Of a stretch of DNA of 43,591 nucleotides, positions 1-43,591 are shown in pieces. The stretch is from a virus, in IMG/VR virus record IMGVR_UViG_3300045976_000154, positions 1 through 43,591 of that record; one strand, written 5' to 3'. The notes under the pieces are model-generated. The model had not been told where the DNA came from. It was given only the letters and a program-made list of their open reading frames with translations, and ran no database searches. Numbering within the stretch: position 1 is the first letter of the stretch; the number at the start of each line of letters is the position of its first letter. The position numbers and the translations under genes are program-made.

Positions 1-1017
1 CTGAGGCCCGCCGGAGACGCCGCCGCCCGTCTGAACGCCGCCGTGGTGGTGGCCGTGGCCGCTGATGCCGGCCGCGATGACGTCGGTGTCGCCCGTGATC
101 GTCCCCGTCGCGTGGACGTTGCCCGAGAAGGTCGCGCTGCCCCCGCCGCTGGCGCCTGCCGTGCCGGAGATGTTGCCGGCCACGCCGAGGTTGCCGGCGA
201 TGTTCACCGGGCCGGTGTGGTTCCAGACGGAGGCCGAGCTCGTGATCGTCCCGGTCACCGTGAGCGACAGGTTCGCGTCGGCCTCGACCGACAGATTGCC
301 CTTGACGTGCAGGTCGGCGGTCCCATTGACCGTCGCCTGGGCGTTGCCCTTGACCAGCGCGGTGAGGTTCTGGTTCACCGTGGCCGTGAGGTTGCCGTCG
401 ACCTGGGCCGTGATGTTGCCGACCGTGTGCCAGGTGACGTTGCCGGCGTTGTAGAAGGCGACGTTGCCGCTCGGGTCGACAGTGAGCGTCGTGTGCGGCG
501 CCGCCCCGGCATTGGCGATCGCGACCGACAGCCAGGGCGCGGCGGCGGTGTTGCGCGCGATCTTCCAGCGGCCGTCGTAGTCCTTGCCCGTCAGGTCTTC
601 GTGCGGCGCCGTGGCGGCGATGCGGATGAACGTGCCCGACGGATGCGACAGCTCCAGGTCGGCGTTGTCGCGCACCGTCGCGTAGAGGTCGCTCGGGTGG
701 CGCCAGACGAACCGGTTCTTCTCGGCGAACAGCGCCTGCGAGACCTGCGGGTGCAGGAAGCCCAGCAGGAGCGGCAGGCCGCCGGCGTGCGCCATGACCC
801 CGTAGATGACCAGCGTCGGGTCGAGCGCCGCGTCGAACGGCTTGGCCTTGGCCTGCTCGGCCGGCTGCATCAGGCCGGAGACGCCGTGGTCGGCCCCGGC
901 CATGCTGCCGAGCACCTGCACGCCGGCCGTGCGCGCGCCCGTGCGCATCGAGACGACGTCGACCGCGTTGGCCTCCGGGTGGGCGGCGACGATGCGCACG
1001 ATGTCCAGGCCGTCCAT
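1..1017 (-). CDS. Baseplate spike / assembly protein V-like (partial, C-terminus outside window)
   Basis: The reading frame starts at ATG 1017, one base after the stop of the hub gene, and stays open to base 1; 339 codons are present and the last few are missing. The middle third (from about residue 160) is a run of short beta repeats of the form VxGNxxxxVxxN, typical of the triple-stranded beta-helix of gp5/gpV cell-puncturing spikes. Near the visible end is a His-rich stretch, HGHHHGG followed by QTGGG, as in metal-binding spike tips. It should trimerise below the hub and pierce the outer membrane. The N-terminal 130 residues probably hold the OB-fold that docks on the hub. Family assignment rests on the repeats and on position after the hub gene. 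Confidence 0.75.
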   Translation of the reverse strand, partial: MDGLDIVRIVAAHPEANAVDVVSMRTGARTAGVQVLGSMAGADHGVSGLMQPAEQAKAKPFDAALDPTLVIYGVMAHAGGLPLLLGFLHPQVSQALFAEKNRFVWRHPSDLYATVRDNADLELSHPSGTFIRIAATAPHEDLTGKDYDGRWKIARNTAAAPWLSVAIANAGAAPHTTLTVDPSGNVAFYNAGNVTWHTVGNITAQVDGNLTATVNQNLTALVKGNAQATVNGTADLHVKGNLSVEADANLSLTVTGTITSSASVWNHTGPVNIAGNLGVAGNISGTAGASGGGSATFSGNVHATGTITGDTDVIAAGISGHGHHHGGVQTGGGVSGGPQ

Positions 1018-1018
1018 G

Positions 1019-2509
1019 TCAGTTCACCCCGCGCTCGTCGCGCCAGTCGAACGCCGGGCTGCTGTTGGCCGGCGCGGAGACGCGCTCCAGCCAGCCCGTG
1101 CCGCGGCTGAACTGGACTGTCGTCAGGAAGCCCACAGCCTGGCCGAACGCGTGGCTCACCGCGTCGACGTAGACGCGCATCTGCGTCTTGCCGCGCGGGA
1201 TTACCAGGTACATGCCGGGCTTGATCGCCGGGTCGCCCTTCAGGCGCAGCGTCCCCGTCTCGAAGACCAGGTTGTCCTGGTTGAGGTCGATCAGCGTCTG
1301 CCGGCGCTGCGTGAGCCAGTCTTCCTCGGACAGCGTGCGCTGGCCGTTGCCGGCGGCGTCGGGCGCCATGATCGCCGCGCCGGCGTTCGTCAGCTGCGTC
1401 TGCACCTCCATGAAGCGCCAGCCGAACGACGTCGGGTCGTTATTCTCGCGCTGCGGGATGAGGTAGCTGGCGGCGTCGCCGGTCGCGCCCTGCAGGCGCC
1501 GCTCGTTGTCGTTGATGAGGTCACCGAAGGCGCGCGTCACCCAGAAGTAGTTCGCGACGCCCGCGTCGCTGCGCGTGAAGCTGCCGGCCACGTAGCTGTC
1601 GAGGCCAACCGTGTAGTCGGCCGCCGCGGCCGCGCCGCCGATCGGCGCGCCGCCGGCATCGCGCCAGGGCAGGGGGCGCGCGGTGAGCACGAGCGCCGTG
1701 TCCTGGTCATCGACGAACAGCTCGTTGAAGACGCCCACGTCCAGCAGGCTCGACAGCACCTCATAGACCGAGCGGCCGTCGAAGGCGCTGGAGCCCTGCA
1801 CGGGGGGCACCTGGCCGCTGGTGATCGTGCAGGCGGCCGTCATCGAGCGCAGCGGCGCCAGCGAGTCGGGCACGTTGGCGAACAGCTTGGCCAAGTACGG
1901 GTTGATGATCTGCGCGAGCGCGCCGGCCAGGAAGTCCGTCGGGGCCTGGATGTTGCCCTGGCTGCCGCTGAACATCGTCAGGGCGTCGAACGTCGCGAGC
2001 GCCTGCGGCCCGAAGGGGATGCCGTACTGGTCGGTGAGCGCCTGCGAGGCCTCGGGCGTCAGGCCCGCGGCCATGAAGCGGATGCGCAGCAGGTTGAGCA
2101 CGCGCCCGATGCCGTAGCCTGTGACCGTGATCCGCCGCTGCGGCTGGCCGCCGTCGATGTCCTCGTCCAGGCCGACACTGCCGACGAAGCCGCGCATGAT
2201 GAGCGGGTAGGGCGTGCCCGTGGCCACGCCGGTGCCGCGGATCTCGATGATGTCCATGGGCTCGATGAGCGCGTCCAGCATGTCGCCCAGGCCCGCGAGC
2301 GGCCGCGGCGTGAGCTGGATCTGGAAGCTGCCGCCGTTCGGGTCGGCCAGCGCGCGCGACGTGCGGAAGCCCGAGTCGGCCAGGTAGGGCGTGATGTCGA
2401 GCTTCGTGATCGACGTGAAGCGCGACGAGGCGGTGTAGGCGCCGCCCAGCGCGCTGCGCGCGCGCGGCTTGTACAGCCAGATGCTGGCCTGCGGGTTGCG
2501 GACTTTCAT
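1019..2509 (-). CDS. Baseplate hub protein (gpD/gp27/Mu gp44-like)
   Basis: A 496-residue protein. Its ATG overlaps the tape-measure stop (4-base overlap) and it is followed directly by the spike gene. The order tape measure, hub, spike is standard for contractile tails. The sequence is rich in short beta strands and includes a central segment with two YGIG/YLAKLF-type motifs, but I see no catalytic motif. The role, a trimeric hub that closes the tube and carries the spike, is inferred mainly from gene order, size and the polar beta-rich composition. An alternative is another baseplate component with a hub-like fold. Confidence 0.6.
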   Translation of the reverse strand: MKVRNPQASIWLYKPRARSALGGAYTASSRFTSITKLDITPYLADSGFRTSRALADPNGGSFQIQLTPRPLAGLGDMLDALIEPMDIIEIRGTGVATGTPYPLIMRGFVGSVGLDEDIDGGQPQRRITVTGYGIGRVLNLLRIRFMAAGLTPEASQALTDQYGIPFGPQALATFDALTMFSGSQGNIQAPTDFLAGALAQIINPYLAKLFANVPDSLAPLRSMTAACTITSGQVPPVQGSSAFDGRSVYEVLSSLLDVGVFNELFVDDQDTALVLTARPLPWRDAGGAPIGGAAAAADYTVGLDSYVAGSFTRSDAGVANYFWVTRAFGDLINDNERRLQGATGDAASYLIPQRENNDPTSFGWRFMEVQTQLTNAGAAIMAPDAAGNGQRTLSEEDWLTQRRQTLIDLNQDNLVFETGTLRLKGDPAIKPGMYLVIPRGKTQMRVYVDAVSHAFGQAVGFLTTVQFSRGTGWLERVSAPANSSPAFDWRDERGVN

Positions 2510-5460
2510 CGCACGATGCCGCCGTCGGCGTCGATCTGGTAGAGGCCGGCGGCCTTGGGCGTGCCGGAGCCGGCCAGCGGGATCGTCTTCGACGGCGCGA
2601 GCTGGTTGCCCTTGCTGTCCTTCACCGTCACGGTGAGCTCGTGGTAGGACGGCAGCGCCGGTCCTGCGGCGGCGGGCGCCGCGCCGGCGCCGGGCGCCAC
2701 CTTGGCGTCGGGCAGCGTGTCGGGCGCGAGCATGGGCACCTCGCGCGCGAACGCGTCGCCATAGGCGTCGGCGGCGGCCGAGCGCGTGTACGGGCCGCCG
2801 TTGTACATGCGCGCCGCGGCGCGCCGATCGCCGCCGGCGCGCTTGAGCATCTCCGCGTAGATCGCGGCGCCGGCGCGGATGTTGTCGACCGGGTTCATCG
2901 CCGTCTCGGGCGTCAGGCCGAGCGCATCCAGGTTCGAGCCGTTGATGCCCATGAGGCCGTAGTCCGTCGTCCCGTTTGCGTTGTCGTGCTTCGCGTTCGG
3001 GTTGAGCGTCGACTCGCGCGTGGCGAGCAGCTTCAGCTCGCGCCAGGAGAACGGCTTGCCGATCGAGGCCGCCCGGAACAGCGGGTCGAGCGCGCTGGGC
3101 GAGTTCGTGAGGTCGGCGTTGCTGCGGTCGACCTTCTCGTCGCGCGCGCGCTGCGCCGCGGCCTCCGGCGAGTCCGGGTGGTCGCGCACGAACTCGGCAC
3201 GCTGCTCGACGCCGATCTGGGCATCGATCGCCGCCTTCTGCTTCGTCAGGCCCTCGACCACACCCGCGTCGGGCGGCAGGAACATCGGCTTGCCGCCGAC
3301 GTCCACGCGCCGGCCGACCTTGGCGGACTCGATCTGCTTGGACAGGTCGGCGCTCTGCCGCTGCAGCTTCACCACCGGCGAGACGCCCATCAGCTCGTCG
3401 GCCTTGTCCTGGTCGATGACCTTGAAGAACTGCGCGGTGCGCACGACCGCCTCACGCACGCCCTCCATGATCGGGATGAGCTTGCTCGCGAGCGTGGTGA
3501 CGGCGTTGTCGATCGCCGCCAGGCTGTCGCGCGTCTTCTCGCCCTCGGTCTTGATCGTCTCCTTGGCGGCGATCGGCGCGAGCACCTTGCGCAGCTTCTC
3601 GTCGTCGTCGCCGGCCGCGGCGATCGCGGAGCGCTGCTGGTCGGTGAGCGCGTCCGCGCCCGTGCGCGCGAGCATGTCGGCGCGGCGCTGCACGAGGTCG
3701 GCGTGCCCAGCACTGAGCACGCCCGCTGCCTGCGCCATCTGCCCGACGTTGATGCCGGTCGTGTCGACGCCCAGGCCCTTGAGCTGCTCCAGGACGCCGG
3801 CCGTGCCTCGGCCGCGCATGGCCGCCATCAGCGCGTAGGCGTCGCCGCGCGAGGGCGCGCCCATCGCCTGCAGGGCGGAGGCGAGCTGCTGCGTGTTGCC
3901 ACCGTAGCGCGCCTGCAGGCCGCCATAGACGCTGTCGAAGACGGTCCCGTTGCCGGCGGCCGAGCTCATGCGGCCCAGGCGATCCATCTCGCGCGTGTCG
4001 CCGCGCGCGGCCGCAGCGCGGTAGGCCGGGCTGTTCTCGCCGAAGACGTCGCGCACGTTGGCCATCAGGCCGGCCTCGCGCACCGACTGCACGTCGTAGC
4101 CCGTGGCGGGCATCCCGCGGCGCATCATCGACGACAGCAGCAGCATGTCGCCCGACTCGCCGCCGGCGCCGCCGCGGAAGCCCGCGTCCATCGCCGCCAT
4201 CCGGCCGATGCCCTCGGCGGTGCCCAGGCCCGGCAGGCGCAGCTGCGCCAGGCGCGCGGCGACGTCCAGGACGTTGTCCGTGTTCGCGCGCGTCAGCGAG
4301 CCGCCGGCGACCTGAGACGAGTAGGCGGTGAGGTTGCCCAGCACCTCCGACAGCCGGCCGAAGTCGCCGCGCTTGGAGATGGCGTCCGCGATCGACCGGC
4401 CGAGCTTGTCGGGCGAGTCCTGGCCGGTGCGGCGCAGCTCGGCGAACTGGCTCACCGTCGAGCCCACGTCCAGACCCATGAGGCGCGCGAAGCCGCCGGC
4501 GCGGCCCGTCTCGTCGAACAGGCGCCCGCGGTCGGACTGCCCGATGCCGCTGGCCGCCGCGTAGGCGCGCGACAAGCCCGTCGCCTCGCCGGTCGTCACG
4601 TCCAAGCCCCGGCCCAGCGCGCTCGCGCTCTCGCGCAGCCGGTCGAACTCGTCGGCCGTGCCGCCCACCGAGCGGATGAGGTCGCTGCGCGACTGGCCTT
4701 CCTCCTGCGCGGCGCCGACCTTGCCGGCGACGGCGCCGACCAGCTTCATCGCACCGAAGGCCGCCGCGCCGATGACGCCGCCCAGCGCCAAGCGCCCGAG
4801 CCCGGCGGCCGACGTGAAGCCGCCGGCGCCCGAGGCCTCGGCGATGCCCTGGCCGAAGATCCGGCCGCCCAGGCCGGGGGAGGGGAGCAGCTGCCCGGCG
4901 ACGCCGCGGCCAGTCATCGCCAGCGCGCGCGCCGCGAAGCCGGCGGCAGAGCCCGGCGCGCCGCCGCCGGGCGAGCCCGGCCTGCCGTCGCCCAGGCCGA
5001 TCGCGCCGAGCACCTGCGCGCGCATGCGCTTGGCCTCGGTCTCCGACAGCGCGGCCTTGCGCCAGCCGCCATCGAGGTACTCGTCGAGCGTGCCGGGCAG
5101 CCGGCGCGTGCCGCGCGCGCCGGACTGGCGCCAGGCGTCGTACTCCGTGCGCGCGTTCGCCACCTGCTCGCGCGTGCGCTTCACGCCGATGCTGGCCAGC
5201 TGGCCCTGCATCTTGACCGTCTTGGCCAGCTCGTCGTTGAGCTTCTTCTGCGCGGTGACCGCGGCCGGCAGCGACAGCTGCTTGTCGACCTGCTTGCCGG
5301 CCTCCCCGAGCTTGTCGATCGCCTTCTCGGCCCCCGTCGTGTCGAGGACGACCTCGCGCGGCTTGGCGGCGTCGTCGATCTTCGCGCCAAGGTCGACGAC
5401 CTCCTTGTCGACCCCGGAGAGGTCGGCGCCGATCTTGATTTCGGGGTTGTTGCCGCTCAT
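2506..5460 (-). CDS. Tape measure protein with C-terminal lytic transglycosylase domain
   Basis: A 984-residue protein, the second longest gene-like frame in the block, placed after the tail-chaperone pair as expected for a tape measure. The N-terminal 130 residues are charged and helical. A hydrophobic Gly/Ala segment lies at about residues 205-245, and a long Ala/Arg-rich helical middle follows. Residues about 800-905 form an SLT-type transglycosylase: a RES motif with catalytic Glu near 816, then YGLMGIN, then MYNGGP. This domain would open peptidoglycan during DNA entry. By the usual scaling of about 0.15 nm per residue, a tail near 150 nm is expected (inference). The last 60 residues are Ala/Pro/Gly-rich. 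Confidence 0.88.
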   Translation of the reverse strand: MSGNNPEIKIGADLSGVDKEVVDLGAKIDDAAKPREVVLDTTGAEKAIDKLGEAGKQVDKQLSLPAAVTAQKKLNDELAKTVKMQGQLASIGVKRTREQVANARTEYDAWRQSGARGTRRLPGTLDEYLDGGWRKAALSETEAKRMRAQVLGAIGLGDGRPGSPGGGAPGSAAGFAARALAMTGRGVAGQLLPSPGLGGRIFGQGIAEASGAGGFTSAAGLGRLALGGVIGAAAFGAMKLVGAVAGKVGAAQEEGQSRSDLIRSVGGTADEFDRLRESASALGRGLDVTTGEATGLSRAYAAASGIGQSDRGRLFDETGRAGGFARLMGLDVGSTVSQFAELRRTGQDSPDKLGRSIADAISKRGDFGRLSEVLGNLTAYSSQVAGGSLTRANTDNVLDVAARLAQLRLPGLGTAEGIGRMAAMDAGFRGGAGGESGDMLLLSSMMRRGMPATGYDVQSVREAGLMANVRDVFGENSPAYRAAAARGDTREMDRLGRMSSAAGNGTVFDSVYGGLQARYGGNTQQLASALQAMGAPSRGDAYALMAAMRGRGTAGVLEQLKGLGVDTTGINVGQMAQAAGVLSAGHADLVQRRADMLARTGADALTDQQRSAIAAAGDDDEKLRKVLAPIAAKETIKTEGEKTRDSLAAIDNAVTTLASKLIPIMEGVREAVVRTAQFFKVIDQDKADELMGVSPVVKLQRQSADLSKQIESAKVGRRVDVGGKPMFLPPDAGVVEGLTKQKAAIDAQIGVEQRAEFVRDHPDSPEAAAQRARDEKVDRSNADLTNSPSALDPLFRAASIGKPFSWRELKLLATRESTLNPNAKHDNANGTTDYGLMGINGSNLDALGLTPETAMNPVDNIRAGAAIYAEMLKRAGGDRRAAARMYNGGPYTRSAAADAYGDAFAREVPMLAPDTLPDAKVAPGAGAAPAAAGPALPSYHELTVTVKDSKGNQLAPSKTIPLAGSGTPKAAGLYQIDADGGIVR

Positions 5461-5469
5461 GCCGCCACG

Positions 5470-6103
5470 CTACTGTCCCGACGCGCCGCGCTGCAGCTCA
5501 TCGTCTGGCACGTCCTCGAAGTCGTCGACCGGCGGCAGACCCAGCTGCTCGCGCATCTCGGCGACGCGATCCTCGAAGTTCTCGTCGGTGAATTCCTCGT
5601 CGACGACGCCGCGCGCGAGGAACTGCACCCGCCAGTAGTCGGTCTGCGCCTGCTCCGGCGTCAGCGCGAGGAAGCGCGGATCGGTCTCCGGCAGCCGGAA
5701 GTGGTTGCGGTACCAGAACTCGATCGACTCGAACGTCGCCGCCGCTTCCTCACGCGCTCGACGGCGGATTTGCTGGTCGAAAGGAGTCCTCCTTCGCCTT
5801 CACATCGGCGTACAGCTCGATGATGAAGGCTTCGTTCTCGGGGTGCTCGACCATCTCGACGGCGGCCAGGTCCTCCCAGCCCTTGGGCGCCTCGACGCAC
5901 AGCACGCGGTGCATCGCGACGACGCCGGCCATGGCGGCCAGATCCTTGTCCAGGTCAGGGCCATCCTCGACGCCGGCGGCGCGCAGGAACTTCACGAACT
6001 CGGCGCGGATTGCCGCGCGATCGCCGTAGGTGCGGCGGCCGTAGACGAACCGGCCGATGGCCGGGTGCACGACCTCGAAATCGGTGGGGGAGGGGGCTCG
6101 CAT
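5470..6103 (-). CDS. Tail assembly chaperone GT fusion made by programmed +1 frameshift
   Basis: The frame that follows the G-type chaperone (5,778 down to the TAG at 5,470) encodes about 102 residues with normal codon use, for example EFWYRNHF and REQLGLPPVDDFEDV. It has no start codon near its beginning, and an in-frame TGA lies just upstream of the shift region. It can be translated only by a ribosome moving +1 from the G frame. A shift on TTT followed by C (TTT to TTC, bases 5,782-5,779) gives a protein of about 210 residues. G and GT chaperones coat the tape measure before the tube polymerises, and this pair lies directly upstream of the tape measure gene. Confidence 0.75.
5750..6103 (-). 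CDS. Tail assembly chaperone G-type protein
   Basis: A 117-residue acidic protein (starts MRAPSPTDFEVV) encoded just upstream of the tape measure, separated from it only by a start-less downstream frame. Size, position and the out-of-frame extension fit the gpG member of a G/GT tail chaperone pair. It ends nine codons after the proposed shift site, so most of its sequence is shared with the fusion. I see no enzymatic motif, and sequence similarity in this family is usually weak, so the call rests on architecture. Confidence 0.72.
   Translation of the reverse strand: MRAPSPTDFEVVHPAIGRFVYGRRTYGDRAAIRAEFVKFLRAAGVEDGPDLDKDLAAMAGVVAMHRVLCVEAPKGWEDLAAVEMVEHPENEAFIIELYADVKAKEDSFRPANPPSSA
5777..5796 (-). 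other. Candidate +1 ribosomal frameshift site
   Basis: On the minus strand the sequence is CGAAGGAGGACTCCTTTCGA. Phe-tRNA on TTT can re-pair with TTC after a +1 slip, and the codon then awaiting decoding is CGA, usually slow. A perfect Shine-Dalgarno-like AAGGAGG lies 5 bases upstream of TTT, with no start codon of its own. This resembles the prfB +1 arrangement, with slightly longer spacing than prfB. Confidence 0.6.
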
Positions 6104-6110
6104 GGTGGTG

Positions 6111-6368
6111 TCAGCTTCCGTTGCGGGCGCGCGCGGCGGCGCGCTTCTCGTAGTCGTCGCGGCAGTCCTGGTCGCAAAAGCGCTGGCCGGCCTTCAGCTC
6201 GATGAGGCAGTTCGCGCACACGCCGTCGGGCAGCCGCGGCGCGCGCGCGGCGCGATCGCGCTGGGCGGCGAGCGCCGCTTCGCGCTCGCGCTCCTCGACG
6301 GCAGTGGCCTGGTCGTCGACCGACGTCGGCGGCCGCTCGAACTCCTCCGGGACGCGGTCAGCCGCCAT
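6111..6368 (-). CDS. Small putative zinc-finger protein
   Basis: An 85-residue protein. Its first half is charged and helical (EEREREAALAAQRD). The second half has CANC, then FCDQDC, a four-cysteine pattern like small zinc ribbons that read CxxC-x10-CxxxC. The gene overlaps the end of the Rz gene by 11 bases and ends 7 bases before the tail chaperone gene. The function is unknown; metal binding is inferred from the cysteine spacing. Confidence 0.6.
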   Translation of the reverse strand: MAADRVPEEFERPPTSVDDQATAVEEREREAALAAQRDRAARAPRLPDGVCANCLIELKAGQRFCDQDCRDDYEKRAAARARNGS

Positions 6369-6960
6369 TCGTCGTCGTCCTCACGGCGTCGTACTCGGCC
6401 CGGCAGGCGCCGAGGCGGGCGGCGAGATCGTCAGCGTAGTCCGCCAGATCCCCCGCAGTCTGGTCAGCCCAGCCGAGCACCTCGACGAGGAGGCCGTCGG
6501 CGCGCTGGCGGACGCTGGCGGCAGGCACACCGACGGCGCCGACGCCGGGAAGTCCGCCGCGGGCGACAGCGGCGGGATCTTCGTCGGGGCGACCACCACG
6601 GGAATCTGCGGCGGCAAGGGCTTCGGCGGCGTCGAGCAGGCTGCGATGAGCAGCGGCAGCGTCAGCGCGAGCAGCGTCGCGCTCGCGGGTTGCGACTTGG
6701 GCGTCATGTTCGACCTTCTCCTGTTGGGCGATGAGGGTGCGGTGCTCCTGCTCGTGCAGGGCCTCCGCGGCGGATGCGGCCTGGGCCATGCGCAGGCGAT
6801 CGGCGTCCCATTCGCGCTGCTTCTCGACGGCCTCGGCGTGGCCGCGCTTGTAGCCGGCGGCGTCGCCGGTGACGACGCCCTCGTGGTGGACGACTGCGAT
6901 GCCGCCGCCGATGGCTCCCACGAGCGCGAGCGCGGCGAGGATGGTGAAGGCGCCGTTCAT
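6358..6960 (-). CDS. Rz: Inner-membrane spanin (Rz-like)
   Basis: A 200-residue type II membrane protein. The start at 6960 (MNGAFTIL) overlaps the upstream stop as ATGA. It is followed at once by a hydrophobic segment at residues 5-22, then a long charged, Ala/Glu/Arg-rich coiled coil to about residue 130. This is the i-spanin plan: an inner-membrane anchor with a periplasmic coiled coil. A lipoprotein frame nested inside the gene supplies the outer-membrane partner. Together they fuse inner and outer membranes at the last step of lysis. The upstream transglycosylase completes the cassette. Confidence 0.8.
   Translation of the reverse strand: MNGAFTILAALALVGAIGGGIAVVHHEGVVTGDAAGYKRGHAEAVEKQREWDADRLRMAQAASAAEALHEQEHRTLIAQQEKVEHDAQVATRERDAARADAAAAHRSLLDAAEALAAADSRGGRPDEDPAAVARGGLPGVGAVGVPAASVRQRADGLLVEVLGWADQTAGDLADYADDLAARLGACRAEYDAVRTTTNGG
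6381..6707 (-). CDS. Rz1: Outer-membrane spanin lipoprotein (Rz1-like), nested in Rz
   Basis: A 108-residue frame lying wholly inside the Rz gene in another reading frame. Residues 1-24 form a lipoprotein signal: a polar start, the hydrophobic stretch ATLLALTLPLL, then the lipobox IAAC with Cys24 as the first mature residue. The mature part begins STPPKPLPP and is Pro-rich, as is usual for Rz1. Full nesting of Rz1 in Rz is known from several phages. The C-terminal half is less Rz1-like and longer than many homologues. Confidence 0.78.
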   Translation of the reverse strand: MTPKSQPASATLLALTLPLLIAACSTPPKPLPPQIPVVVAPTKIPPLSPAADFPASAPSVCLPPASASAPTASSSRCSAGLTRLRGIWRTTLTISPPASAPAGPSTTP

Positions 6961-7589
6961 ACGATGTCCTCCTTGAACGGCGCCCACGCGACGCGGCCGC
7001 CCTCGAACGTGAAATTCAGGCCCATCGCGCGCTCGATGACCTTGCGGTCCTGCGGCTCGGCGTCCTGCAAGTGCTCCGTGTAGAAATTGCCCCAGGTCGT
7101 GGCCGCGGCCGGCTTGCCGGCTTGCGTCCAGCGGTACTCGGGGGCGCCGTCCTCGCGGCGGAAGCCGTCCTGGATGCGGATCATTCGCTCGCCGCGATCG
7201 GCGATGGCTTCGGTGGGCGAGCCGGCCTTCATGCACTCGCACTTCGCTGTGCGGAAGCTCTGCTCGCCGTGCTCACAGGCGGCGCCAGAGCGCGGGCAGA
7301 CCGGCACGGCGTGCGACGTGGACATGCGGCTTTCGAGCTGGCCGACATGCGGGTTCGGCACGTCGTCGACATACAGCTTGTGCGGCCAGCCGTACTTCCA
7401 GTCGGCCCAATCGGCACGCGCGCCGGCGCGCAGCGCCGCGGCCAGGTCGGCCGGGTGCATCGAGCCGCAGTAGCTGCACGAGCGCAGCTGGCCCGTCGTG
7501 AGGCCGGCCGCGAGGTCGGGCGCCTGCGCGTCGCGCCAGGTCGCCTCCATGGCGCTGAAGACGGTGGTCTTGTGCTTGTGGGCTTCCAT
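6957..7589 (-). CDS. Hypothetical protein in lysis cassette
   Basis: A 210-residue soluble protein that I do not recognise. The start at 7589 (MEAHKHKTT) overlaps the end of the transglycosylase gene, and its stop overlaps the Rz start, so it is translationally coupled within the lysis operon. It has a CSYC pair near residue 40, then CPRSGAAC and CEC further on, so it may bind metal. The C-terminal part reads like a short substrate-recognition or regulatory segment (YRWTQAGK, WAPFKEDI). No membrane segment is visible, which argues against a holin. Confidence 0.6.
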   Translation of the reverse strand: MEAHKHKTTVFSAMEATWRDAQAPDLAAGLTTGQLRSCSYCGSMHPADLAAALRAGARADWADWKYGWPHKLYVDDVPNPHVGQLESRMSTSHAVPVCPRSGAACEHGEQSFRTAKCECMKAGSPTEAIADRGERMIRIQDGFRREDGAPEYRWTQAGKPAAATTWGNFYTEHLQDAEPQDRKVIERAMGLNFTFEGGRVAWAPFKEDIV

Positions 7590-8563
7590 CACAGCACCTC
7601 CGCGTAGCGCGCGCGGCGCACGATCAGGACGTTGCGCACGTAGCCGCGATTGATCGCGAAGGCGCTCTGCCCGTAGCCCGCGCGCGCGGCGCGCGCCTTG
7701 AGCGAGTGGAGCTCGACGTTGCCGAACCAGACCCGGGCGTCGCAGCCGCGCACCGCGGCGCATAGGCGCCTGTCGCTCTGCAGTCCGCCCATGCCGCCGT
7801 TGTAGGCCGCAAAGGTCATCGCCAGCCGGTCCTGTGGCGACGGCACCGTGCCCAACGACCGGTAGAGGCCGCGGTCGGTCAGCACCAGCGTGCGCAGCTG
7901 GCGCCGCGGGTCGAAGCGATCGGCGAACTGCCAGTCACGCAGGCTCGGGTCAAGACCGCGCGCGGCCGCGAAGTTGTCGAAGGCCTTGGTGATCGTGACC
8001 TGGCCGAGGCCGACGCCGTACTCGAAGGGCGTCTTCAGCTCGGCGTGCGAGCTCCAGCACATGCGCGATCGCAGGCTCGGGCAGGTCTCCTGCTCCACCT
8101 GGGCGCCCAGCGTCGCCGGGTCGGGCATCGCCTGCCAGAAGGCGAGCTGTTCGGCCTTGAGCACCGGCAGCAGCGCGCGCGCCGCGGCGGGCGGCTGCGG
8201 CGCGGGCTCGGCGGCGCGCGCCGTCGACAGGCACCCGAGCAGCAGCGCGACGTAGATCAGCGCGCCGACCAGCGCCTGGCCGAGCCACATGACGGCCGCC
8301 GGCAGGCTGCCAGCCATCCCCTTGCGCCAGGCCTCGTGCGATCGCGCCTCGCCGCCGAGCGCGCGCCGGATCATGTACGCCGGCCCCGCGACGACGAAGG
8401 CCCAGCTCATGAACTGCAGGCGCAGCAGCGTGTCCTTGCCGGCGTCCGGGTCGGTGACCAGGAACCAGCCGATGACGGCCAGCGCGAGGCCCGCCATGAC
8501 GAACAGGCGGAACGCCCATACGCGGCCGACGCCGCCCCAATCGATCGCCTTCAGGAAATCCAT
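7589..8563 (-). CDS. Membrane-tethered lytic transglycosylase endolysin
   Basis: A 324-residue protein; I chose ATG 8563 (MDFLKAIDW) because the longer frame upstream runs into the terminator. Three hydrophobic segments lie at residues about 16-36, 46-66 and 86-111. They are followed by ARA at 115-117, a possible signal-peptidase site, and a GC pair at 110-111 resembling a weak lipobox. Residues 140-265 form an SLT-like domain: EQET with likely catalytic Glu159, then YGVGLGQ, then AAYNGG. With a cytoplasmic N-terminus, three passes put the enzyme in the periplasm. It may act as a holin-endolysin fusion or as a releasable, membrane-arrested endolysin. Confidence 0.78.
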   Translation of the reverse strand: MDFLKAIDWGGVGRVWAFRLFVMAGLALAVIGWFLVTDPDAGKDTLLRLQFMSWAFVVAGPAYMIRRALGGEARSHEAWRKGMAGSLPAAVMWLGQALVGALIYVALLLGCLSTARAAEPAPQPPAAARALLPVLKAEQLAFWQAMPDPATLGAQVEQETCPSLRSRMCWSSHAELKTPFEYGVGLGQVTITKAFDNFAAARGLDPSLRDWQFADRFDPRRQLRTLVLTDRGLYRSLGTVPSPQDRLAMTFAAYNGGMGGLQSDRRLCAAVRGCDARVWFGNVELHSLKARAARAGYGQSAFAINRGYVRNVLIVRRARYAEVL

Positions 8564-8585
8564 GTTGCCGCTCCGAAGAGGTTGG

Positions 8586-8612
8586 AAAAAAGCCACCTCG
8601 CGCGGAGGTGGC
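8586..8612 (-). terminator. Rho-independent terminator after tail tube gene
   Basis: On the minus strand an 8-bp perfect stem, GCCACCTC pairing with GAGGTGGC around a 5-base loop, is followed by six T residues. It lies 40 bases past the tail tube stop and 23 bases before the lysis gene start, so it separates the tube and lysis units, at least partly. Confidence 0.85.
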
Positions 8613-8652
8613 GAAGGAGACGGGCCCCTTCCACGAGCCCGACCCGACGCAC

Positions 8653-9093
8653 TCACATGCCGGTGCCCGTCACGTTCAGGGCCATGAACTGCGCATCGGC
8701 GACGAGGATCTGGTGCTTCTGGATGTCGATGCGCCCGCTCGCGTAGGAGCAGCTGCTGTACTTGCGCAGCACCGCACCGGACGCGGCGTCCTGGACGATG
8801 AAGTCGAAGACGATGCCCTTGAGCGCGTCGTCGCCATTCAGCGAGGCGATGCCGGCGGTGCGCAGCTGCTCCTTGAGCAGCACGATCTGCGACAGACTCA
8901 CCGAATGGCGCGCCTGCGTCGGGACGTGCTCGATGATGTGGATGTCGCCGATGCCACTGGCACCGTCCAGGCCATAGTCGTCGCTCAGGCTCACGCTCTG
9001 CGCGAGGCCGACCTGGATGCCGGCGACCTGCACGACGACCGTGTTGCCGGTGCGAACCTTGCGGTTCACGGAGGTGATGGGGGCGGTTGCCAT
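8653..9093 (-). CDS. Tail tube protein
   Basis: A 146-residue protein encoded 38 bases downstream of the tail sheath, the usual sheath-tube order. It is rich in predicted beta strands, with TSVNRKVRTGNTVVVQV at the N-terminus and an amphipathic central region, and has the 140-170 residue length typical of myovirus tube proteins. It would stack as hexamers to form the inner tube through which DNA passes. A strong terminator follows. High expression would be expected. The assignment is by position, size and overall pattern rather than a diagnostic motif. Confidence 0.8.
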   Translation of the reverse strand: MATAPITSVNRKVRTGNTVVVQVAGIQVGLAQSVSLSDDYGLDGASGIGDIHIIEHVPTQARHSVSLSQIVLLKEQLRTAGIASLNGDDALKGIVFDFIVQDAASGAVLRKYSSCSYASGRIDIQKHQILVADAQFMALNVTGTGM

Positions 9094-9131
9094 GTACTAC
9101 TCCTTGGGGGGGGTTCCGAATCAGCCGCCGA

Positions 9132-10850
9132 TCAGGCCGAGGCCGTGCCGCTGTACGGCACCGCGTGCACCAGGATGCCGATGAAGTTGGTCGGGATGAC
9201 CGGCGAGACCTGCACTTGCACCACGATGTGGTCGCCCGTCAGGCTGGCCGTCAGCCCCTTCCAGGCCGGGCTCGTCGCGTCGCCGACGATGACGCCAGGG
9301 CCGATCGGGTTGGGCGTGGCCAGCTGGTCGAGCACCGTCTCGCAGCGCGAGATGATCTCGGCCAGCAGCAGGGCCGAGCCGTTCTTGCCGACCTCGGTCT
9401 CGCAGGTCTCGCGCAGCGCGCGCACCACGTAGTCCAGCGCCGTGCCCGTGCTGACCTCGACGCGGTTGAAGTTGTCGTTGGCCAGCCAGGTGGTGATCGA
9501 GCGCGTGCAGCGGTAGCCGCGGCTGGTCTTGTCGAACGGCACCACGCCGCCGGCGATCAGCGCATCCGTGTCCGTCGGGTTCTTCAGCTGGCGCTCGAAG
9601 CCCTGGCACTTCAGGGTCTTGTTCGTCAGCGCGGTGCCCGGCGGCAGGCCGGCCATCGCGCCGGCGCACTGCGCGGCCAGGATGTAGGGCGCGAACAGCG
9701 TCAGCGTGCCGCTGGCGTCGTAGTCCCAGACGCCCAGGTGCACGAGCGAGACGCGGTCGTCGTTCAGGCTCAGCGCCTCGGCCAGCGCCGCGGCGTCGGA
9801 CGTACCCAGCGCGGTGCCGCACCAGGCGCGGCGCTCGGCGCGCGCGACCGTGCTCATGTAGTCGACGTGCGCGCTGGCCATCGCATGGATCGAGGCCGCG
9901 CCGCTGACGGGCACGACCCACTGGACGTCCTCGGTCTGCAGCAGGTCGAACGCGTTGCTCCAGTCCTGGTTCACGACGGTCGGCGACGTGCCACCCTGCG
10001 CCACGACGAAGCCCGAGGTCACGGCCACCGCACCGGCGCCGAAGACCTGCGTCGCGTTGAAGACGGTCGGCTCGGCCGAGCTGTTGATCCAGTTCGTCAC
10101 CGCGACGTTGATCGCGGTGATGTCCAGGCCGGCGCCGATGTCCTGGTTCGTCGACGTGTCGAACAGGGCCGCCGTCGCGAGCGATTCCAGGCCCGGCGCC
10201 GCGGTGGCGCTGAAGCCCTGCACGACGTTGATGGCGTCGACCAGCTGCTGCACCGTCGGGTATTGCGCGAAGGGCAGCATCGCCACCACCGAGCCGGACA
10301 GGCGCAGCGTGATGTCGCCGGTGTTGACCTGCGCGCGCGGCGTCGAGCCATTGCCGGTGTAGAACACCGTCATCGGCGCGAGGTACAGGTTGTCGCCGAC
10401 CTCGGAGACCCCGTTTTGCTTGACCGTGATCTTGCGGCCCTTGGCGGTGCCCGCCTCGACCTTGATCTGGGCGCCCACCGTGCGGATGCCGTAGTCGGAG
10501 GTCAGCAGCGTGATGGCCGGGCTCGACGCGCCATCGGTGAGCGTCGCGCTCGACTGCGTCGGCGAGCCCACGCGCAGGAAGCCGATCTTGGCCGGGCCGC
10601 CGGTCTCGGCGCTCGGGTCGAACGCCTTCTTGATCGCGGCCAGCGAGTCGCCGTCGATGCCCATCTTGACGGCGTCGTCGGCGCTGGACAGCCAGTGCAC
10701 CACGCCCGGCACACCGTAGTTGCTGGTGCCCAGGATGGCGAGGTTGTCGGACAGGGCGACGGCGGTGTCGGCCATCGCCGACTCGTCGATCGCGGAGACG
10801 ACGACCGGCGTGAGATATTGCCGGCCGTTCCAGTAGAAGCCTCGGCTCAT
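9132..10850 (-). CDS. Contractile tail sheath protein
   Basis: A 572-residue protein starting MSRGFYWNGRQYLTP. Its features are those of sheath proteins: an N-terminal segment of small residues (AVALSDNLAILGTSNYG), a central variable beta domain, and a conserved C-terminal third with SRGYRCTRSITTW and DYVVRALRETCE, which correspond to the polymerisation domain. The tail tube gene follows immediately. It forms the helical outer layer that contracts during injection, which makes this a myovirus-type particle. Confidence 0.9.
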   Translation of the reverse strand: MSRGFYWNGRQYLTPVVVSAIDESAMADTAVALSDNLAILGTSNYGVPGVVHWLSSADDAVKMGIDGDSLAAIKKAFDPSAETGGPAKIGFLRVGSPTQSSATLTDGASSPAITLLTSDYGIRTVGAQIKVEAGTAKGRKITVKQNGVSEVGDNLYLAPMTVFYTGNGSTPRAQVNTGDITLRLSGSVVAMLPFAQYPTVQQLVDAINVVQGFSATAAPGLESLATAALFDTSTNQDIGAGLDITAINVAVTNWINSSAEPTVFNATQVFGAGAVAVTSGFVVAQGGTSPTVVNQDWSNAFDLLQTEDVQWVVPVSGAASIHAMASAHVDYMSTVARAERRAWCGTALGTSDAAALAEALSLNDDRVSLVHLGVWDYDASGTLTLFAPYILAAQCAGAMAGLPPGTALTNKTLKCQGFERQLKNPTDTDALIAGGVVPFDKTSRGYRCTRSITTWLANDNFNRVEVSTGTALDYVVRALRETCETEVGKNGSALLLAEIISRCETVLDQLATPNPIGPGVIVGDATSPAWKGLTASLTGDHIVVQVQVSPVIPTNFIGILVHAVPYSGTASA

Positions 10851-10893
10851 GATGGGTTCCTTGGAGAGCTAGGGGAGGGAAGGGCCGCCGGGA

Positions 10894-11238
10894 TCAGGCC
10901 GGCACGGCGTTGGCGAAGGCCTGGAACGCCCGGGCGAAGCCGGCGTGCGTGTCCTGGGTCTTGCCGGCGCGCGCGTGCATCACCGCGAACGCGTTGAGCA
11001 GCTCGACGCGCTTCTCGGAGAGCGAGTGGTGCTGCATGAACTCGTCGAGCGAGACGATGGGCGCGGTCTGCGGTGGCACCGCGGCGACGGCGGCCACGAC
11101 GGGCGGCGGCACGATGGCGGGGGCCGGGGCGGCGACGACGACCGGCGGCGCGCTGGGCGCGGGCGCGGCCACGGGCGAGGTGGCGGGGGCGGCGGTGGGC
11201 GCCGGCGCGGCGCTCGTGTCTTTGTCTGCTGCGGCCAT
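10894..11238 (-). CDS. Ala/Pro-rich small protein upstream of sheath
   Basis: A 114-residue protein. The first 60 residues are almost only Ala, Pro and Val (low-complexity linker). Residues 60-114 are a compact helical segment with EFMQHHSLSEKRVELLNAF. It lies one base after the stop of the upstream tail gene and 43 bases before the sheath start. I do not recognise a family. Its position suggests a tail accessory or capping factor, but nothing in the sequence proves this. Confidence 0.6.
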   Translation of the reverse strand: MAAADKDTSAAPAPTAAPATSPVAAPAPSAPPVVVAAPAPAIVPPPVVAAVAAVPPQTAPIVSLDEFMQHHSLSEKRVELLNAFAVMHARAGKTQDTHAGFARAFQAFANAVPA

Positions 11239-11239
11239 T

Positions 11240-12049
11240 TCAGCCTCCGATGGCGGTTGCGTTCACTTCGACATCGACGACGACCGGGCGGTCTTCGCCG
11301 ACAAGGCTCATCGCCTGACAGGTGAAGGTGCCGACCACCGAGTACAGCGGTGCGGACATCGACTCCACGTCATCGCGATCCGATAGGGTCAATGCTGGTG
11401 TCACGATTCCCGCCGCGGCGAAGACGCGCAGGTTCGCGATCACGATGGCCTTGATGGCCTGGCGCAGCGCCTTGCGCTCGTCGTAGTTCATCGACAGCGC
11501 GGCGAAGCTGATCGACCAGTCCGACATCCAGCCCTCGAACTCCTCGCCCGTCTCGTCGAGCGCCATGCGATCGCCCAGCACGCGCGCGCCGGAGCCGTCC
11601 TTGTCGACGTGGAAGACCACGACCGGGAAGCCGACCTGGTCGAACTCGGGCGTGCCGACCAGGCAGGGGATCGAGCCGCGCTTGGGCTTGAGCACGCCGC
11701 GCGCGACGTACTGCGCCAGCCCGTCGGCGATGCGGTCCTTCAGGCACCCGAGCACGTCCACCGAGTAGTCGGCGAACGATGCGACGGGCGTCTGCGTGAC
11801 GGCCGGCGTCGCGACCCACGAGCCGTCGACGAGGTAGAAGGCGCGATACCAGAGCGGCGTGCCGTTGACCAGGCCGGGCCCGTCGAGGAAGGCGAGCTCG
11901 GTGCCCTCGTAGAGGAGGCCGGCGTTCTCGTCGACCAGCTCGCCCGCGCTCGCGCCGCGCGTGACGCGGTAGAGCGTCGCGCCGTCCATCGGCTGCAGCA
12001 CGATGGCGAGCGCGCCCCCGCAGGAGACCTGGTCAATGATGGCGATCAT
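11240..12049 (-). CDS. Putative tail completion/terminator-region protein
   Basis: A 269-residue protein of unknown family, encoded between connector genes and the sheath, where tail terminator and tail completion proteins normally sit. The N-terminal 80 residues look like a fibronectin/Ig-like beta domain (TLYRVTRG, PLWYRAFYLVDGSW). The C-terminal two thirds carry CLKDRIADGLAQYV and YDERKALRQAIKAIVIANLR helices with beta strands between, compatible with a tail-terminator fold. Start ATG 12049 lies directly below a copy of the conserved intergenic element. Confidence 0.55.
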   Translation of the reverse strand: MIAIIDQVSCGGALAIVLQPMDGATLYRVTRGASAGELVDENAGLLYEGTELAFLDGPGLVNGTPLWYRAFYLVDGSWVATPAVTQTPVASFADYSVDVLGCLKDRIADGLAQYVARGVLKPKRGSIPCLVGTPEFDQVGFPVVVFHVDKDGSGARVLGDRMALDETGEEFEGWMSDWSISFAALSMNYDERKALRQAIKAIVIANLRVFAAAGIVTPALTLSDRDDVESMSAPLYSVVGTFTCQAMSLVGEDRPVVVDVEVNATAIGG

Positions 12050-12054
12050 TGACG

Positions 12055-12074
12055 CCAGCGTGGCGTCACGACGC
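12055..12074 (-). promoter_or_regulatory. Conserved intergenic element, copy a
   Basis: Minus strand GCGTCGTGACGCCACGCTGG, identical over all 20 bases to the copy at 19,681-19,700. It ends 5 bases before the ATG at 12,049 and includes the stop codon of the upstream gene (TGA). It belongs to a family of at least eight intergenic copies. Confidence 0.65.
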
Positions 12075-12890
12075 CTGCAGGGCCTGCTTGACGGCCTCGG
12101 TGAAGGCGTAGGTGATGGCCTGGGGAGCGATCGCGCCTATCTCGGCCGACACTTTCTGGACGATGAACAGCCCGGGCTGGGCAGGGCGGATCCAGCCTCC
12201 AGACCCTTCGAGGAGCGTGCGGAAGGTGAGATAAGCGCTGGACTTCTTCTTTCCCACGCTCGTCTGCATGCGCACCATGCCCGCGTAGCGGTCGGTCTTG
12301 TTGCCCGGGTGCGCCTTCGGCGCCAGGCCGGCCGGCAGCGAGCCGCCCCACGAGTAGGTGTTGCGCACCACCTGCTCGATGAACCCTTTGGCGTTCAGGC
12401 GCCCATGGACGTTGTTCTCCAGGCGCTGGCCGGTGATCCGGCTCTTTTTCATCTTGCGCGCGACCTCGTAGACCGCCGCCGGCATCGCGCTCGCGTGCGC
12501 GACGTTGCCGGGCGTGTTGTGGCGGAACGGGATGATGAGGTACTTCTTGCCCTTGTTCGGCCCGGTCTTGACGATGCGCGTCTTCAGGCTCGTGGTGAGG
12601 TAGGCGTGCTGGTCGAACGCCGGCCGGCCCTCCTCGATCTCGGCCGCGTTCTTGTAGTCGGAGAACACGCGCACGGCGAAGGGCCCCGTCTTCTCCATCT
12701 GGATCGAGTTGACGTAGGGCTCCTTCTCGCTCTGCGCGAGCGAGGAGTGCATCACCGCGGTCTTCCAGCGCGCCATCGCCTCGTCGCCGAGCTTCATCAC
12801 GGCGTACTCGACGGCCGGCATCGCGCCGTCCAGGATCTTCGAGGCCTGGACGGCCACGCCCGACAGGTCGACGCTGATGGTGAACTTCAC
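12066..12890 (-). CDS. Putative neck/tail completion protein
   Basis: A 274-residue basic protein. The start is GTG 12890, overlapping the upstream stop. Residues 1-60 (ISVDLSGVAVQASKILDGAM, then ARWKTAVMHSS) resemble the amphipathic helical start of HK97 gp10-type minor tail proteins. Later come GKKYLIIPFRHNTPG and a run of basic patches. The location between connector-type proteins and the tail terminator region fits a head-tail joining or tail completion role. No recognised enzymatic motif is present. The stop codon is contained in the conserved intergenic element. Confidence 0.55.
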   Translation of the reverse strand: MKFTISVDLSGVAVQASKILDGAMPAVEYAVMKLGDEAMARWKTAVMHSSLAQSEKEPYVNSIQMEKTGPFAVRVFSDYKNAAEIEEGRPAFDQHAYLTTSLKTRIVKTGPNKGKKYLIIPFRHNTPGNVAHASAMPAAVYEVARKMKKSRITGQRLENNVHGRLNAKGFIEQVVRNTYSWGGSLPAGLAPKAHPGNKTDRYAGMVRMQTSVGKKKSSAYLTFRTLLEGSGGWIRPAQPGLFIVQKVSAEIGAIAPQAITYAFTEAVKQALQAS

Positions 12891-13135
12891 GGCGCGCGCG
12901 CCCCGTGCGCCAGGCCGTCGGAGTACCAGAGGAACGCGTGCGCGTCGACCTCGCCGCGGCAGCGCGCGCAGACGTACTTCTGGCCCAGGCCGGCCGCGGC
13001 CGGGAACTTCGGCACGAAGTCATGCCGCGCGCAGGCCCGCAGGCGCGCGTGGTTCTCCTTCACCTGCTCAGCGAGCTGGCGCATCACGTCGCCGCTCAGG
13101 CCGACGGTGACGCCCAGGCGGTCGAGCCCGTTCAT
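12887..13135 (-). CDS. Small putative zinc-binding protein
   Basis: An 82-residue protein; ATG 13135 overlaps the previous stop (ATGA) and its own stop overlaps the next GTG. A helical N-terminal half (GDVMRQLAEQVKENHARL) is followed by CARHDF and, 20 residues later, CARC, so three Cys and one His could coordinate a metal. It sits in the connector block and may be a small virion or assembly protein. I do not recognise the family. Confidence 0.6.
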   Translation of the reverse strand: MNGLDRLGVTVGLSGDVMRQLAEQVKENHARLRACARHDFVPKFPAAAGLGQKYVCARCRGEVDAHAFLWYSDGLAHGARAP

Positions 13136-13380
13136 GGCCGGTTCGCGCGCGACCACTTCAGGTGGTTGCGCACGTAGACGACCCACAGCACGCCGTTGAG
13201 CGGCAGCAGCCCCCAGGTGTGCGTCGCGAGGATCCACACGAGCCACAGCGCCTGATTCAGCAGGCCCAGCAGCCATGCGCGCGGGTGGTGGTTGCCCGCG
13301 AGCAGCGTCATCCAGATCGTGAGGCAGCTCAGGAACCACGGCAGGACGTGGCCGACGACATTGAGGAGGAGGGCGAACAT
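13132..13380 (-). CDS. Small membrane protein
   Basis: An 82-residue, very hydrophobic protein with about three membrane segments (residues 4-27, 35-52 and 58-70) rich in Trp and Leu, ending in the basic tail RNHLKWSRANRP. It is coupled to the next gene by ATGA overlap. Its size and topology are holin-like. It is, however, remote from the lysis cassette and embedded among connector genes, so a holin role is only a possibility. Confidence 0.6.
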   Translation of the reverse strand: MFALLLNVVGHVLPWFLSCLTIWMTLLAGNHHPRAWLLGLLNQALWLVWILATHTWGLLPLNGVLWVVYVRNHLKWSRANRP

Positions 13381-13389
13381 GGCGGTCCT

Positions 13390-14016
13390 TCAGCCCTGGC
13401 GGCTGTAGAGGTCGAAGCGCTTCATGACGATGCGCCGCGGGAGCGCCTCGCCGTTCTCGTAGGGCCGGTCGAGCGGCTGACTCGTCCAGGCGAAGTACTC
13501 CACCAGCCGGCGCCCCGACAGGCTGTATGTGCCCTGCGGCTCGCCGTCCGCCCAGCTCAGGTTGCCGAGCTGGTCGACATCGGGCAGGCCCAGCGAGACG
13601 AGCTGGCCGTCGACCTTCTGCAGCACCTTCTCCACCGAGACGATCTGCGACATGGGCCGCGTCACGCCCGGCACCACGTTGAACGAGAAGGGCTCGGTCT
13701 GGTCGAGCATGCGCACACGGTCGAACGCGCCGATCGCGTAGGCAGGCGAGTCGGAGCCGATCGTGAAGACCGCATCGCCCTCCTCGTACATGCCGAACTG
13801 CGCCCAGCGCTTGGTCACGTTGGAGCCGGTCTTGGCGACGACGGCCTCGACCGGATCCTCCCAGAGGTGCCCGAAGCCTTGGCAGAAGGCGCAGGTCTTG
13901 TCCGCGGCGCCGCTGGCCGGGTTCACGCACGGGCACGCGAACGAGCGCATCCATTCGCAGCGCTGGCCTGCCTCGGCGATCATCTCGTTGAACTCGTCGA
14001 CGTCGAAGAAGCTCAC
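13390..14016 (-). CDS. Putative head-tail connector with cysteine cluster
   Basis: A 208-residue protein; GTG 14016 overlaps the stop of the preceding gene (GTGA). Residues 20-50 hold CEW, CPC, then TCAFCQGFGHLWE, a four-cysteine zinc-ribbon-like cluster. The remainder is beta-rich, with a conserved-looking end LPRRIVMKRFDLY. Proteins of this pattern are common in the connector region of myoviruses. The precise function is not known to me. It acts with the 261-residue protein encoded upstream, judging by translational coupling. Confidence 0.6.
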   Translation of the reverse strand: MSFFDVDEFNEMIAEAGQRCEWMRSFACPCVNPASGAADKTCAFCQGFGHLWEDPVEAVVAKTGSNVTKRWAQFGMYEEGDAVFTIGSDSPAYAIGAFDRVRMLDQTEPFSFNVVPGVTRPMSQIVSVEKVLQKVDGQLVSLGLPDVDQLGNLSWADGEPQGTYSLSGRRLVEYFAWTSQPLDRPYENGEALPRRIVMKRFDLYSRQG

Positions 14017-14798
14017 GCGACCCCCATCATCAGGCCGCCGATGGCGTTGCGCAGGTCGACCAGCTGGCCCTCGATGGCCTCGCGGTACTTGGCGACGTCG
14101 CGCGAGACCGAGCGCGACAGCCCATCGGTGCTTTGGCTCGTGCTCTGCGGGATGAACTGGTCCTCCAGCACGCGCAGCGCGGCCAGGCGCAGCAGCACGT
14201 CCTGCACGTCCGGCACGACGGGGTCGGTCGCCTGCAGGCCGGCGCGGTAGCGGATCCAGATCATGTGCGGCACGTTCACGCCCAGGACGAAGACCTGCAG
14301 CGCGTACATGCTCACCGGCGCGGAGTTCGCATACCCGGCCGGCAGCACCGACAGCTGCGCGTGCTTGTAGTCGAGGCGCAGCCACGGCGTGGGCACGTTG
14401 TACAGCAGCGTGTTCGTCGCCGGATTGATGATCTGCACCGACGACACCGAGATGACCGGCCGCTGGTTCAGTAGCAGGAAGCCCGAGTAGCTGTTGCTGA
14501 TGAAGTCGGGCGGCATGTCGTAGGCCGGCTCGATGGCCCACGGCGTGGTGCCGATCGCCGCCAGGTCGTCCTGCGTGGGCGGCTTGACCGGGAAGACCTC
14601 CGTCGGCTCCAGGAAGACGCCCAGGCGCCGCGCGACCTCGGCCTCGGCCGCCTGCAGCTTGCGCGCGAGGTAGGAGGGAGAATTCGCCGACGGCGCCACC
14701 GCGGCGCACGCGCTCAGCGCCTTCGAGCCGCCGATCAGGCGCAGGCGCACGTCGGACAGCTCCTTGAGGGCGTCGGCCGGGTTCGAGAAGATGGACAT
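14013..14798 (-). CDS. Putative head-tail adaptor protein
   Basis: A 261-residue protein. Residues 45-70 are helical (YLARKLQAAEAEVARRLGV). A beta-rich centre follows with IWIRYRAGLQATDPVVP, and then a long helical C-terminus (VLLRLAALRVLEDQF, SRSVSRDVAKYREAIEGQL). The helix-bundle ends with a beta insertion resemble adaptor/connector proteins that dock on the portal. Its place between capsid-decoration genes and tail completion genes agrees. I see no specific motif, so the assignment is moderate. Confidence 0.55.
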   Translation of the reverse strand: MSIFSNPADALKELSDVRLRLIGGSKALSACAAVAPSANSPSYLARKLQAAEAEVARRLGVFLEPTEVFPVKPPTQDDLAAIGTTPWAIEPAYDMPPDFISNSYSGFLLLNQRPVISVSSVQIINPATNTLLYNVPTPWLRLDYKHAQLSVLPAGYANSAPVSMYALQVFVLGVNVPHMIWIRYRAGLQATDPVVPDVQDVLLRLAALRVLEDQFIPQSTSQSTDGLSRSVSRDVAKYREAIEGQLVDLRNAIGGLMMGVA

Positions 14799-14801
14799 GG
14801 G

Positions 14802-15113
14802 TCAGACCCCGAAGACCGTGTTGCAGGGCACGTCGCCCGCCAGCTCGAAGACGGCGCCGCTGGTCATCGTGACCGTGCACGTCACCCGGTAGACGCTGCC
14901 CTTGCGGCCGCCGCCCAGCAGCTGCGTCACCGCGCCGCCTTCGATCATGGCCTGGCCCACCAGCATCCCCGACAGATCCTGGCCCGGCGGCCCGGCCTGC
15001 ACGACGACGACGCACGCCGCGGACGCGATCGTGTCGCCCGAGGCGATCAGCGCGCAGAAGTCGAACACCATGGGGATCGTCTCCCCCGGCGCCTTGATGC
15101 TCAGCAGTGCCAC
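14802..15113 (-). CDS. Small beta-rich virion protein
   Basis: A 103-residue protein with GTG start at 15113, preceded by a strong GGAGGAG ribosome binding site. Almost the whole chain is short beta strands (APGETIPMVFDFCALI, GSVYRVTCTVTMTSG, FELAGDVPC), an Ig-like pattern that I have seen near head-decoration genes in large phages. It is not membrane-bound. Likely a structural or decoration protein; the exact role is unknown. Confidence 0.6.
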   Translation of the reverse strand: MALLSIKAPGETIPMVFDFCALIASGDTIASAACVVVVQAGPPGQDLSGMLVGQAMIEGGAVTQLLGGGRKGSVYRVTCTVTMTSGAVFELAGDVPCNTVFGV

Positions 15114-15129
15114 ACCGCTCCTCCTCGCA

Positions 15130-17301
15130 CTACCCGGTGCGCCGGCCGCCGCGACGCGCGACTGGAACCGATGCTGCTGTCACGTTCCAGCTGCGGGGCG
15201 ACGCGCTCAGCTCGATGCGCCGCGCCGGCGCCGGCTCCGACAGCGGCGCGACGGCCGCCGCGATCGATGGCGCTGCGGCGAGCGTGGCCACCGCGTTCAG
15301 CTGCATGTCGAGCTTGACCTGGCTCAGCATCGGGCCCGCCGTGAACGCCGGGCGCGCCGCCAGCAGGGCGCGGGCCGAGACGATGAACAGCGGATGCGCG
15401 GCCAGCGACGCCGAGGCAGCGAGGCTCGCGTTCAGCCGCATCGTCGTATCGAGCGGGGCCATGAGCGTGGAGGCCGCCACCACGCGCGCGCGCAGAAGCG
15501 CCACCATGCGGCCGCCAAAAGCTGAACCGGCGCTGCCACCGGTGGACGCCAGGCGCGCCGCGAGCGGCTTCGAGACCACCGGCCCGGCGGCGAGCGTCGC
15601 CGTCGCGCGCAGCGCCGCCAGCTCGGGGCGCAGGACGCGCATCGACGGCGTGATGGTCGCGCTGGCCGCCAGTGCCGCCGCCAGCGGCACGCCGGTCTTC
15701 ATCCGCGGGATCAACGTGCCGGCGGACAGCAGGGACGCCACGAGCGGCACGCCGGCGATGAGCGTCGGCGGCGGCATGGATGCCGCGCCGCGCAGCGCGG
15801 CCGCCAGCCGCACGTCGGTGCGGATCGTGGCGCTCATTACCGAGCTCGCGCCCAGCGCTGCCGCGGCGTGGCTGACGTTCGACAGGCGGCCAGTCCACGA
15901 CGGGGCGACGGCCAGCGTGACGGCGAGCGGCCGCACGACTAGGGGGTTCGCAGTCATCGCCGGCAGGGTGGGGAGGTTCGCCACCAGCCGGGTGCTCAGG
16001 CTCGCCGCCGCCGCGAGCAGCGACGTCGCCGTCAGGCGCCCGGCCAGGGGCTTGGCCACCGTCGCCGCCGGCGTCACGCTGGCGACGCTCGCGAGCGCGG
16101 CCGCAGCCGAGACCATGGTGCTGATCCGGCCGCCCATGACCGATGCGGCCGACAGGACCGCGTTCAGCCGCGCGCCGGCCGCCCCGACGAACAGGGGCTG
16201 CGTCTGCAGGAGTGCCGTCAGCGGGCGCGCGACCGTCATCGTGGCCGCGAGCATGGATGCCGCCTGCGGCGCAGCCGCCACCGACCAGCCGACGGCCAGC
16301 GGCGCGGAGAGCGAGGCCGCGCTCGTGAGCAGCGCCTGCTGCCGCACGCTCAGGCCGGCGGCGCCGAATGCCGAACGACCAGCGAGCGCGGCCGACGCCA
16401 GCCCTCGCGATGCCGCGAGGGAATGCGCTTCGGCCTGCAGCAGGGCCGCGACCGGACGCAGCACCGTCACCGCGGCGGCGAGCGAGCTGGCGGCGCTCAT
16501 GACCGCGGCGCCGCGCAGGCGGGCGGCCGCGCTCAGCGAGGCTTGCGCGGCGAGGGGGCTGGCCAGCGGCCTTGCGACCTTCGCCATGGCCGACAGCGCC
16601 GCGCTCGCGCGCATCGACGTCGAGGGCGACAGCACGATCGAGGTCGACACCGAGGCGGTCGACGTCAGGGTCGACTTGACGGCCGCCGGTCGCCCATAGA
16701 TGTACGTGACGATCGCGTTGGCAGCCTGGGCCGTACCCGTGGTCGGCGTGATCGACCACGCCGGGTTCAGGTTGACCTTGTTGCCGATGATTTCGTAGGC
16801 CGCCAGCGCGATCTCGGGGCTGGTCTGGCCTCCGAGCGCCGTGAAGCCGGAGGGCGCCGTGTAGCTGCCCGTGGAGTCGGGCGAGAAGAAGCCGGTGATC
16901 ACCAGCTCGCCCGAGACCGAGACCGTGCCAGTCGAGCCCGTCGAAGAGTTCGTGCCGGCGCTACCACTGCCCGCGACCTTGTCGACGATCGCCTGGAACA
17001 TGCCCGAGAAGATCGAGCTGACGACCAGGTAGTCGCACGCCGACGCGAAGTTCAGCGTCACCGACGTCGTGCCCGCTGGCGCCTCGACCATGTGGAGGAT
17101 TGACGTGCGCGCGCCGGAGACGCCGTTGCTCGTCTGCGTGATGTCCAGCGTCCAACCCGCGGGCGTCGACGCCAGAGGCTGCAGCGAGAAGACGACCAGG
17201 CTCAGGAAGTAGCCGGACGCCGCCGGCGTCATGCTGACGGTCACCGAACTGCCGTTGCCTTGAACGGATGCGCTCGACTGGAACGCGATGGTCGTCGGCA
17301 T
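15130..17301 (-). CDS. Large repeat-containing virion/fibre protein
   Basis: A 723-residue protein in two parts. Residues 1-205 form a beta-sandwich-like domain (AGWTLDITQTSNG, WSITPTTGTAQAANAIVTYIYG). Residues about 222-690 are an imperfect repeat, nearly all Ala, Leu, Ser, Val and Thr, with a signature xVxRPLAxxLxAxASLxA recurring about every 18-24 residues (RP replaced by KP or VP in some copies). Proteins of this kind would form a beta-solenoid or fibrous stalk. The C-terminus (PARRIELSASPRSWNV) is a short separate end. A head or tail decoration fibre is the best guess; no enzymatic motif is visible. Confidence 0.65.
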   Translation of the reverse strand: MPTTIAFQSSASVQGNGSSVTVSMTPAASGYFLSLVVFSLQPLASTPAGWTLDITQTSNGVSGARTSILHMVEAPAGTTSVTLNFASACDYLVVSSIFSGMFQAIVDKVAGSGSAGTNSSTGSTGTVSVSGELVITGFFSPDSTGSYTAPSGFTALGGQTSPEIALAAYEIIGNKVNLNPAWSITPTTGTAQAANAIVTYIYGRPAAVKSTLTSTASVSTSIVLSPSTSMRASAALSAMAKVARPLASPLAAQASLSAAARLRGAAVMSAASSLAAAVTVLRPVAALLQAEAHSLAASRGLASAALAGRSAFGAAGLSVRQQALLTSAASLSAPLAVGWSVAAAPQAASMLAATMTVARPLTALLQTQPLFVGAAGARLNAVLSAASVMGGRISTMVSAAAALASVASVTPAATVAKPLAGRLTATSLLAAAASLSTRLVANLPTLPAMTANPLVVRPLAVTLAVAPSWTGRLSNVSHAAAALGASSVMSATIRTDVRLAAALRGAASMPPPTLIAGVPLVASLLSAGTLIPRMKTGVPLAAALAASATITPSMRVLRPELAALRATATLAAGPVVSKPLAARLASTGGSAGSAFGGRMVALLRARVVAASTLMAPLDTTMRLNASLAASASLAAHPLFIVSARALLAARPAFTAGPMLSQVKLDMQLNAVATLAAAPSIAAAVAPLSEPAPARRIELSASPRSWNVTAASVPVARRGGRRTG
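15234..16638 (-). repeat. Degenerate protein-level tandem repeats in the 723-residue gene
   Basis: About twenty diverged copies of a short unit centred on RPLA, KPLA or VPLA. Units are recognisable at protein level but not as exact DNA repeats, so they look old and selected rather than recently slipped. Confidence 0.65.
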
Positions 17302-17324
17302 GCCGCCCCTTCCCTAGCTCCCTA

Positions 17325-17351
17325 CGAAAGAGGGCGCCACGGCGGCGCCCT
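17325..17351 (-). terminator. Probable Rho-independent terminator
   Basis: Minus strand stem AGGGCGCC pairing with GGCGCCCT around a 5-base loop, followed by CTCTTTCG. The T tract is weak. It lies 25 bases after the stop of the upstream small structural gene and 24 bases before the repeat-protein start. The same stem ending plus TCTTTCG recurs at 23,922. Confidence 0.55.
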
Positions 17352-17375
17352 CCACCTATCGACGAGCCGAATGGC

Positions 17376-17813
17376 TCAGTTGTCGATCTGGAACTGCAGC
17401 GTGCCGGCGGCGAAGCTCACCGTGTTGCCGGTGTTGACCACCTGGCTGGCTTGGAGGGCCCCTTGGATCAGCATGTTGCCGCCCGAGGCCGCGTCGAACA
17501 GCGCCACCGAGACGACCGTGCCCCAGTTGGCCGACGGCGTCGGGAACGTGAGCACGTTGTTGTTCGAGATCGTGCCGCTCGTGCCGCTGGACGCGGTCGT
17601 CGAGCCGGCCGCCTGCGTGCCGCACCAGTCGGTGATCGAGCACGGCACCTGCACGCGCGCGTAGGAGCCGCCGGACACCTCGGTGCCGCCGCCCGCATCG
17701 GTCGGCGCCACGGTGAACAGCGCCACGTAGACGCTGGTCGGGGGCGTGAAGGCCTGACCTCGCATCAGGAAGTCGACCAGCTTGTTTTCCAGGTAATCGG
17801 TCATCGCGCTCAT
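17376..17813 (-). CDS. Virion structural / tail-fibre-associated protein
   Basis: A 145-residue protein that starts MSAMTDYLENKLVDFLMRG, then VYVALFTVAPTDAGGGTEVSGG. This N-terminal pattern is common in small phage structural proteins found beside fibre genes. The rest is low-charge beta strands rich in Ser, Thr, Asn and Ala. It probably forms part of a fibre or decoration assembly with the neighbouring repeat and Gly-rich proteins. A terminator follows. MTDY at 17,804 is an alternative start. Confidence 0.68.
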   Translation of the reverse strand: MSAMTDYLENKLVDFLMRGQAFTPPTSVYVALFTVAPTDAGGGTEVSGGSYARVQVPCSITDWCGTQAAGSTTASSGTSGTISNNNVLTFPTPSANWGTVVSVALFDAASGGNMLIQGALQASQVVNTGNTVSFAAGTLQFQIDN

Positions 17814-17866
17814 GCGGGCACCTCTTCAGTTTGAACAGCGCGAGTCGTCGCGCGACAGGGTAGGTT

Positions 17867-17886
17867 CCAGTCTTCCGTCACGACGC
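17867..17886 (-). promoter_or_regulatory. Conserved intergenic element, copy b
   Basis: Minus strand GCGTCGTGACGGAAGACTGG. It lies in the 78-base gap between the Gly-rich gene and the next start at 17,813, 10 bases past the preceding stop and 53 bases above the start codon. It keeps the CGTGAC core and the TGG but differs in the middle. Confidence 0.55.
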
Positions 17887-17891
17887 TCGCG

Positions 17892-18725
17892 TCAGGCGTC
17901 GTAGAAGAACTCGACGTAGCCGTTGGCGCCGGCCGCGCCAGCCGCGCCGCCGTAGCCGCCGCCGCCGCCGGCGCCGTAGCTCGTGGCTGCCGGCGACGTC
18001 GGCGCGGTGCTCGACGTCGCGATGCCACCCGCGCCACCGGCGCCCGCGCCGAAGGCCGACTGGCCACCCGCGCCGCCGCCGCCGTTCGTCGAGTTGCCGG
18101 CGCCCCCGTTCTGCGTGCCCAGCGTGTTGCCGCCCGCGTAGGAGTTCGGGCCGCCGGCGAAGTTGACCGCGCCGCCAGCGCCGCCGTAGTTGCCGCCGCC
18201 GCCGCCGCCGCGGATCGTCTGCGCCTGCGTGCCCACCAGGCCACCCTGCGCACCGTTGCCGGCGCCACCGGAGGGGCCGCCGTTCATGCCCGAGTTCGTG
18301 CCGCCGCCGTTACCGCCGTTCGTCGATGCGCCGGCGCCACCGCCGACGCCGTAGCCGTACTGGCGCGTGCCGATCGTGGTGCTGGAGATGGTCGTCACCG
18401 TGCCGCTCGTGCCGGCGCTGCCGGCCGCGCCGCCGGCTCCCCCCGGGCCGACCACGATGGTTACGGTCTCGCCCGGCGTCACGGTGAGCAGGTCGCCGAA
18501 GCGCTGGAAGCCGGAGCCACCACCACCACCACCGCCGCCGGCCGAGGCGAAGCCGCCGCCGCCGCCGCCGCCGCCGCCCGTGGCGTTGACCCGCATCTGG
18601 TAGACGTTGGCGGGCACGACCCAGGTGTACGTGCCGCCGGTGGCTTGCTGCACGCCATCGAGCGTGAAAGCCGCCAGCGTGCAGATGCCGAGGTGGGTGC
18701 GCCGCGGCGCGAAGGACATGGGCAT
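17892..18725 (-). CDS. Glycine-rich tail adhesin
   Basis: A 277-residue protein. Residues 1-45 are a beta-rich lead (TYTWVVPANVYQMRVNATG), followed by more than 200 residues of glycine-rich blocks: runs of up to nine Gly, and motifs GGxGGAGG and GAGGGGGYGGAAG. It ends in the compact C-terminus GYVEFFYDA. Gly-rich blocks separated by loops are the design of distal fibre adhesins that pack polyglycine II helices, with variable loops binding the receptor. It is encoded between other fibre genes. Receptor binding is inferred. Confidence 0.7.
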   Translation of the reverse strand: MPMSFAPRRTHLGICTLAAFTLDGVQQATGGTYTWVVPANVYQMRVNATGGGGGGGGGFASAGGGGGGGGSGFQRFGDLLTVTPGETVTIVVGPGGAGGAAGSAGTSGTVTTISSTTIGTRQYGYGVGGGAGASTNGGNGGGTNSGMNGGPSGGAGNGAQGGLVGTQAQTIRGGGGGGNYGGAGGAVNFAGGPNSYAGGNTLGTQNGGAGNSTNGGGGAGGQSAFGAGAGGAGGIATSSTAPTSPAATSYGAGGGGGYGGAAGAAGANGYVEFFYDA

Positions 18726-18737
18726 GGGGCTGGCTCC

Positions 18738-19658
18738 TTACCAGACGCGGGCGGCGAAGGCCTGGCCCGTCGTCGCGCCGATGATCGACAGCGCGCCCTG
18801 CGGCACGCCGTGGGCGGGGTACTCGAAGAGGACGCCAGGCGGGATCTGGAACGACTGCGGCGTGGCGCTGTTGATCGCGGCATTGCCCTGGTCGTTGAGC
18901 CAGAGGTCGCCCGTCGAGAGGTTCTGCAGCGAGAAGCCGCGGCGCGGCGCCGTGGCCGTCGCGGCGGCAACGATCGTCTGGAAGGTGCCGCCCGTCGTGA
19001 TCTTGCCGCTCACGTCCACGAGCGCCGGCGGGTCGAACTGGATGGTCGCGACCTGCGCGAGCGAGACCAGCGCGGTGGCCGACGTCGTCGTGGACGTGAC
19101 CTTGGCCGTGCCGGTGCCCGCCACCGAGACGCGCACGCGCACCGCGCTGCGCGCGCCGACCTCCAGGCGGTAGCGGCCGTCCGTCGTGGTGCTCGACACC
19201 AGCGTCTTGCCGGAGAGCACCGTCATGCCGCCCCAGCTGGGCGTCGCGGCACCGACGTTCTCGCTGGTCTCGAAGACGATCGTCGCGCCCGAGCCGGTGA
19301 GACCCGAGATGTCCAGGCCGATCGCCGCCTCGTCGGCCGAGATCGTCCAGGTGAGCGCTGAGTTGAGCGTCAGGGCGAGCGAGGCGTCGTTGACGATCGC
19401 GGCCGCGTGCGAGACCGTCTTGCCGTCGATCGACGCGAGCGAGGCCTGCATGGCCTGTTCGGCCGTGATCTGCGTCGCCTGGTTCGCCGACGTGGCGCTG
19501 CCTGCGCCGCCCCCGCCGCCTCCGCCGGAGCCGATCAGGTACGGCGTGGGCGTGCCGCTCGACGAGTCGAACCCATAGGGGCCCGTGCCGTCCGCCTCCT
19601 TGTACCAGTGGCCGCTATCGCGCTGGAAGCTATAGCCCGGGAAGTTCGTGGGTGCCAT
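18738..19658 (-). CDS. Virion structural protein (fibre/decoration region)
   Basis: A 306-residue protein with an N-terminal aromatic segment (YSFQRDSGHWYKEADG), a GGGGGGG linker near residue 45, a short helical piece (ITAEQAMQASLASIDGK), then beta-sandwich-like repeats. The last 90 residues (GFSLQNLSTGDLWLND, SFQIPPGVLFEYPAHG) look like a C-terminal jelly-roll found in phage structural and fibre proteins. The start lies 22 bases below a copy of the conserved intergenic element. No enzymatic residues are apparent. Confidence 0.62.
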   Translation of the reverse strand: MAPTNFPGYSFQRDSGHWYKEADGTGPYGFDSSSGTPTPYLIGSGGGGGGGAGSATSANQATQITAEQAMQASLASIDGKTVSHAAAIVNDASLALTLNSALTWTISADEAAIGLDISGLTGSGATIVFETSENVGAATPSWGGMTVLSGKTLVSSTTTDGRYRLEVGARSAVRVRVSVAGTGTAKVTSTTTSATALVSLAQVATIQFDPPALVDVSGKITTGGTFQTIVAAATATAPRRGFSLQNLSTGDLWLNDQGNAAINSATPQSFQIPPGVLFEYPAHGVPQGALSIIGATTGQAFAARVW

Positions 19659-19662
19659 GAAG

Positions 19663-19680
19663 AAGCCTCGGTTGAGGCTT
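19663..19680 (-). other. Hairpin at gene start (weak terminator or leader)
   Basis: Minus strand AAGCCTC pairs with GAGGCTT around a 4-base loop and is followed by CTTC and the ATG at 19,658. The T tract is poor. It may be a weak terminator, or may mask the ribosome binding site of the downstream gene. Confidence 0.45.
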
Positions 19681-19700
19681 CCAGCGTGGCGTCACGACGC
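19681..19700 (-). promoter_or_regulatory. Conserved intergenic element, copy c
   Basis: Exact 20-base duplicate of the element at 12,055-12,074. It begins directly after the preceding gene's stop codon and sits above a hairpin and the next start. Confidence 0.65.
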
Positions 19701-22664
19701 TCAGTACGGCGCGAATGCGATGCCGCTGACCGTGGGGCTGCCGCCCATGTTGGCCGGGAATAGCACGCGCAGTCGCACCGGGCCGAGGAATTCGACGCTG
19801 CCCGAGTAGATGGCGGGCGCGGGAACGCACACCGTGCCCGACTGCGACCCCGAGCCGTTGTTCACCAGCTGCGTCGTGCCCAGCGTGAGCCAGTTGCCCG
19901 CGCCGTCGTCATATTGCAGCGTCGCGAACGTGGTGTAGCCCACCGCGTCCGAGCCATAGATCGTGAACGCGTAGCGCCGCATGCGCGGGCTGCAGAAGAG
20001 GAAATCGAGGTTGCGCGCGTAGGTGCGCGCGAACCAGTAATAGTTCGGAGCCGAACCGATGGTCGCCCCGTTGCCGCCGGCCGCCGCCGCGAGCTCGGTC
20101 CCGTTGAGGTAGTGCGAGACGCCGAGGAAGCCGCTGCCGCTGTCGATCGTGGCGTAGTTGCGCGGCGTGTTCATCATCGCGAGGAACGCGCGCAGCTTCG
20201 GGCTGTAGTTCGGGTCGCCCGGCGTGATGCTGTCGGTGTAGGTCTGGCAGATCGACCAGCCGCCCTGCGCGGCGTTCTGCCAGGCGTGCGGCGTGCCGGA
20301 GTAGAAGAAGAAGTCGTCGCCGCCGTACTGGCACCAGTTCGTGAAGATGGCGGTGACCACCGCGCCCATGCGCTCGTCGCTGTGGGCGGCGATGACGAGC
20401 GACGGGACCGCCTGCGTGTCCGGCCCACCCTCGTAGTAGACGGGCTTGACGCCGAAGCGCCGGCACATGCCGATGAAGCCGCGGATCTGGTTGTCGTTGC
20501 CCTGCAGGCCCGAGTTCGTCGAGTTGACGTAGAAGCCGCCGGCCTGCCCCTGCGTGAACAGCTGGTCGACCGTCGTCGCGGCCGCGCCCGCGGAGACGTA
20601 GCCCGCGATCGTCATGGCCTCGACCCACGCCATGCTGCCGCCCGAGATGTACTTCGCGTAGGAGAACTCGATGGGGACGGTGCCGTTCTGGTTGTTGGGC
20701 GTGCCGAACGTCGCCGCCGACAGGCCGATGACGAACTTGTCCTGCGGCCGCACCGCCGTGACCGTCTGCCAGAGGTTGTAGGCGGCGCGGATGTAGTACT
20801 TCTGCTTGATGCGCTCGACGGTCAGGAAGTAGCCGTCGGTGAGCATCTGGCTCGCGAGGTTGAAGTAGATCACCAGGCCCGAGCCGGCCGTCGCGTTGGC
20901 CGCGAGCGTGCCCTGGTAGTGGTAGGTGAACTTGCACGCGCCCGACGTCGAGCCGTCGTCCAGCAGCGTGATCGTCACCGGCAGCGTCGTCGACGGGCTG
21001 CCCGTGGCCGCGAGGATGGGCGAGCTGAAGTTGGCCGAGGCCGACTGGCTGCAGCAGACGATGCACTGCGCGCCGTTCACGATGAACGGGTAGGCCGCAT
21101 TCGAGACCTTCATCGTCACCGTGGCCGTGCCCGCGCCATCGGCGACGACGCTCGCAATCTGGAAGGCCGAATAGCCGCCCACGGCCGCGAGCTCGTAGTT
21201 CGCGATGCCCTTCGCATCCGCGTTGGCCAGCTGCTCCAACAGGTGGTAGTTCGTCGAGAACGACGAGTTCCAGATTTCGTTGCCGACCTCCCACCGGATC
21301 GCGACGCTCGACGGCCAGCCGATCGTGTTGAACAGCGTCGCGACGCCCGTGCCGTAGTCGGGCGTGCACAGCGCGCCGAAGTTCAGCCAGACCTTGCGCA
21401 GCTTCGAGCCCGGGTAGGCCTTCACCGCCTGCACGAAGGCCGTAACCGACTCCCACGACGGGTACATGCCGGCTTGGCACTTCCCGTAGTTGAACGGGCG
21501 CGAGCTCCAGCCCTGGTCGGGCTTGAGCACGTTCTGCACGCCGTTCGTGCACAGGAAGTCCATCATGCGCAGGCCGTAGAACCGCGCGTAGTGGGCCACG
21601 CAGGACGACCGGTACAGCGGGCCGCCCAGGCTCGACTGCGAGCCGTCGAAGGGGCAGTCGACGTCCCAGATCCGGCCGTTCCACTGGAAGCACGCCACGC
21701 CGCCCAGCGACGTGATCGTGAACGAGTAGCGCGTCGTCACGCCATCGGCGTCGAGAAGCGGCCCGCTCAGGGTGACGTTCGAGCCGTTCGCCGCGACCAT
21801 CGTCACGGCCTGACCGGCGGACTTGTAGGAGATCCAGTACTGCTGCCCGTGGGTGAGCTGCCCGTCGACGACGTTGATCGTGCCCGCCGAGATGACGAGT
21901 TCAGCCGGCACGAGCGGCCAGCCGTCGGTGTCGAGCGACGTGCCCAGCAGCCAGCTCGGGTACGGGCCCGCGCTCGCGAGGTTGACGAGCAGCGTGACCA
22001 TCGCCTGCGTCGTCGAGATGAAGCTCGTGATCTGGGCGACCGTCTGGCCGGCGATCGTGATGTACTTGCCCACGTCGTCCGACGTGCCATAGAAGCCGTT
22101 GATCGAGCCGGCCTTGTTGCCGGGCAGCGTCGACGTCGCGACCACGTTGGCGCCGGCCGTGGCCTGCGAGAAGCTCAGCACGCCGTTGGCGACCTGCGTC
22201 GCCATGAACGTCCCCTGCACGCCGAAGCCGCGCGCGGACAGCACGGCGTTGTTGTACTGGACGGCGCTCATGTTCACGCCGCACAGGCCCGGCGCGTAGG
22301 TGAGGCCGTTGCCGTACATGAGGGGCGGCACGATCATCACCGTCTTGGACGTGCCATGGCGCGTGCCGAGCGTGTTGGTCGCGTCCTGCGTGAGCTGCAG
22401 TACCTTGCCCGCGTCGCCGACGACCGTCTGGTAGGTCTGGCCCTGCGAGATGCCATTGAGCAGCACCGACACTGAGCCGAGCGTCGGCGCGGGCGTGCCG
22501 ACGGCCGAGCCATTGCCGTAGGCCGTCGCGCCCGTGCCCGGCGCGATCAGGTCGCCTTCGAAGACCTCCGAGGGCATGTACGGGCCGAACGTGAACGCCG
22601 GGAAGCCCGCCGGGTAGGCGACGAGCTTGGAGGCGCGCGCGCGCGAATGGAGGGCAGCTCGCAT
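19701..22664 (-). CDS. Tail-associated glycoside hydrolase (clan GH-A-like)
   Basis: A 987-residue protein. Residues about 1-330 form beta-rich modules for virion attachment. Residues about 340-800 look like a TIM-barrel hydrolase: WLNFGALCTPD, then RWEVGNEIWNSSF with the NE acid/base pair (Glu463), and later KPVYYEGG with a candidate nucleophile Glu745. The pair of glutamates at the ends of strands 4 and 7 is the hallmark of clan GH-A. A beta insertion separates them. Residues 850-987 are a C-terminal beta-sandwich that may bind carbohydrate. It probably degrades host surface polysaccharide during adsorption. Confidence 0.7.
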   Translation of the reverse strand: MRAALHSRARASKLVAYPAGFPAFTFGPYMPSEVFEGDLIAPGTGATAYGNGSAVGTPAPTLGSVSVLLNGISQGQTYQTVVGDAGKVLQLTQDATNTLGTRHGTSKTVMIVPPLMYGNGLTYAPGLCGVNMSAVQYNNAVLSARGFGVQGTFMATQVANGVLSFSQATAGANVVATSTLPGNKAGSINGFYGTSDDVGKYITIAGQTVAQITSFISTTQAMVTLLVNLASAGPYPSWLLGTSLDTDGWPLVPAELVISAGTINVVDGQLTHGQQYWISYKSAGQAVTMVAANGSNVTLSGPLLDADGVTTRYSFTITSLGGVACFQWNGRIWDVDCPFDGSQSSLGGPLYRSSCVAHYARFYGLRMMDFLCTNGVQNVLKPDQGWSSRPFNYGKCQAGMYPSWESVTAFVQAVKAYPGSKLRKVWLNFGALCTPDYGTGVATLFNTIGWPSSVAIRWEVGNEIWNSSFSTNYHLLEQLANADAKGIANYELAAVGGYSAFQIASVVADGAGTATVTMKVSNAAYPFIVNGAQCIVCCSQSASANFSSPILAATGSPSTTLPVTITLLDDGSTSGACKFTYHYQGTLAANATAGSGLVIYFNLASQMLTDGYFLTVERIKQKYYIRAAYNLWQTVTAVRPQDKFVIGLSAATFGTPNNQNGTVPIEFSYAKYISGGSMAWVEAMTIAGYVSAGAAATTVDQLFTQGQAGGFYVNSTNSGLQGNDNQIRGFIGMCRRFGVKPVYYEGGPDTQAVPSLVIAAHSDERMGAVVTAIFTNWCQYGGDDFFFYSGTPHAWQNAAQGGWSICQTYTDSITPGDPNYSPKLRAFLAMMNTPRNYATIDSGSGFLGVSHYLNGTELAAAAGGNGATIGSAPNYYWFARTYARNLDFLFCSPRMRRYAFTIYGSDAVGYTTFATLQYDDGAGNWLTLGTTQLVNNGSGSQSGTVCVPAPAIYSGSVEFLGPVRLRVLFPANMGGSPTVSGIAFAPY

Positions 22665-22677
22665 CGTCCGTCCCCCT

Positions 22678-23448
22678 TCAGTTCGCCAGGACGCGCCAGG
22701 TGTTCGTGGCGATCTTGTAGAGCTGCGCGGTCTCCAGCTGCGCGCTGATCGACAGCGTGCGCGACGTCGGCTTGACGATCGTCACCGTCTCCGCATCCGC
22801 GCTCGGCGCGATCGACGTCGTGCCCGTGCCGGCCTGCGTCACCGTCACCAGCGTGTACAGCGGGAACGGCACCTCGGAGTTGGGCGGGATGAACACCGTG
22901 TTGGCTGCGGCGTTGTTCATGTCGACGTTCGAGCCCGCATCCGACAGCACCAGCTGGTAACTGGTGCCGGTCTGCGCGTTCAGCGGCTGGACGTTGAGCT
23001 CGCCGTTGATGGTGCTGATCGACCCGGAGTTCGTCGAGATCGACGCCTGCAGCGCGGCAAGCGCCGTCTTTAGGGGCGTGTTGACCGACGTCAGGTCGAC
23101 CGTCGCCTTGTCCGTGAGCCCGGCGTAGGTCGTCGAGCCGCCGCCGCCCGCGAGCGCGGTGTAGCTCAGGCCGTCGTCGCTCACGCGGTACAGCGTGGCG
23201 CGCGCGCCGATCTGGTAGAAGATCGTGTGGTTGCCCGAGGCCACGTCCTGCGGCGTCGGCGCGGCCTGCAGCTGCGCCAGCGTGCGCCCGGTGGGCTGCT
23301 GCGGCACGAACCACAGGCGATCGTTGCTCAGGCGGTAGGTCTTGACCGGATCGGTGAAGTCGAAGAACAGCGCGTCGGGCCCCAGCGACAGATCCTGCGT
23401 CGACGGGTGGAGCTGAAGTTGATAGGGGGTGCGCGGATACGACGTCAT
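22678..23448 (-). CDS. Virion structural protein with trimeric-fibre features
   Basis: A 256-residue protein (starts MTSYPRTPYQLQLHPS). The N-terminal 95 residues contain LFFDFTDPVKTYRLSNDRLWFVPQQ. After a GGGG break comes a helical stretch (KTALAALQASISTNSGSISTING) that looks like a short coiled coil. A beta-rich C-terminus follows with LVTVTQAGTGTTSI and AETVTIVKPTSRTLS. This plan is common in decoration or fibre proteins. The start was placed at the ATG below the conserved element. The glycoside hydrolase gene follows by 13 bases. Confidence 0.62.
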   Translation of the reverse strand: MTSYPRTPYQLQLHPSTQDLSLGPDALFFDFTDPVKTYRLSNDRLWFVPQQPTGRTLAQLQAAPTPQDVASGNHTIFYQIGARATLYRVSDDGLSYTALAGGGGSTTYAGLTDKATVDLTSVNTPLKTALAALQASISTNSGSISTINGELNVQPLNAQTGTSYQLVLSDAGSNVDMNNAAANTVFIPPNSEVPFPLYTLVTVTQAGTGTTSIAPSADAETVTIVKPTSRTLSISAQLETAQLYKIATNTWRVLAN

Positions 23449-23477
23449 GCAGGGGCTCCAGGGGAGGGTGCTTCTGC

Positions 23478-23497
23478 CCAGGATGGCGTCACGACGC
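23478..23497 (-). promoter_or_regulatory. Conserved intergenic element, copy d
   Basis: Minus strand GCGTCGTGACGCCATCCTGG, 18 of 20 bases identical to copies a and c. It sits between a strong terminator and the next gene start at 23,448. That placement, just past a terminator, supports a promoter role. Confidence 0.68.
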
Positions 23498-23504
23498 AGG
23501 CGTG

Positions 23505-23527
23505 AAAAAGCCGCCCGAAGGCGGCTT
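23505..23527 (-). terminator. Rho-independent terminator
   Basis: Minus strand AAGCCGCC pairs with GGCGGCTT around TTCG and is followed by further T residues (GGCTTTTTCA). It lies 20 bases past the stop of the 114-residue gene and ends the capsid-side transcription unit. Confidence 0.88.
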
Positions 23528-23546
23528 GGCGCGGGCGTGCGGCGCG

Positions 23547-23891
23547 TCAGGCGCCGGGCTCGGTCTTCGTCTGGTCGGGCTTGCCGGAGTCGGCCGGCAC
23601 TTCCTTGACCTTGGCGGCCTTGGCCTTGCGGAACTCCGCGGCGCGCGCGGCCTTGAGCTTCTCGTGCGCGGCCTCGGCGGACTTCTCGTCGGCGCCCAGG
23701 CGCGTGATCGGGAAGACGTCGATGCCCTCGTACAGCGCCAGGTCGGCGTCGCTCAGCTCGCCCACGTAGTGCAGGCCCGTGGGCTCCTTCGAGTCCGGGT
23801 TGTCGAATGCCGGCACGAACTCGTGATGGTTGATCTTGCGCGCGGCGAAGGGCGCGACCTTGCAGTCGATGCGGAAAATCTCGTTGGCCAT
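23547..23891 (-). CDS. Small protein downstream of major capsid gene
   Basis: A 114-residue soluble protein. The N-terminal half is compact (MANEIFRIDCKVAPFAARKI, LHYVGELSDADLALYEG). The C-terminal half is a Lys/Ala/Glu-rich helix and disordered tail (AEAAHEKLKAARAAEFRKAK). It is encoded between terminators at 23,922 and 23,505 with its own ribosome binding site. A minor capsid or head protein is plausible from position. I do not recognise the family. Confidence 0.6.
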   Translation of the reverse strand: MANEIFRIDCKVAPFAARKINHHEFVPAFDNPDSKEPTGLHYVGELSDADLALYEGIDVFPITRLGADEKSAEAAHEKLKAARAAEFRKAKAAKVKEVPADSGKPDQTKTEPGA

Positions 23892-23921
23892 GATGGCGCT
23901 CCTTGGTGGTTGCTGGGGATG

Positions 23922-23946
23922 CGAAAGAGGCGCCCCGAAGGGCGCC
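23922..23946 (-). terminator. Probable terminator after major capsid gene
   Basis: Minus strand GGCGCCC pairs with GGGCGCC around TTCG, followed by TCTTTCG. It lies 43 bases past the capsid stop. The weak T tract suggests partial termination, lowering expression of the gene that follows relative to capsid protein. Confidence 0.6.
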
Positions 23947-23989
23947 CCAGGCGATCGACGAGAGCGAGGCGCCCGCGCCGGTCACCTCA

Positions 23990-25450
23990 TCAGCCGAACG
24001 GCTTCCAGAGCTGCGACGCCGTCACGATGTTCTTGATGAGCACATGCTGGCGGCGCTTCTGCAGGCGCAGGTAGCCGAACAGCAGCTGGGCCCACGGCAG
24101 CGTGGCGGCCTGCGTCGGGTACAGCTCGAAGCGCGACATCGGGTACAGCTGGCGCCAGCTGATGGCGTCGGCGCCCGGGCCCATCGACAGCAGGCGCGCC
24201 TTGGTCGTGCCCGGGAAGTCGAAGTTCATGTCGGTGTACGTCGTCGTGCTGCCGCTCATGTTGCGCGGCATGCGCTTCATCAGGCGCACGTCGTTCGTCT
24301 GGTTCGTGCCGTTCTTGCGCGAGCGGTAGATCGCGTAGCCGGTCTCCAGGCCCGAGGACGACTGCGTGATCGTGATCGTCACGCTGCCGCCCGCGGCCAC
24401 CGTCACCGCCGCGGACATCACGCCCGTGGACTGGCCGGCGTTGGTGACGCCCGTGACGAAGTAGTAGAACTGGCCGGCGTGCGCGGTCTGCCAGTTCGAA
24501 CCCGACACGCTGCTGTTGGCCGACACCGTGACCGAGGCGGGCTGCTGCGACGCCAGCGAGGCGGCCAGGGCGCCGTTCTGCGGGTTGACCAGCTGGAACG
24601 GGACCAGCATGGGCTCGTCACGGATGAACACGTCCGGCACCGACCGCACCGGGCCCCACGACGTGCGGATCGCCTCGACCGGCGAGCCCTTGCTGATCTT
24701 GCCCGAGCCCGAAAGCTGGTTCAGCAGCACGCGCGCGTCCGCGTCCATGTTGTTGTCGAAGTCGGCCTGCACGCCGTTCGAGACGAACAGGTCGGTCGGC
24801 GTACCGTAGTTGCCCATGCCGACGATGACCTGGACGGCCTGGTTGACCTGCGCGAGCTGCGACAGGGAAGCACCGCCGGCGTCGATGATGTGGTCGGAGC
24901 TGTTCAGGCCCGCGATCTGCACGTCGATGCCGTCGAACTCCGTCGGCACGACCGACGAGTCGCCCTCGAAGCAGAGGAACTCCGCGTCGGTGAGCAGCTG
25001 CAGGGCGCCGTTGCGCGCTTCCACGGCCTTGGCCTGGACGATGTTGTTGCCCAGCGTCGACACGAGGGAGACCTCGCGGCGCGTCATGAGGAACTTCACC
25101 TGCGCGGTGCGGCGAGCGTAGTTGCCCTGCGCGGCGTTGATGATCCCGAGCTCCGAGTTCGTCGAGCCGCCCAGGAAGCCGCCGATCAGGTCCTGCTCCG
25201 TCCATTCGTCGACGGTCGCGCCGGCGGTGGACTTGGGCATCGCGTTGAACAGCTTGAAGTGCTTGTTCTCCTGGATAGTCGCCTTCATCGTGTGATCGAG
25301 CGACTGGATGCGGAACGCGGTCGCGCCCGTGAAGGTGGCCGAGTCGGTGCCGTAGCCCGCGGTCAGCGCCTTCTGCAGGGCTTCGGCTTCGGCGCCCGAG
25401 AAGGCACCGGAGCCCCCGCTCAGGGAGGAAAGATGTTGCAGCAGATCCAT
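23990..25450 (-). CDS. Major capsid protein with Ig-like insertion
   Basis: A 486-residue protein in the standard order after protease and scaffold. Residues 30-70 contain LTAGYGTDSATFTG and IQSLDHTMKATIQE, typical of the N-terminal region of HK97-fold capsid proteins. TRREVSLVSTLGNN and a long helical spine follow. Residues about 300-390 (ASVTVSANSSVSGS to YAIYRSRKNGT) have the beta pattern and TGYAIYR end of a fibronectin/Ig-like domain inserted in the capsid fold. The C-terminus (FGYLRLQKRRQHVLIKNI) is basic. Part of the N-terminus is probably removed at maturation. Confidence 0.88.
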   Translation of the reverse strand: MDLLQHLSSLSGGSGAFSGAEAEALQKALTAGYGTDSATFTGATAFRIQSLDHTMKATIQENKHFKLFNAMPKSTAGATVDEWTEQDLIGGFLGGSTNSELGIINAAQGNYARRTAQVKFLMTRREVSLVSTLGNNIVQAKAVEARNGALQLLTDAEFLCFEGDSSVVPTEFDGIDVQIAGLNSSDHIIDAGGASLSQLAQVNQAVQVIVGMGNYGTPTDLFVSNGVQADFDNNMDADARVLLNQLSGSGKISKGSPVEAIRTSWGPVRSVPDVFIRDEPMLVPFQLVNPQNGALAASLASQQPASVTVSANSSVSGSNWQTAHAGQFYYFVTGVTNAGQSTGVMSAAVTVAAGGSVTITITQSSSGLETGYAIYRSRKNGTNQTNDVRLMKRMPRNMSGSTTTYTDMNFDFPGTTKARLLSMGPGADAISWRQLYPMSRFELYPTQAATLPWAQLLFGYLRLQKRRQHVLIKNIVTASQLWKPFG

Positions 25451-25490
25451 GGTGGTCTCCTGAAGTTGGTGTCTGGGGTGAATCGGGGGC

Positions 25491-26072
25491 TCAGAGGCCC
25501 ATCGACTTCACGAGGGCCTGCTGCTGCTGCGGCGAGCCGCTCGTCAGCACTTCCTCGACCATCGCGACCTGGACGGCGTCGAGCTTCCCGTCCGTCTGGA
25601 AGGACAGCGCCTTGGCCATCACGGCCTCGCGGTTGACGGTGCCGGCGTTCGCGTTGCCGGACGCCAGCGCGAGCGTCGACGCGTCGGCGCCGGTCGCGGC
25701 CGGCATCGACAGCACGGCACGGCGGCCGCGGCCCGAGGCGCCCATCGCAGCGACGGTCTCGCCGATGGACTTGACCATCATGGCCATCGAGGTCAGCGCC
25801 TTGGCGAGCTGCGCCTCGGTGTTGTCCAGGCGCTTCTGCAGGGCGTCGACGACCTCGGACGCGTCCTGCGCCGTGATCTTCGTGCCGTCGTCGAGGACGA
25901 ACTCGAAGCTCTTGACCAGGGGCTGATCGGCGGAGGTCGAACCCGCCGAAGAAGCACCCGCACCACCGGCGGCCTCGCCGCCAGCACCTTGCCCGTCTTG
26001 GGCCCCCTGGAGCGACTTCGCGAGCGTCTGCTCCTGCGCCGCCAGGGTTTCGACCAGCTTCTCGAAGCTCAT
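25491..26072 (-). CDS. Capsid scaffold-like protein
   Basis: A 193-residue acidic, helical protein encoded between the protease and the capsid protein; the ATG overlaps the protease stop. The N-terminal helix (FEKLVETLAAQEQTLAK) is followed by an Ala/Gly linker, then a central coiled-coil-like run (EVVDALQKRLDNTEAQLAKAL). Position, helix content and low complexity are as expected for an internal scaffold that guides procapsid assembly and is cleaved or ejected later. The C-terminal QQQQALVKSMGL could be the capsid-binding end. Confidence 0.7.
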   Translation of the reverse strand: MSFEKLVETLAAQEQTLAKSLQGAQDGQGAGGEAAGGAGASSAGSTSADQPLVKSFEFVLDDGTKITAQDASEVVDALQKRLDNTEAQLAKALTSMAMMVKSIGETVAAMGASGRGRRAVLSMPAATGADASTLALASGNANAGTVNREAVMAKALSFQTDGKLDAVQVAMVEEVLTSGSPQQQQALVKSMGL

Positions 26073-27007
26073 GCCGATTTCCTCTTCATGGATGACCGCA
26101 GGTCTTGGAGAAAGCGCGTGACGAGACCTGCGGCCTTCCGCTCGTCGACGCCCATGTGATGGATCGCGTAGTCACGCAACCCGGAATGACTCGGCTCCGC
26201 GGCGCCGGAGGCGATGGCCTTGGCCAGGCCGTCCCGGAAGCGGAGGTAGGAGGCCTTGACGACGCCGTCGAGGCTCTGCGTGGACAGCGCGCGGCCGCCC
26301 GTGAACGTCGCGGCGTCGGTGCCGTAGCCGGCCGTCAGCGGGCCCGGGCCGATCGGGCCCGCGGGCGCGCCGCCGTCGGACTTCGCGAGCACGAGGGCGC
26401 CGCCCATCGACTTCGCGAACACCCCGAGGGGTACCGCCGAGGCCTCGCCGACCGTCTTGTTGACGGGGCACCGATCGAGTGCGATGTTGTTCCAGCGCAC
26501 CTTCTCGATGACCGCGACGTTCGAGCGCGACTCCGGGTCGAAGCGCATCGACTTCTTGAGCACCGCACCGCCGACGGACGGGTACCAGCGCATCGGCGGC
26601 TGCTGCGAGGTCATCGAGTGCCAGACCATGTCGGCGTTGACGACCTGCGGGCTCGCGGGCTTGCCGGGCTCCTTGCGGAACAGCTCGGCCTTCACGAAGG
26701 TCTGCTTGCCCGCGACCTTCACGTCCACCGGCCGGCCGATCTCGTAGTCGAGGTAGTTCGGCACGCCGTTGCGCGGGCCGATGATGGTGTGGTGGCCGAT
26801 GTCGACGTTGCCGTGGCGCAGGTAGTAGTCCGCGGACTCTTCCAGCGCCTTCTGCAGCGTGATCTCCTGCTGGTGGTCGACGCCTTCGTTCGACGCCTCC
26901 AGGAAGATGAACCGGCGATCGCCCTCGGCGGACGGGCGCGCCTTCAACATCGCCGGCAGGGCGATGAAATCGGGCAGGTCGGCGAGTTGGTCGGCCTCGG
27001 AGCGCAT
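26069..27007 (-). CDS. Prohead maturation protease
   Basis: A 312-residue protein directly upstream of scaffold and capsid genes. The first 190 residues look like a herpesvirus/HK97-type prohead protease: FLEASNEGVDHQQEITLQKALEE-like N-terminus, then GNVDIGHH, and a later WHSM that may supply a Ser. Residues about 220-312 are a separate C-terminal part that repeats the capsid N-terminal segment (TAGYGTDAATFTGG, STQSLDGVVKA). Self-cleavage at that segment, or delivery into the procapsid, would explain this. The catalytic residues need structural modelling to confirm. Confidence 0.72.
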   Translation of the reverse strand: MRSEADQLADLPDFIALPAMLKARPSAEGDRRFIFLEASNEGVDHQQEITLQKALEESADYYLRHGNVDIGHHTIIGPRNGVPNYLDYEIGRPVDVKVAGKQTFVKAELFRKEPGKPASPQVVNADMVWHSMTSQQPPMRWYPSVGGAVLKKSMRFDPESRSNVAVIEKVRWNNIALDRCPVNKTVGEASAVPLGVFAKSMGGALVLAKSDGGAPAGPIGPGPLTAGYGTDAATFTGGRALSTQSLDGVVKASYLRFRDGLAKAIASGAAEPSHSGLRDYAIHHMGVDERKAAGLVTRFLQDLRSSMKRKSA

Positions 27008-27010
27008 GCC

Positions 27011-27032
27011 CGAAGGTTGGTGTCACGACTCC
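27011..27032 (-). promoter_or_regulatory. Conserved intergenic element, copy e
   Basis: Minus strand AGTCGTGACACCAACCTTCG with the start at 27,007 just downstream. The element includes the stop codon of the methyltransferase gene. The first 13 bases match the family well; the TGG end is degenerate. Confidence 0.5.
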
Positions 27033-28264
27033 TGCGGGGCGAGCAGATCAAGCTGCAGCGGGCGACTCACGGACGCCGGCGCGGGCGGCTTCGGCCGCGC
27101 CGCGTCGATGCGCGCACGCGCGATCGCGAGGTACTCCTCCGACAGCTCGCAGCCGATGAACGAGAAGCCCTCCAGCATCGCGGCCTTGCCCGTGCTGCCC
27201 GAGCCCATGAACGGGTCGAGGACGACGCCGCCAGGCGGCGTCACGAGGCGGCAGAGGTGGCGCATCAGCTCGGTGGGCTTCACCGTGGGGTGGGTGTTGC
27301 CCTCGCCGCGGTCGGACTTGCTCGCCTTGGCGCAGTAGAAGAACCGCGCGGCGCTGCCCTCATCGCCACGCGGCGCCGCCGGCGCGCGGCCGGCGAACTC
27401 TCCGAAGGCGTTCGTCGTCTTCTGGCTTGGCTCGTCGCCCGTCACGGCGCCCTGCTGGCCCTTGGCCTGCGGGAACGCCGCGATCACTTCGTCGCTGCCG
27501 TCGTGGATGAGGTTGGCGGGCCAGCGGCCGAGCGCTTCTCCCGCGCGCGCTTCCATGTAGCGTTCCGGCGTGGTGCGGTCGACGATGGACGCGCGCTGCG
27601 CCCCCGAGCGCTCACCGGCGTCGCGCGGCACGTTCCCCGATTCGCGGGCGCTCGCGCGGCGCGCCTCTGCCGGACTGCCGCCCTCGGTCGGAACGCTGCA
27701 CGCATCGATGTTGAGTGCGCCCGTGCCCCACCTGAGCACGTTCTCAGCGATCGTCAGCCCCTTTTGCAGCGGCTTGCGAGCCATGCAGATCGGCTCCCAT
27801 GCGGGCTTGCAGGCAGTGCCCCAGCCGTCCCACTGCTCGGCCAGCTCCTGAGGCATGTCCGCGGCGATGCTGCGCGACTTCGGGAACCCCGAGCCGTAGA
27901 CCCAGGCGAGCTGGTCGCGCACCTCGAATCCCGCGTCCTCGATCGCGCAGACCATGCGGTGGTAGGTGCGCGTGCCGGAGAAGGCGAGCAGGTGGCCGCC
28001 AGGCTTGAGCACACGCAGCGCCGCGCGCCACGTCTCGACCTGGAAGGCAACGTCGCCGCCGTCCCATGTCATGCCCATGAAACCGGTGCCGATGCGGGCT
28101 CGTCCGTAGGGGCTGTCGAGGTTGACACTCGCCTCGCCAGTTCCACCCTTTTTGCCGGTCGTCAGGTGGTACGGCGGGTCGGTGACGATCGCGTCGACGG
28201 ATGCTTCGGGCAGGCTCGCGAGCAGTTCGCGGCAGTCGCCGCGCAGCAGGGTGGTGGTGTTCAT
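27023..28264 (-). CDS. Phage DNA methyltransferase (beta-class, N6-A or N4-C)
   Basis: A 413-residue protein. I chose ATG 28264 (MNTTTLLRGDC) because the earlier frame lacks family similarity. Catalytic motif IV is TDPPY at residues 28-32. The AdoMet motif LDPFMGSGSTG lies near the C-terminus (about residue 360), so the order is IV before I, as in beta-class amino-methyltransferases. A long variable middle would be the target recognition domain. There is no nearby restriction nuclease, so it is probably an orphan enzyme that protects phage DNA from host restriction. Its place inside the head block is unusual. Confidence 0.88.
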   Translation of the reverse strand: MNTTTLLRGDCRELLASLPEASVDAIVTDPPYHLTTGKKGGTGEASVNLDSPYGRARIGTGFMGMTWDGGDVAFQVETWRAALRVLKPGGHLLAFSGTRTYHRMVCAIEDAGFEVRDQLAWVYGSGFPKSRSIAADMPQELAEQWDGWGTACKPAWEPICMARKPLQKGLTIAENVLRWGTGALNIDACSVPTEGGSPAEARRASARESGNVPRDAGERSGAQRASIVDRTTPERYMEARAGEALGRWPANLIHDGSDEVIAAFPQAKGQQGAVTGDEPSQKTTNAFGEFAGRAPAAPRGDEGSAARFFYCAKASKSDRGEGNTHPTVKPTELMRHLCRLVTPPGGVVLDPFMGSGSTGKAAMLEGFSFIGCELSEEYLAIARARIDAARPKPPAPASVSRPLQLDLLAPQES

Positions 28265-28268
28265 GCCA

Positions 28269-28290
28269 CCGAGGCTGCTGTCACGATCAG
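28269..28290 (-). promoter_or_regulatory. Conserved intergenic element, copy f
   Basis: Minus strand CTGATCGTGACAGCAGCCTC, 4 bases above the methyltransferase start. The CGTGAC core is intact and the right end is weaker. It overlaps the stop of the preceding gene. Confidence 0.45.
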
Positions 28291-28562
28291 CGTCGCGGCT
28301 GCGCGATCGCGGCCACGTCCAGCCCGCGCATCGCCTCGTTGACGCGCGCCATCCACTCCGCGCGCGGGAACGCGCGGGCGTAGAGGAACGCGACAAGCTC
28401 GGCGACGCTGAAGCCGCCGCGCGGCGCGCCGTCGACGAGCGTAGGCTGCTCGCCGTACAGGTGGGTGTAGACCTCGTAGGCGGCCAGCACGACCTCGCGC
28501 GGCGCGGCGCCGACGGGGGCGCGCTGGATGGGCACGACGCGGGGGAGGGGCCGGCCCATCAC
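28287..28562 (-). CDS. Hypothetical small protein
   Basis: A 91-residue protein I do not recognise. Start GTG 28562 overlaps the stop of the HTH gene (ATG 28559 is an alternative). The N-terminus is Pro/Arg-rich. The middle is helical (VVLAAYEVYTHLYGEQ, SVAELVAFLYARAFPRAEW). Translationally coupled to the HTH gene, it may share its function, but nothing shows what it does. Confidence 0.5.
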   Translation of the reverse strand: MMGRPLPRVVPIQRAPVGAAPREVVLAAYEVYTHLYGEQPTLVDGAPRGGFSVAELVAFLYARAFPRAEWMARVNEAMRGLDVAAIAQPRR

Positions 28563-28780
28563 CGCGCCTCGACCGACAGCACCAGACGCCGGCCCAGCGC
28601 CGCCAGCGCGTGCTCGATCGTGTCGACCTTCGGCACCGAGTTCGGGCCGATGAGGCGGGTCACCTCCTGGCAGTTGATGCCCATCCGCCGCGCGAGCTCG
28701 GCCGGGTGCACCCGCTGCGCGGCCATCTCCTCGCGCAGCAGGCGCTTCGCTGCGGCCGATGGACGTTCGGTGGCGTTCAT
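28559..28780 (-). CDS. Orphan HicB-type HTH DNA-binding protein
   Basis: A 73-residue protein (starts MNATERPSAA). The body, EMAAQRVHPAELARRMGINC followed by TRLIGPNSVPKVDTIEHALAAL and LVLSVEAR, matches the C-terminal helix-turn-helix of HicB antitoxins. The N-terminal RNase-H-like domain is missing, and no HicA toxin is visible beside it. It may therefore act as a repressor, or as an anti-toxin decoy. Nearby partners are a nucleotidyltransferase-fold-like protein upstream and a small unknown downstream. Confidence 0.65.
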   Translation of the reverse strand: MNATERPSAAAKRLLREEMAAQRVHPAELARRMGINCQEVTRLIGPNSVPKVDTIEHALAALGRRLVLSVEAR

Positions 28781-28788
28781 GGCAGCTC

Positions 28789-29127
28789 CTAGTCCAGCGG
28801 ATCGGTGGCCGGCGGCTCGACCGGCGCGGGCACGCGCGGCATCACCGACAGGTCGATCCATCGCGGGTCGCCGAAGCCCTCGAACATCAGCGTCCACGCG
28901 ATGCGCCCGTGCGGTTTCTCGCGCGGCTCGTGGGGGATCTTCGTATCCGTCACCTGGGCGATGTAGCGCACGACGCCCTCGGCGGGCGCCGCCTGCTCCG
29001 TCCACGGGATCATGACCAGGTCGAGATCGCGCGTCGTCGTGCCGTGGAGGACCAGGTTCCAGCCGTAGCTCCACGCGATGCAGCGCGCCTTCGTGAAGAA
29101 GCGCGCGTAGTCGGGGTCAGTGATCAT
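28789..29127 (-). CDS. Putative nucleotidyltransferase-fold phage protein
   Basis: A 112-residue protein. Residues about 25-40 (LVLHGTTTRDLDLVMIPW) look like the G-S/T-x-R-x-x-D-x-D strand-loop of minimal nucleotidyltransferases. The C-terminal half has KPHGRIAWTLMFEGFGDPRWIDLS, a pattern found in many small phage proteins of unknown role. The third acidic residue may be missing, so activity is uncertain. It is encoded 8 bases upstream of the HTH gene. Confidence 0.55.
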   Translation of the reverse strand: MITDPDYARFFTKARCIAWSYGWNLVLHGTTTRDLDLVMIPWTEQAAPAEGVVRYIAQVTDTKIPHEPREKPHGRIAWTLMFEGFGDPRWIDLSVMPRVPAPVEPPATDPLD

Positions 29128-29129
29128 GG

Positions 29130-29396
29130 CTACCGTCCCCGCACCATCGCGGCGACGTGGGGCGGCACCTGTACCCGATAGGGCGAGGGATCGCCCGCGC
29201 GCGGCTTGCGGATGACCAGCGGGTTGGACAGCACCTCGTCCATGGACACCGTGATGTCCTCCTCCTGGTAGACCGGGAAGAAGCACGCCATCAGGACGTC
29301 GTCGCCGTCGGCGAACTCCACATGGATGCCCATGACGCCGTCGCTGTCGCGGCCCATTGCCGCCTTGATGGCGGCCCTGTCGTTGGCGCCGCTCAC
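29130..29396 (-). CDS. Hypothetical small protein
   Basis: An 88-residue soluble protein; GTG 29396 overlaps the stop of the upstream gene. It is acidic in the middle (VEFADGDDVLMACFFPVYQEEDI) and Pro/Arg-rich at the end. I do not recognise a family, and it has no membrane segment or cysteine pair. It lies in a row of coupled small genes between the SNF2-type protein and the methyltransferase. Confidence 0.55.
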   Translation of the reverse strand: MSGANDRAAIKAAMGRDSDGVMGIHVEFADGDDVLMACFFPVYQEEDITVSMDEVLSNPLVIRKPRAGDPSPYRVQVPPHVAAMVRGR

Positions 29397-29953
29397 CGGG
29401 TCACCTCGCCAGGGAACAGGCTGGGCACGCGCGAATCCTCGGCATTCCACACGCGCTTGAACGCCGCGATTTCCTCGGACGACCATGGCGTCGGAATGAC
29501 CGGTGCAGGACCGGCTCCAGCGAGCGCGAGCGCCTGGCGCAGTCCATCGAGGCCGACGAGGCTGTGCGACCCGTAGAACGTCGGCAGCTGTCGGCCGGCC
29601 GCCTCCAGCGCGAGCGATGGCAGCTCGTCGGAGCGGATTTCCTCGCCGGCGACGCCGACCATGCTGGCCAGGAAGTCCAGGCCGGCGCCGATGTCGGGCA
29701 CCGGGATGAGCATCTCCAGGCGCTCGGCGTGGCGCGCGCGCACGTCCGACAGCTTCTCGTCGTGCACGGCCATCATCAGGTTGCACGAGTAGACGTGCTC
29801 GGAGCCATGCTCGCCGACGTAGACGCCCGACCAGCGCGAGCGGTTCCACCAGGACAGGAAGGCGGCGATCGGGCCGCGGCGGCGCACGAAGACGACGCGC
29901 ATCACGCCAGCGCGGCGCTCACGGATGGGGAAGGGGACGGGAGGCAGGGACAT
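29393..29953 (-). CDS. Hypothetical protein, possibly degenerate papain-like
   Basis: A 186-residue protein. The N-terminal region MRVVFVRRRGPIAAFLSWW, then WSGVYVGEHGSEHVYSCNLMMAV resembles the start of permuted NlpC/papain-like (YiiX-type) proteins, which normally read SHVGI with a conserved His. Here that His is replaced, so catalysis is doubtful. A second half has LEMLIPVPDIGAGLDFLASM and a Pro-rich end. The assignment is weak. ATG 29953 lies 3 bases after the previous stop. Confidence 0.5.
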   Translation of the reverse strand: MSLPPVPFPIRERRAGVMRVVFVRRRGPIAAFLSWWNRSRWSGVYVGEHGSEHVYSCNLMMAVHDEKLSDVRARHAERLEMLIPVPDIGAGLDFLASMVGVAGEEIRSDELPSLALEAAGRQLPTFYGSHSLVGLDGLRQALALAGAGPAPVIPTPWSSEEIAAFKRVWNAEDSRVPSLFPGEVTR

Positions 29954-29955
29954 GG

Positions 29956-30228
29956 TCAGGACTCCTGTGCGCCAAGGGCGGCGCGTGCGTTGATGAGGTC
30001 GCCCTTCGATTCGGTGAGGGCGATCAGCTTCGACCCGGCGTCCACGTCGCCACCCTGCGCGGCGGGGCGCAGCGCGTTGGCGCGGACGTCGAGGGAATGG
30101 ATCTCCGCGTCGATCGCGCGGAGGAGGGCGGCGCGCTCGCGGCGCATCGCGTCGGTGAGGCCAGCACCGCGCGCGGCCAGCTCGCGGGCGTGCGCCAGCG
30201 CGGCCGTCGCGGCGCTGCGCGTGGTCAC
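29956..30228 (-). CDS. Small helical protein
   Basis: A 90-residue, almost entirely helical protein rich in Ala, Arg and Leu (starts VTTRSAATAALAHARE; GTG start overlapping the upstream stop). It is translationally coupled to the membrane coiled-coil gene. The composition fits a coiled-coil partner. I do not recognise it. Confidence 0.55.
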   Translation of the reverse strand: MTTRSAATAALAHARELAARGAGLTDAMRRERAALLRAIDAEIHSLDVRANALRPAAQGGDVDAGSKLIALTESKGDLINARAALGAQES

Positions 30229-30647
30229 GCAGCGCCCCCGAGGCGGCGGGTGAGCTCGGCGACCTGCGTCTCGGCGCGCATGCGCGCCTGGCGCTCCTGC
30301 TCCAGTTCGCCCTGCAGGCGCATGAGCTGGCCGGCCATCTCGTCGTGCGCGCGCTGCAGGCGGTCGTTGTCGGCCCGCAGCCGGTCGACCTCCAGCCGGT
30401 AGCGGTCGACGTCGTCGCGCAGCGACTTCGACGCAGCCTCCCACTGCTTGAGCGCGAGCTCCTGGATCTGCGACTCGCGCGTCGCGGCAGCCATGCGCTC
30501 GTCGGCGCGGCGCTTGGCGGCCGTCGCGAACGAGCCGACCACCAGGGTTGCGAGAGACACAAACGCCGAAATCAGCGCGGTGCCGAGGCCGGTACCGGCT
30601 GCATCGAATAGGGCGTTGTGATCCATGGTTGCCGTCGCGTGTGACAT
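30225..30647 (-). CDS. Membrane-anchored coiled-coil protein
   Basis: A 140-residue protein. A hydrophobic segment at about residues 20-42 (GTALISAFVSLATLVVGSF) is followed by a continuous coiled coil (AASKSLRDDVDRYRLEVDRL, EMAGQLMRLQGELEQERQ). It has the plan of an inner-membrane spanin or a membrane tether, but it lies 24 kb from the lysis genes and has no nested lipoprotein that I can see. A start at ATG 30626 is an alternative. The start lies below a copy of the conserved element. Confidence 0.6.
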   Translation of the reverse strand: MSHATATMDHNALFDAAGTGLGTALISAFVSLATLVVGSFATAAKRRADERMAAATRESQIQELALKQWEAASKSLRDDVDRYRLEVDRLRADNDRLQRAHDEMAGQLMRLQGELEQERQARMRAETQVAELTRRLGGAA

Positions 30648-30660
30648 CGTTGGCTCCGTC

Positions 30661-30682
30661 CCATTAGGTCGTCACGACCAGC
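30661..30682 (-). promoter_or_regulatory. Conserved intergenic element, copy g
   Basis: Minus strand CTGGTCGTGACGACCTAATG, in the 45-base gap between the SNF2-type gene and the next start at 30,647. Core GTCGTGACG conserved; TGG present at a 6-base spacing. Confidence 0.5.
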
Positions 30683-30692
30683 GCATACCCCC

Positions 30693-33600
30693 TCAGGGAT
30701 GCCCGGCCTGCGCCGCGGCGACCTGTTGCTGCTTCAGGTAGAACGCGAGCCCGCTGTCGTCCAGGCCCTCCAGCGGCGTCGTCACCAGGTCGCGCAGGCC
30801 GTACTTCTTGGCCAGGCGGTCGCGCGCGCGGCGCTCGCGCGGGTGATCGGCCACCAGGTCGGTGAGCTCGATCGCGTTCTTCTGCCCGATGCGGTTGATC
30901 CGGCCCTGGCGCTGCGCGTGCACCATGGCCGTGTCGGGCGTGTCGTACTGCATCAGCCACTGGCCTGACTGCAGGTTCGCGCCCACGGCGCCCGCGTCCG
31001 AGCACAGCACGATGTCGGCCTTGCGCTCGCCCTGCTCCGGGTTGAACGCGCGGATCTTCTCGGCCTTCGAGTCGGACGAGTCGGCGCCCGTGATCGTCAC
31101 CACGCGGTGGCCCGCGGCTTCCAGGCGCTGGCGCAGCGTATCGACCGCGGCGAGGCTGCGCGCGAAGATCACCCCGGGCTTGCCCTTGCGCGCCTCGACA
31201 TGCGCGAGCGCCGCGTCGCCCTTGGCGCCGGCCGGGTCGTCGATGATCCGGCGCACCGCGGCCTCGCGCAGCAGCGGCAGGCTGTCGTGCACCTGCTGGA
31301 TGCCAGCGGCCTCGTCCTGCCCCTCGCCGAACAGGTGCGGCGCCACCGCGCGCGCGGCCGCGGCGTCGTGCTTGCCCTGCATGCGCGCCAGGCGCACCTT
31401 CGAGGCGGCCGCGTCGAGCGCCTGGATCGCCTCGTGTTGCTTGGGCGTCAGCGCGACGGCCTGCTCGCCCTTCGTCACCTTCACGTCGGGCGTGAGCGAG
31501 GCGCTGTAGACGTGGCGCGCCATCTCGCGCTTCAGCGCCTCGCCGGCGGCCAGCGTGTCGCCGCCGTAGCGCCTCATGAACGCGTCGCGGTCGGCGTAGC
31601 GGGCCGGATCCATCTTCGACAGCAGGCTGAAGGCCTCCGACGCGTCGTTCTTCACCGGGTCGCCCGAGGCGTGGACGTAGTAGGGCGCCGCGTCCGTCAC
31701 CGCGCCCACGACCTGCGACAGGCGGCTGTCCTCCTTGCCCTCGCGGTCGAGGAAGCCGTGCGCCTCGTCTGCGGCGGTGAAGTCGAAGGCGATGCCCTCC
31801 TTGGCCAGCACGTCGGCGACGAAGGCCTGGCGCCCGGCGCGCGTCATGCCCGCCAGCTTGTGGGCGATCGCGGCCGGCTCGCCGTGGCCCTGGCCGGCGG
31901 CCATGCGCAGCACGTCGTCGCGGAAGCCCTGGTGCGTGACGACCGCGAAGTGCGTGCCCGGATCCTTGTAGGCGGCCAGCCGCTCCTCGTAGCTCGCGCC
32001 CGGGTCGGCGTGCCACTTGAACTGCCCCGGCTTCAGGAAGCGCAGCGCCTCGCCGGCGAACTGGCCCTGGACGATGCTCGGGACGGCGAACAAGCCTTTC
32101 TTGACCTGCCCCGTCGCGTGCAGGTGCGCGAACGAGCCCAGCATGATCCCGGTCTTGCCCGAGCCCACGCCCAGCCCGAGCACGCTGCGGCGGTTCGCGA
32201 GGACGTGCTTGATCGCGCGCTGGCGCACCGCACCGTCAGGCCCGCTCATGCTCGCGTGGAACAGCTTCACCGGCTTGCCGGGCTCGAAGTTCTGGCCGAC
32301 GAGCGCGATGGTGCTGGCCAGCTTCGCCTCGGCGGCGTGGCCGAGGGTGTGGCGCTCGTCGGCGCCCAGCGGCTTCGCGGCGGCCTCCTCTGGCGCGGCC
32401 GACCAGAAGCCGGCCTGCGACTGCTCGAACGCCGCCTTCTGCTCCGCGGCGCTCTCCAGCTTGTCGGCGACGCTGCCCGCGGCGTACTTGCCGCCGGCGC
32501 GCTCGCGCAGGCTGTCGATGAGGGCGGCCTGCTGCTTGGCGCGGGCCTCGCGCGCGGCCGGGTCGACCGCCGACAGGTGCGCGAGGTTGTGCTGCACCAC
32601 CGCGCGGCCCACCGCCAGCGCGCCCGGCCGGGCCGTGTTGTAGGCGTCGGCGAAGTGCTTGGCCACCTGCGATCGCACGAGGTCGGACACCGCGGCGTAG
32701 GCCTTGCCCGGGCTGCCCATGGCCTTGACGTAGTCCGGCCACGTCGTCGCGCCGGCCTTCGCCTTCTTCGCGAGCTCGGCGCCGGCACTCGCCCAGGCGT
32801 GCCAGTCCGGGTTCGGCGCGGGCTGGCCGAAGAGATCCTCGACCGTGCGCGCCGGCTCGTCCTTCTGGTGCTGCTCGTATTGCGCGCGCGCGGCCGCGGC
32901 CTCGGGCGTCTCCTTGGCGACGTTGCGCGCGAACCAGCCGCGCAGGCCGGCCTGATCCTGCGGCGTCAGGTCGCCCACCGCCTTGTACGCCGCGACGCCC
33001 TCGGGCACCTTGGCCAGCGCCCGGTGCACCGCGTCCTGGCCGACGTCGTCCGCCTCGAAGGTCTGGCGGTGCAGTGGCAGGCGCGTGCCGCCCAGGCCGG
33101 CCACGTACTCATCGGCCATCGCCTCGAACGCCGGCGCGAGCTGCTCGGCCCGCTGCAGGCGCTTGCCGTCGATCTTGTTCGGCGCGACGGCGTCCAGCGC
33201 GGCCCGGTATTCCTTCGTCCGGCTCGCCCCCGCCTTGGCGTAGAACGCCGCGGACTGGATGTCGGCCACGATGTCGCCCGGGCTCGCGCCGTCGGCCGTG
33301 CGCGCGCCCACGTACTGGCGCAGCGCCTGCGTCAGGTCGGCCGTCGGGCCCGGCTCGAACTCCACCGCCAGGCTCGGCGCGGCGCCCGGCAGCGTCCCCA
33401 GCGCCAGGTCGGGCCTGTTCGCGAAGCCCTGCGGCAGCCAGCCGTCCTCGTCGTACTTGCCCTGCGCGAGCGCGACGTTGTGCGCCACCCGCTCCAGGTT
33501 GTCGCGGTCGACCGGCGCGGCCAGCTTGTCCATCCCGGAGGCGTGGACGGTGAGCAGCACCGACGGGCCCACCCGCTCCAGCCGGTAGTCGCCCTTCGCG

Positions 33601-35351
33601 AGCCCGAGCGCGTAGACCTGCTTGACGGCCTGGTCGAGCGGCGTCGCGCCCAGGCTGACGTGCAGCTCCTTGGCCGGCGGCGCGCCGAGCGCGGCCACGA
33701 GCGCGGCGTTCGCCTCGAACTCGCCCAGCGTCCGCCCGAGCGCCACGTTGGCGTCCGACAGCGCCTGCGCTCGCGCCAGGTGCGCCGCCGCCGCGCTGGT
33801 GAGGCCCTCGGCACCCACCGCGTCGCCCAGCGGCTTCTCGGCCAGGGCCTGCGCCTCCGCGACCTGCTTGAGCACCGCCTCCGCCCGCTCGACGTGCGTG
33901 CCAGTGTGGAAGGCCTCCACCGCGGCGCGCGCCCGCTCGTACTCCTCCGGCACCAGGTCGGCCCGCAGCCGGCGCGCCAGGAGCTGCGCCGATGCGCCCG
34001 CGCCCAGCACGTCCACCACCGCTCGGTCGAGCGCGCCCGCGCCCGTCAGCGTCAGCGCCGCGGCGTGCAGCGCGCCGGCGGTCCCGTCCGCGACATGCGG
34101 CGTCAGCTGCTCGGAGGCCTTGGCGGCCGCCGCCAGCAGCGTGCGCGTGCTCAGGGTCGCCAGCTCGGCCTTCACCGCCTTGGCGATGTCCTCCTGCGAG
34201 GGCTGCGAGACGGCCAGGACGTAGCCCTTGCCCTCCGGCTGCGCCTGGGCCTGCGCCGCGCGCCCGGCTGCCCGCGCGTTGGCGCGCAGCAGCTGCAGCT
34301 TCTTGCGCGCGGCCAGCAGCGCCATCGCCTTCTGCGCCGCCAGGATCGACGGCTGGAGGTCAGCCGTGGGCGCGAGCTGCGCCTGCTCGTCGGCGATCGC
34401 TTGTGGAATGTTCGGCTCCTGGGCCGTTTCGGCGTCAGCTTCTCCGGTCTGGTGCGCCGAATCCGCGGTTTTGCCGGACTCGGTCTCTACAGCACCAGCA
34501 GGACCACCGGATTTCTCACTATTGGCGCCGCCCTTGATGTCCTGGACGTCCGCGGCCAGCTGCTGCTCGGTGAGGCCGGCCTTCCTGGCCATCGCGCCGT
34601 AGCTCGCGCGGATCCCGCTCTTGACGATGGGCCGGGCCGGGCACAGGTCGACCACCGAGACCGCGTCGGGCGACACCACCGGCACCCCCTTGCCCAGCGC
34701 CGCGGCACGCAGGCTGGCGTCCTCCACGATGGCCTTGCGCTGCAGGTCGACCGCGGCAATCGCCTTGCGCAGGGCTTGCGCATGCTGATTTGCCGACTTT
34801 CCGCGCAAGTTTTCCCCCCCTGTGGTAGAGCCGGCGGTGCTTTCTGCTTTTTCCGTCGGCCACCCCATGGCGGCGCTAACCTGTTGAATGAACTCGACTT
34901 CTGCCTGCCTGACCTGCTGGCGCGCCTGCTCGGCGGCTTGCTTTTTTTGCTCGGACAGGCCGGATGCCTTGTCGAGAGCCCGTTTGGCGTCCCGATTGGC
35001 CTTGTCGGCGGCCAATTTCTCGCGCGCGGCTTGCGCGTAGTCGGCCGGCGACTTGACACCGCGCAGACGCAAGTAGTTGAGGCTGCCGCCGGCGCCGCCG
35101 ATGACGTGGAAGATGCCCGAGCCGGGCTTCTGCTCCTGGATGAGGAGGGGCTGCCCCTTGGTGCCCGGGCCGTGCGGGTGCACCGTGACCCAGCGCGCGC
35201 CCTCGGGCAGGCTCTCGGCCTTGAGCAGGGGCGGGGAGGGGAGGATCCGCCGCACCGCGCCCATCCCGAGGCGGTGCACGCCGATCCTGGCGTGGCGCAC
35301 GCGCACGGCGGTCTCGCCGATGTGCTCCACGTCCAGGGTGATCGCGTCCAT
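30693..35351 (-). CDS. Large polyvalent protein with C-terminal SNF2-type helicase
   Basis: A 1,552-residue protein. Residues about 50-110 (ARWVTVHPHGPGTKGQPLLI, GGAGGSLNYLRLRGVKS) resemble the leading domain of phage/ICE polyvalent proteins. A long Ala-rich helical middle follows, then an SF2 ATPase: Walker A GLGVGSGKTG ending near 1068, DEAH at about 1195, and motif VI QRQGRINRIGQ near 1480, the SNF2/Swi2 form. Such phage proteins (for example DarB-like) are often packaged and injected to protect or remodel incoming DNA. That role is inferred. The start is just below a conserved element. DNA encoding residues about 95-320 is less GC-rich than the rest. Confidence 0.8.
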   Translation of the reverse strand: MDAITLDVEHIGETAVRVRHARIGVHRLGMGAVRRILPSPPLLKAESLPEGARWVTVHPHGPGTKGQPLLIQEQKPGSGIFHVIGGAGGSLNYLRLRGVKSPADYAQAAREKLAADKANRDAKRALDKASGLSEQKKQAAEQARQQVRQAEVEFIQQVSAAMGWPTEKAESTAGSTTGGENLRGKSANQHAQALRKAIAAVDLQRKAIVEDASLRAAALGKGVPVVSPDAVSVVDLCPARPIVKSGIRASYGAMARKAGLTEQQLAADVQDIKGGANSEKSGGPAGAVETESGKTADSAHQTGEADAETAQEPNIPQAIADEQAQLAPTADLQPSILAAQKAMALLAARKKLQLLRANARAAGRAAQAQAQPEGKGYVLAVSQPSQEDIAKAVKAELATLSTRTLLAAAAKASEQLTPHVADGTAGALHAAALTLTGAGALDRAVVDVLGAGASAQLLARRLRADLVPEEYERARAAVEAFHTGTHVERAEAVLKQVAEAQALAEKPLGDAVGAEGLTSAAAAHLARAQALSDANVALGRTLGEFEANAALVAALGAPPAKELHVSLGATPLDQAVKQVYALGLAKGDYRLERVGPSVLLTVHASGMDKLAAPVDRDNLERVAHNVALAQGKYDEDGWLPQGFANRPDLALGTLPGAAPSLAVEFEPGPTADLTQALRQYVGARTADGASPGDIVADIQSAAFYAKAGASRTKEYRAALDAVAPNKIDGKRLQRAEQLAPAFEAMADEYVAGLGGTRLPLHRQTFEADDVGQDAVHRALAKVPEGVAAYKAVGDLTPQDQAGLRGWFARNVAKETPEAAAARAQYEQHQKDEPARTVEDLFGQPAPNPDWHAWASAGAELAKKAKAGATTWPDYVKAMGSPGKAYAAVSDLVRSQVAKHFADAYNTARPGALAVGRAVVQHNLAHLSAVDPAAREARAKQQAALIDSLRERAGGKYAAGSVADKLESAAEQKAAFEQSQAGFWSAAPEEAAAKPLGADERHTLGHAAEAKLASTIALVGQNFEPGKPVKLFHASMSGPDGAVRQRAIKHVLANRRSVLGLGVGSGKTGIMLGSFAHLHATGQVKKGLFAVPSIVQGQFAGEALRFLKPGQFKWHADPGASYEERLAAYKDPGTHFAVVTHQGFRDDVLRMAAGQGHGEPAAIAHKLAGMTRAGRQAFVADVLAKEGIAFDFTAADEAHGFLDREGKEDSRLSQVVGAVTDAAPYYVHASGDPVKNDASEAFSLLSKMDPARYADRDAFMRRYGGDTLAAGEALKREMARHVYSASLTPDVKVTKGEQAVALTPKQHEAIQALDAAASKVRLARMQGKHDAAAARAVAPHLFGEGQDEAAGIQQVHDSLPLLREAAVRRIIDDPAGAKGDAALAHVEARKGKPGVIFARSLAAVDTLRQRLEAAGHRVVTITGADSSDSKAEKIRAFNPEQGERKADIVLCSDAGAVGANLQSGQWLMQYDTPDTAMVHAQRQGRINRIGQKNAIELTDLVADHPRERRARDRLAKKYGLRDLVTTPLEGLDDSGLAFYLKQQQVAAAQAGHP

Positions 35352-35355
35352 CGGG

Positions 35356-35375
35356 CCATCGTGGCGTCACGACGG
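35356..35375 (-). promoter_or_regulatory. Conserved intergenic element, copy h
   Basis: Minus strand CCGTCGTGACGCCACGATGG, 4 bases above the SNF2-type gene start, in a 40-base gap. Differs from copies a and c at two positions only. Confidence 0.65.
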
Positions 35376-35391
35376 CGGGGCGCGGCCTGGA

Positions 35392-35628
35392 TCAGCGCGT
35401 GCCCGGCTCCTTCACGTAGGCGATGACCACCGACAGGCTGGTGAAAATGAACGGTGAGATGCCAGGCGCGGCGCGCGCAAGCTCCGCCCTGGCGCGCCGG
35501 ATGGCCTCGCTCACGACCTGCTGCTCCTCGTCGTCATCGACGTCGTGCATGTCCTGCATCGCCACCACGGCCAGGCTGTACAGGCGGGCGGCGCGGCGGG
35601 TCTGGGCCGGCGTCAGGCCTTCGGCCAT
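35392..35628 (-). CDS. Hypothetical small protein
   Basis: A 78-residue protein starting MAEGLTPAQTRRAARLYSLA (the further upstream start at 35,649 is less likely because it overlaps the previous gene more). A helical, acidic centre (DMHDVDDDEEQQVVSEAIRR) leads to a short hydrophobic end (PFIFTSLSVVIAYVK). No family recognised. Confidence 0.5.
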   Translation of the reverse strand: MAEGLTPAQTRRAARLYSLAVVAMQDMHDVDDDEEQQVVSEAIRRARAELARAAPGISPFIFTSLSVVIAYVKEPGTR

Positions 35629-35996
35629 TCCAGCCCCCACGCCTTGCACACGGCCTCGATGCGCTCGCCGCCGCGGATCACGAGGGTGTGCAGGTCGGCC
35701 TTCCCCCAGCGCAGCGCGTCCAGGCAGGCGAGCATGTCGTCGGAAATCTCGACGTCGACCGTGCGGAGGTCGTAGGGGTCGAGCGGGAAGGCGCTGCCGT
35801 TGTAGCAGCCGGCCAGGAAGCGGGCCACCCGGGCGATCTGGCCGCTGTCGCGCGTCTCGGCGAGGTGCAGCAGGCGGGAGAAGGCGGGGAGGGCCGCGGC
35901 GTGCGCCTTCTCGGCGCGGGCGCGCCAGTCGGCCTGCTGGCGCTCGAATTCGGCGAAGGCAGCGCTCCTGTCGAGTGCTTGCGTCATGTCGGTCAT
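35613..35996 (-). CDS. DUF7673-like protein
   Basis: A 127-residue protein. The start at 35996 (MTDMTQALDR) overlaps the upstream stop by four bases. LPAFSRLLHLAETRDSGQ, RFLAGCYNG, then DPYDLRTVDVEISDDMLACL and WGKADLHTLV form a pattern I associate with a widespread domain of unknown function in mobile elements. The C-terminus is short and aromatic (CKAWGLEWPKA). No catalytic residues can be named. Confidence 0.6.
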   Translation of the reverse strand: MTDMTQALDRSAAFAEFERQQADWRARAEKAHAAALPAFSRLLHLAETRDSGQIARVARFLAGCYNGSAFPLDPYDLRTVDVEISDDMLACLDALRWGKADLHTLVIRGGERIEAVCKAWGLEWPKA

Positions 35997-36175
35997 CCCT
36001 TCGTCTGGGGATCGCGCGCGCGGTCGACGGCGCGCTCCAGCCACGCGGTGCCCAGGCGCTTGAGCTTCGACCAGCGGGCGTCGTTCAGCCGGACGCTGCG
36101 AGGCTTGGTAGTGTCGTCGGGCGCCAGGCGCGGGCGGCCGCGGGCGCCGGGCCGGCGCTCGGGGGTGTCAGCCAT
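35993..36175 (-). CDS. Small basic protein, possible DNA-binding
   Basis: A 60-residue Arg-rich protein (starts MADTPERRPG). The region TKPRSVRLNDARWSKLKRLG followed by AWLERAVDRA looks like a strand-helix-helix, as in ribbon-helix-helix or related mini regulators. Its gene overlaps neighbours at both ends. Confidence 0.5.
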   Translation of the reverse strand: MADTPERRPGARGRPRLAPDDTTKPRSVRLNDARWSKLKRLGTAWLERAVDRARDPQTKG

Positions 36176-36380
36176 GGCGGGCCCCCTTCGCCTCGGTAAC
36201 AACGTGCTCCACCGCGCCGACGATGGCCTCGATGCCCGCCTCGTAGGCCGCCTGAAGTGCGTTCGCGAGGTCGCGTTCGCTCATGTGCAGCTCGACGCGG
36301 CCGCCCCCGACTGAGGCGAACATCTTCGCGGCCAGCCGCTGGCCGAAGGTCATCGCCGGCGCGTTCTTCGCATCAGCCAT
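36168..36380 (-). CDS. Hypothetical small protein
   Basis: A 70-residue, mainly helical protein (starts MADAKNAPAMTFGQRLAAKM; ends VVTEAKGARHG). It begins MADAK, as does the gene upstream (and MADT in the gene downstream). This may reflect a shared translation-coupled start context. Function unknown. Confidence 0.5.
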   Translation of the reverse strand: MADAKNAPAMTFGQRLAAKMFASVGGGRVELHMSERDLANALQAAYEAGIEAIVGAVEHVVTEAKGARHG

Positions 36381-36633
36381 GGGCGGCTCCCGTGGCCTTG
36401 GCGACCGAACCGACCGGGTTCACGTACTGGATCGCGCCCCCGAAGTAGCCGCCAGTGAGCTGGACGCAGCGGATGTAGCGGCTCTGCCTCCAGCAGGAGC
36501 TCGTGTCGCGATCGAATCCCTCGGTGACGCGGTATTCGATGCCGTCACGCACCAGAACGTCGCCAGCCGTCAGCTCATGGCAGTCGACGCCATAATCGCG
36601 CTGAGCGGGATGCGTGTGCTTCGCGTCAGCCAT
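36373..36633 (-). CDS. Hypothetical small protein
   Basis: An 86-residue protein (starts MADAKHTHPAQRDYGVDC). It contains a compact beta segment (GDVLVRDGIEYRVTEGF) and aromatic residues in SGYF/QYVN-type positions. Translational overlap with both neighbours. No family recognised. Confidence 0.52.
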   Translation of the reverse strand: MADAKHTHPAQRDYGVDCHELTAGDVLVRDGIEYRVTEGFDRDTSSCWRQSRYIRCVQLTGGYFGGAIQYVNPVGSVAKATGAAHG

Positions 36634-36850
36634 GGCGCGGTGCCCCGATGCGGGTGTGCTTGATGGCCGACTTGGCGTCCCAGCGGTTGAACGTGCGCAG
36701 GTCGGCACGGTGCTCCAGCGGGTCGCACTGCCAGGCGAGATCGCGCAGCGCTTGCAACTCGGCGCGGCAGTTCGTCTTCAGGTCCTCCGAGAACTGCATC
36801 GGGCCGCCGCGGCAGGCGTTCCGGTACTCGGCGTATTGCGTGCGGTTCAT
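36626..36850 (-). CDS. Hypothetical small protein
   Basis: A 74-residue protein starting at ATG 36850 (MNRTQYAEYRNACRGG). Helical, with three Cys (ACRGG, NCRAEL, QCDP) and a basic end (KHTRIGAPRHG). It overlaps the next gene by 8 bases. No family recognised. Confidence 0.5.
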   Translation of the reverse strand: MNRTQYAEYRNACRGGPMQFSEDLKTNCRAELQALRDLAWQCDPLEHRADLRTFNRWDAKSAIKHTRIGAPRHG

Positions 36851-36855
36851 CACGA

Positions 36856-37179
36856 TTAGACCTCCACCGGCGCCAAGCACTCGACGAAGCCGACGTGCAC
36901 GCCCTGCGATGTCACGGCGTCGATGTACTCCCGATCCTGGCCGTCGACCAGCGACCCGACGACCTCCGAGCCGTTCACGTCCACCCGGTAGACGTGGTAG
37001 CCCGTGACCTGGCCGGACGGGCGCGCGTGGTGCACGGCGTACTCGCGCGCGGGCGCGCCGATGTTCGCGTCCGTGGCGCGCGCGGCCTCGATGAGCGCCT
37101 CGCTGGCGTTGGCCAGCGACGTCGTGAAGTCGCCGAAGGCGTAGCCGCTGTCGTCGTCGATCAGGATGAATCGGGCCAT
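36856..37179 (-). CDS. Hypothetical early protein
   Basis: A 107-residue acidic protein (starts MARFILIDDDSGYAFGDF). It has a DDDSGY acidic turn, a helical middle (ASEALIEAARATDAN), then a beta-rich second half (SGQVTGYHVYRVDVNG). It is the first gene after the promoter with paired operators, with an AAAAGGAG ribosome binding site, and heads a row of small genes. Function unknown. Confidence 0.62.
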   Translation of the reverse strand: MARFILIDDDSGYAFGDFTTSLANASEALIEAARATDANIGAPAREYAVHHARPSGQVTGYHVYRVDVNGSEVVGSLVDGQDREYIDAVTSQGVHVGFVECLAPVEV

Positions 37180-37227
37180 GTGTGCGTCTCCTTTTGCTGG
37201 AGCGGCGACGCGCCGTCCATGGCCTTA

Positions 37228-37273
37228 AATGTATTACAGCGCGGCCACTTCCGCAAGCCTTTTCTGTACTACA
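37228..37273 (-). promoter_or_regulatory. Sigma70-like promoter with paired TGTANTACA operators
   Basis: Minus strand TTGCGG (37,256-37,251), a 17-base spacer, and TACATT (37,233-37,228). Two perfect 9-base palindromes, TGTAGTACA (37,265-37,273) and TGTAATACA (37,230-37,238), are spaced 35 bases centre to centre; one overlaps the -10. It would drive the gene at 37,179 and those below it. Confidence 0.6.
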
Positions 37274-37309
37274 ACCCGACCCAGCGAAGGCGCAGCTCGT
37301 CGGCGGCGC

Positions 37310-37585
37310 TCACCGGATGACCTCGTGGAACAGCTCGGCGGGCGGGATGGACACCTGCCGGAGGATTCGCTGCGCCTCCGCCGGGCTGGGCGACTCCTCG
37401 AACCAGGCCCGCGGCGGCAGCACGACCCGGCGAGCGATCTGCATGCCCAGGTGCACGTCCTGGGGCCACGGGCGCAGGATGACCAGAGCAGGGTGGAGCT
37501 GGTGCTCGCGGTAGATGCGCTCGGCCTCGGCGTTGATGCGGGCGAGCATGGCCGCGGTGTCGTTCGGGTGCTGGTCGGGCGTCAT
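37310..37585 (-). CDS. Hypothetical small protein
   Basis: A 91-residue protein (starts MTPDQHPNDTAAMLARIN). The helical N-terminus (AEAERIYREHQLHPALVIL) leads to a WPQDVHLGM turn and a Pro-rich C-terminal half. Its ATG overlaps the stop of the upstream gene. No family recognised. Confidence 0.52.
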   Translation of the reverse strand: MTPDQHPNDTAAMLARINAEAERIYREHQLHPALVILRPWPQDVHLGMQIARRVVLPPRAWFEESPSPAEAQRILRQVSIPPAELFHEVIR

Positions 37586-37776
37586 GCGAGGGGCTCCAGA
37601 CGCTCTCGGCCGATCGACCATGGGCGACGTGCGCGCGGCGTCTCGACCGTGGGGCTCGACGAGAGCACGACTTCGTAGCTAGGGTGCCTGAGCTGCAGCG
37701 CATGCCGGCCGGCGGCCGCCACGAGCCGGCGCAGCGTGACGGCGTGGGCGGCCCGGCGACGCTGGCGCATGTTCAT
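37582..37776 (-). CDS. Hypothetical small basic protein
   Basis: A 64-residue Arg-rich protein (starts MNMRQRRRAAHAVTLRRL). Nearly one residue in five is Arg, suggesting nucleic-acid contact, but there is no defined fold signature. It is coupled to the gene below by ATGA and to the TetR-type gene above. Confidence 0.45.
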   Translation of the reverse strand: MNMRQRRRAAHAVTLRRLVAAAGRHALQLRHPSYEVVLSSSPTVETPRARRPWSIGRERLEPLA

Positions 37777-38054
37777 GGCCGGTCCTCTGCGTCGAGAACT
37801 TCGGCCACCGCGGCGCGCTGGATCTCCGCGACCTTGGCGCGCAGCGAGCCCAGGCCGCCCACGTAGCCGCTGACGGTCGAGACCGCGCAGCCGGCGCGCG
37901 CGGCGACGTTTTCCAGGCGGTATCCGCGTGGCCCGCGCTCGGCCGCCAGCTCGCAGGCGATGCCCAGCAGCTGGGCGCGGCGGTTCTTCACCTTGGGGGC
38001 GCGGTAGGGGCGGATCACAGGCAGAACCTCAGCAGCAGCACGGCGATGAGACAT
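37773..38054 (-). CDS. TetR-type N-terminal HTH regulator, short
   Basis: A 93-residue protein. Residues about 28-75 (RRAQLLGIACELAAERGP to NVAARAGCAVSTVSGYVGGL) match the TetR helix-turn-helix, with the usual AAERG and VAARAGCAVSTV core. The ligand domain is missing, so it may be a stand-alone DNA binder. It is encoded upstream of the promoter with paired operators and could be the protein that binds TGTANTACA (inference). Overlaps the membrane gene above by 40 bases. Confidence 0.68.
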   Translation of the reverse strand: MSHRRAAAEVLPVIRPYRAPKVKNRRAQLLGIACELAAERGPRGYRLENVAARAGCAVSTVSGYVGGLGSLRAKVAEIQRAAVAEVLDAEDRP

Positions 38055-38263
38055 CCGCTGCCGCTGCCGAAGAGGGCAGGGTGCAGCACGAACATGGCCA
38101 GGTCGAAGGCGCGCTCCAGGCGCGGCCGGCGCGCGAGGGCGGCATCGAGCAACCGCCAGCGCGAGAGGATCAGCAGCCAGAGCCCCAGCGCGTTGAGCAG
38201 CATGCCGACGCCAACCAGGTGGGAGAGGTAGACGTTGAAGTCCGACGGGGCGGTCACGGTCAT
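38015..38263 (-). CDS. Small membrane protein
   Basis: An 82-residue protein with two hydrophobic segments (residues about 15-35, VGVGMLLNALGLWLLIL, and 54-80, DLAMFVLHPALFG and LIAVLLLRFCL) joined by a basic loop (RWRLLDAALARRPRLER). Topology is hairpin-like. Function unknown; phage early membrane proteins of this size often interfere with host functions, but nothing here shows that. Confidence 0.52.
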   Translation of the reverse strand: MTVTAPSDFNVYLSHLVGVGMLLNALGLWLLILSRWRLLDAALARRPRLERAFDLAMFVLHPALFGSGSGCLIAVLLLRFCL

Positions 38264-38517
38264 GTCGTCCTCCGAGCACCCGCGATCGCCGCGTCCGCGA
38301 TCCCTTTGGCCTTCATGTAGTCCATAGCCGCGCCGCCGCCCAAGAAGAAGTCCCAGAATTCCGGGGATCCCTCCTTGTAGCCGCCGAAGCCGAACGGCAC
38401 CCTGTCCAGACGTGCGCGCAGGTACATGCGAGCGCCCTCCTTGAAGGCTGCCGTCGCATTCGGTCTTTCTGAATCGGCGCCGAACATCTCTTCGAGCGCC
38501 TTGTCGACCTCGGTCAT
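38260..38517 (-). CDS. Hypothetical small protein
   Basis: An 85-residue protein (starts MTEVDKALEEMFGADS). It has a Gly/Phe-rich centre (PFGFGGYKEGSPEFWDFFLGGG). It overlaps the gene below by ATGA. No family recognised. Confidence 0.52.
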   Translation of the reverse strand: MTEVDKALEEMFGADSERPNATAAFKEGARMYLRARLDRVPFGFGGYKEGSPEFWDFFLGGGAAMDYMKAKGIADAAIAGARRTT

Positions 38518-38975
38518 GGACGCTCCTCCGGGCCCAGCAGCACGCCGGCCGCCTGGAAGCCGGGCAGCAGGCGACCGAACATGACGGATGCCGCTGACGC
38601 CGCCTCGATGCGCGCGTTCACGCCGTCCGCGGTGCAGCCGGCCTCGTACTCGGCGAAGAGGTGCGCGGTGCGCCTCTCCATCTCGGCGATGCGGGCCGCG
38701 CCCTCGGCGGCGAGGCGGCGGCGCATGGCGTCGATCTCGACGCTGTCCCAGCTCGCCGTGAACCCGTTCGGCGTGCGGTATTCCTCGTAGTTGGGCATGA
38801 TCCTGGACAGCCTCACCATCTCGATGACCTCGATCGGCACCTGGCGACCGCCGGGAGCGCAGCCGGTATTCATCACGAGGCATGAACCATCCTGCCGCCA
38901 ATTCAGAAGGCACCAGGCCGCGTCCATGGTGCGATCGCCGTGCTCGAAGGCGAGCGTGAAGGTCGGCCGGCTCAC
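38514..38975 (-). CDS. Hypothetical protein
   Basis: A 153-residue protein with GTG start at 38,975 (VSRPTFTLAFEHGDRTM). It has a beta-rich start (WCLLNWRQDGSCLVMNTG) and a helical, Ala/Arg-rich second half (IDAMRRRLAAEGAARIAEME). It is coupled at both ends by overlapping stop/start codons. No family recognised. Confidence 0.55.
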   Translation of the reverse strand: MSRPTFTLAFEHGDRTMDAAWCLLNWRQDGSCLVMNTGCAPGGRQVPIEVIEMVRLSRIMPNYEEYRTPNGFTASWDSVEIDAMRRRLAAEGAARIAEMERRTAHLFAEYEAGCTADGVNARIEAASAASVMFGRLLPGFQAAGVLLGPEERP

Positions 38976-39235
38976 GTCAGCCTCCACTCGTTGCGCGGCA
39001 TGCTCCAGACGTACTCGCGCGCGTAGAGGTCGACGCGCTCCAGCGGCAGCGGAGCGATCACCTCGACCTGGCACAGGTCGCGCGGCATGGCGCCGCTCAC
39101 CAGGAAATCCTCCATGACAGCCTCGCGGCGCTTCATCTCCGCGTCGCAGGCCTGCCTGAGCCTTTCAAGGAAGTGATCCCGGAGCCGCTCCTGGCGGGGC
39201 GAGTCCGGGAGGCTGAAGACGACAGGCAGCGTCAT
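38972..39235 (-). CDS. Hypothetical small protein
   Basis: An 87-residue protein starting MTLPVVFSLPDSPRQ. Helical middle (RLRDHFLERLRQACDAEM), then LCQVEVIAPLPLERVDLYA and a Trp-containing end. No family recognised; coupled to both neighbours. Confidence 0.5.
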   Translation of the reverse strand: MTLPVVFSLPDSPRQERLRDHFLERLRQACDAEMKRREAVMEDFLVSGAMPRDLCQVEVIAPLPLERVDLYAREYVWSMPRNEWRLT

Positions 39236-39627
39236 GCGCGCGCGCCCGCCCTGGCGTAGTAGCGCTGGGCGTGCAGCGCGCGCGCGAGCTCGCACTGCAT
39301 CAGGTCTTGCCGCTGCTCCGCCGTGAACAGGATCGGCGTGTACGTGAACGACTTCAGGAACAGGGGTCGCAGGTTCGGGCGATCGGGCGACGGCTGCACC
39401 TCCAGCGTGACGTGCGTCTCGTGGTCGAAGCCCGCGCGCTCGATGGCCGTGACGCGCGCCTTGCGCACCGACTGCGGCGTCGAGCAGATGATGCGCGTCG
39501 ACCAGCCCGGGAACATGCGCTCGACGAACGAAGGGCGCATGACCGGCATCGGCACGACGTCCGACCAGGAGTGATCCGGGAAGAGGGCGGCGTCGTCGCC
39601 GGTCAGGGTGAACTCGTGCGTCTTCAT
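39232..39627 (-). CDS. Hypothetical protein
   Basis: A 131-residue protein (starts MKTHEFTLTGDDAALFPD). It has a TRIICSTPQSVRKARVTA stretch, a beta segment (HVTLEVQPSPD), then a helical C-terminus (EQRQDLMQCELARALHAQRY). It lies just below the short basic gene that starts at the leaderless promoter. No family recognised. Confidence 0.58.
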   Translation of the reverse strand: MKTHEFTLTGDDAALFPDHSWSDVVPMPVMRPSFVERMFPGWSTRIICSTPQSVRKARVTAIERAGFDHETHVTLEVQPSPDRPNLRPLFLKSFTYTPILFTAEQRQDLMQCELARALHAQRYYARAGARA

Positions 39628-39630
39628 GCG

Positions 39631-39825
39631 TCATTGCTCCGACAGGCCGGCGAACGCCGCGCTCGGGCTCGCGGCGACGTTCTCCGTCACGCGGCGCCCA
39701 TGCGCCACCGTGGCGAGCCACCGGCCATTCACCATCATCAGGTGCGGCCGCGCCCGCGGGATCCAGGTGCCGAACGCAGTGCGGTACGGCGAGATCGTCG
39801 GGGGCGTGATGGTGGCGCGGGACAT
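39631..39825 (-). CDS. Small protein translated from a probably leaderless mRNA
   Basis: A 64-residue basic protein (starts MSRATITPPTISPYR; ends SPSAAFAGLSEQ) with a VNGRWLATVAHGRRV core. A good -10 lies 6 bases before the ATG, so the transcript should begin at or next to the start codon. There is no Shine-Dalgarno sequence. Function unknown. Confidence 0.55.
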   Translation of the reverse strand: MSRATITPPTISPYRTAFGTWIPRARPHLMMVNGRWLATVAHGRRVTENVAASPSAAFAGLSEQ

Positions 39826-39831
39826 GGCCGA

Positions 39832-39860
39832 ATTCTACCTCTGCGGTAAAGCTGGGGCAA
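39832..39860 (-). promoter_or_regulatory. Sigma70-like promoter, probably leaderless transcript
   Basis: Minus strand TTGCCC (39,860-39,855), exactly 17 bases, then TAGAAT (39,837-39,832). The ATG at 39,825 is 6 bases below the -10, where transcription would normally start. Confidence 0.7.
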
Positions 39861-39866
39861 CAGATT

Positions 39867-40106
39867 TTAGGCGCTTTCCCGGAATGCGCCAGCGGCCGCC
39901 TGCGCCTCGCGCCAGCGCCGCGCGCGCTCCTCACACCTGGCCAGCAACTCCGCAGCCGGCGTCACGTCGATGGACTGGAGGACGCAGATCGCCTCGCGCG
40001 GCGCGTCCCCGATGTACCAGCCACCGATGCCAGCCGCCTCCAGCTCGTCCACGCGGGCCTTGAGCGCTGCGATGCAATCGTCAATGGCCTTCTGAGTGGC
40101 GCTCAT
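39867..40106 (-). CDS. Small helical protein
   Basis: A 79-residue protein (starts MSATQKAIDDCIAALKARVD) with helical ends and a short central segment GGWYIGDAPREAICVLQSID. It is coupled to the NinX-like gene above (ATGA overlap) and ends just before the promoter at 39,860. No family recognised. Confidence 0.55.
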   Translation of the reverse strand: MSATQKAIDDCIAALKARVDELEAAGIGGWYIGDAPREAICVLQSIDVTPAAELLARCEERARRWREAQAAAGAFRESA

Positions 40107-40579
40107 GGCAGGTCGACCTCCTCGCCCAGCTTCGCGATGACGTGTGACCGCATGGCCGCGATGAGCGCCGTCGGCCCCTCGGCCCTGTCATCGACCCGCG
40201 CGCTGTCATCGACATCGACCATCAGCGTCGCTCCTTCATCGTCGAACGATACCGTCTGAACGTCGTCCAGATTCCTGCCGGCAACCCAGAGGTGCGACTC
40301 GGTGTGGAAGTAGACCGAGATCAGCTCGCGCGCGATGATGGGGCCGCCCAGCTCCCACTTCCCGCTGTAGTGCAGCCAGAAGCCGCCCTTCTCGGTGCCA
40401 TCGAAGGACTCGTACAGCCGCAGGCAGCGATCCTCGTCGACGAGCACCCGGTCAAGGGTGCCGTCCTCGTGGTGCATCGTGATGCGCTCGTGCAGCACCT
40501 TCGCGCGCTCGCCTTCGATCATGGCGACGGCCATGTCCAGCAGCGCGCCGGTCAGGTCGGCGACCTTGTGGCGGGTCAC
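40103..40579 (-). CDS. NinX / DUF2591-like protein with an insertion
   Basis: A 158-residue protein. The N-terminus (KVADLTGALLDMAVAMIEG) and C-terminus (WELGGPIIARELISV, then PTALIAAMRSHVIAKLGEEV) match the DUF2591/NinX family. About 50 residues in between (MHHEDGTLDRVLVDEDRCLR) are extra compared with the usual 100-120-residue members. GTG start 40,579 overlaps the upstream stop. NinX-type proteins are linked to early phage functions, but no activity is known to me. Confidence 0.7.
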   Translation of the reverse strand: MTRHKVADLTGALLDMAVAMIEGERAKVLHERITMHHEDGTLDRVLVDEDRCLRLYESFDGTEKGGFWLHYSGKWELGGPIIARELISVYFHTESHLWVAGRNLDDVQTVSFDDEGATLMVDVDDSARVDDRAEGPTALIAAMRSHVIAKLGEEVDLP

Positions 40580-40794
40580 AGCCCACCCCGCCCATCGAGC
40601 GCCAGCGACGAGCTGCCGCAGCTCGCGCAGCGCCAGGGGAAGGCGAGGGCGGGCGCCGGCGTCGGCTCGCCGACATGGCTGCAGGCCATGCAATGCACGC
40701 GCGGCGCGGGCGTGAAGCCCTTGCGCAGGTCGCCGTCGCCCGGCGTGTCGGCGCTCCAGTTGCGGCCCGGGCCGCCGGTTTGGTCCTGCTTCAT
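40576..40794 (-). CDS. Small zinc-ribbon-like protein
   Basis: A 72-residue protein (starts MKQDQTGGPGRNWS). It has CMAC near residue 37 and CASC near residue 58, a zinc-ribbon spacing, with a Pro-rich loop between. It is coupled to neighbours at both ends. Function unknown. Confidence 0.58.
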   Translation of the reverse strand: MKQDQTGGPGRNWSADTPGDGDLRKGFTPAPRVHCMACSHVGEPTPAPALAFPWRCASCGSSSLALDGRGGL

Positions 40795-41165
40795 GCTGCT
40801 CCTCGGAGGGATTGGAGCGCGGCGCCCATGCGCTCGCGCAGGGAAGGGCGCGCGGCCGCGGCGCGGCGCTCGGCGGCCTGGCGCGCCAGCGTCTCCAGGC
40901 GCAGCATCTCGCCGCAGGTGTCGAGCGCGCGCTCCGCAGCGTCGCGGTCGGCGCGCACGTCGGCAAGGACGATGTCCTGCAGGCGCGCCTGCGCTTCGAG
41001 GTCGTCGATGTAGGCGTTCAGGCGCTGGATCTCGGCCCGGCACCAGTCGGCCTCGCGGCGCGCGGCGCTCTGCTTCTGGGACATCTTGGCCAGCTGTCGC
41101 TCGGTCACCTCGCACTTGGCGCGCAGGCGATCGATCGACGGCTGGTAGTCGCGCTGGCGGGCCAT
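40791..41165 (-). CDS. Coiled-coil protein
   Basis: A 124-residue protein that is almost entirely a coiled coil (RLRAKCEVTERQLAKMSQK, AEIQRLNAYIDDLEAQARL), with a basic C-terminus (PSLRERMGAALQSLRGAA). No membrane segment. Possibly an assembly or nucleic-acid accessory factor; the family is not recognised. Confidence 0.58.
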   Translation of the reverse strand: MARQRDYQPSIDRLRAKCEVTERQLAKMSQKQSAARREADWCRAEIQRLNAYIDDLEAQARLQDIVLADVRADRDAAERALDTCGEMLRLETLARQAAERRAAAARPSLRERMGAALQSLRGAA

Positions 41166-41177
41166 GGCGCGGCCAGG

Positions 41178-41681
41178 TCAGGCCTGCGGATCGGTACCGG
41201 CTCGGCCGGACTCGTGCGCGAGCTTGTCGCGCAGGCGGAAGGCCAGCAGCGGCCAGAGCTGAGCGATGGCGTCGGCGCGCGCGATGCGCTTGCCGATCTC
41301 GGCGTCGAAGTTCTCCGGGCTGGTGCATGCGGACTTGCCAGTGACGGGGAAGCCGTTGCGCAGGACGAGGACGCAGAAGGTCAGCAGTCCGAGCTGCTGC
41401 GGGGCGTCGGCCCAACCGCCCTCGTGATCGCCCTTGTCGTGCGCGCCGTTGTAGCCGTCGGCGGCGGTGAAGTAGTGCTCGCTGGCGATCTCGGCCTCGA
41501 TGTCCGCCGGCGTCACGCGCGGGCCGCGGTTCGGCAGCTCGGCGTCCGCCGGCGGCGTCTTCACGCCGCAGCGGTCGTTGTCGGTACCGGCGAGGCCCTG
41601 CTCACGCAGGTGGGCGATGACCACGTCCTCCGCGGCGCGGATCTTGGCGGTCTGGATGCGGTGGAGCAGATCGGAACTCAT
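41178..41681 (-). CDS. Phage Gp49/66-family protein
   Basis: A 167-residue protein. I chose ATG 41681 (MSSDLLHRIQTAK) because it has a good ribosome binding site, and because the longer frame would reach into the hairpin-rich region. Conserved blocks IEAEIASEHYFTAADG, then QQLGLLTFCVLVLRNGFPVTG and CTSPENFDAEIGKRIARADA, then WPLLAFRLRDKL match the Gp49/66 family, common among phages and of unknown function. Confidence 0.78.
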   Translation of the reverse strand: MSSDLLHRIQTAKIRAAEDVVIAHLREQGLAGTDNDRCGVKTPPADAELPNRGPRVTPADIEAEIASEHYFTAADGYNGAHDKGDHEGGWADAPQQLGLLTFCVLVLRNGFPVTGKSACTSPENFDAEIGKRIARADAIAQLWPLLAFRLRDKLAHESGRAGTDPQA

Positions 41682-41937
41682 GTGTGTCCTCAGTTCGTTG
41701 ATGCCGGTGACCGTGTCCGGCGTCGGCGTTCCTGCTACGGCCGGTTCCCCGGCCACCGCCCCGACGGCTTCCCTTCGCGCGAGCGCGCTTCACTTGACGA
41801 GCGAGGGGCCGGCGCTGATCTCCGGCTTGCGGTCGGGACTCGAACCCGTCGCGCGCTCTTTCGCCTACCAAGCTCCGCGCGAGCTTCGACATCGGTGCCC
41901 CTAGTCGCCTGCCCGCCGCGCATCAGCACTGCGCATT

Positions 41938-42084
41938 CCCTCTGTTCAGCGGGCCGGGCTCGATACCGGCTGCGCGGAGCGGCTTTGCTGGCCACCTTGG
42001 ATCGCCTTCACGGGTGCGCACCCGATCCAGTCGCCGCGCTTCGTCTGCCAAGCCTGTCCTTCCAGGCGGCCGCTGAACAGAGGG
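41938..42084 (-). ncRNA. Stem-loop domain with 18-bp outer stem
   Basis: Bases 41,938-41,956 pair with 42,067-42,084 (one bulge). The enclosed 110 bases contain two more hairpins, including GGGTGCGCACCC inside TGGATC/GATCCA, and a T-arm-like CCGG-TATCGAGC-CCGG. Confidence 0.6.
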
Positions 42085-42089
42085 AACCT

Positions 42090-42174
42090 CCCTCGCGGAT
42101 GGAGAGGGCGGAATTGAACCGCGCACCGTGGCGAACCAGGCGAGCCAACCAGGCGTTCTCTCCATTCGCGAGGG
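42090..42174 (-). ncRNA. tRNA-like stem-loop with canonical T-loop
   Basis: Bases 42,090-42,106 pair with 42,158-42,174 (17 pairs, one G-T). Inside, GGAGAG/CTCTCC mimic an acceptor stem, a GCC-TGGTT-GGC hairpin mimics a D arm, and GCGG-TTCAATT-CCGC mimics a T arm. The anticodon arm is short and abnormal, so a normal decoding tRNA is unlikely. Confidence 0.5.
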
Positions 42175-42295
42175 CCGGCCGAAGCCGGTCTCTACGCCAG
42201 GCCGTTGATGACCTGGATCGCCCCATGTGCCTTGGGCCTTAGCGGCGTGCTCGCAGCCCCTTCACGGGACAAGTCCGCACCATTCGAGGCTCGTG

Positions 42296-42403
42296 CCCTC
42301 AGACCAGCGCCCGGGATCGCGGCCCCGGCTCGTGTTTCACAGCCGGCCGGCGCCGACCTTCCGCTGCGACGCACGCTATGGCTCTTGCGCGCTGGTCTGA
42401 GGG
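42296..42403 (-). ncRNA. Stem-loop with 15-bp perfect outer stem
   Basis: CCCTCAGACCAGCGC (42,296-42,310) pairs perfectly with its complement at 42,389-42,403. Inner helices CCGGCT/AGCCGG and CCGGG/CCCGG continue the rod, and flanking CGTG/CACG and CGAG/CTCG pairs extend it outward. Confidence 0.6.
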
Positions 42404-42498
42404 TCGAGGGGCACGCTCGCATATGGCAGCGTCCACAAAGGGAAACAGGATCGAGCATTCACAAACTACCGCGGCGCCAACCCGCGGTTCGCACCCCT

Positions 42499-42529
42499 CG
42501 CCAATGCGTCGATCAACGGCGCATTGGCG
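42499..42529 (-). ncRNA. Perfect 10-bp hairpin
   Basis: CGCCAATGCG at 42,499 pairs with CGCATTGGCG at 42,520 with an 11-base loop. No T tract follows on either strand, so it is not a terminator. It is part of the structured region. Confidence 0.6.
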
Positions 42530-42607
42530 AAGTCCCGCCGGCGAAATACGAGCGCCGGTCGGCCTCGCCCGCGCGCCACGAGGACGCGCGAAGCCACGGT
42601 CAGGTGT

Positions 42608-42889
42608 TCAGGAGAAGTGCGGCAGCAGGCCGCGGAAGAACTCGCGCACCTTGGCGAGCGGCGCATCGACGAACTCGGCCAGCGCCTGGTGCTCCAGCTT
42701 CGTACGCAGCGCGGCGATGTGCGCGCGCGCCTCGGTCGTGTACTTCTCGATGCTGGCTTCCACGCGCGCGATGTCGGCCTCGACGGCCTGGCGCAGGGTC
42801 ATCTCGACCGGTTCATCGGCCGGCTTGCTGGCGGGGGCGATGGAATTCGCCACGGGGGTGTCGTCGTGAGTTTCGTCGGCCATGTTCAT
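42608..42889 (-). CDS. Small acidic helical protein
   Basis: A 93-residue protein (starts MNMADETHDDTP; ATG 42,883 is an alternative). A disordered acidic N-terminus leads to a helix (VEADIARVEASIEKYTTE, HIAALRTKLEHQALAEF), then a short basic end. A good GAAGGA ribosome binding site precedes it. It is the last gene before the structured region. No family recognised. Confidence 0.58.
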   Translation of the reverse strand: MNMADETHDDTPVANSIAPASKPADEPVEMTLRQAVEADIARVEASIEKYTTEARAHIAALRTKLEHQALAEFVDAPLAKVREFFRGLLPHFS

Positions 42890-42921
42890 TCCTTCGATGT
42901 TTCGTTTCTGGTAACGAATTC

Positions 42922-42951
42922 AGTGTACACGAGTTTTCCTTCTCGCGTCAC
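42922..42951 (-). promoter_or_regulatory. Possible sigma70-like promoter
   Basis: Minus strand GTGACG, 18 bases, TACACT, about 32 bases above the start at 42,889, in an AT-richer gap. Each hexamer matches consensus at 4 of 6 positions. It could supply both the small gene and the structured region below. Confidence 0.4.
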
Positions 42952-42956
42952 TTTTT

Positions 42957-43484
42957 TCAACGTCTCTTGAGCGTGTTGCGCGACTCCAGTTTTCGCTTCG
43001 GCCACGCGCTTCGCGGCATGGGCATGCGGGCCGCGCGCGGCGGCAGCTTGACGGCCCGGAAGGCGGCGACGGTGAGCCTCGCGGCTGCCATCGCCTCCTC
43101 GTCCTCGGGCCCAGCGACCAGCACGACGACCGCCTTCCCGCGGACGCGCGCGGTGGCGCTGACCCTGCGGTCGACCTGTGCTGCCTCCCAGCTCTCGACC
43201 TCGGCGCGCGCCACGCCCACCAGCGCCCATGTCTCTTCGACCAGCGCCTGCTCGGTCACGCCGTAGGTGCGCACGAAGGCCTTGGTGCCCAAGCCGTGGA
43301 TGCCGGCGTCGCCGCGGTGATGCTCCCGGCAGAGCGGCATCGTGCGCCAGTCGCTCGCGCGGCGGCCGCCGCCGGTGCCGGCCCGCTGGTGGTGCACCTC
43401 GACGGCTGGCGATGGCAGCGCCAGGCGCACGCAGATCCGGCAGGCCAGCTGCGCCACGCGGCCCATGTAGGCGGCGCCGTTCAC
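42957..43484 (-). CDS. Ref/HNH-like phage nuclease
   Basis: A 175-residue protein; GTG 43,484 is the chosen start, but the frame stays open to the window edge, so it may be longer. Residues 5-70 (AAYMGRVAQLACRICV, VEVHHQRAGTGGGRRASDW, TMPLCREHHRGDAGIHGL) carry Cys pairs and the HH...LCxxHH motif of the Ref/HNH family, whose members nick DNA in recombination or restriction-like contexts. The C-terminal part after residue 90 is not conserved to my eye and ends very basic. Confidence 0.72.
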   Translation of the reverse strand: MNGAAYMGRVAQLACRICVRLALPSPAVEVHHQRAGTGGGRRASDWRTMPLCREHHRGDAGIHGLGTKAFVRTYGVTEQALVEETWALVGVARAEVESWEAAQVDRRVSATARVRGKAVVVLVAGPEDEEAMAAARLTVAAFRAVKLPPRAARMPMPRSAWPKRKLESRNTLKRR

Positions 43485-43591
43485 TTCCGCTTCCTCGGGA
43501 ACTTGGCGCGCGCGCGCTCGGCCTTGAACTGCGCGCGATAGCCGCCTTTCCCGGTCTCGACCGTTCGCTTCTCGTTGAAGTCGGACGCGAC
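43481..43591 (-). CDS. Partial upstream gene end (uncertain frame)
   Basis: A frame ending in a basic tail (ARAKFPRKRK) with TGA overlapping the GTG of the nuclease gene is open to the window edge. The nuclease frame is equally open, so I cannot tell which is real without upstream sequence. Confidence 0.3.
   Translation of the reverse strand, partial: VASDFNEKRTVETGKGGYRAQFKAERARAKFPRKRK

Follow-up and report, generated by a model that had tools for sequence, protein, structure and literature searches.

The locus and its protein pair

The window analysed here is the whole 43,591-nucleotide stretch of the IMG/VR virus record IMGVR_UViG_3300045976_000154. Two overlapping reading frames, ORF1 and ORF2, lie on its minus strand (Table 1), and ORF2 stands in a frame that only a +1 (or −2) shift from ORF1 can reach. 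The 47-nt overlap contains AAG GAG GAC TCC TTT CGA, in which TTT occupies 5782-5780 and CGA 5779-5777; five nucleotides (ACTCC) separate AAGGAGG from TTT. The initial annotation had placed the pair at 5470-6103, which is exact in coordinates and in sequence. It had also described the second frame as lacking a start codon, following an in-frame TGA and needing such a shift. A frame scan of the window bears this out: ORF2 opens after the TGA at 5802-5800 and holds no ATG, GTG or TTG before a GTG at 5628, which is within the conserved domain.

Table 1 Features of the two-frame locus and of neighbouring tail genes in the window
Feature	Position	Strand	Details and basis
ORF1, G-like tail assembly chaperone, zero frame	5750..6103	minus	ATG to TGA, 117 aa, 12.8 kDa
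ORF2, T-like extension, +1 frame	5470..5799	minus	ends at TAG 5472-5470
Zero-frame stop TGA, ends the short product	5750..5752	minus
TGA of the +1 frame, upstream bound of ORF2	5800..5802	minus
Shift site UCC_UUU_CGA (E, P and A codons)	5777..5785	minus	conservation and re-pairing
AAGGAGG, predicted internal Shine-Dalgarno-like stimulator	5788..5794	minus	anti-SD pairing in relatives
Tape-measure gene with SLT transglycosylase domain	2506..5460	minus	Pfam PF01464, E 6.6e-14; phrog_2013 lytic tail protein
Tail tube-like gene, upstream	8653..9093	minus	phrog_985 virion structural protein, E 3.3e-34
Tail sheath gene, upstream	9132..10850	minus	phrog_279, E 3.8e-57

We take ORF1 and ORF2 to be the two-frame G/GT tail assembly chaperone pair of a contractile-tail phage. 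The initial annotation had already proposed a tail chaperone GT fusion, and the assignment is upheld by profile matches and by gene order. ORF2 of the window matches phrog_25000 (tail assembly chaperone) at profile positions 128-191 (E 3.8e-5). This is a single 230-residue family spanning both halves in order, and it is matched by 43 of 52 ORF2 homologues and 16 of 54 ORF1 homologues; ORF1 of the window alone gave no phrog_25000 match. An AlphaFold model of ORF1 is confident (pLDDT 94) and, when compared with viral proteins in BFVD, finds the tail assembly chaperone of Bacillus phage JL (E 3.9e-4, TM 0.60). Against the PDB the model has weak matches only, with the HK97 chaperone 2ob9 ranking second (E 0.77). 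Pfam holds no family for either half, giving chance-level hits only, and a sequence search against solved structures returned no useful match for the chaperone. The tape-measure gene starts at 5460, directly downstream of the end of ORF2. The order tube, chaperone, tape measure is kept in relatives, where the tube gene directly precedes the chaperone; in the window an additional block separates the two. A two-frame chaperone likewise precedes the tape measure in lambda (G/GT) and Mu (PMC5009743). By analogy with lambda, G would bind the tape measure and GT would recruit the tube protein.

The additional block (6358-8656, minus strand) resembles a lysis cassette by eye. One of its ORFs (355 aa) has membrane segments and ends in a lysozyme/SLT-like region; another (6381-6707, LLIAACS) is lipoprotein-like and lies inside a longer ORF in a different frame, also by eye, in the manner of Rz/Rz1. 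Just before the chaperone gene, at 6111-6368 on the minus strand, is a small DksA-like zinc-finger protein (phrog_54, E 1.8e-6). A 723-aa ORF at 15130-17301 (minus strand) consists mostly of degenerate Ala-, Ser- and Leu-rich repeats. We found no phage-encoded tRNA in the window.

A tblastn search located the gene pair in the 90-96-kb genomes of phages of Bordetella, Pseudomonas, Aeromonas, Enterobacter and Yersinia. Gene order is unchanged there, and most of the records list the two halves as hypothetical proteins. A further 105 loci came from viral contigs in two alignment-based scans; single-sequence viral scans gave one. Removal of identical regions left 71 unique loci with both halves, the window included, which form 59 clusters at 80% identity (represented by one member each), 25 at 60% and 9 at 50%. 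In three public records ORF2 is labelled RNA polymerase (beta subunit) (L128, 1253-1840; L124, 975-1442; L130, 1070-1645), and phrog_1316, which bears the same name, matches three ORF2 homologues. This label is likely a propagated misannotation. The present assignment corrects an annotation in which the C-terminal half of the chaperone stands as a gene of its own, sometimes as an RNA polymerase beta subunit.

Conservation of the shift site and of the upstream element

The relatives confirm that the site is conserved. ORF2 is in the +1 frame in 71/71 unique loci and the aligned shift codon is TTT in all of them, against a background in which TTT makes up about 35-37% of Phe codons in the same genes. 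With clustering at 60% identity the count is 25/25 versus 37% (p 1.7e-11). The window itself is GC-rich (71%), and TTT accounts for 4 of the 105 Phe codons in nine of its genes, one of the four being the shift site. Since TTT is this rare in the window and both TTT and the +1 frame are invariant among the relatives, the shift site is not a matter of chance. The serine codons preceding TTT are also biased, being TCC or TCT in 17 of 18 clusters at 60% identity versus 29% in the background (p 9e-9).

The codon following TTT is CGA in 28 loci, CGC in 28, CGT in 13, and AGA and AAA in one each, so that CGN follows in 69/71. CGG is absent (0/57 representatives; 0/23 clusters at 60%, p 7e-4), although it makes up about a quarter of CGN codons in the background. 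The initial annotation had invoked slow decoding of CGA. That codon is indeed rare in the window (7 of 220 Arg codons in the nine genes); however, CGC and CGT serve as well and only CGG is avoided. Relatives use CGC as often as CGA, and CGC is the most frequent Arg codon of the window; slow decoding of CGA is therefore not the conserved cause. Among bacterial tRNAs, the inosine-bearing tRNA-Arg (ICG) reads CGU, CGC and CGA and not CGG. The absence of CGG would set the codons of this tRNA apart from CGG. We note that the sole two homologues without CGN are L011 (TTT AGA, around 2500) and L073 (TTT AAA, around 2804). In the latter TTT is followed by AAA AAG, which could slip +1 itself.

The initial annotation had also pointed to AAGGAGG, five bases upstream of TTT, as a Shine-Dalgarno (SD)-like element, and this too is supported by the relatives. 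Pairing with the anti-SD at ΔG ≤ −5 is found at one fixed place in 52/59 representatives. The peak is the segment starting at −12 (mean ΔG −8.0), the two overlapping segments sharing its signal; elsewhere the means lie at about +1.3 to −2.8, and segments that do not overlap the SD reach ΔG ≤ −5 in 0 to 18 of 59. AGGAGG ends 5 nt before TTT, and the conserved GGAG core 6 nt before it. In 54/59 the third base of codon −4, the codon that supplies GGAG with its first G, is G irrespective of the residue encoded (K, Q, R, A, S or M); the significance of this bias is lost with the 9 clusters at 50% identity. Codon −3 is GAG in 50 and GAA in 6 (p 3e-9 for clusters at 80%, 1e-3 at 60%). The G-ending codon −4 regardless of residue, together with the GAG bias at −3, argues for selection on the RNA beyond the protein and supports an SD-like element under selection. 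The element is weak in about 7/59 representatives and none is evident in the Herelleviridae described below; it is thus not obligatory. The strength of the SD at the site and general SD use, compared per locus, showed no significant correlation (Spearman 0.18, p 0.18). Three close relatives (L034, L037 and L041) lack an SD ahead of the site (CAG CAC CAA AGC TTT CGC). L034 shows no SDs at its gene starts either (mean −0.5 kcal/mol), hinting that its host may not use them.

The same purine stretch could in principle act differently, with AAGGA pairing with TCYTT across a 4-nt loop, so that a small hairpin of the purine stretch and TCY, not an SD, stimulates the same slip. Most relatives, like the window, show the AAGGA/TCCTT complementarity. 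Such a hairpin would, however, take in the P-site codon, a part of the message kept single-stranded within the ribosome, and TCC and ACC before TTT persist in Herelleviridae that lack the purine stretch. We consider a hairpin stimulator improbable and retain the SD-like element. A downstream stem-loop was also tried as a stimulator and rejected: for 70-nt segments starting at +6 to +30, mean folding z-scores were −0.07 to −0.33, near zero and without excess over controls (pseudoknots being outside this test).

Direction of the shift and the proposed mechanism

Re-pairing of the P-site tRNA distinguishes the two possible directions. After a +1 shift tRNA-Phe (GAA) pairs at all three positions in 57/59 representatives, as the initial annotation had seen for TTT to TTC in the window; the other two, L011 and L073, would keep two pairs. 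The same final frame, with one extra Phe, would be reached by a −2 shift at this position, and −2 is known for the tail chaperone of phage Mu (PMC3498833). The full re-pairing of a Mu-type shift is found in only 2/59, and in 33/59 tRNA-Phe would pair at one position only. Moreover, a +1 shift requires UUU followed by C, and that C is the conserved base. On this re-pairing +1 is strongly favoured over −2, which we regard as improbable, slightly more so than the hairpin.

Independent translation of ORF2, with a start of its own or through reinitiation behind ORF1, merits slightly less credence still. In public records ORF2 does appear as a gene in its own right that begins at an internal start, and AAGGAGG could resemble a ribosome-binding site. 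Against this stands the absence of start codons before 5628 in the window frame; moreover, the annotated starts in relatives fall inside the conserved domain, no start is conserved, and the SD points at UUU and not at a start codon. Least probable of all is a +1 shift elsewhere in the overlap, for example at the zero-frame stop: any overlap codon would yield the right frame, but only the TTT-CGN stretch is (nearly) invariant, and between it and the zero-frame stop lie anywhere from 9 to 129 nt, depending on the locus. Sequencing error was rejected, as the organisation is common to 71 unique loci; transcriptional slippage was rejected on general grounds, the run being three or four U only.

We favour +1 slippage at UUU: the G/GT chaperone is very probably made by slippage from UUU to UUC, with AAGGAGG as the predicted stimulator. 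We infer slippage to be the less frequent outcome, in that most ribosomes would read ORF1 to its TGA and release the 117-aa G-like protein. In the others the P-site tRNA-Phe would slip +1 from UUU to UUC, GAC would be decoded and reading would continue, giving a 210-aa GT fusion of 24.1 kDa. The predicted junction is ...KEDSF-DQQIRRR..., with EDSFDQQIR as the expected tryptic peptide. Pairing of the upstream AAGGAGG with 16S rRNA would raise the chance of slipping, via pausing and/or mild forward tension; both are possible.

Relation to known frameshift systems

Bacillus phage Goe26 was found by searching with ORF1 from one of the relatives. We read the junctions of 18 Herelleviridae: Goe26, SPO1, CampHawk, LysYB1, SP8, EalM-132, Troll, Goe8, 278BB001, Bacchae, BM15, Grass, P100, A5W, phiEF17H, Porthos, SIOphi and LfeInf. 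A Lactobacillus phage query, whose first ~75 residues were not from a record, gave a rough ~509 records; it served only to locate records, from which the DNA was then read directly. All 18 have ORF2 in the +1 frame and TTT_C near the end of ORF1. The site is TTT_CGN in 16/18, the exceptions being SIOphi (TTT_CAA) and LfeInf (TTT_CTG), and no CGG follows TTT in any of the 18. PG-2021_15 has the same protein ending (TFRY), seen at the protein level only. The joined coding sequences span 784 nt in SPO1, 1045 in Troll and 1189 in LfeInf, each 3n+1. SPO1 gp10.2-gp11.1 and the other Herelleviridae chaperones thus share with the window a homologous gene pair, the gene order, the +1 frame and TTT_CGN; they differ in having no evident SD-like element before the site and in their Gram-positive hosts. 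The +1 direction is not new for this chaperone family: the SPO1 record annotates ribosomal slippage as +1, and the +1 shift of the Moonbeam tail chaperone has been called unusual (PMC4299906). The initial annotation had likewise called the +1 shift unusual. It does not stand alone, as this site is standard both among the phages related to the window and among the Herelleviridae sampled. In the literature searched, which excluded the SPO1 genome paper, we found no account of the common site, of its link to influenza PA-X or of the SD variant.

The closest known site, which the initial annotation did not name, is that of influenza A PA-X, where UCC_UUU_CGU directs a +1 shift shown by peptide (PMC3498833). 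Firth and co-workers noted the CGN preference in eukaryotic viruses and predicted a UUU_C class (PMC3498833). UCC_UUU_CGN, the +1 direction, the P-site change from UUU to UUC and the CGN A-site codon are common to PA-X and the window (PMC3498833), and TCC TTT CGT in A5W and SPO1 is the influenza sequence itself. At the window site UUU is followed by C, the second frame is +1 and the folding z-scores indicate no dependence on a downstream stem-loop. PA-X differs in its eukaryotic ribosome, its unrelated gene and the lack of an SD; the resemblance of the motifs is presumably convergent. A site class discussed for eukaryotic viruses is here fixed in a large and old set of bacterial virus genes. 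Tentatively, and with less than even confidence, UUU_CGH (H = A, C or U) may be an autonomous +1 cassette on bacterial ribosomes that needs no slow or stop codon in the A-site, probably acting via tRNA-Arg (ICG), fixed before the Herelleviridae and the ~90-kb myophages of Gram-negative hosts split, with one lineage adding an SD. If so, the same cassette in influenza would reflect a general property of the ribosome. Because the E-site codon, the A-site codon and the SD all vary naturally, the preference for CGN over other CNN is testable in E. coli and B. subtilis.

The chaperones of lambda (−1) and Mu (−2) differ from that of the window in direction and in their slippery sites. The parallel drawn in the initial annotation with prfB (release factor 2) is apt in part. 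Both have an internal SD at a fixed place, a slippery pyrimidine codon and a +1 shift (PMC12421855). In prfB, however, the A-site holds a stop codon and the shift is regulated by RF2, whereas the window has CGA; the SD spacing is 3 nt as against 5 nt here (6 nt from the GGAG core), and the slippery codon is CUU in place of UUU (PMC12421855). For −1 sites SD spacings are 8 to 11 nt (PMC6321510). The predicted SD-stimulated site would thus resemble prfB in kind and differ from it in spacing. At the level of sequence the programmed +1 frameshift signal in this tail assembly chaperone is real and conserved, and the combination of SD and UUU_CGN is best read as an addition by this lineage to a known type of +1 site.

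Follow-up and report, generated by a model that had tools for sequence, protein, structure and literature searches.

A predicted modular structured RNA in a virus genome and a scaffold class with apparently exchanged payloads in phages of Proteobacteria

The window, that is, the whole stretch of DNA that was analysed, is a 43,591-base IMG/VR virus record. Region 41682-42607 is flanked by two genes on the minus strand, 42608-42889 on one side and 41178-41681, which encodes a Phage_gp49_66 protein, on the other. The open reading frames overlapping the region had no Pfam or PHROGs match at E <= 0.01, in agreement with an earlier reading made from the letters alone (the sequence-only reading), which had seen no convincing gene there. 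A coding explanation was rejected because it is without Pfam/PHROG support and because the payload lengths described below are free. Neither a sigma-70 promoter nor an intrinsic terminator was found on the minus strand of the region, and co-transcription of the RNA with the neighboring genes is therefore likely. A blastn search of the 926-nt region against annotated phages gave no match, and a 987-aa open reading frame of the window used as anchor retrieved no relatives. The window encodes a helicase with 51% identity, over 80% of its length, to the one of Bordetella phage PHB04, and PHB04 contains no match to R1, the type I model used below. Just upstream of the RNA region, positions 42957-43589 (minus strand) encode a RecA-dependent nuclease-like protein (PF16786, E 4e-7).

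The minus-strand fold of the whole region has an energy of -483.5 kcal/mol as compared to a mean of -448.9 for shuffled sequences (z -5.6, with 0 of 20 shuffles as good), as the sequence-only reading had led one to expect; the plus-strand fold gave z -4.2. The density of hairpins described in that reading was likewise seen, with stems of 17/17 bp (41936-41952 with 42070-42086), 15/15 bp (42296-42310 with 42389-42403), 16/17 bp (42090-42106 with 42158-42174) and 13/14 bp (42498-42511 with 42517-42530), all from an inverted-repeat search with the pairing rechecked. The two minus-strand T-loops with T-stems that it had pointed out are also present, each on a 4-bp stem: CGGG-UUCGAGU-CCCG at 41848-41834 and GCGG-UUCAAUU-CCGC at 42122-42108. 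The folding signal is local: four stretches carry z values of -4.0 to -4.8 (listed below), and values elsewhere range from -0.5 to +0.3, close to zero, with -0.5 for the type I module. To judge from the sequence, region 41682-42607 is almost certainly a modular structured phage RNA read from the minus strand. Its features are as follows.

41682-42607, minus strand: gene-free region, predicted modular structured RNA (fold z -5.6; no Pfam/PHROG match in open reading frames)
41803-41942, minus strand: type I module with closing stem GAGGG/CCCUC, hairpin 1, payload and hairpin 2 (R1 match; pairing rechecked)
41808-41826, minus strand: type I hairpin 2, GCCGG-AGAUCAGCG-CCGGC (alignment, covariation, pairing recheck)
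41827-41917, minus strand: type I payload, 91 nt, a singleton for which no relative was found (payload clustering)
41834-41848, minus strand: T-loop hairpin within the type I payload, CGGG-UUCGAGU-CCCG (sequence)
41918-41934, minus strand: type I hairpin 1, GCGC-AGUGCUGAU-GCGC (alignment A1; stem covariation)
41936-42086, minus strand: type II module with 17-bp closing stem, hairpin 1, payload and hairpin 2 (z -4.2 for 41938-42086; family of 82 stretches)
41953-41970, minus strand: type II hairpin 2, GCCGG-UAUCGAGC-CCGGC (type II family; pairing recheck)
41971-42051, minus strand: type II payload, 81 nt (type II parse; pairing recheck)
42052-42067, minus strand: type II hairpin 1, GCCUG-GAAGGA-CAGGC (type II family; pairing recheck)
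42090-42174, minus strand: module III, a long stem around a D-like arm and the T-loop hairpin 42108-42122 (z -4.7)
42296-42403, minus strand: module IV, a perfect 15-bp stem closing a branched structure (z -4.8; inverted repeat)
42498-42530, minus strand: hairpin V, a near-perfect 14-bp stem (z -4.0 for 42490-42540; inverted repeat)

About 120 nt separate the end of the type I module from gene 41178-41681. The module has a tRNA-like layout, with a closing stem, a 4-bp arm, a variable arm, a 5-bp arm abutting the stem, and loop-loop complementarity: the hairpin 2 loop AUCAGC is complementary to GCUGAU of hairpin 1, whose loop AGUGCUGAU has one extra U relative to the consensus AGGCUGAU. Searched with cmsearch, R1 matched positions 41799-41946 with 59.5 bits and E 5.7e-15, the window sequence being one of the 43 rows on which the model was trained. 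When the type I stretch is folded by itself, the minimum-energy structure (z -0.5) favors a nested helix in which the two complementary loops pair, and the structure of this module thus rests on comparison and not on energy. The sequence-only reading had taken it for a tRNA lacking a normal anticodon arm; the resemblance in layout stood, but none of its hairpins is a tRNA arm and it received no score with tRNA models, so that the tRNA reading of the type I module is only an analogy.

A short conserved sequence is common to the window and to loci fetched through the downstream gene, and the 3' hairpin pattern matches at least 120 IMG/VR stretches, nearly all of them with the 5' hairpin shortly upstream. 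The type I order is closing stem, AAU, GCGC-AGGCUGAU-GCGC, payload (mostly 26-166 nt), GCCGG-AGAUCAGCA-CCGGC and closing stem. Compensatory changes among relatives, such as the proposed RNA implied, were found in an alignment of 43 sequences chosen for closing stems of at least 5 bp, in which double changes on both sides occur in 8 of 9 pairs of the closing stem, 2 of 4 of hairpin 1 and 3 of 5 of hairpin 2. The covariation score of this alignment was 0.359; shuffling gave 0.108, and slid partners reached no more than 0.127. Because these sequences had been pre-chosen for their stems, 165 unselected modules were also checked, and at least five closing pairs were present in 151 of them versus 20 (maximum 31) with shuffled partners. 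The loops GCUGAU and AUCAGC are complementary, with pairs 97% conserved and no double change in the 43 sequences; since this complementarity is conserved without covariation, the loop-loop contact is a putative one. Among the closing pairs of 172 distinct type I modules G-U occurs 19 times and A-C 3 times, an excess that indicates an RNA read from this strand. As far as aligned sequences can tell, type I is a scaffold class in which the closing stem and the two hairpins, all covarying, surround a payload, and the window belongs to it.

The second scaffold, type II, was searched with a pattern drawn from the window and two other loci (L077 and L019), which matched 82 IMG/VR stretches. The window fits it with a closing stem, GCNNG-GAWGGA-CNNGC, a payload and GCYGG-NAUYVAGC-CCRGC. 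Closing stems of at least 9 bp were found in 59 of 67 parsed copies as compared to 8 (maximum 16) after shuffling, and the hairpin 1 stems covary (GCGUG/CACGC, GCACG/CGUGC, GCGCU/AGCGC). Type II often lies directly upstream of type I. This is also the case in the window, where the two scaffolds stand in tandem at the 3' side of the region with one strand in common: the 3' stem strand of type II (AGAGGG) overlaps the 5' stem strand of type I, and because this strand is shared the two closing stems compete. A small hairpin, CCCCGGAAAGACGGGG, recurs just before the type II closing stem (e.g., L361, L368, L376). Modules III-V had no relative among the fetched loci.

The window had no Rfam match at gathering score and only chance-like hits at E <= 10. 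A tRNA identity was rejected, as neither ARAGORN nor the Rfam tRNA model made a call; the best tRNA-clan score was 17.3 bits (tRNA-Sec, E 3), for module III, which is tRNA-like without an anticodon arm. Like tRNA and tmRNA, type I is cloverleaf-like with complementary arm loops, some payloads contain T-arms, and the P1 array contains a tmRNA-tag-like sequence; unlike them, no anticodon arm or CCA end was seen, and ARAGORN and Rfam made no call in the window. GOLLD and ROOL, RNAs that phages encode near tRNA islands, assemble into nanocages via kissing loops, and their function is unknown (PMC12286853). The sequence-only reading had offered membership in one of these families, and this was rejected, as their covariance models matched neither at gathering score nor at E <= 10. 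They resemble the window RNA in being large structured phage RNAs, often near tRNAs, with kissing loops where complementary loops occur here; they differ in having one conserved fold, whereas the window class consists of modular arrays with exchangeable payloads. The broader proposal in that reading, a large structured minus-strand phage RNA with tRNA-like features and of a class absent from Rfam, has been borne out.

The closest known architecture is that of STnc100 (RF02076) and PasD. Both resemble the present class in being prophage-encoded near lysis genes or stx and in consisting of a closing stem, an AAU linker, hairpin 1, a variable middle and a GC hairpin abutting the closing stem, and the STnc100 layout is seen in the window modules when they are compared by eye with the RF02076 structure line. 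In contrast, the hairpin and loop sequences differ, and RF02076 matches only a bridging module, the third and divergent one of a P1-like plasmid (E 3.2e-6, 37.8 bits, with a gathering score of 47), which R1 matches at E 0.0025. RF02076 had no match in the window at E <= 10, so the window is not a member of STnc100 by sequence. R1 in turn had no match at E <= 5 to STnc100 in an Stx phage (L415) or to an STnc100-like copy in Klebsiella phage 2b LV-2017 (L416). In this Klebsiella phage a stretch of 1.5 kb without annotated genes lies between Q and the lysis genes (L416:765-2291) and contains the STnc100-like RNA with another middle part; among the Klebsiella STnc100-like copies only the two ends are conserved. 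STnc100 and the window scaffolds share an architecture, and common descent is plausible. No published mention of the scaffold strings was found within an incomplete coverage of the literature, nor was a description of STnc100 as a scaffold with exchangeable payloads. The window system is probably new in kind, with the reservation that STnc100 probably has the same architecture; if STnc100 is counted as a known kind, the window system is a variant of it.

Type I modules are present in phages P1, P7, D6 and mEp460; a module of P1 spans 69817-69918. In 871 of 5,426 complete E. coli genomes at least one place covered 80% or more of the scaffold query, and 242 of all 1,183 matching E. coli places are plasmid-borne. 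Genome matches are mostly in Beta- and Gammaproteobacteria. A scan of Gammaproteobacteria with the class-wide model found the class in at least 2 of 185 genomes, a lower bound as 20 candidates per genome were scored, and the exact hairpin-2 pattern occurs in 10/295 and 6/295 genomes in two families (reversed control, 0). Hundreds of phages contain the scaffolds, and yet this widespread RNA class has apparently been overlooked in familiar ones. The association with tRNA genes supposed in the sequence-only reading holds in part: 31 of 218 modules have a tRNA gene within 1 kb versus 11.4 at random positions (maximum 20), and 86% of modules are not near one. Modules adjoin tRNA genes in P1, P7, D6, HC6 and UPM 2146, lie near immunity genes in PAE2 and mEp460, and occupy, in one case, the space between Q and holin of a lambdoid E. 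coli prophage. In Klebsiella phage UPM 2146, 3.3 kb without annotated genes lie by the tRNA cluster (L205:2332-5668) and contain one type I module.

Clustering of 179 type I modules gave 140 payload groups. Entire modules together with their payload are common to different loci at ~73-98% identity with flank homology of only 0-16 nt, the same payload is found on different closing stems, and homology stops at the module edges. A P1-like plasmid and phage mEp460 have 137 nt in common at 98.5% identity, which is the module found by R1. Conversely, payloads are unrelated in 27 of 45 pairs whose flanks are homologous on both sides, and one payload occurs on both scaffolds, type I (L268, L279) and type II (L345). 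P1 and P7 have ~1.16 kb upstream in common at 94% identity and begin to diverge at the payload; the downstream sequence also differs, so that only the upstream boundary is sharp in this pair. Very probably, payloads of the class are exchanged as cassettes across phages on a constant scaffold; the evidence for this is at class level, the type I payload of the window being a singleton. Homologous recombination in the conserved scaffold would be a simple route of exchange. Exchange alone does not prove selection, and part of it may reflect neutral recombination where the scaffold sequence is conserved.

Five-base-pair T-arms were found in 7 of 233 distinct payloads versus 0.55 (maximum 3) in random windows of the same loci, a count from which the 4-bp T-loop hairpin of the window at 41834-41848 was left out. 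One payload (L175, insert upstream of 4661-4680) resembles positions 243-282 of E. coli 16S rRNA (82.5% over 40 nt, E 1.2e-7). Taken as a set, the payloads show no excess of similarity to E. coli 16S, 23S, 5S or tmRNA, and general rRNA/tmRNA mimicry was rejected, with 52 hits over all inserts against ~48 per shuffled set. As T-arms occur in only ~3% of payloads and rRNA/tmRNA enrichment is absent, mimicry of translation RNAs is not general; the T-arms and the one 16S-like payload suggest it for a minority of payloads.

The best explanation of the whole combines a modular RNA, cassette exchange and decoy or inhibitor payloads, and it is put forward tentatively, at rather less than an even chance. 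The scaffold would fold, protect and present the payload, and the payload would be a structured RNA that binds a host factor. Together the payloads would supply phages in conflict with their hosts with a set of RNAs that act as decoys or inhibitors, directed for instance at host enzymes attacking tRNA, tmRNA or ribosomes. Such a role is possible rather than probable. In its favor, close relatives carry different payloads, payloads move as units, and some of them imitate parts of translation RNAs. An arms race would be expected to yield variable payloads that are exchanged horizontally on a constant frame, which favors decoys or inhibitors over the rival explanations. Type III toxin-antitoxin RNAs are structured RNA repeats that bind and neutralize a protein, and they serve as a working analogy; no toxin gene was identified beside the modules. 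With due reserve, phages of Proteobacteria may carry arrays of tRNA-shaped scaffold types whose payload units are swapped between phages and make up an evolving repertoire of inhibitors or decoys against host factors.

Another explanation, possible but rather unlikely, is that the modules are base-pairing or sponge sRNAs, with the scaffold serving as their stable body and the payload as a rapidly evolving seed for pairing with RNAs of the host or the phage. Such roles have been proposed for STnc100 and PasD, whose layout is the same and is linked to the present class by the bridging P1-like module (RF02076, E 3.2e-6; R1, E 0.0025). PasD has been reported to be structurally homologous to STnc100, with distinct RIL-seq targets for PasD1 and PasD2 (PMC13192938), and STnc100 is expressed in EHEC, with one copy seen on a northern blot (PMC5331693). 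However, the payloads look structured, with hairpins and T-arms, the window module is not followed by a 3' U-tract or terminator, and the window has no hit to the STnc100 model even at a threshold of E <= 10. The missing minus-strand promoter and terminator, and the distance of ~120 nt from the module end to gene 41178-41681, would suit a cis-acting leader, an array within polycistronic transcripts through which the following genes would be regulated in elongation, processing or translation, with the strand shared by adjacent closing stems (window types II and I; P1 array) as a switch. Modules of lambdoid phages between Q and the lysis genes, the STnc100-like copy likewise, and P1 modules downstream of the C1-controlled ban promoter fit as well. 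Genomic positions and downstream genes nevertheless vary widely, the variety of payloads is unexpected for a generic leader, and the bias of orientation to downstream open reading frames is weak (73 same versus 59 opposite by a crude rule), which leaves a leader function improbable.

Assembly of the modules through their complementary loops into RNA-only complexes similar to those of GOLLD and ROOL, whose nanocages form through kissing loops (PMC12286853), would agree with a large, phage-encoded RNA that lies near tRNAs in several phages. Neither family has an Rfam match here, and phages differ in how many modules they carry and of which type, in contrast to a fixed cage; such a particle is quite improbable. 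The hairpins might also act as folded single-stranded DNA in recombination or replication, like attC in integrons, and cassette-like exchange with boundaries at conserved hairpins is in line with this. The asymmetry of G-U over A-C in the closing stems (19 to 3) disfavors a DNA-level role, as do the T-loops, the tRNA genes and the conservation of payloads as units across phages, and this explanation is very unlikely.

Swapping of structured payloads on a fixed RNA scaffold would, if true, be a new protein-free way for phages to diversify in function. Phage P1 in E. coli K-12 makes the idea of payload exchange directly testable. In addition, the orphan sRNA STnc100 is placed in a larger architecture, and GOLLD and ROOL gain a new comparison.

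Several minor observations were made on individual arrays. A tmRNA-tag-like frame is present in arrays of P1 (L330:645-677), of a P1-like plasmid (L329:3363-3395) and of L331, L332, L102:979, L157, L159 and L184; it reads ANDDLMMVAA* in P1, with the variants ANDDVVLMAA*, ANDDLMLMAA* and ANDDLMMAAA* elsewhere. The Rfam model tmRNA_permuted gave weak matches (E 0.018 and 0.037), and the frame is possibly part of a phage tmRNA-like domain. The P1 genes plp and upl (L330:1173-1742) are annotated antisense to the RNA array, where they overlap a type I module at 1518-1619; they may not be real genes. A type I module was found in a metagenome-assembled genome titled Phycisphaerales (G004:C75:6751-6870, the genome of locus L255; E 1.1e-18), possibly as a result of contamination by a proteobacterial phage. 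A third recurring scaffold, CAACAGGUAAGRGYA...UGCUCUUACCGUUG, is present in the P1 array (L329:3921-4700), where it alternates with type I modules and strands are shared between them.
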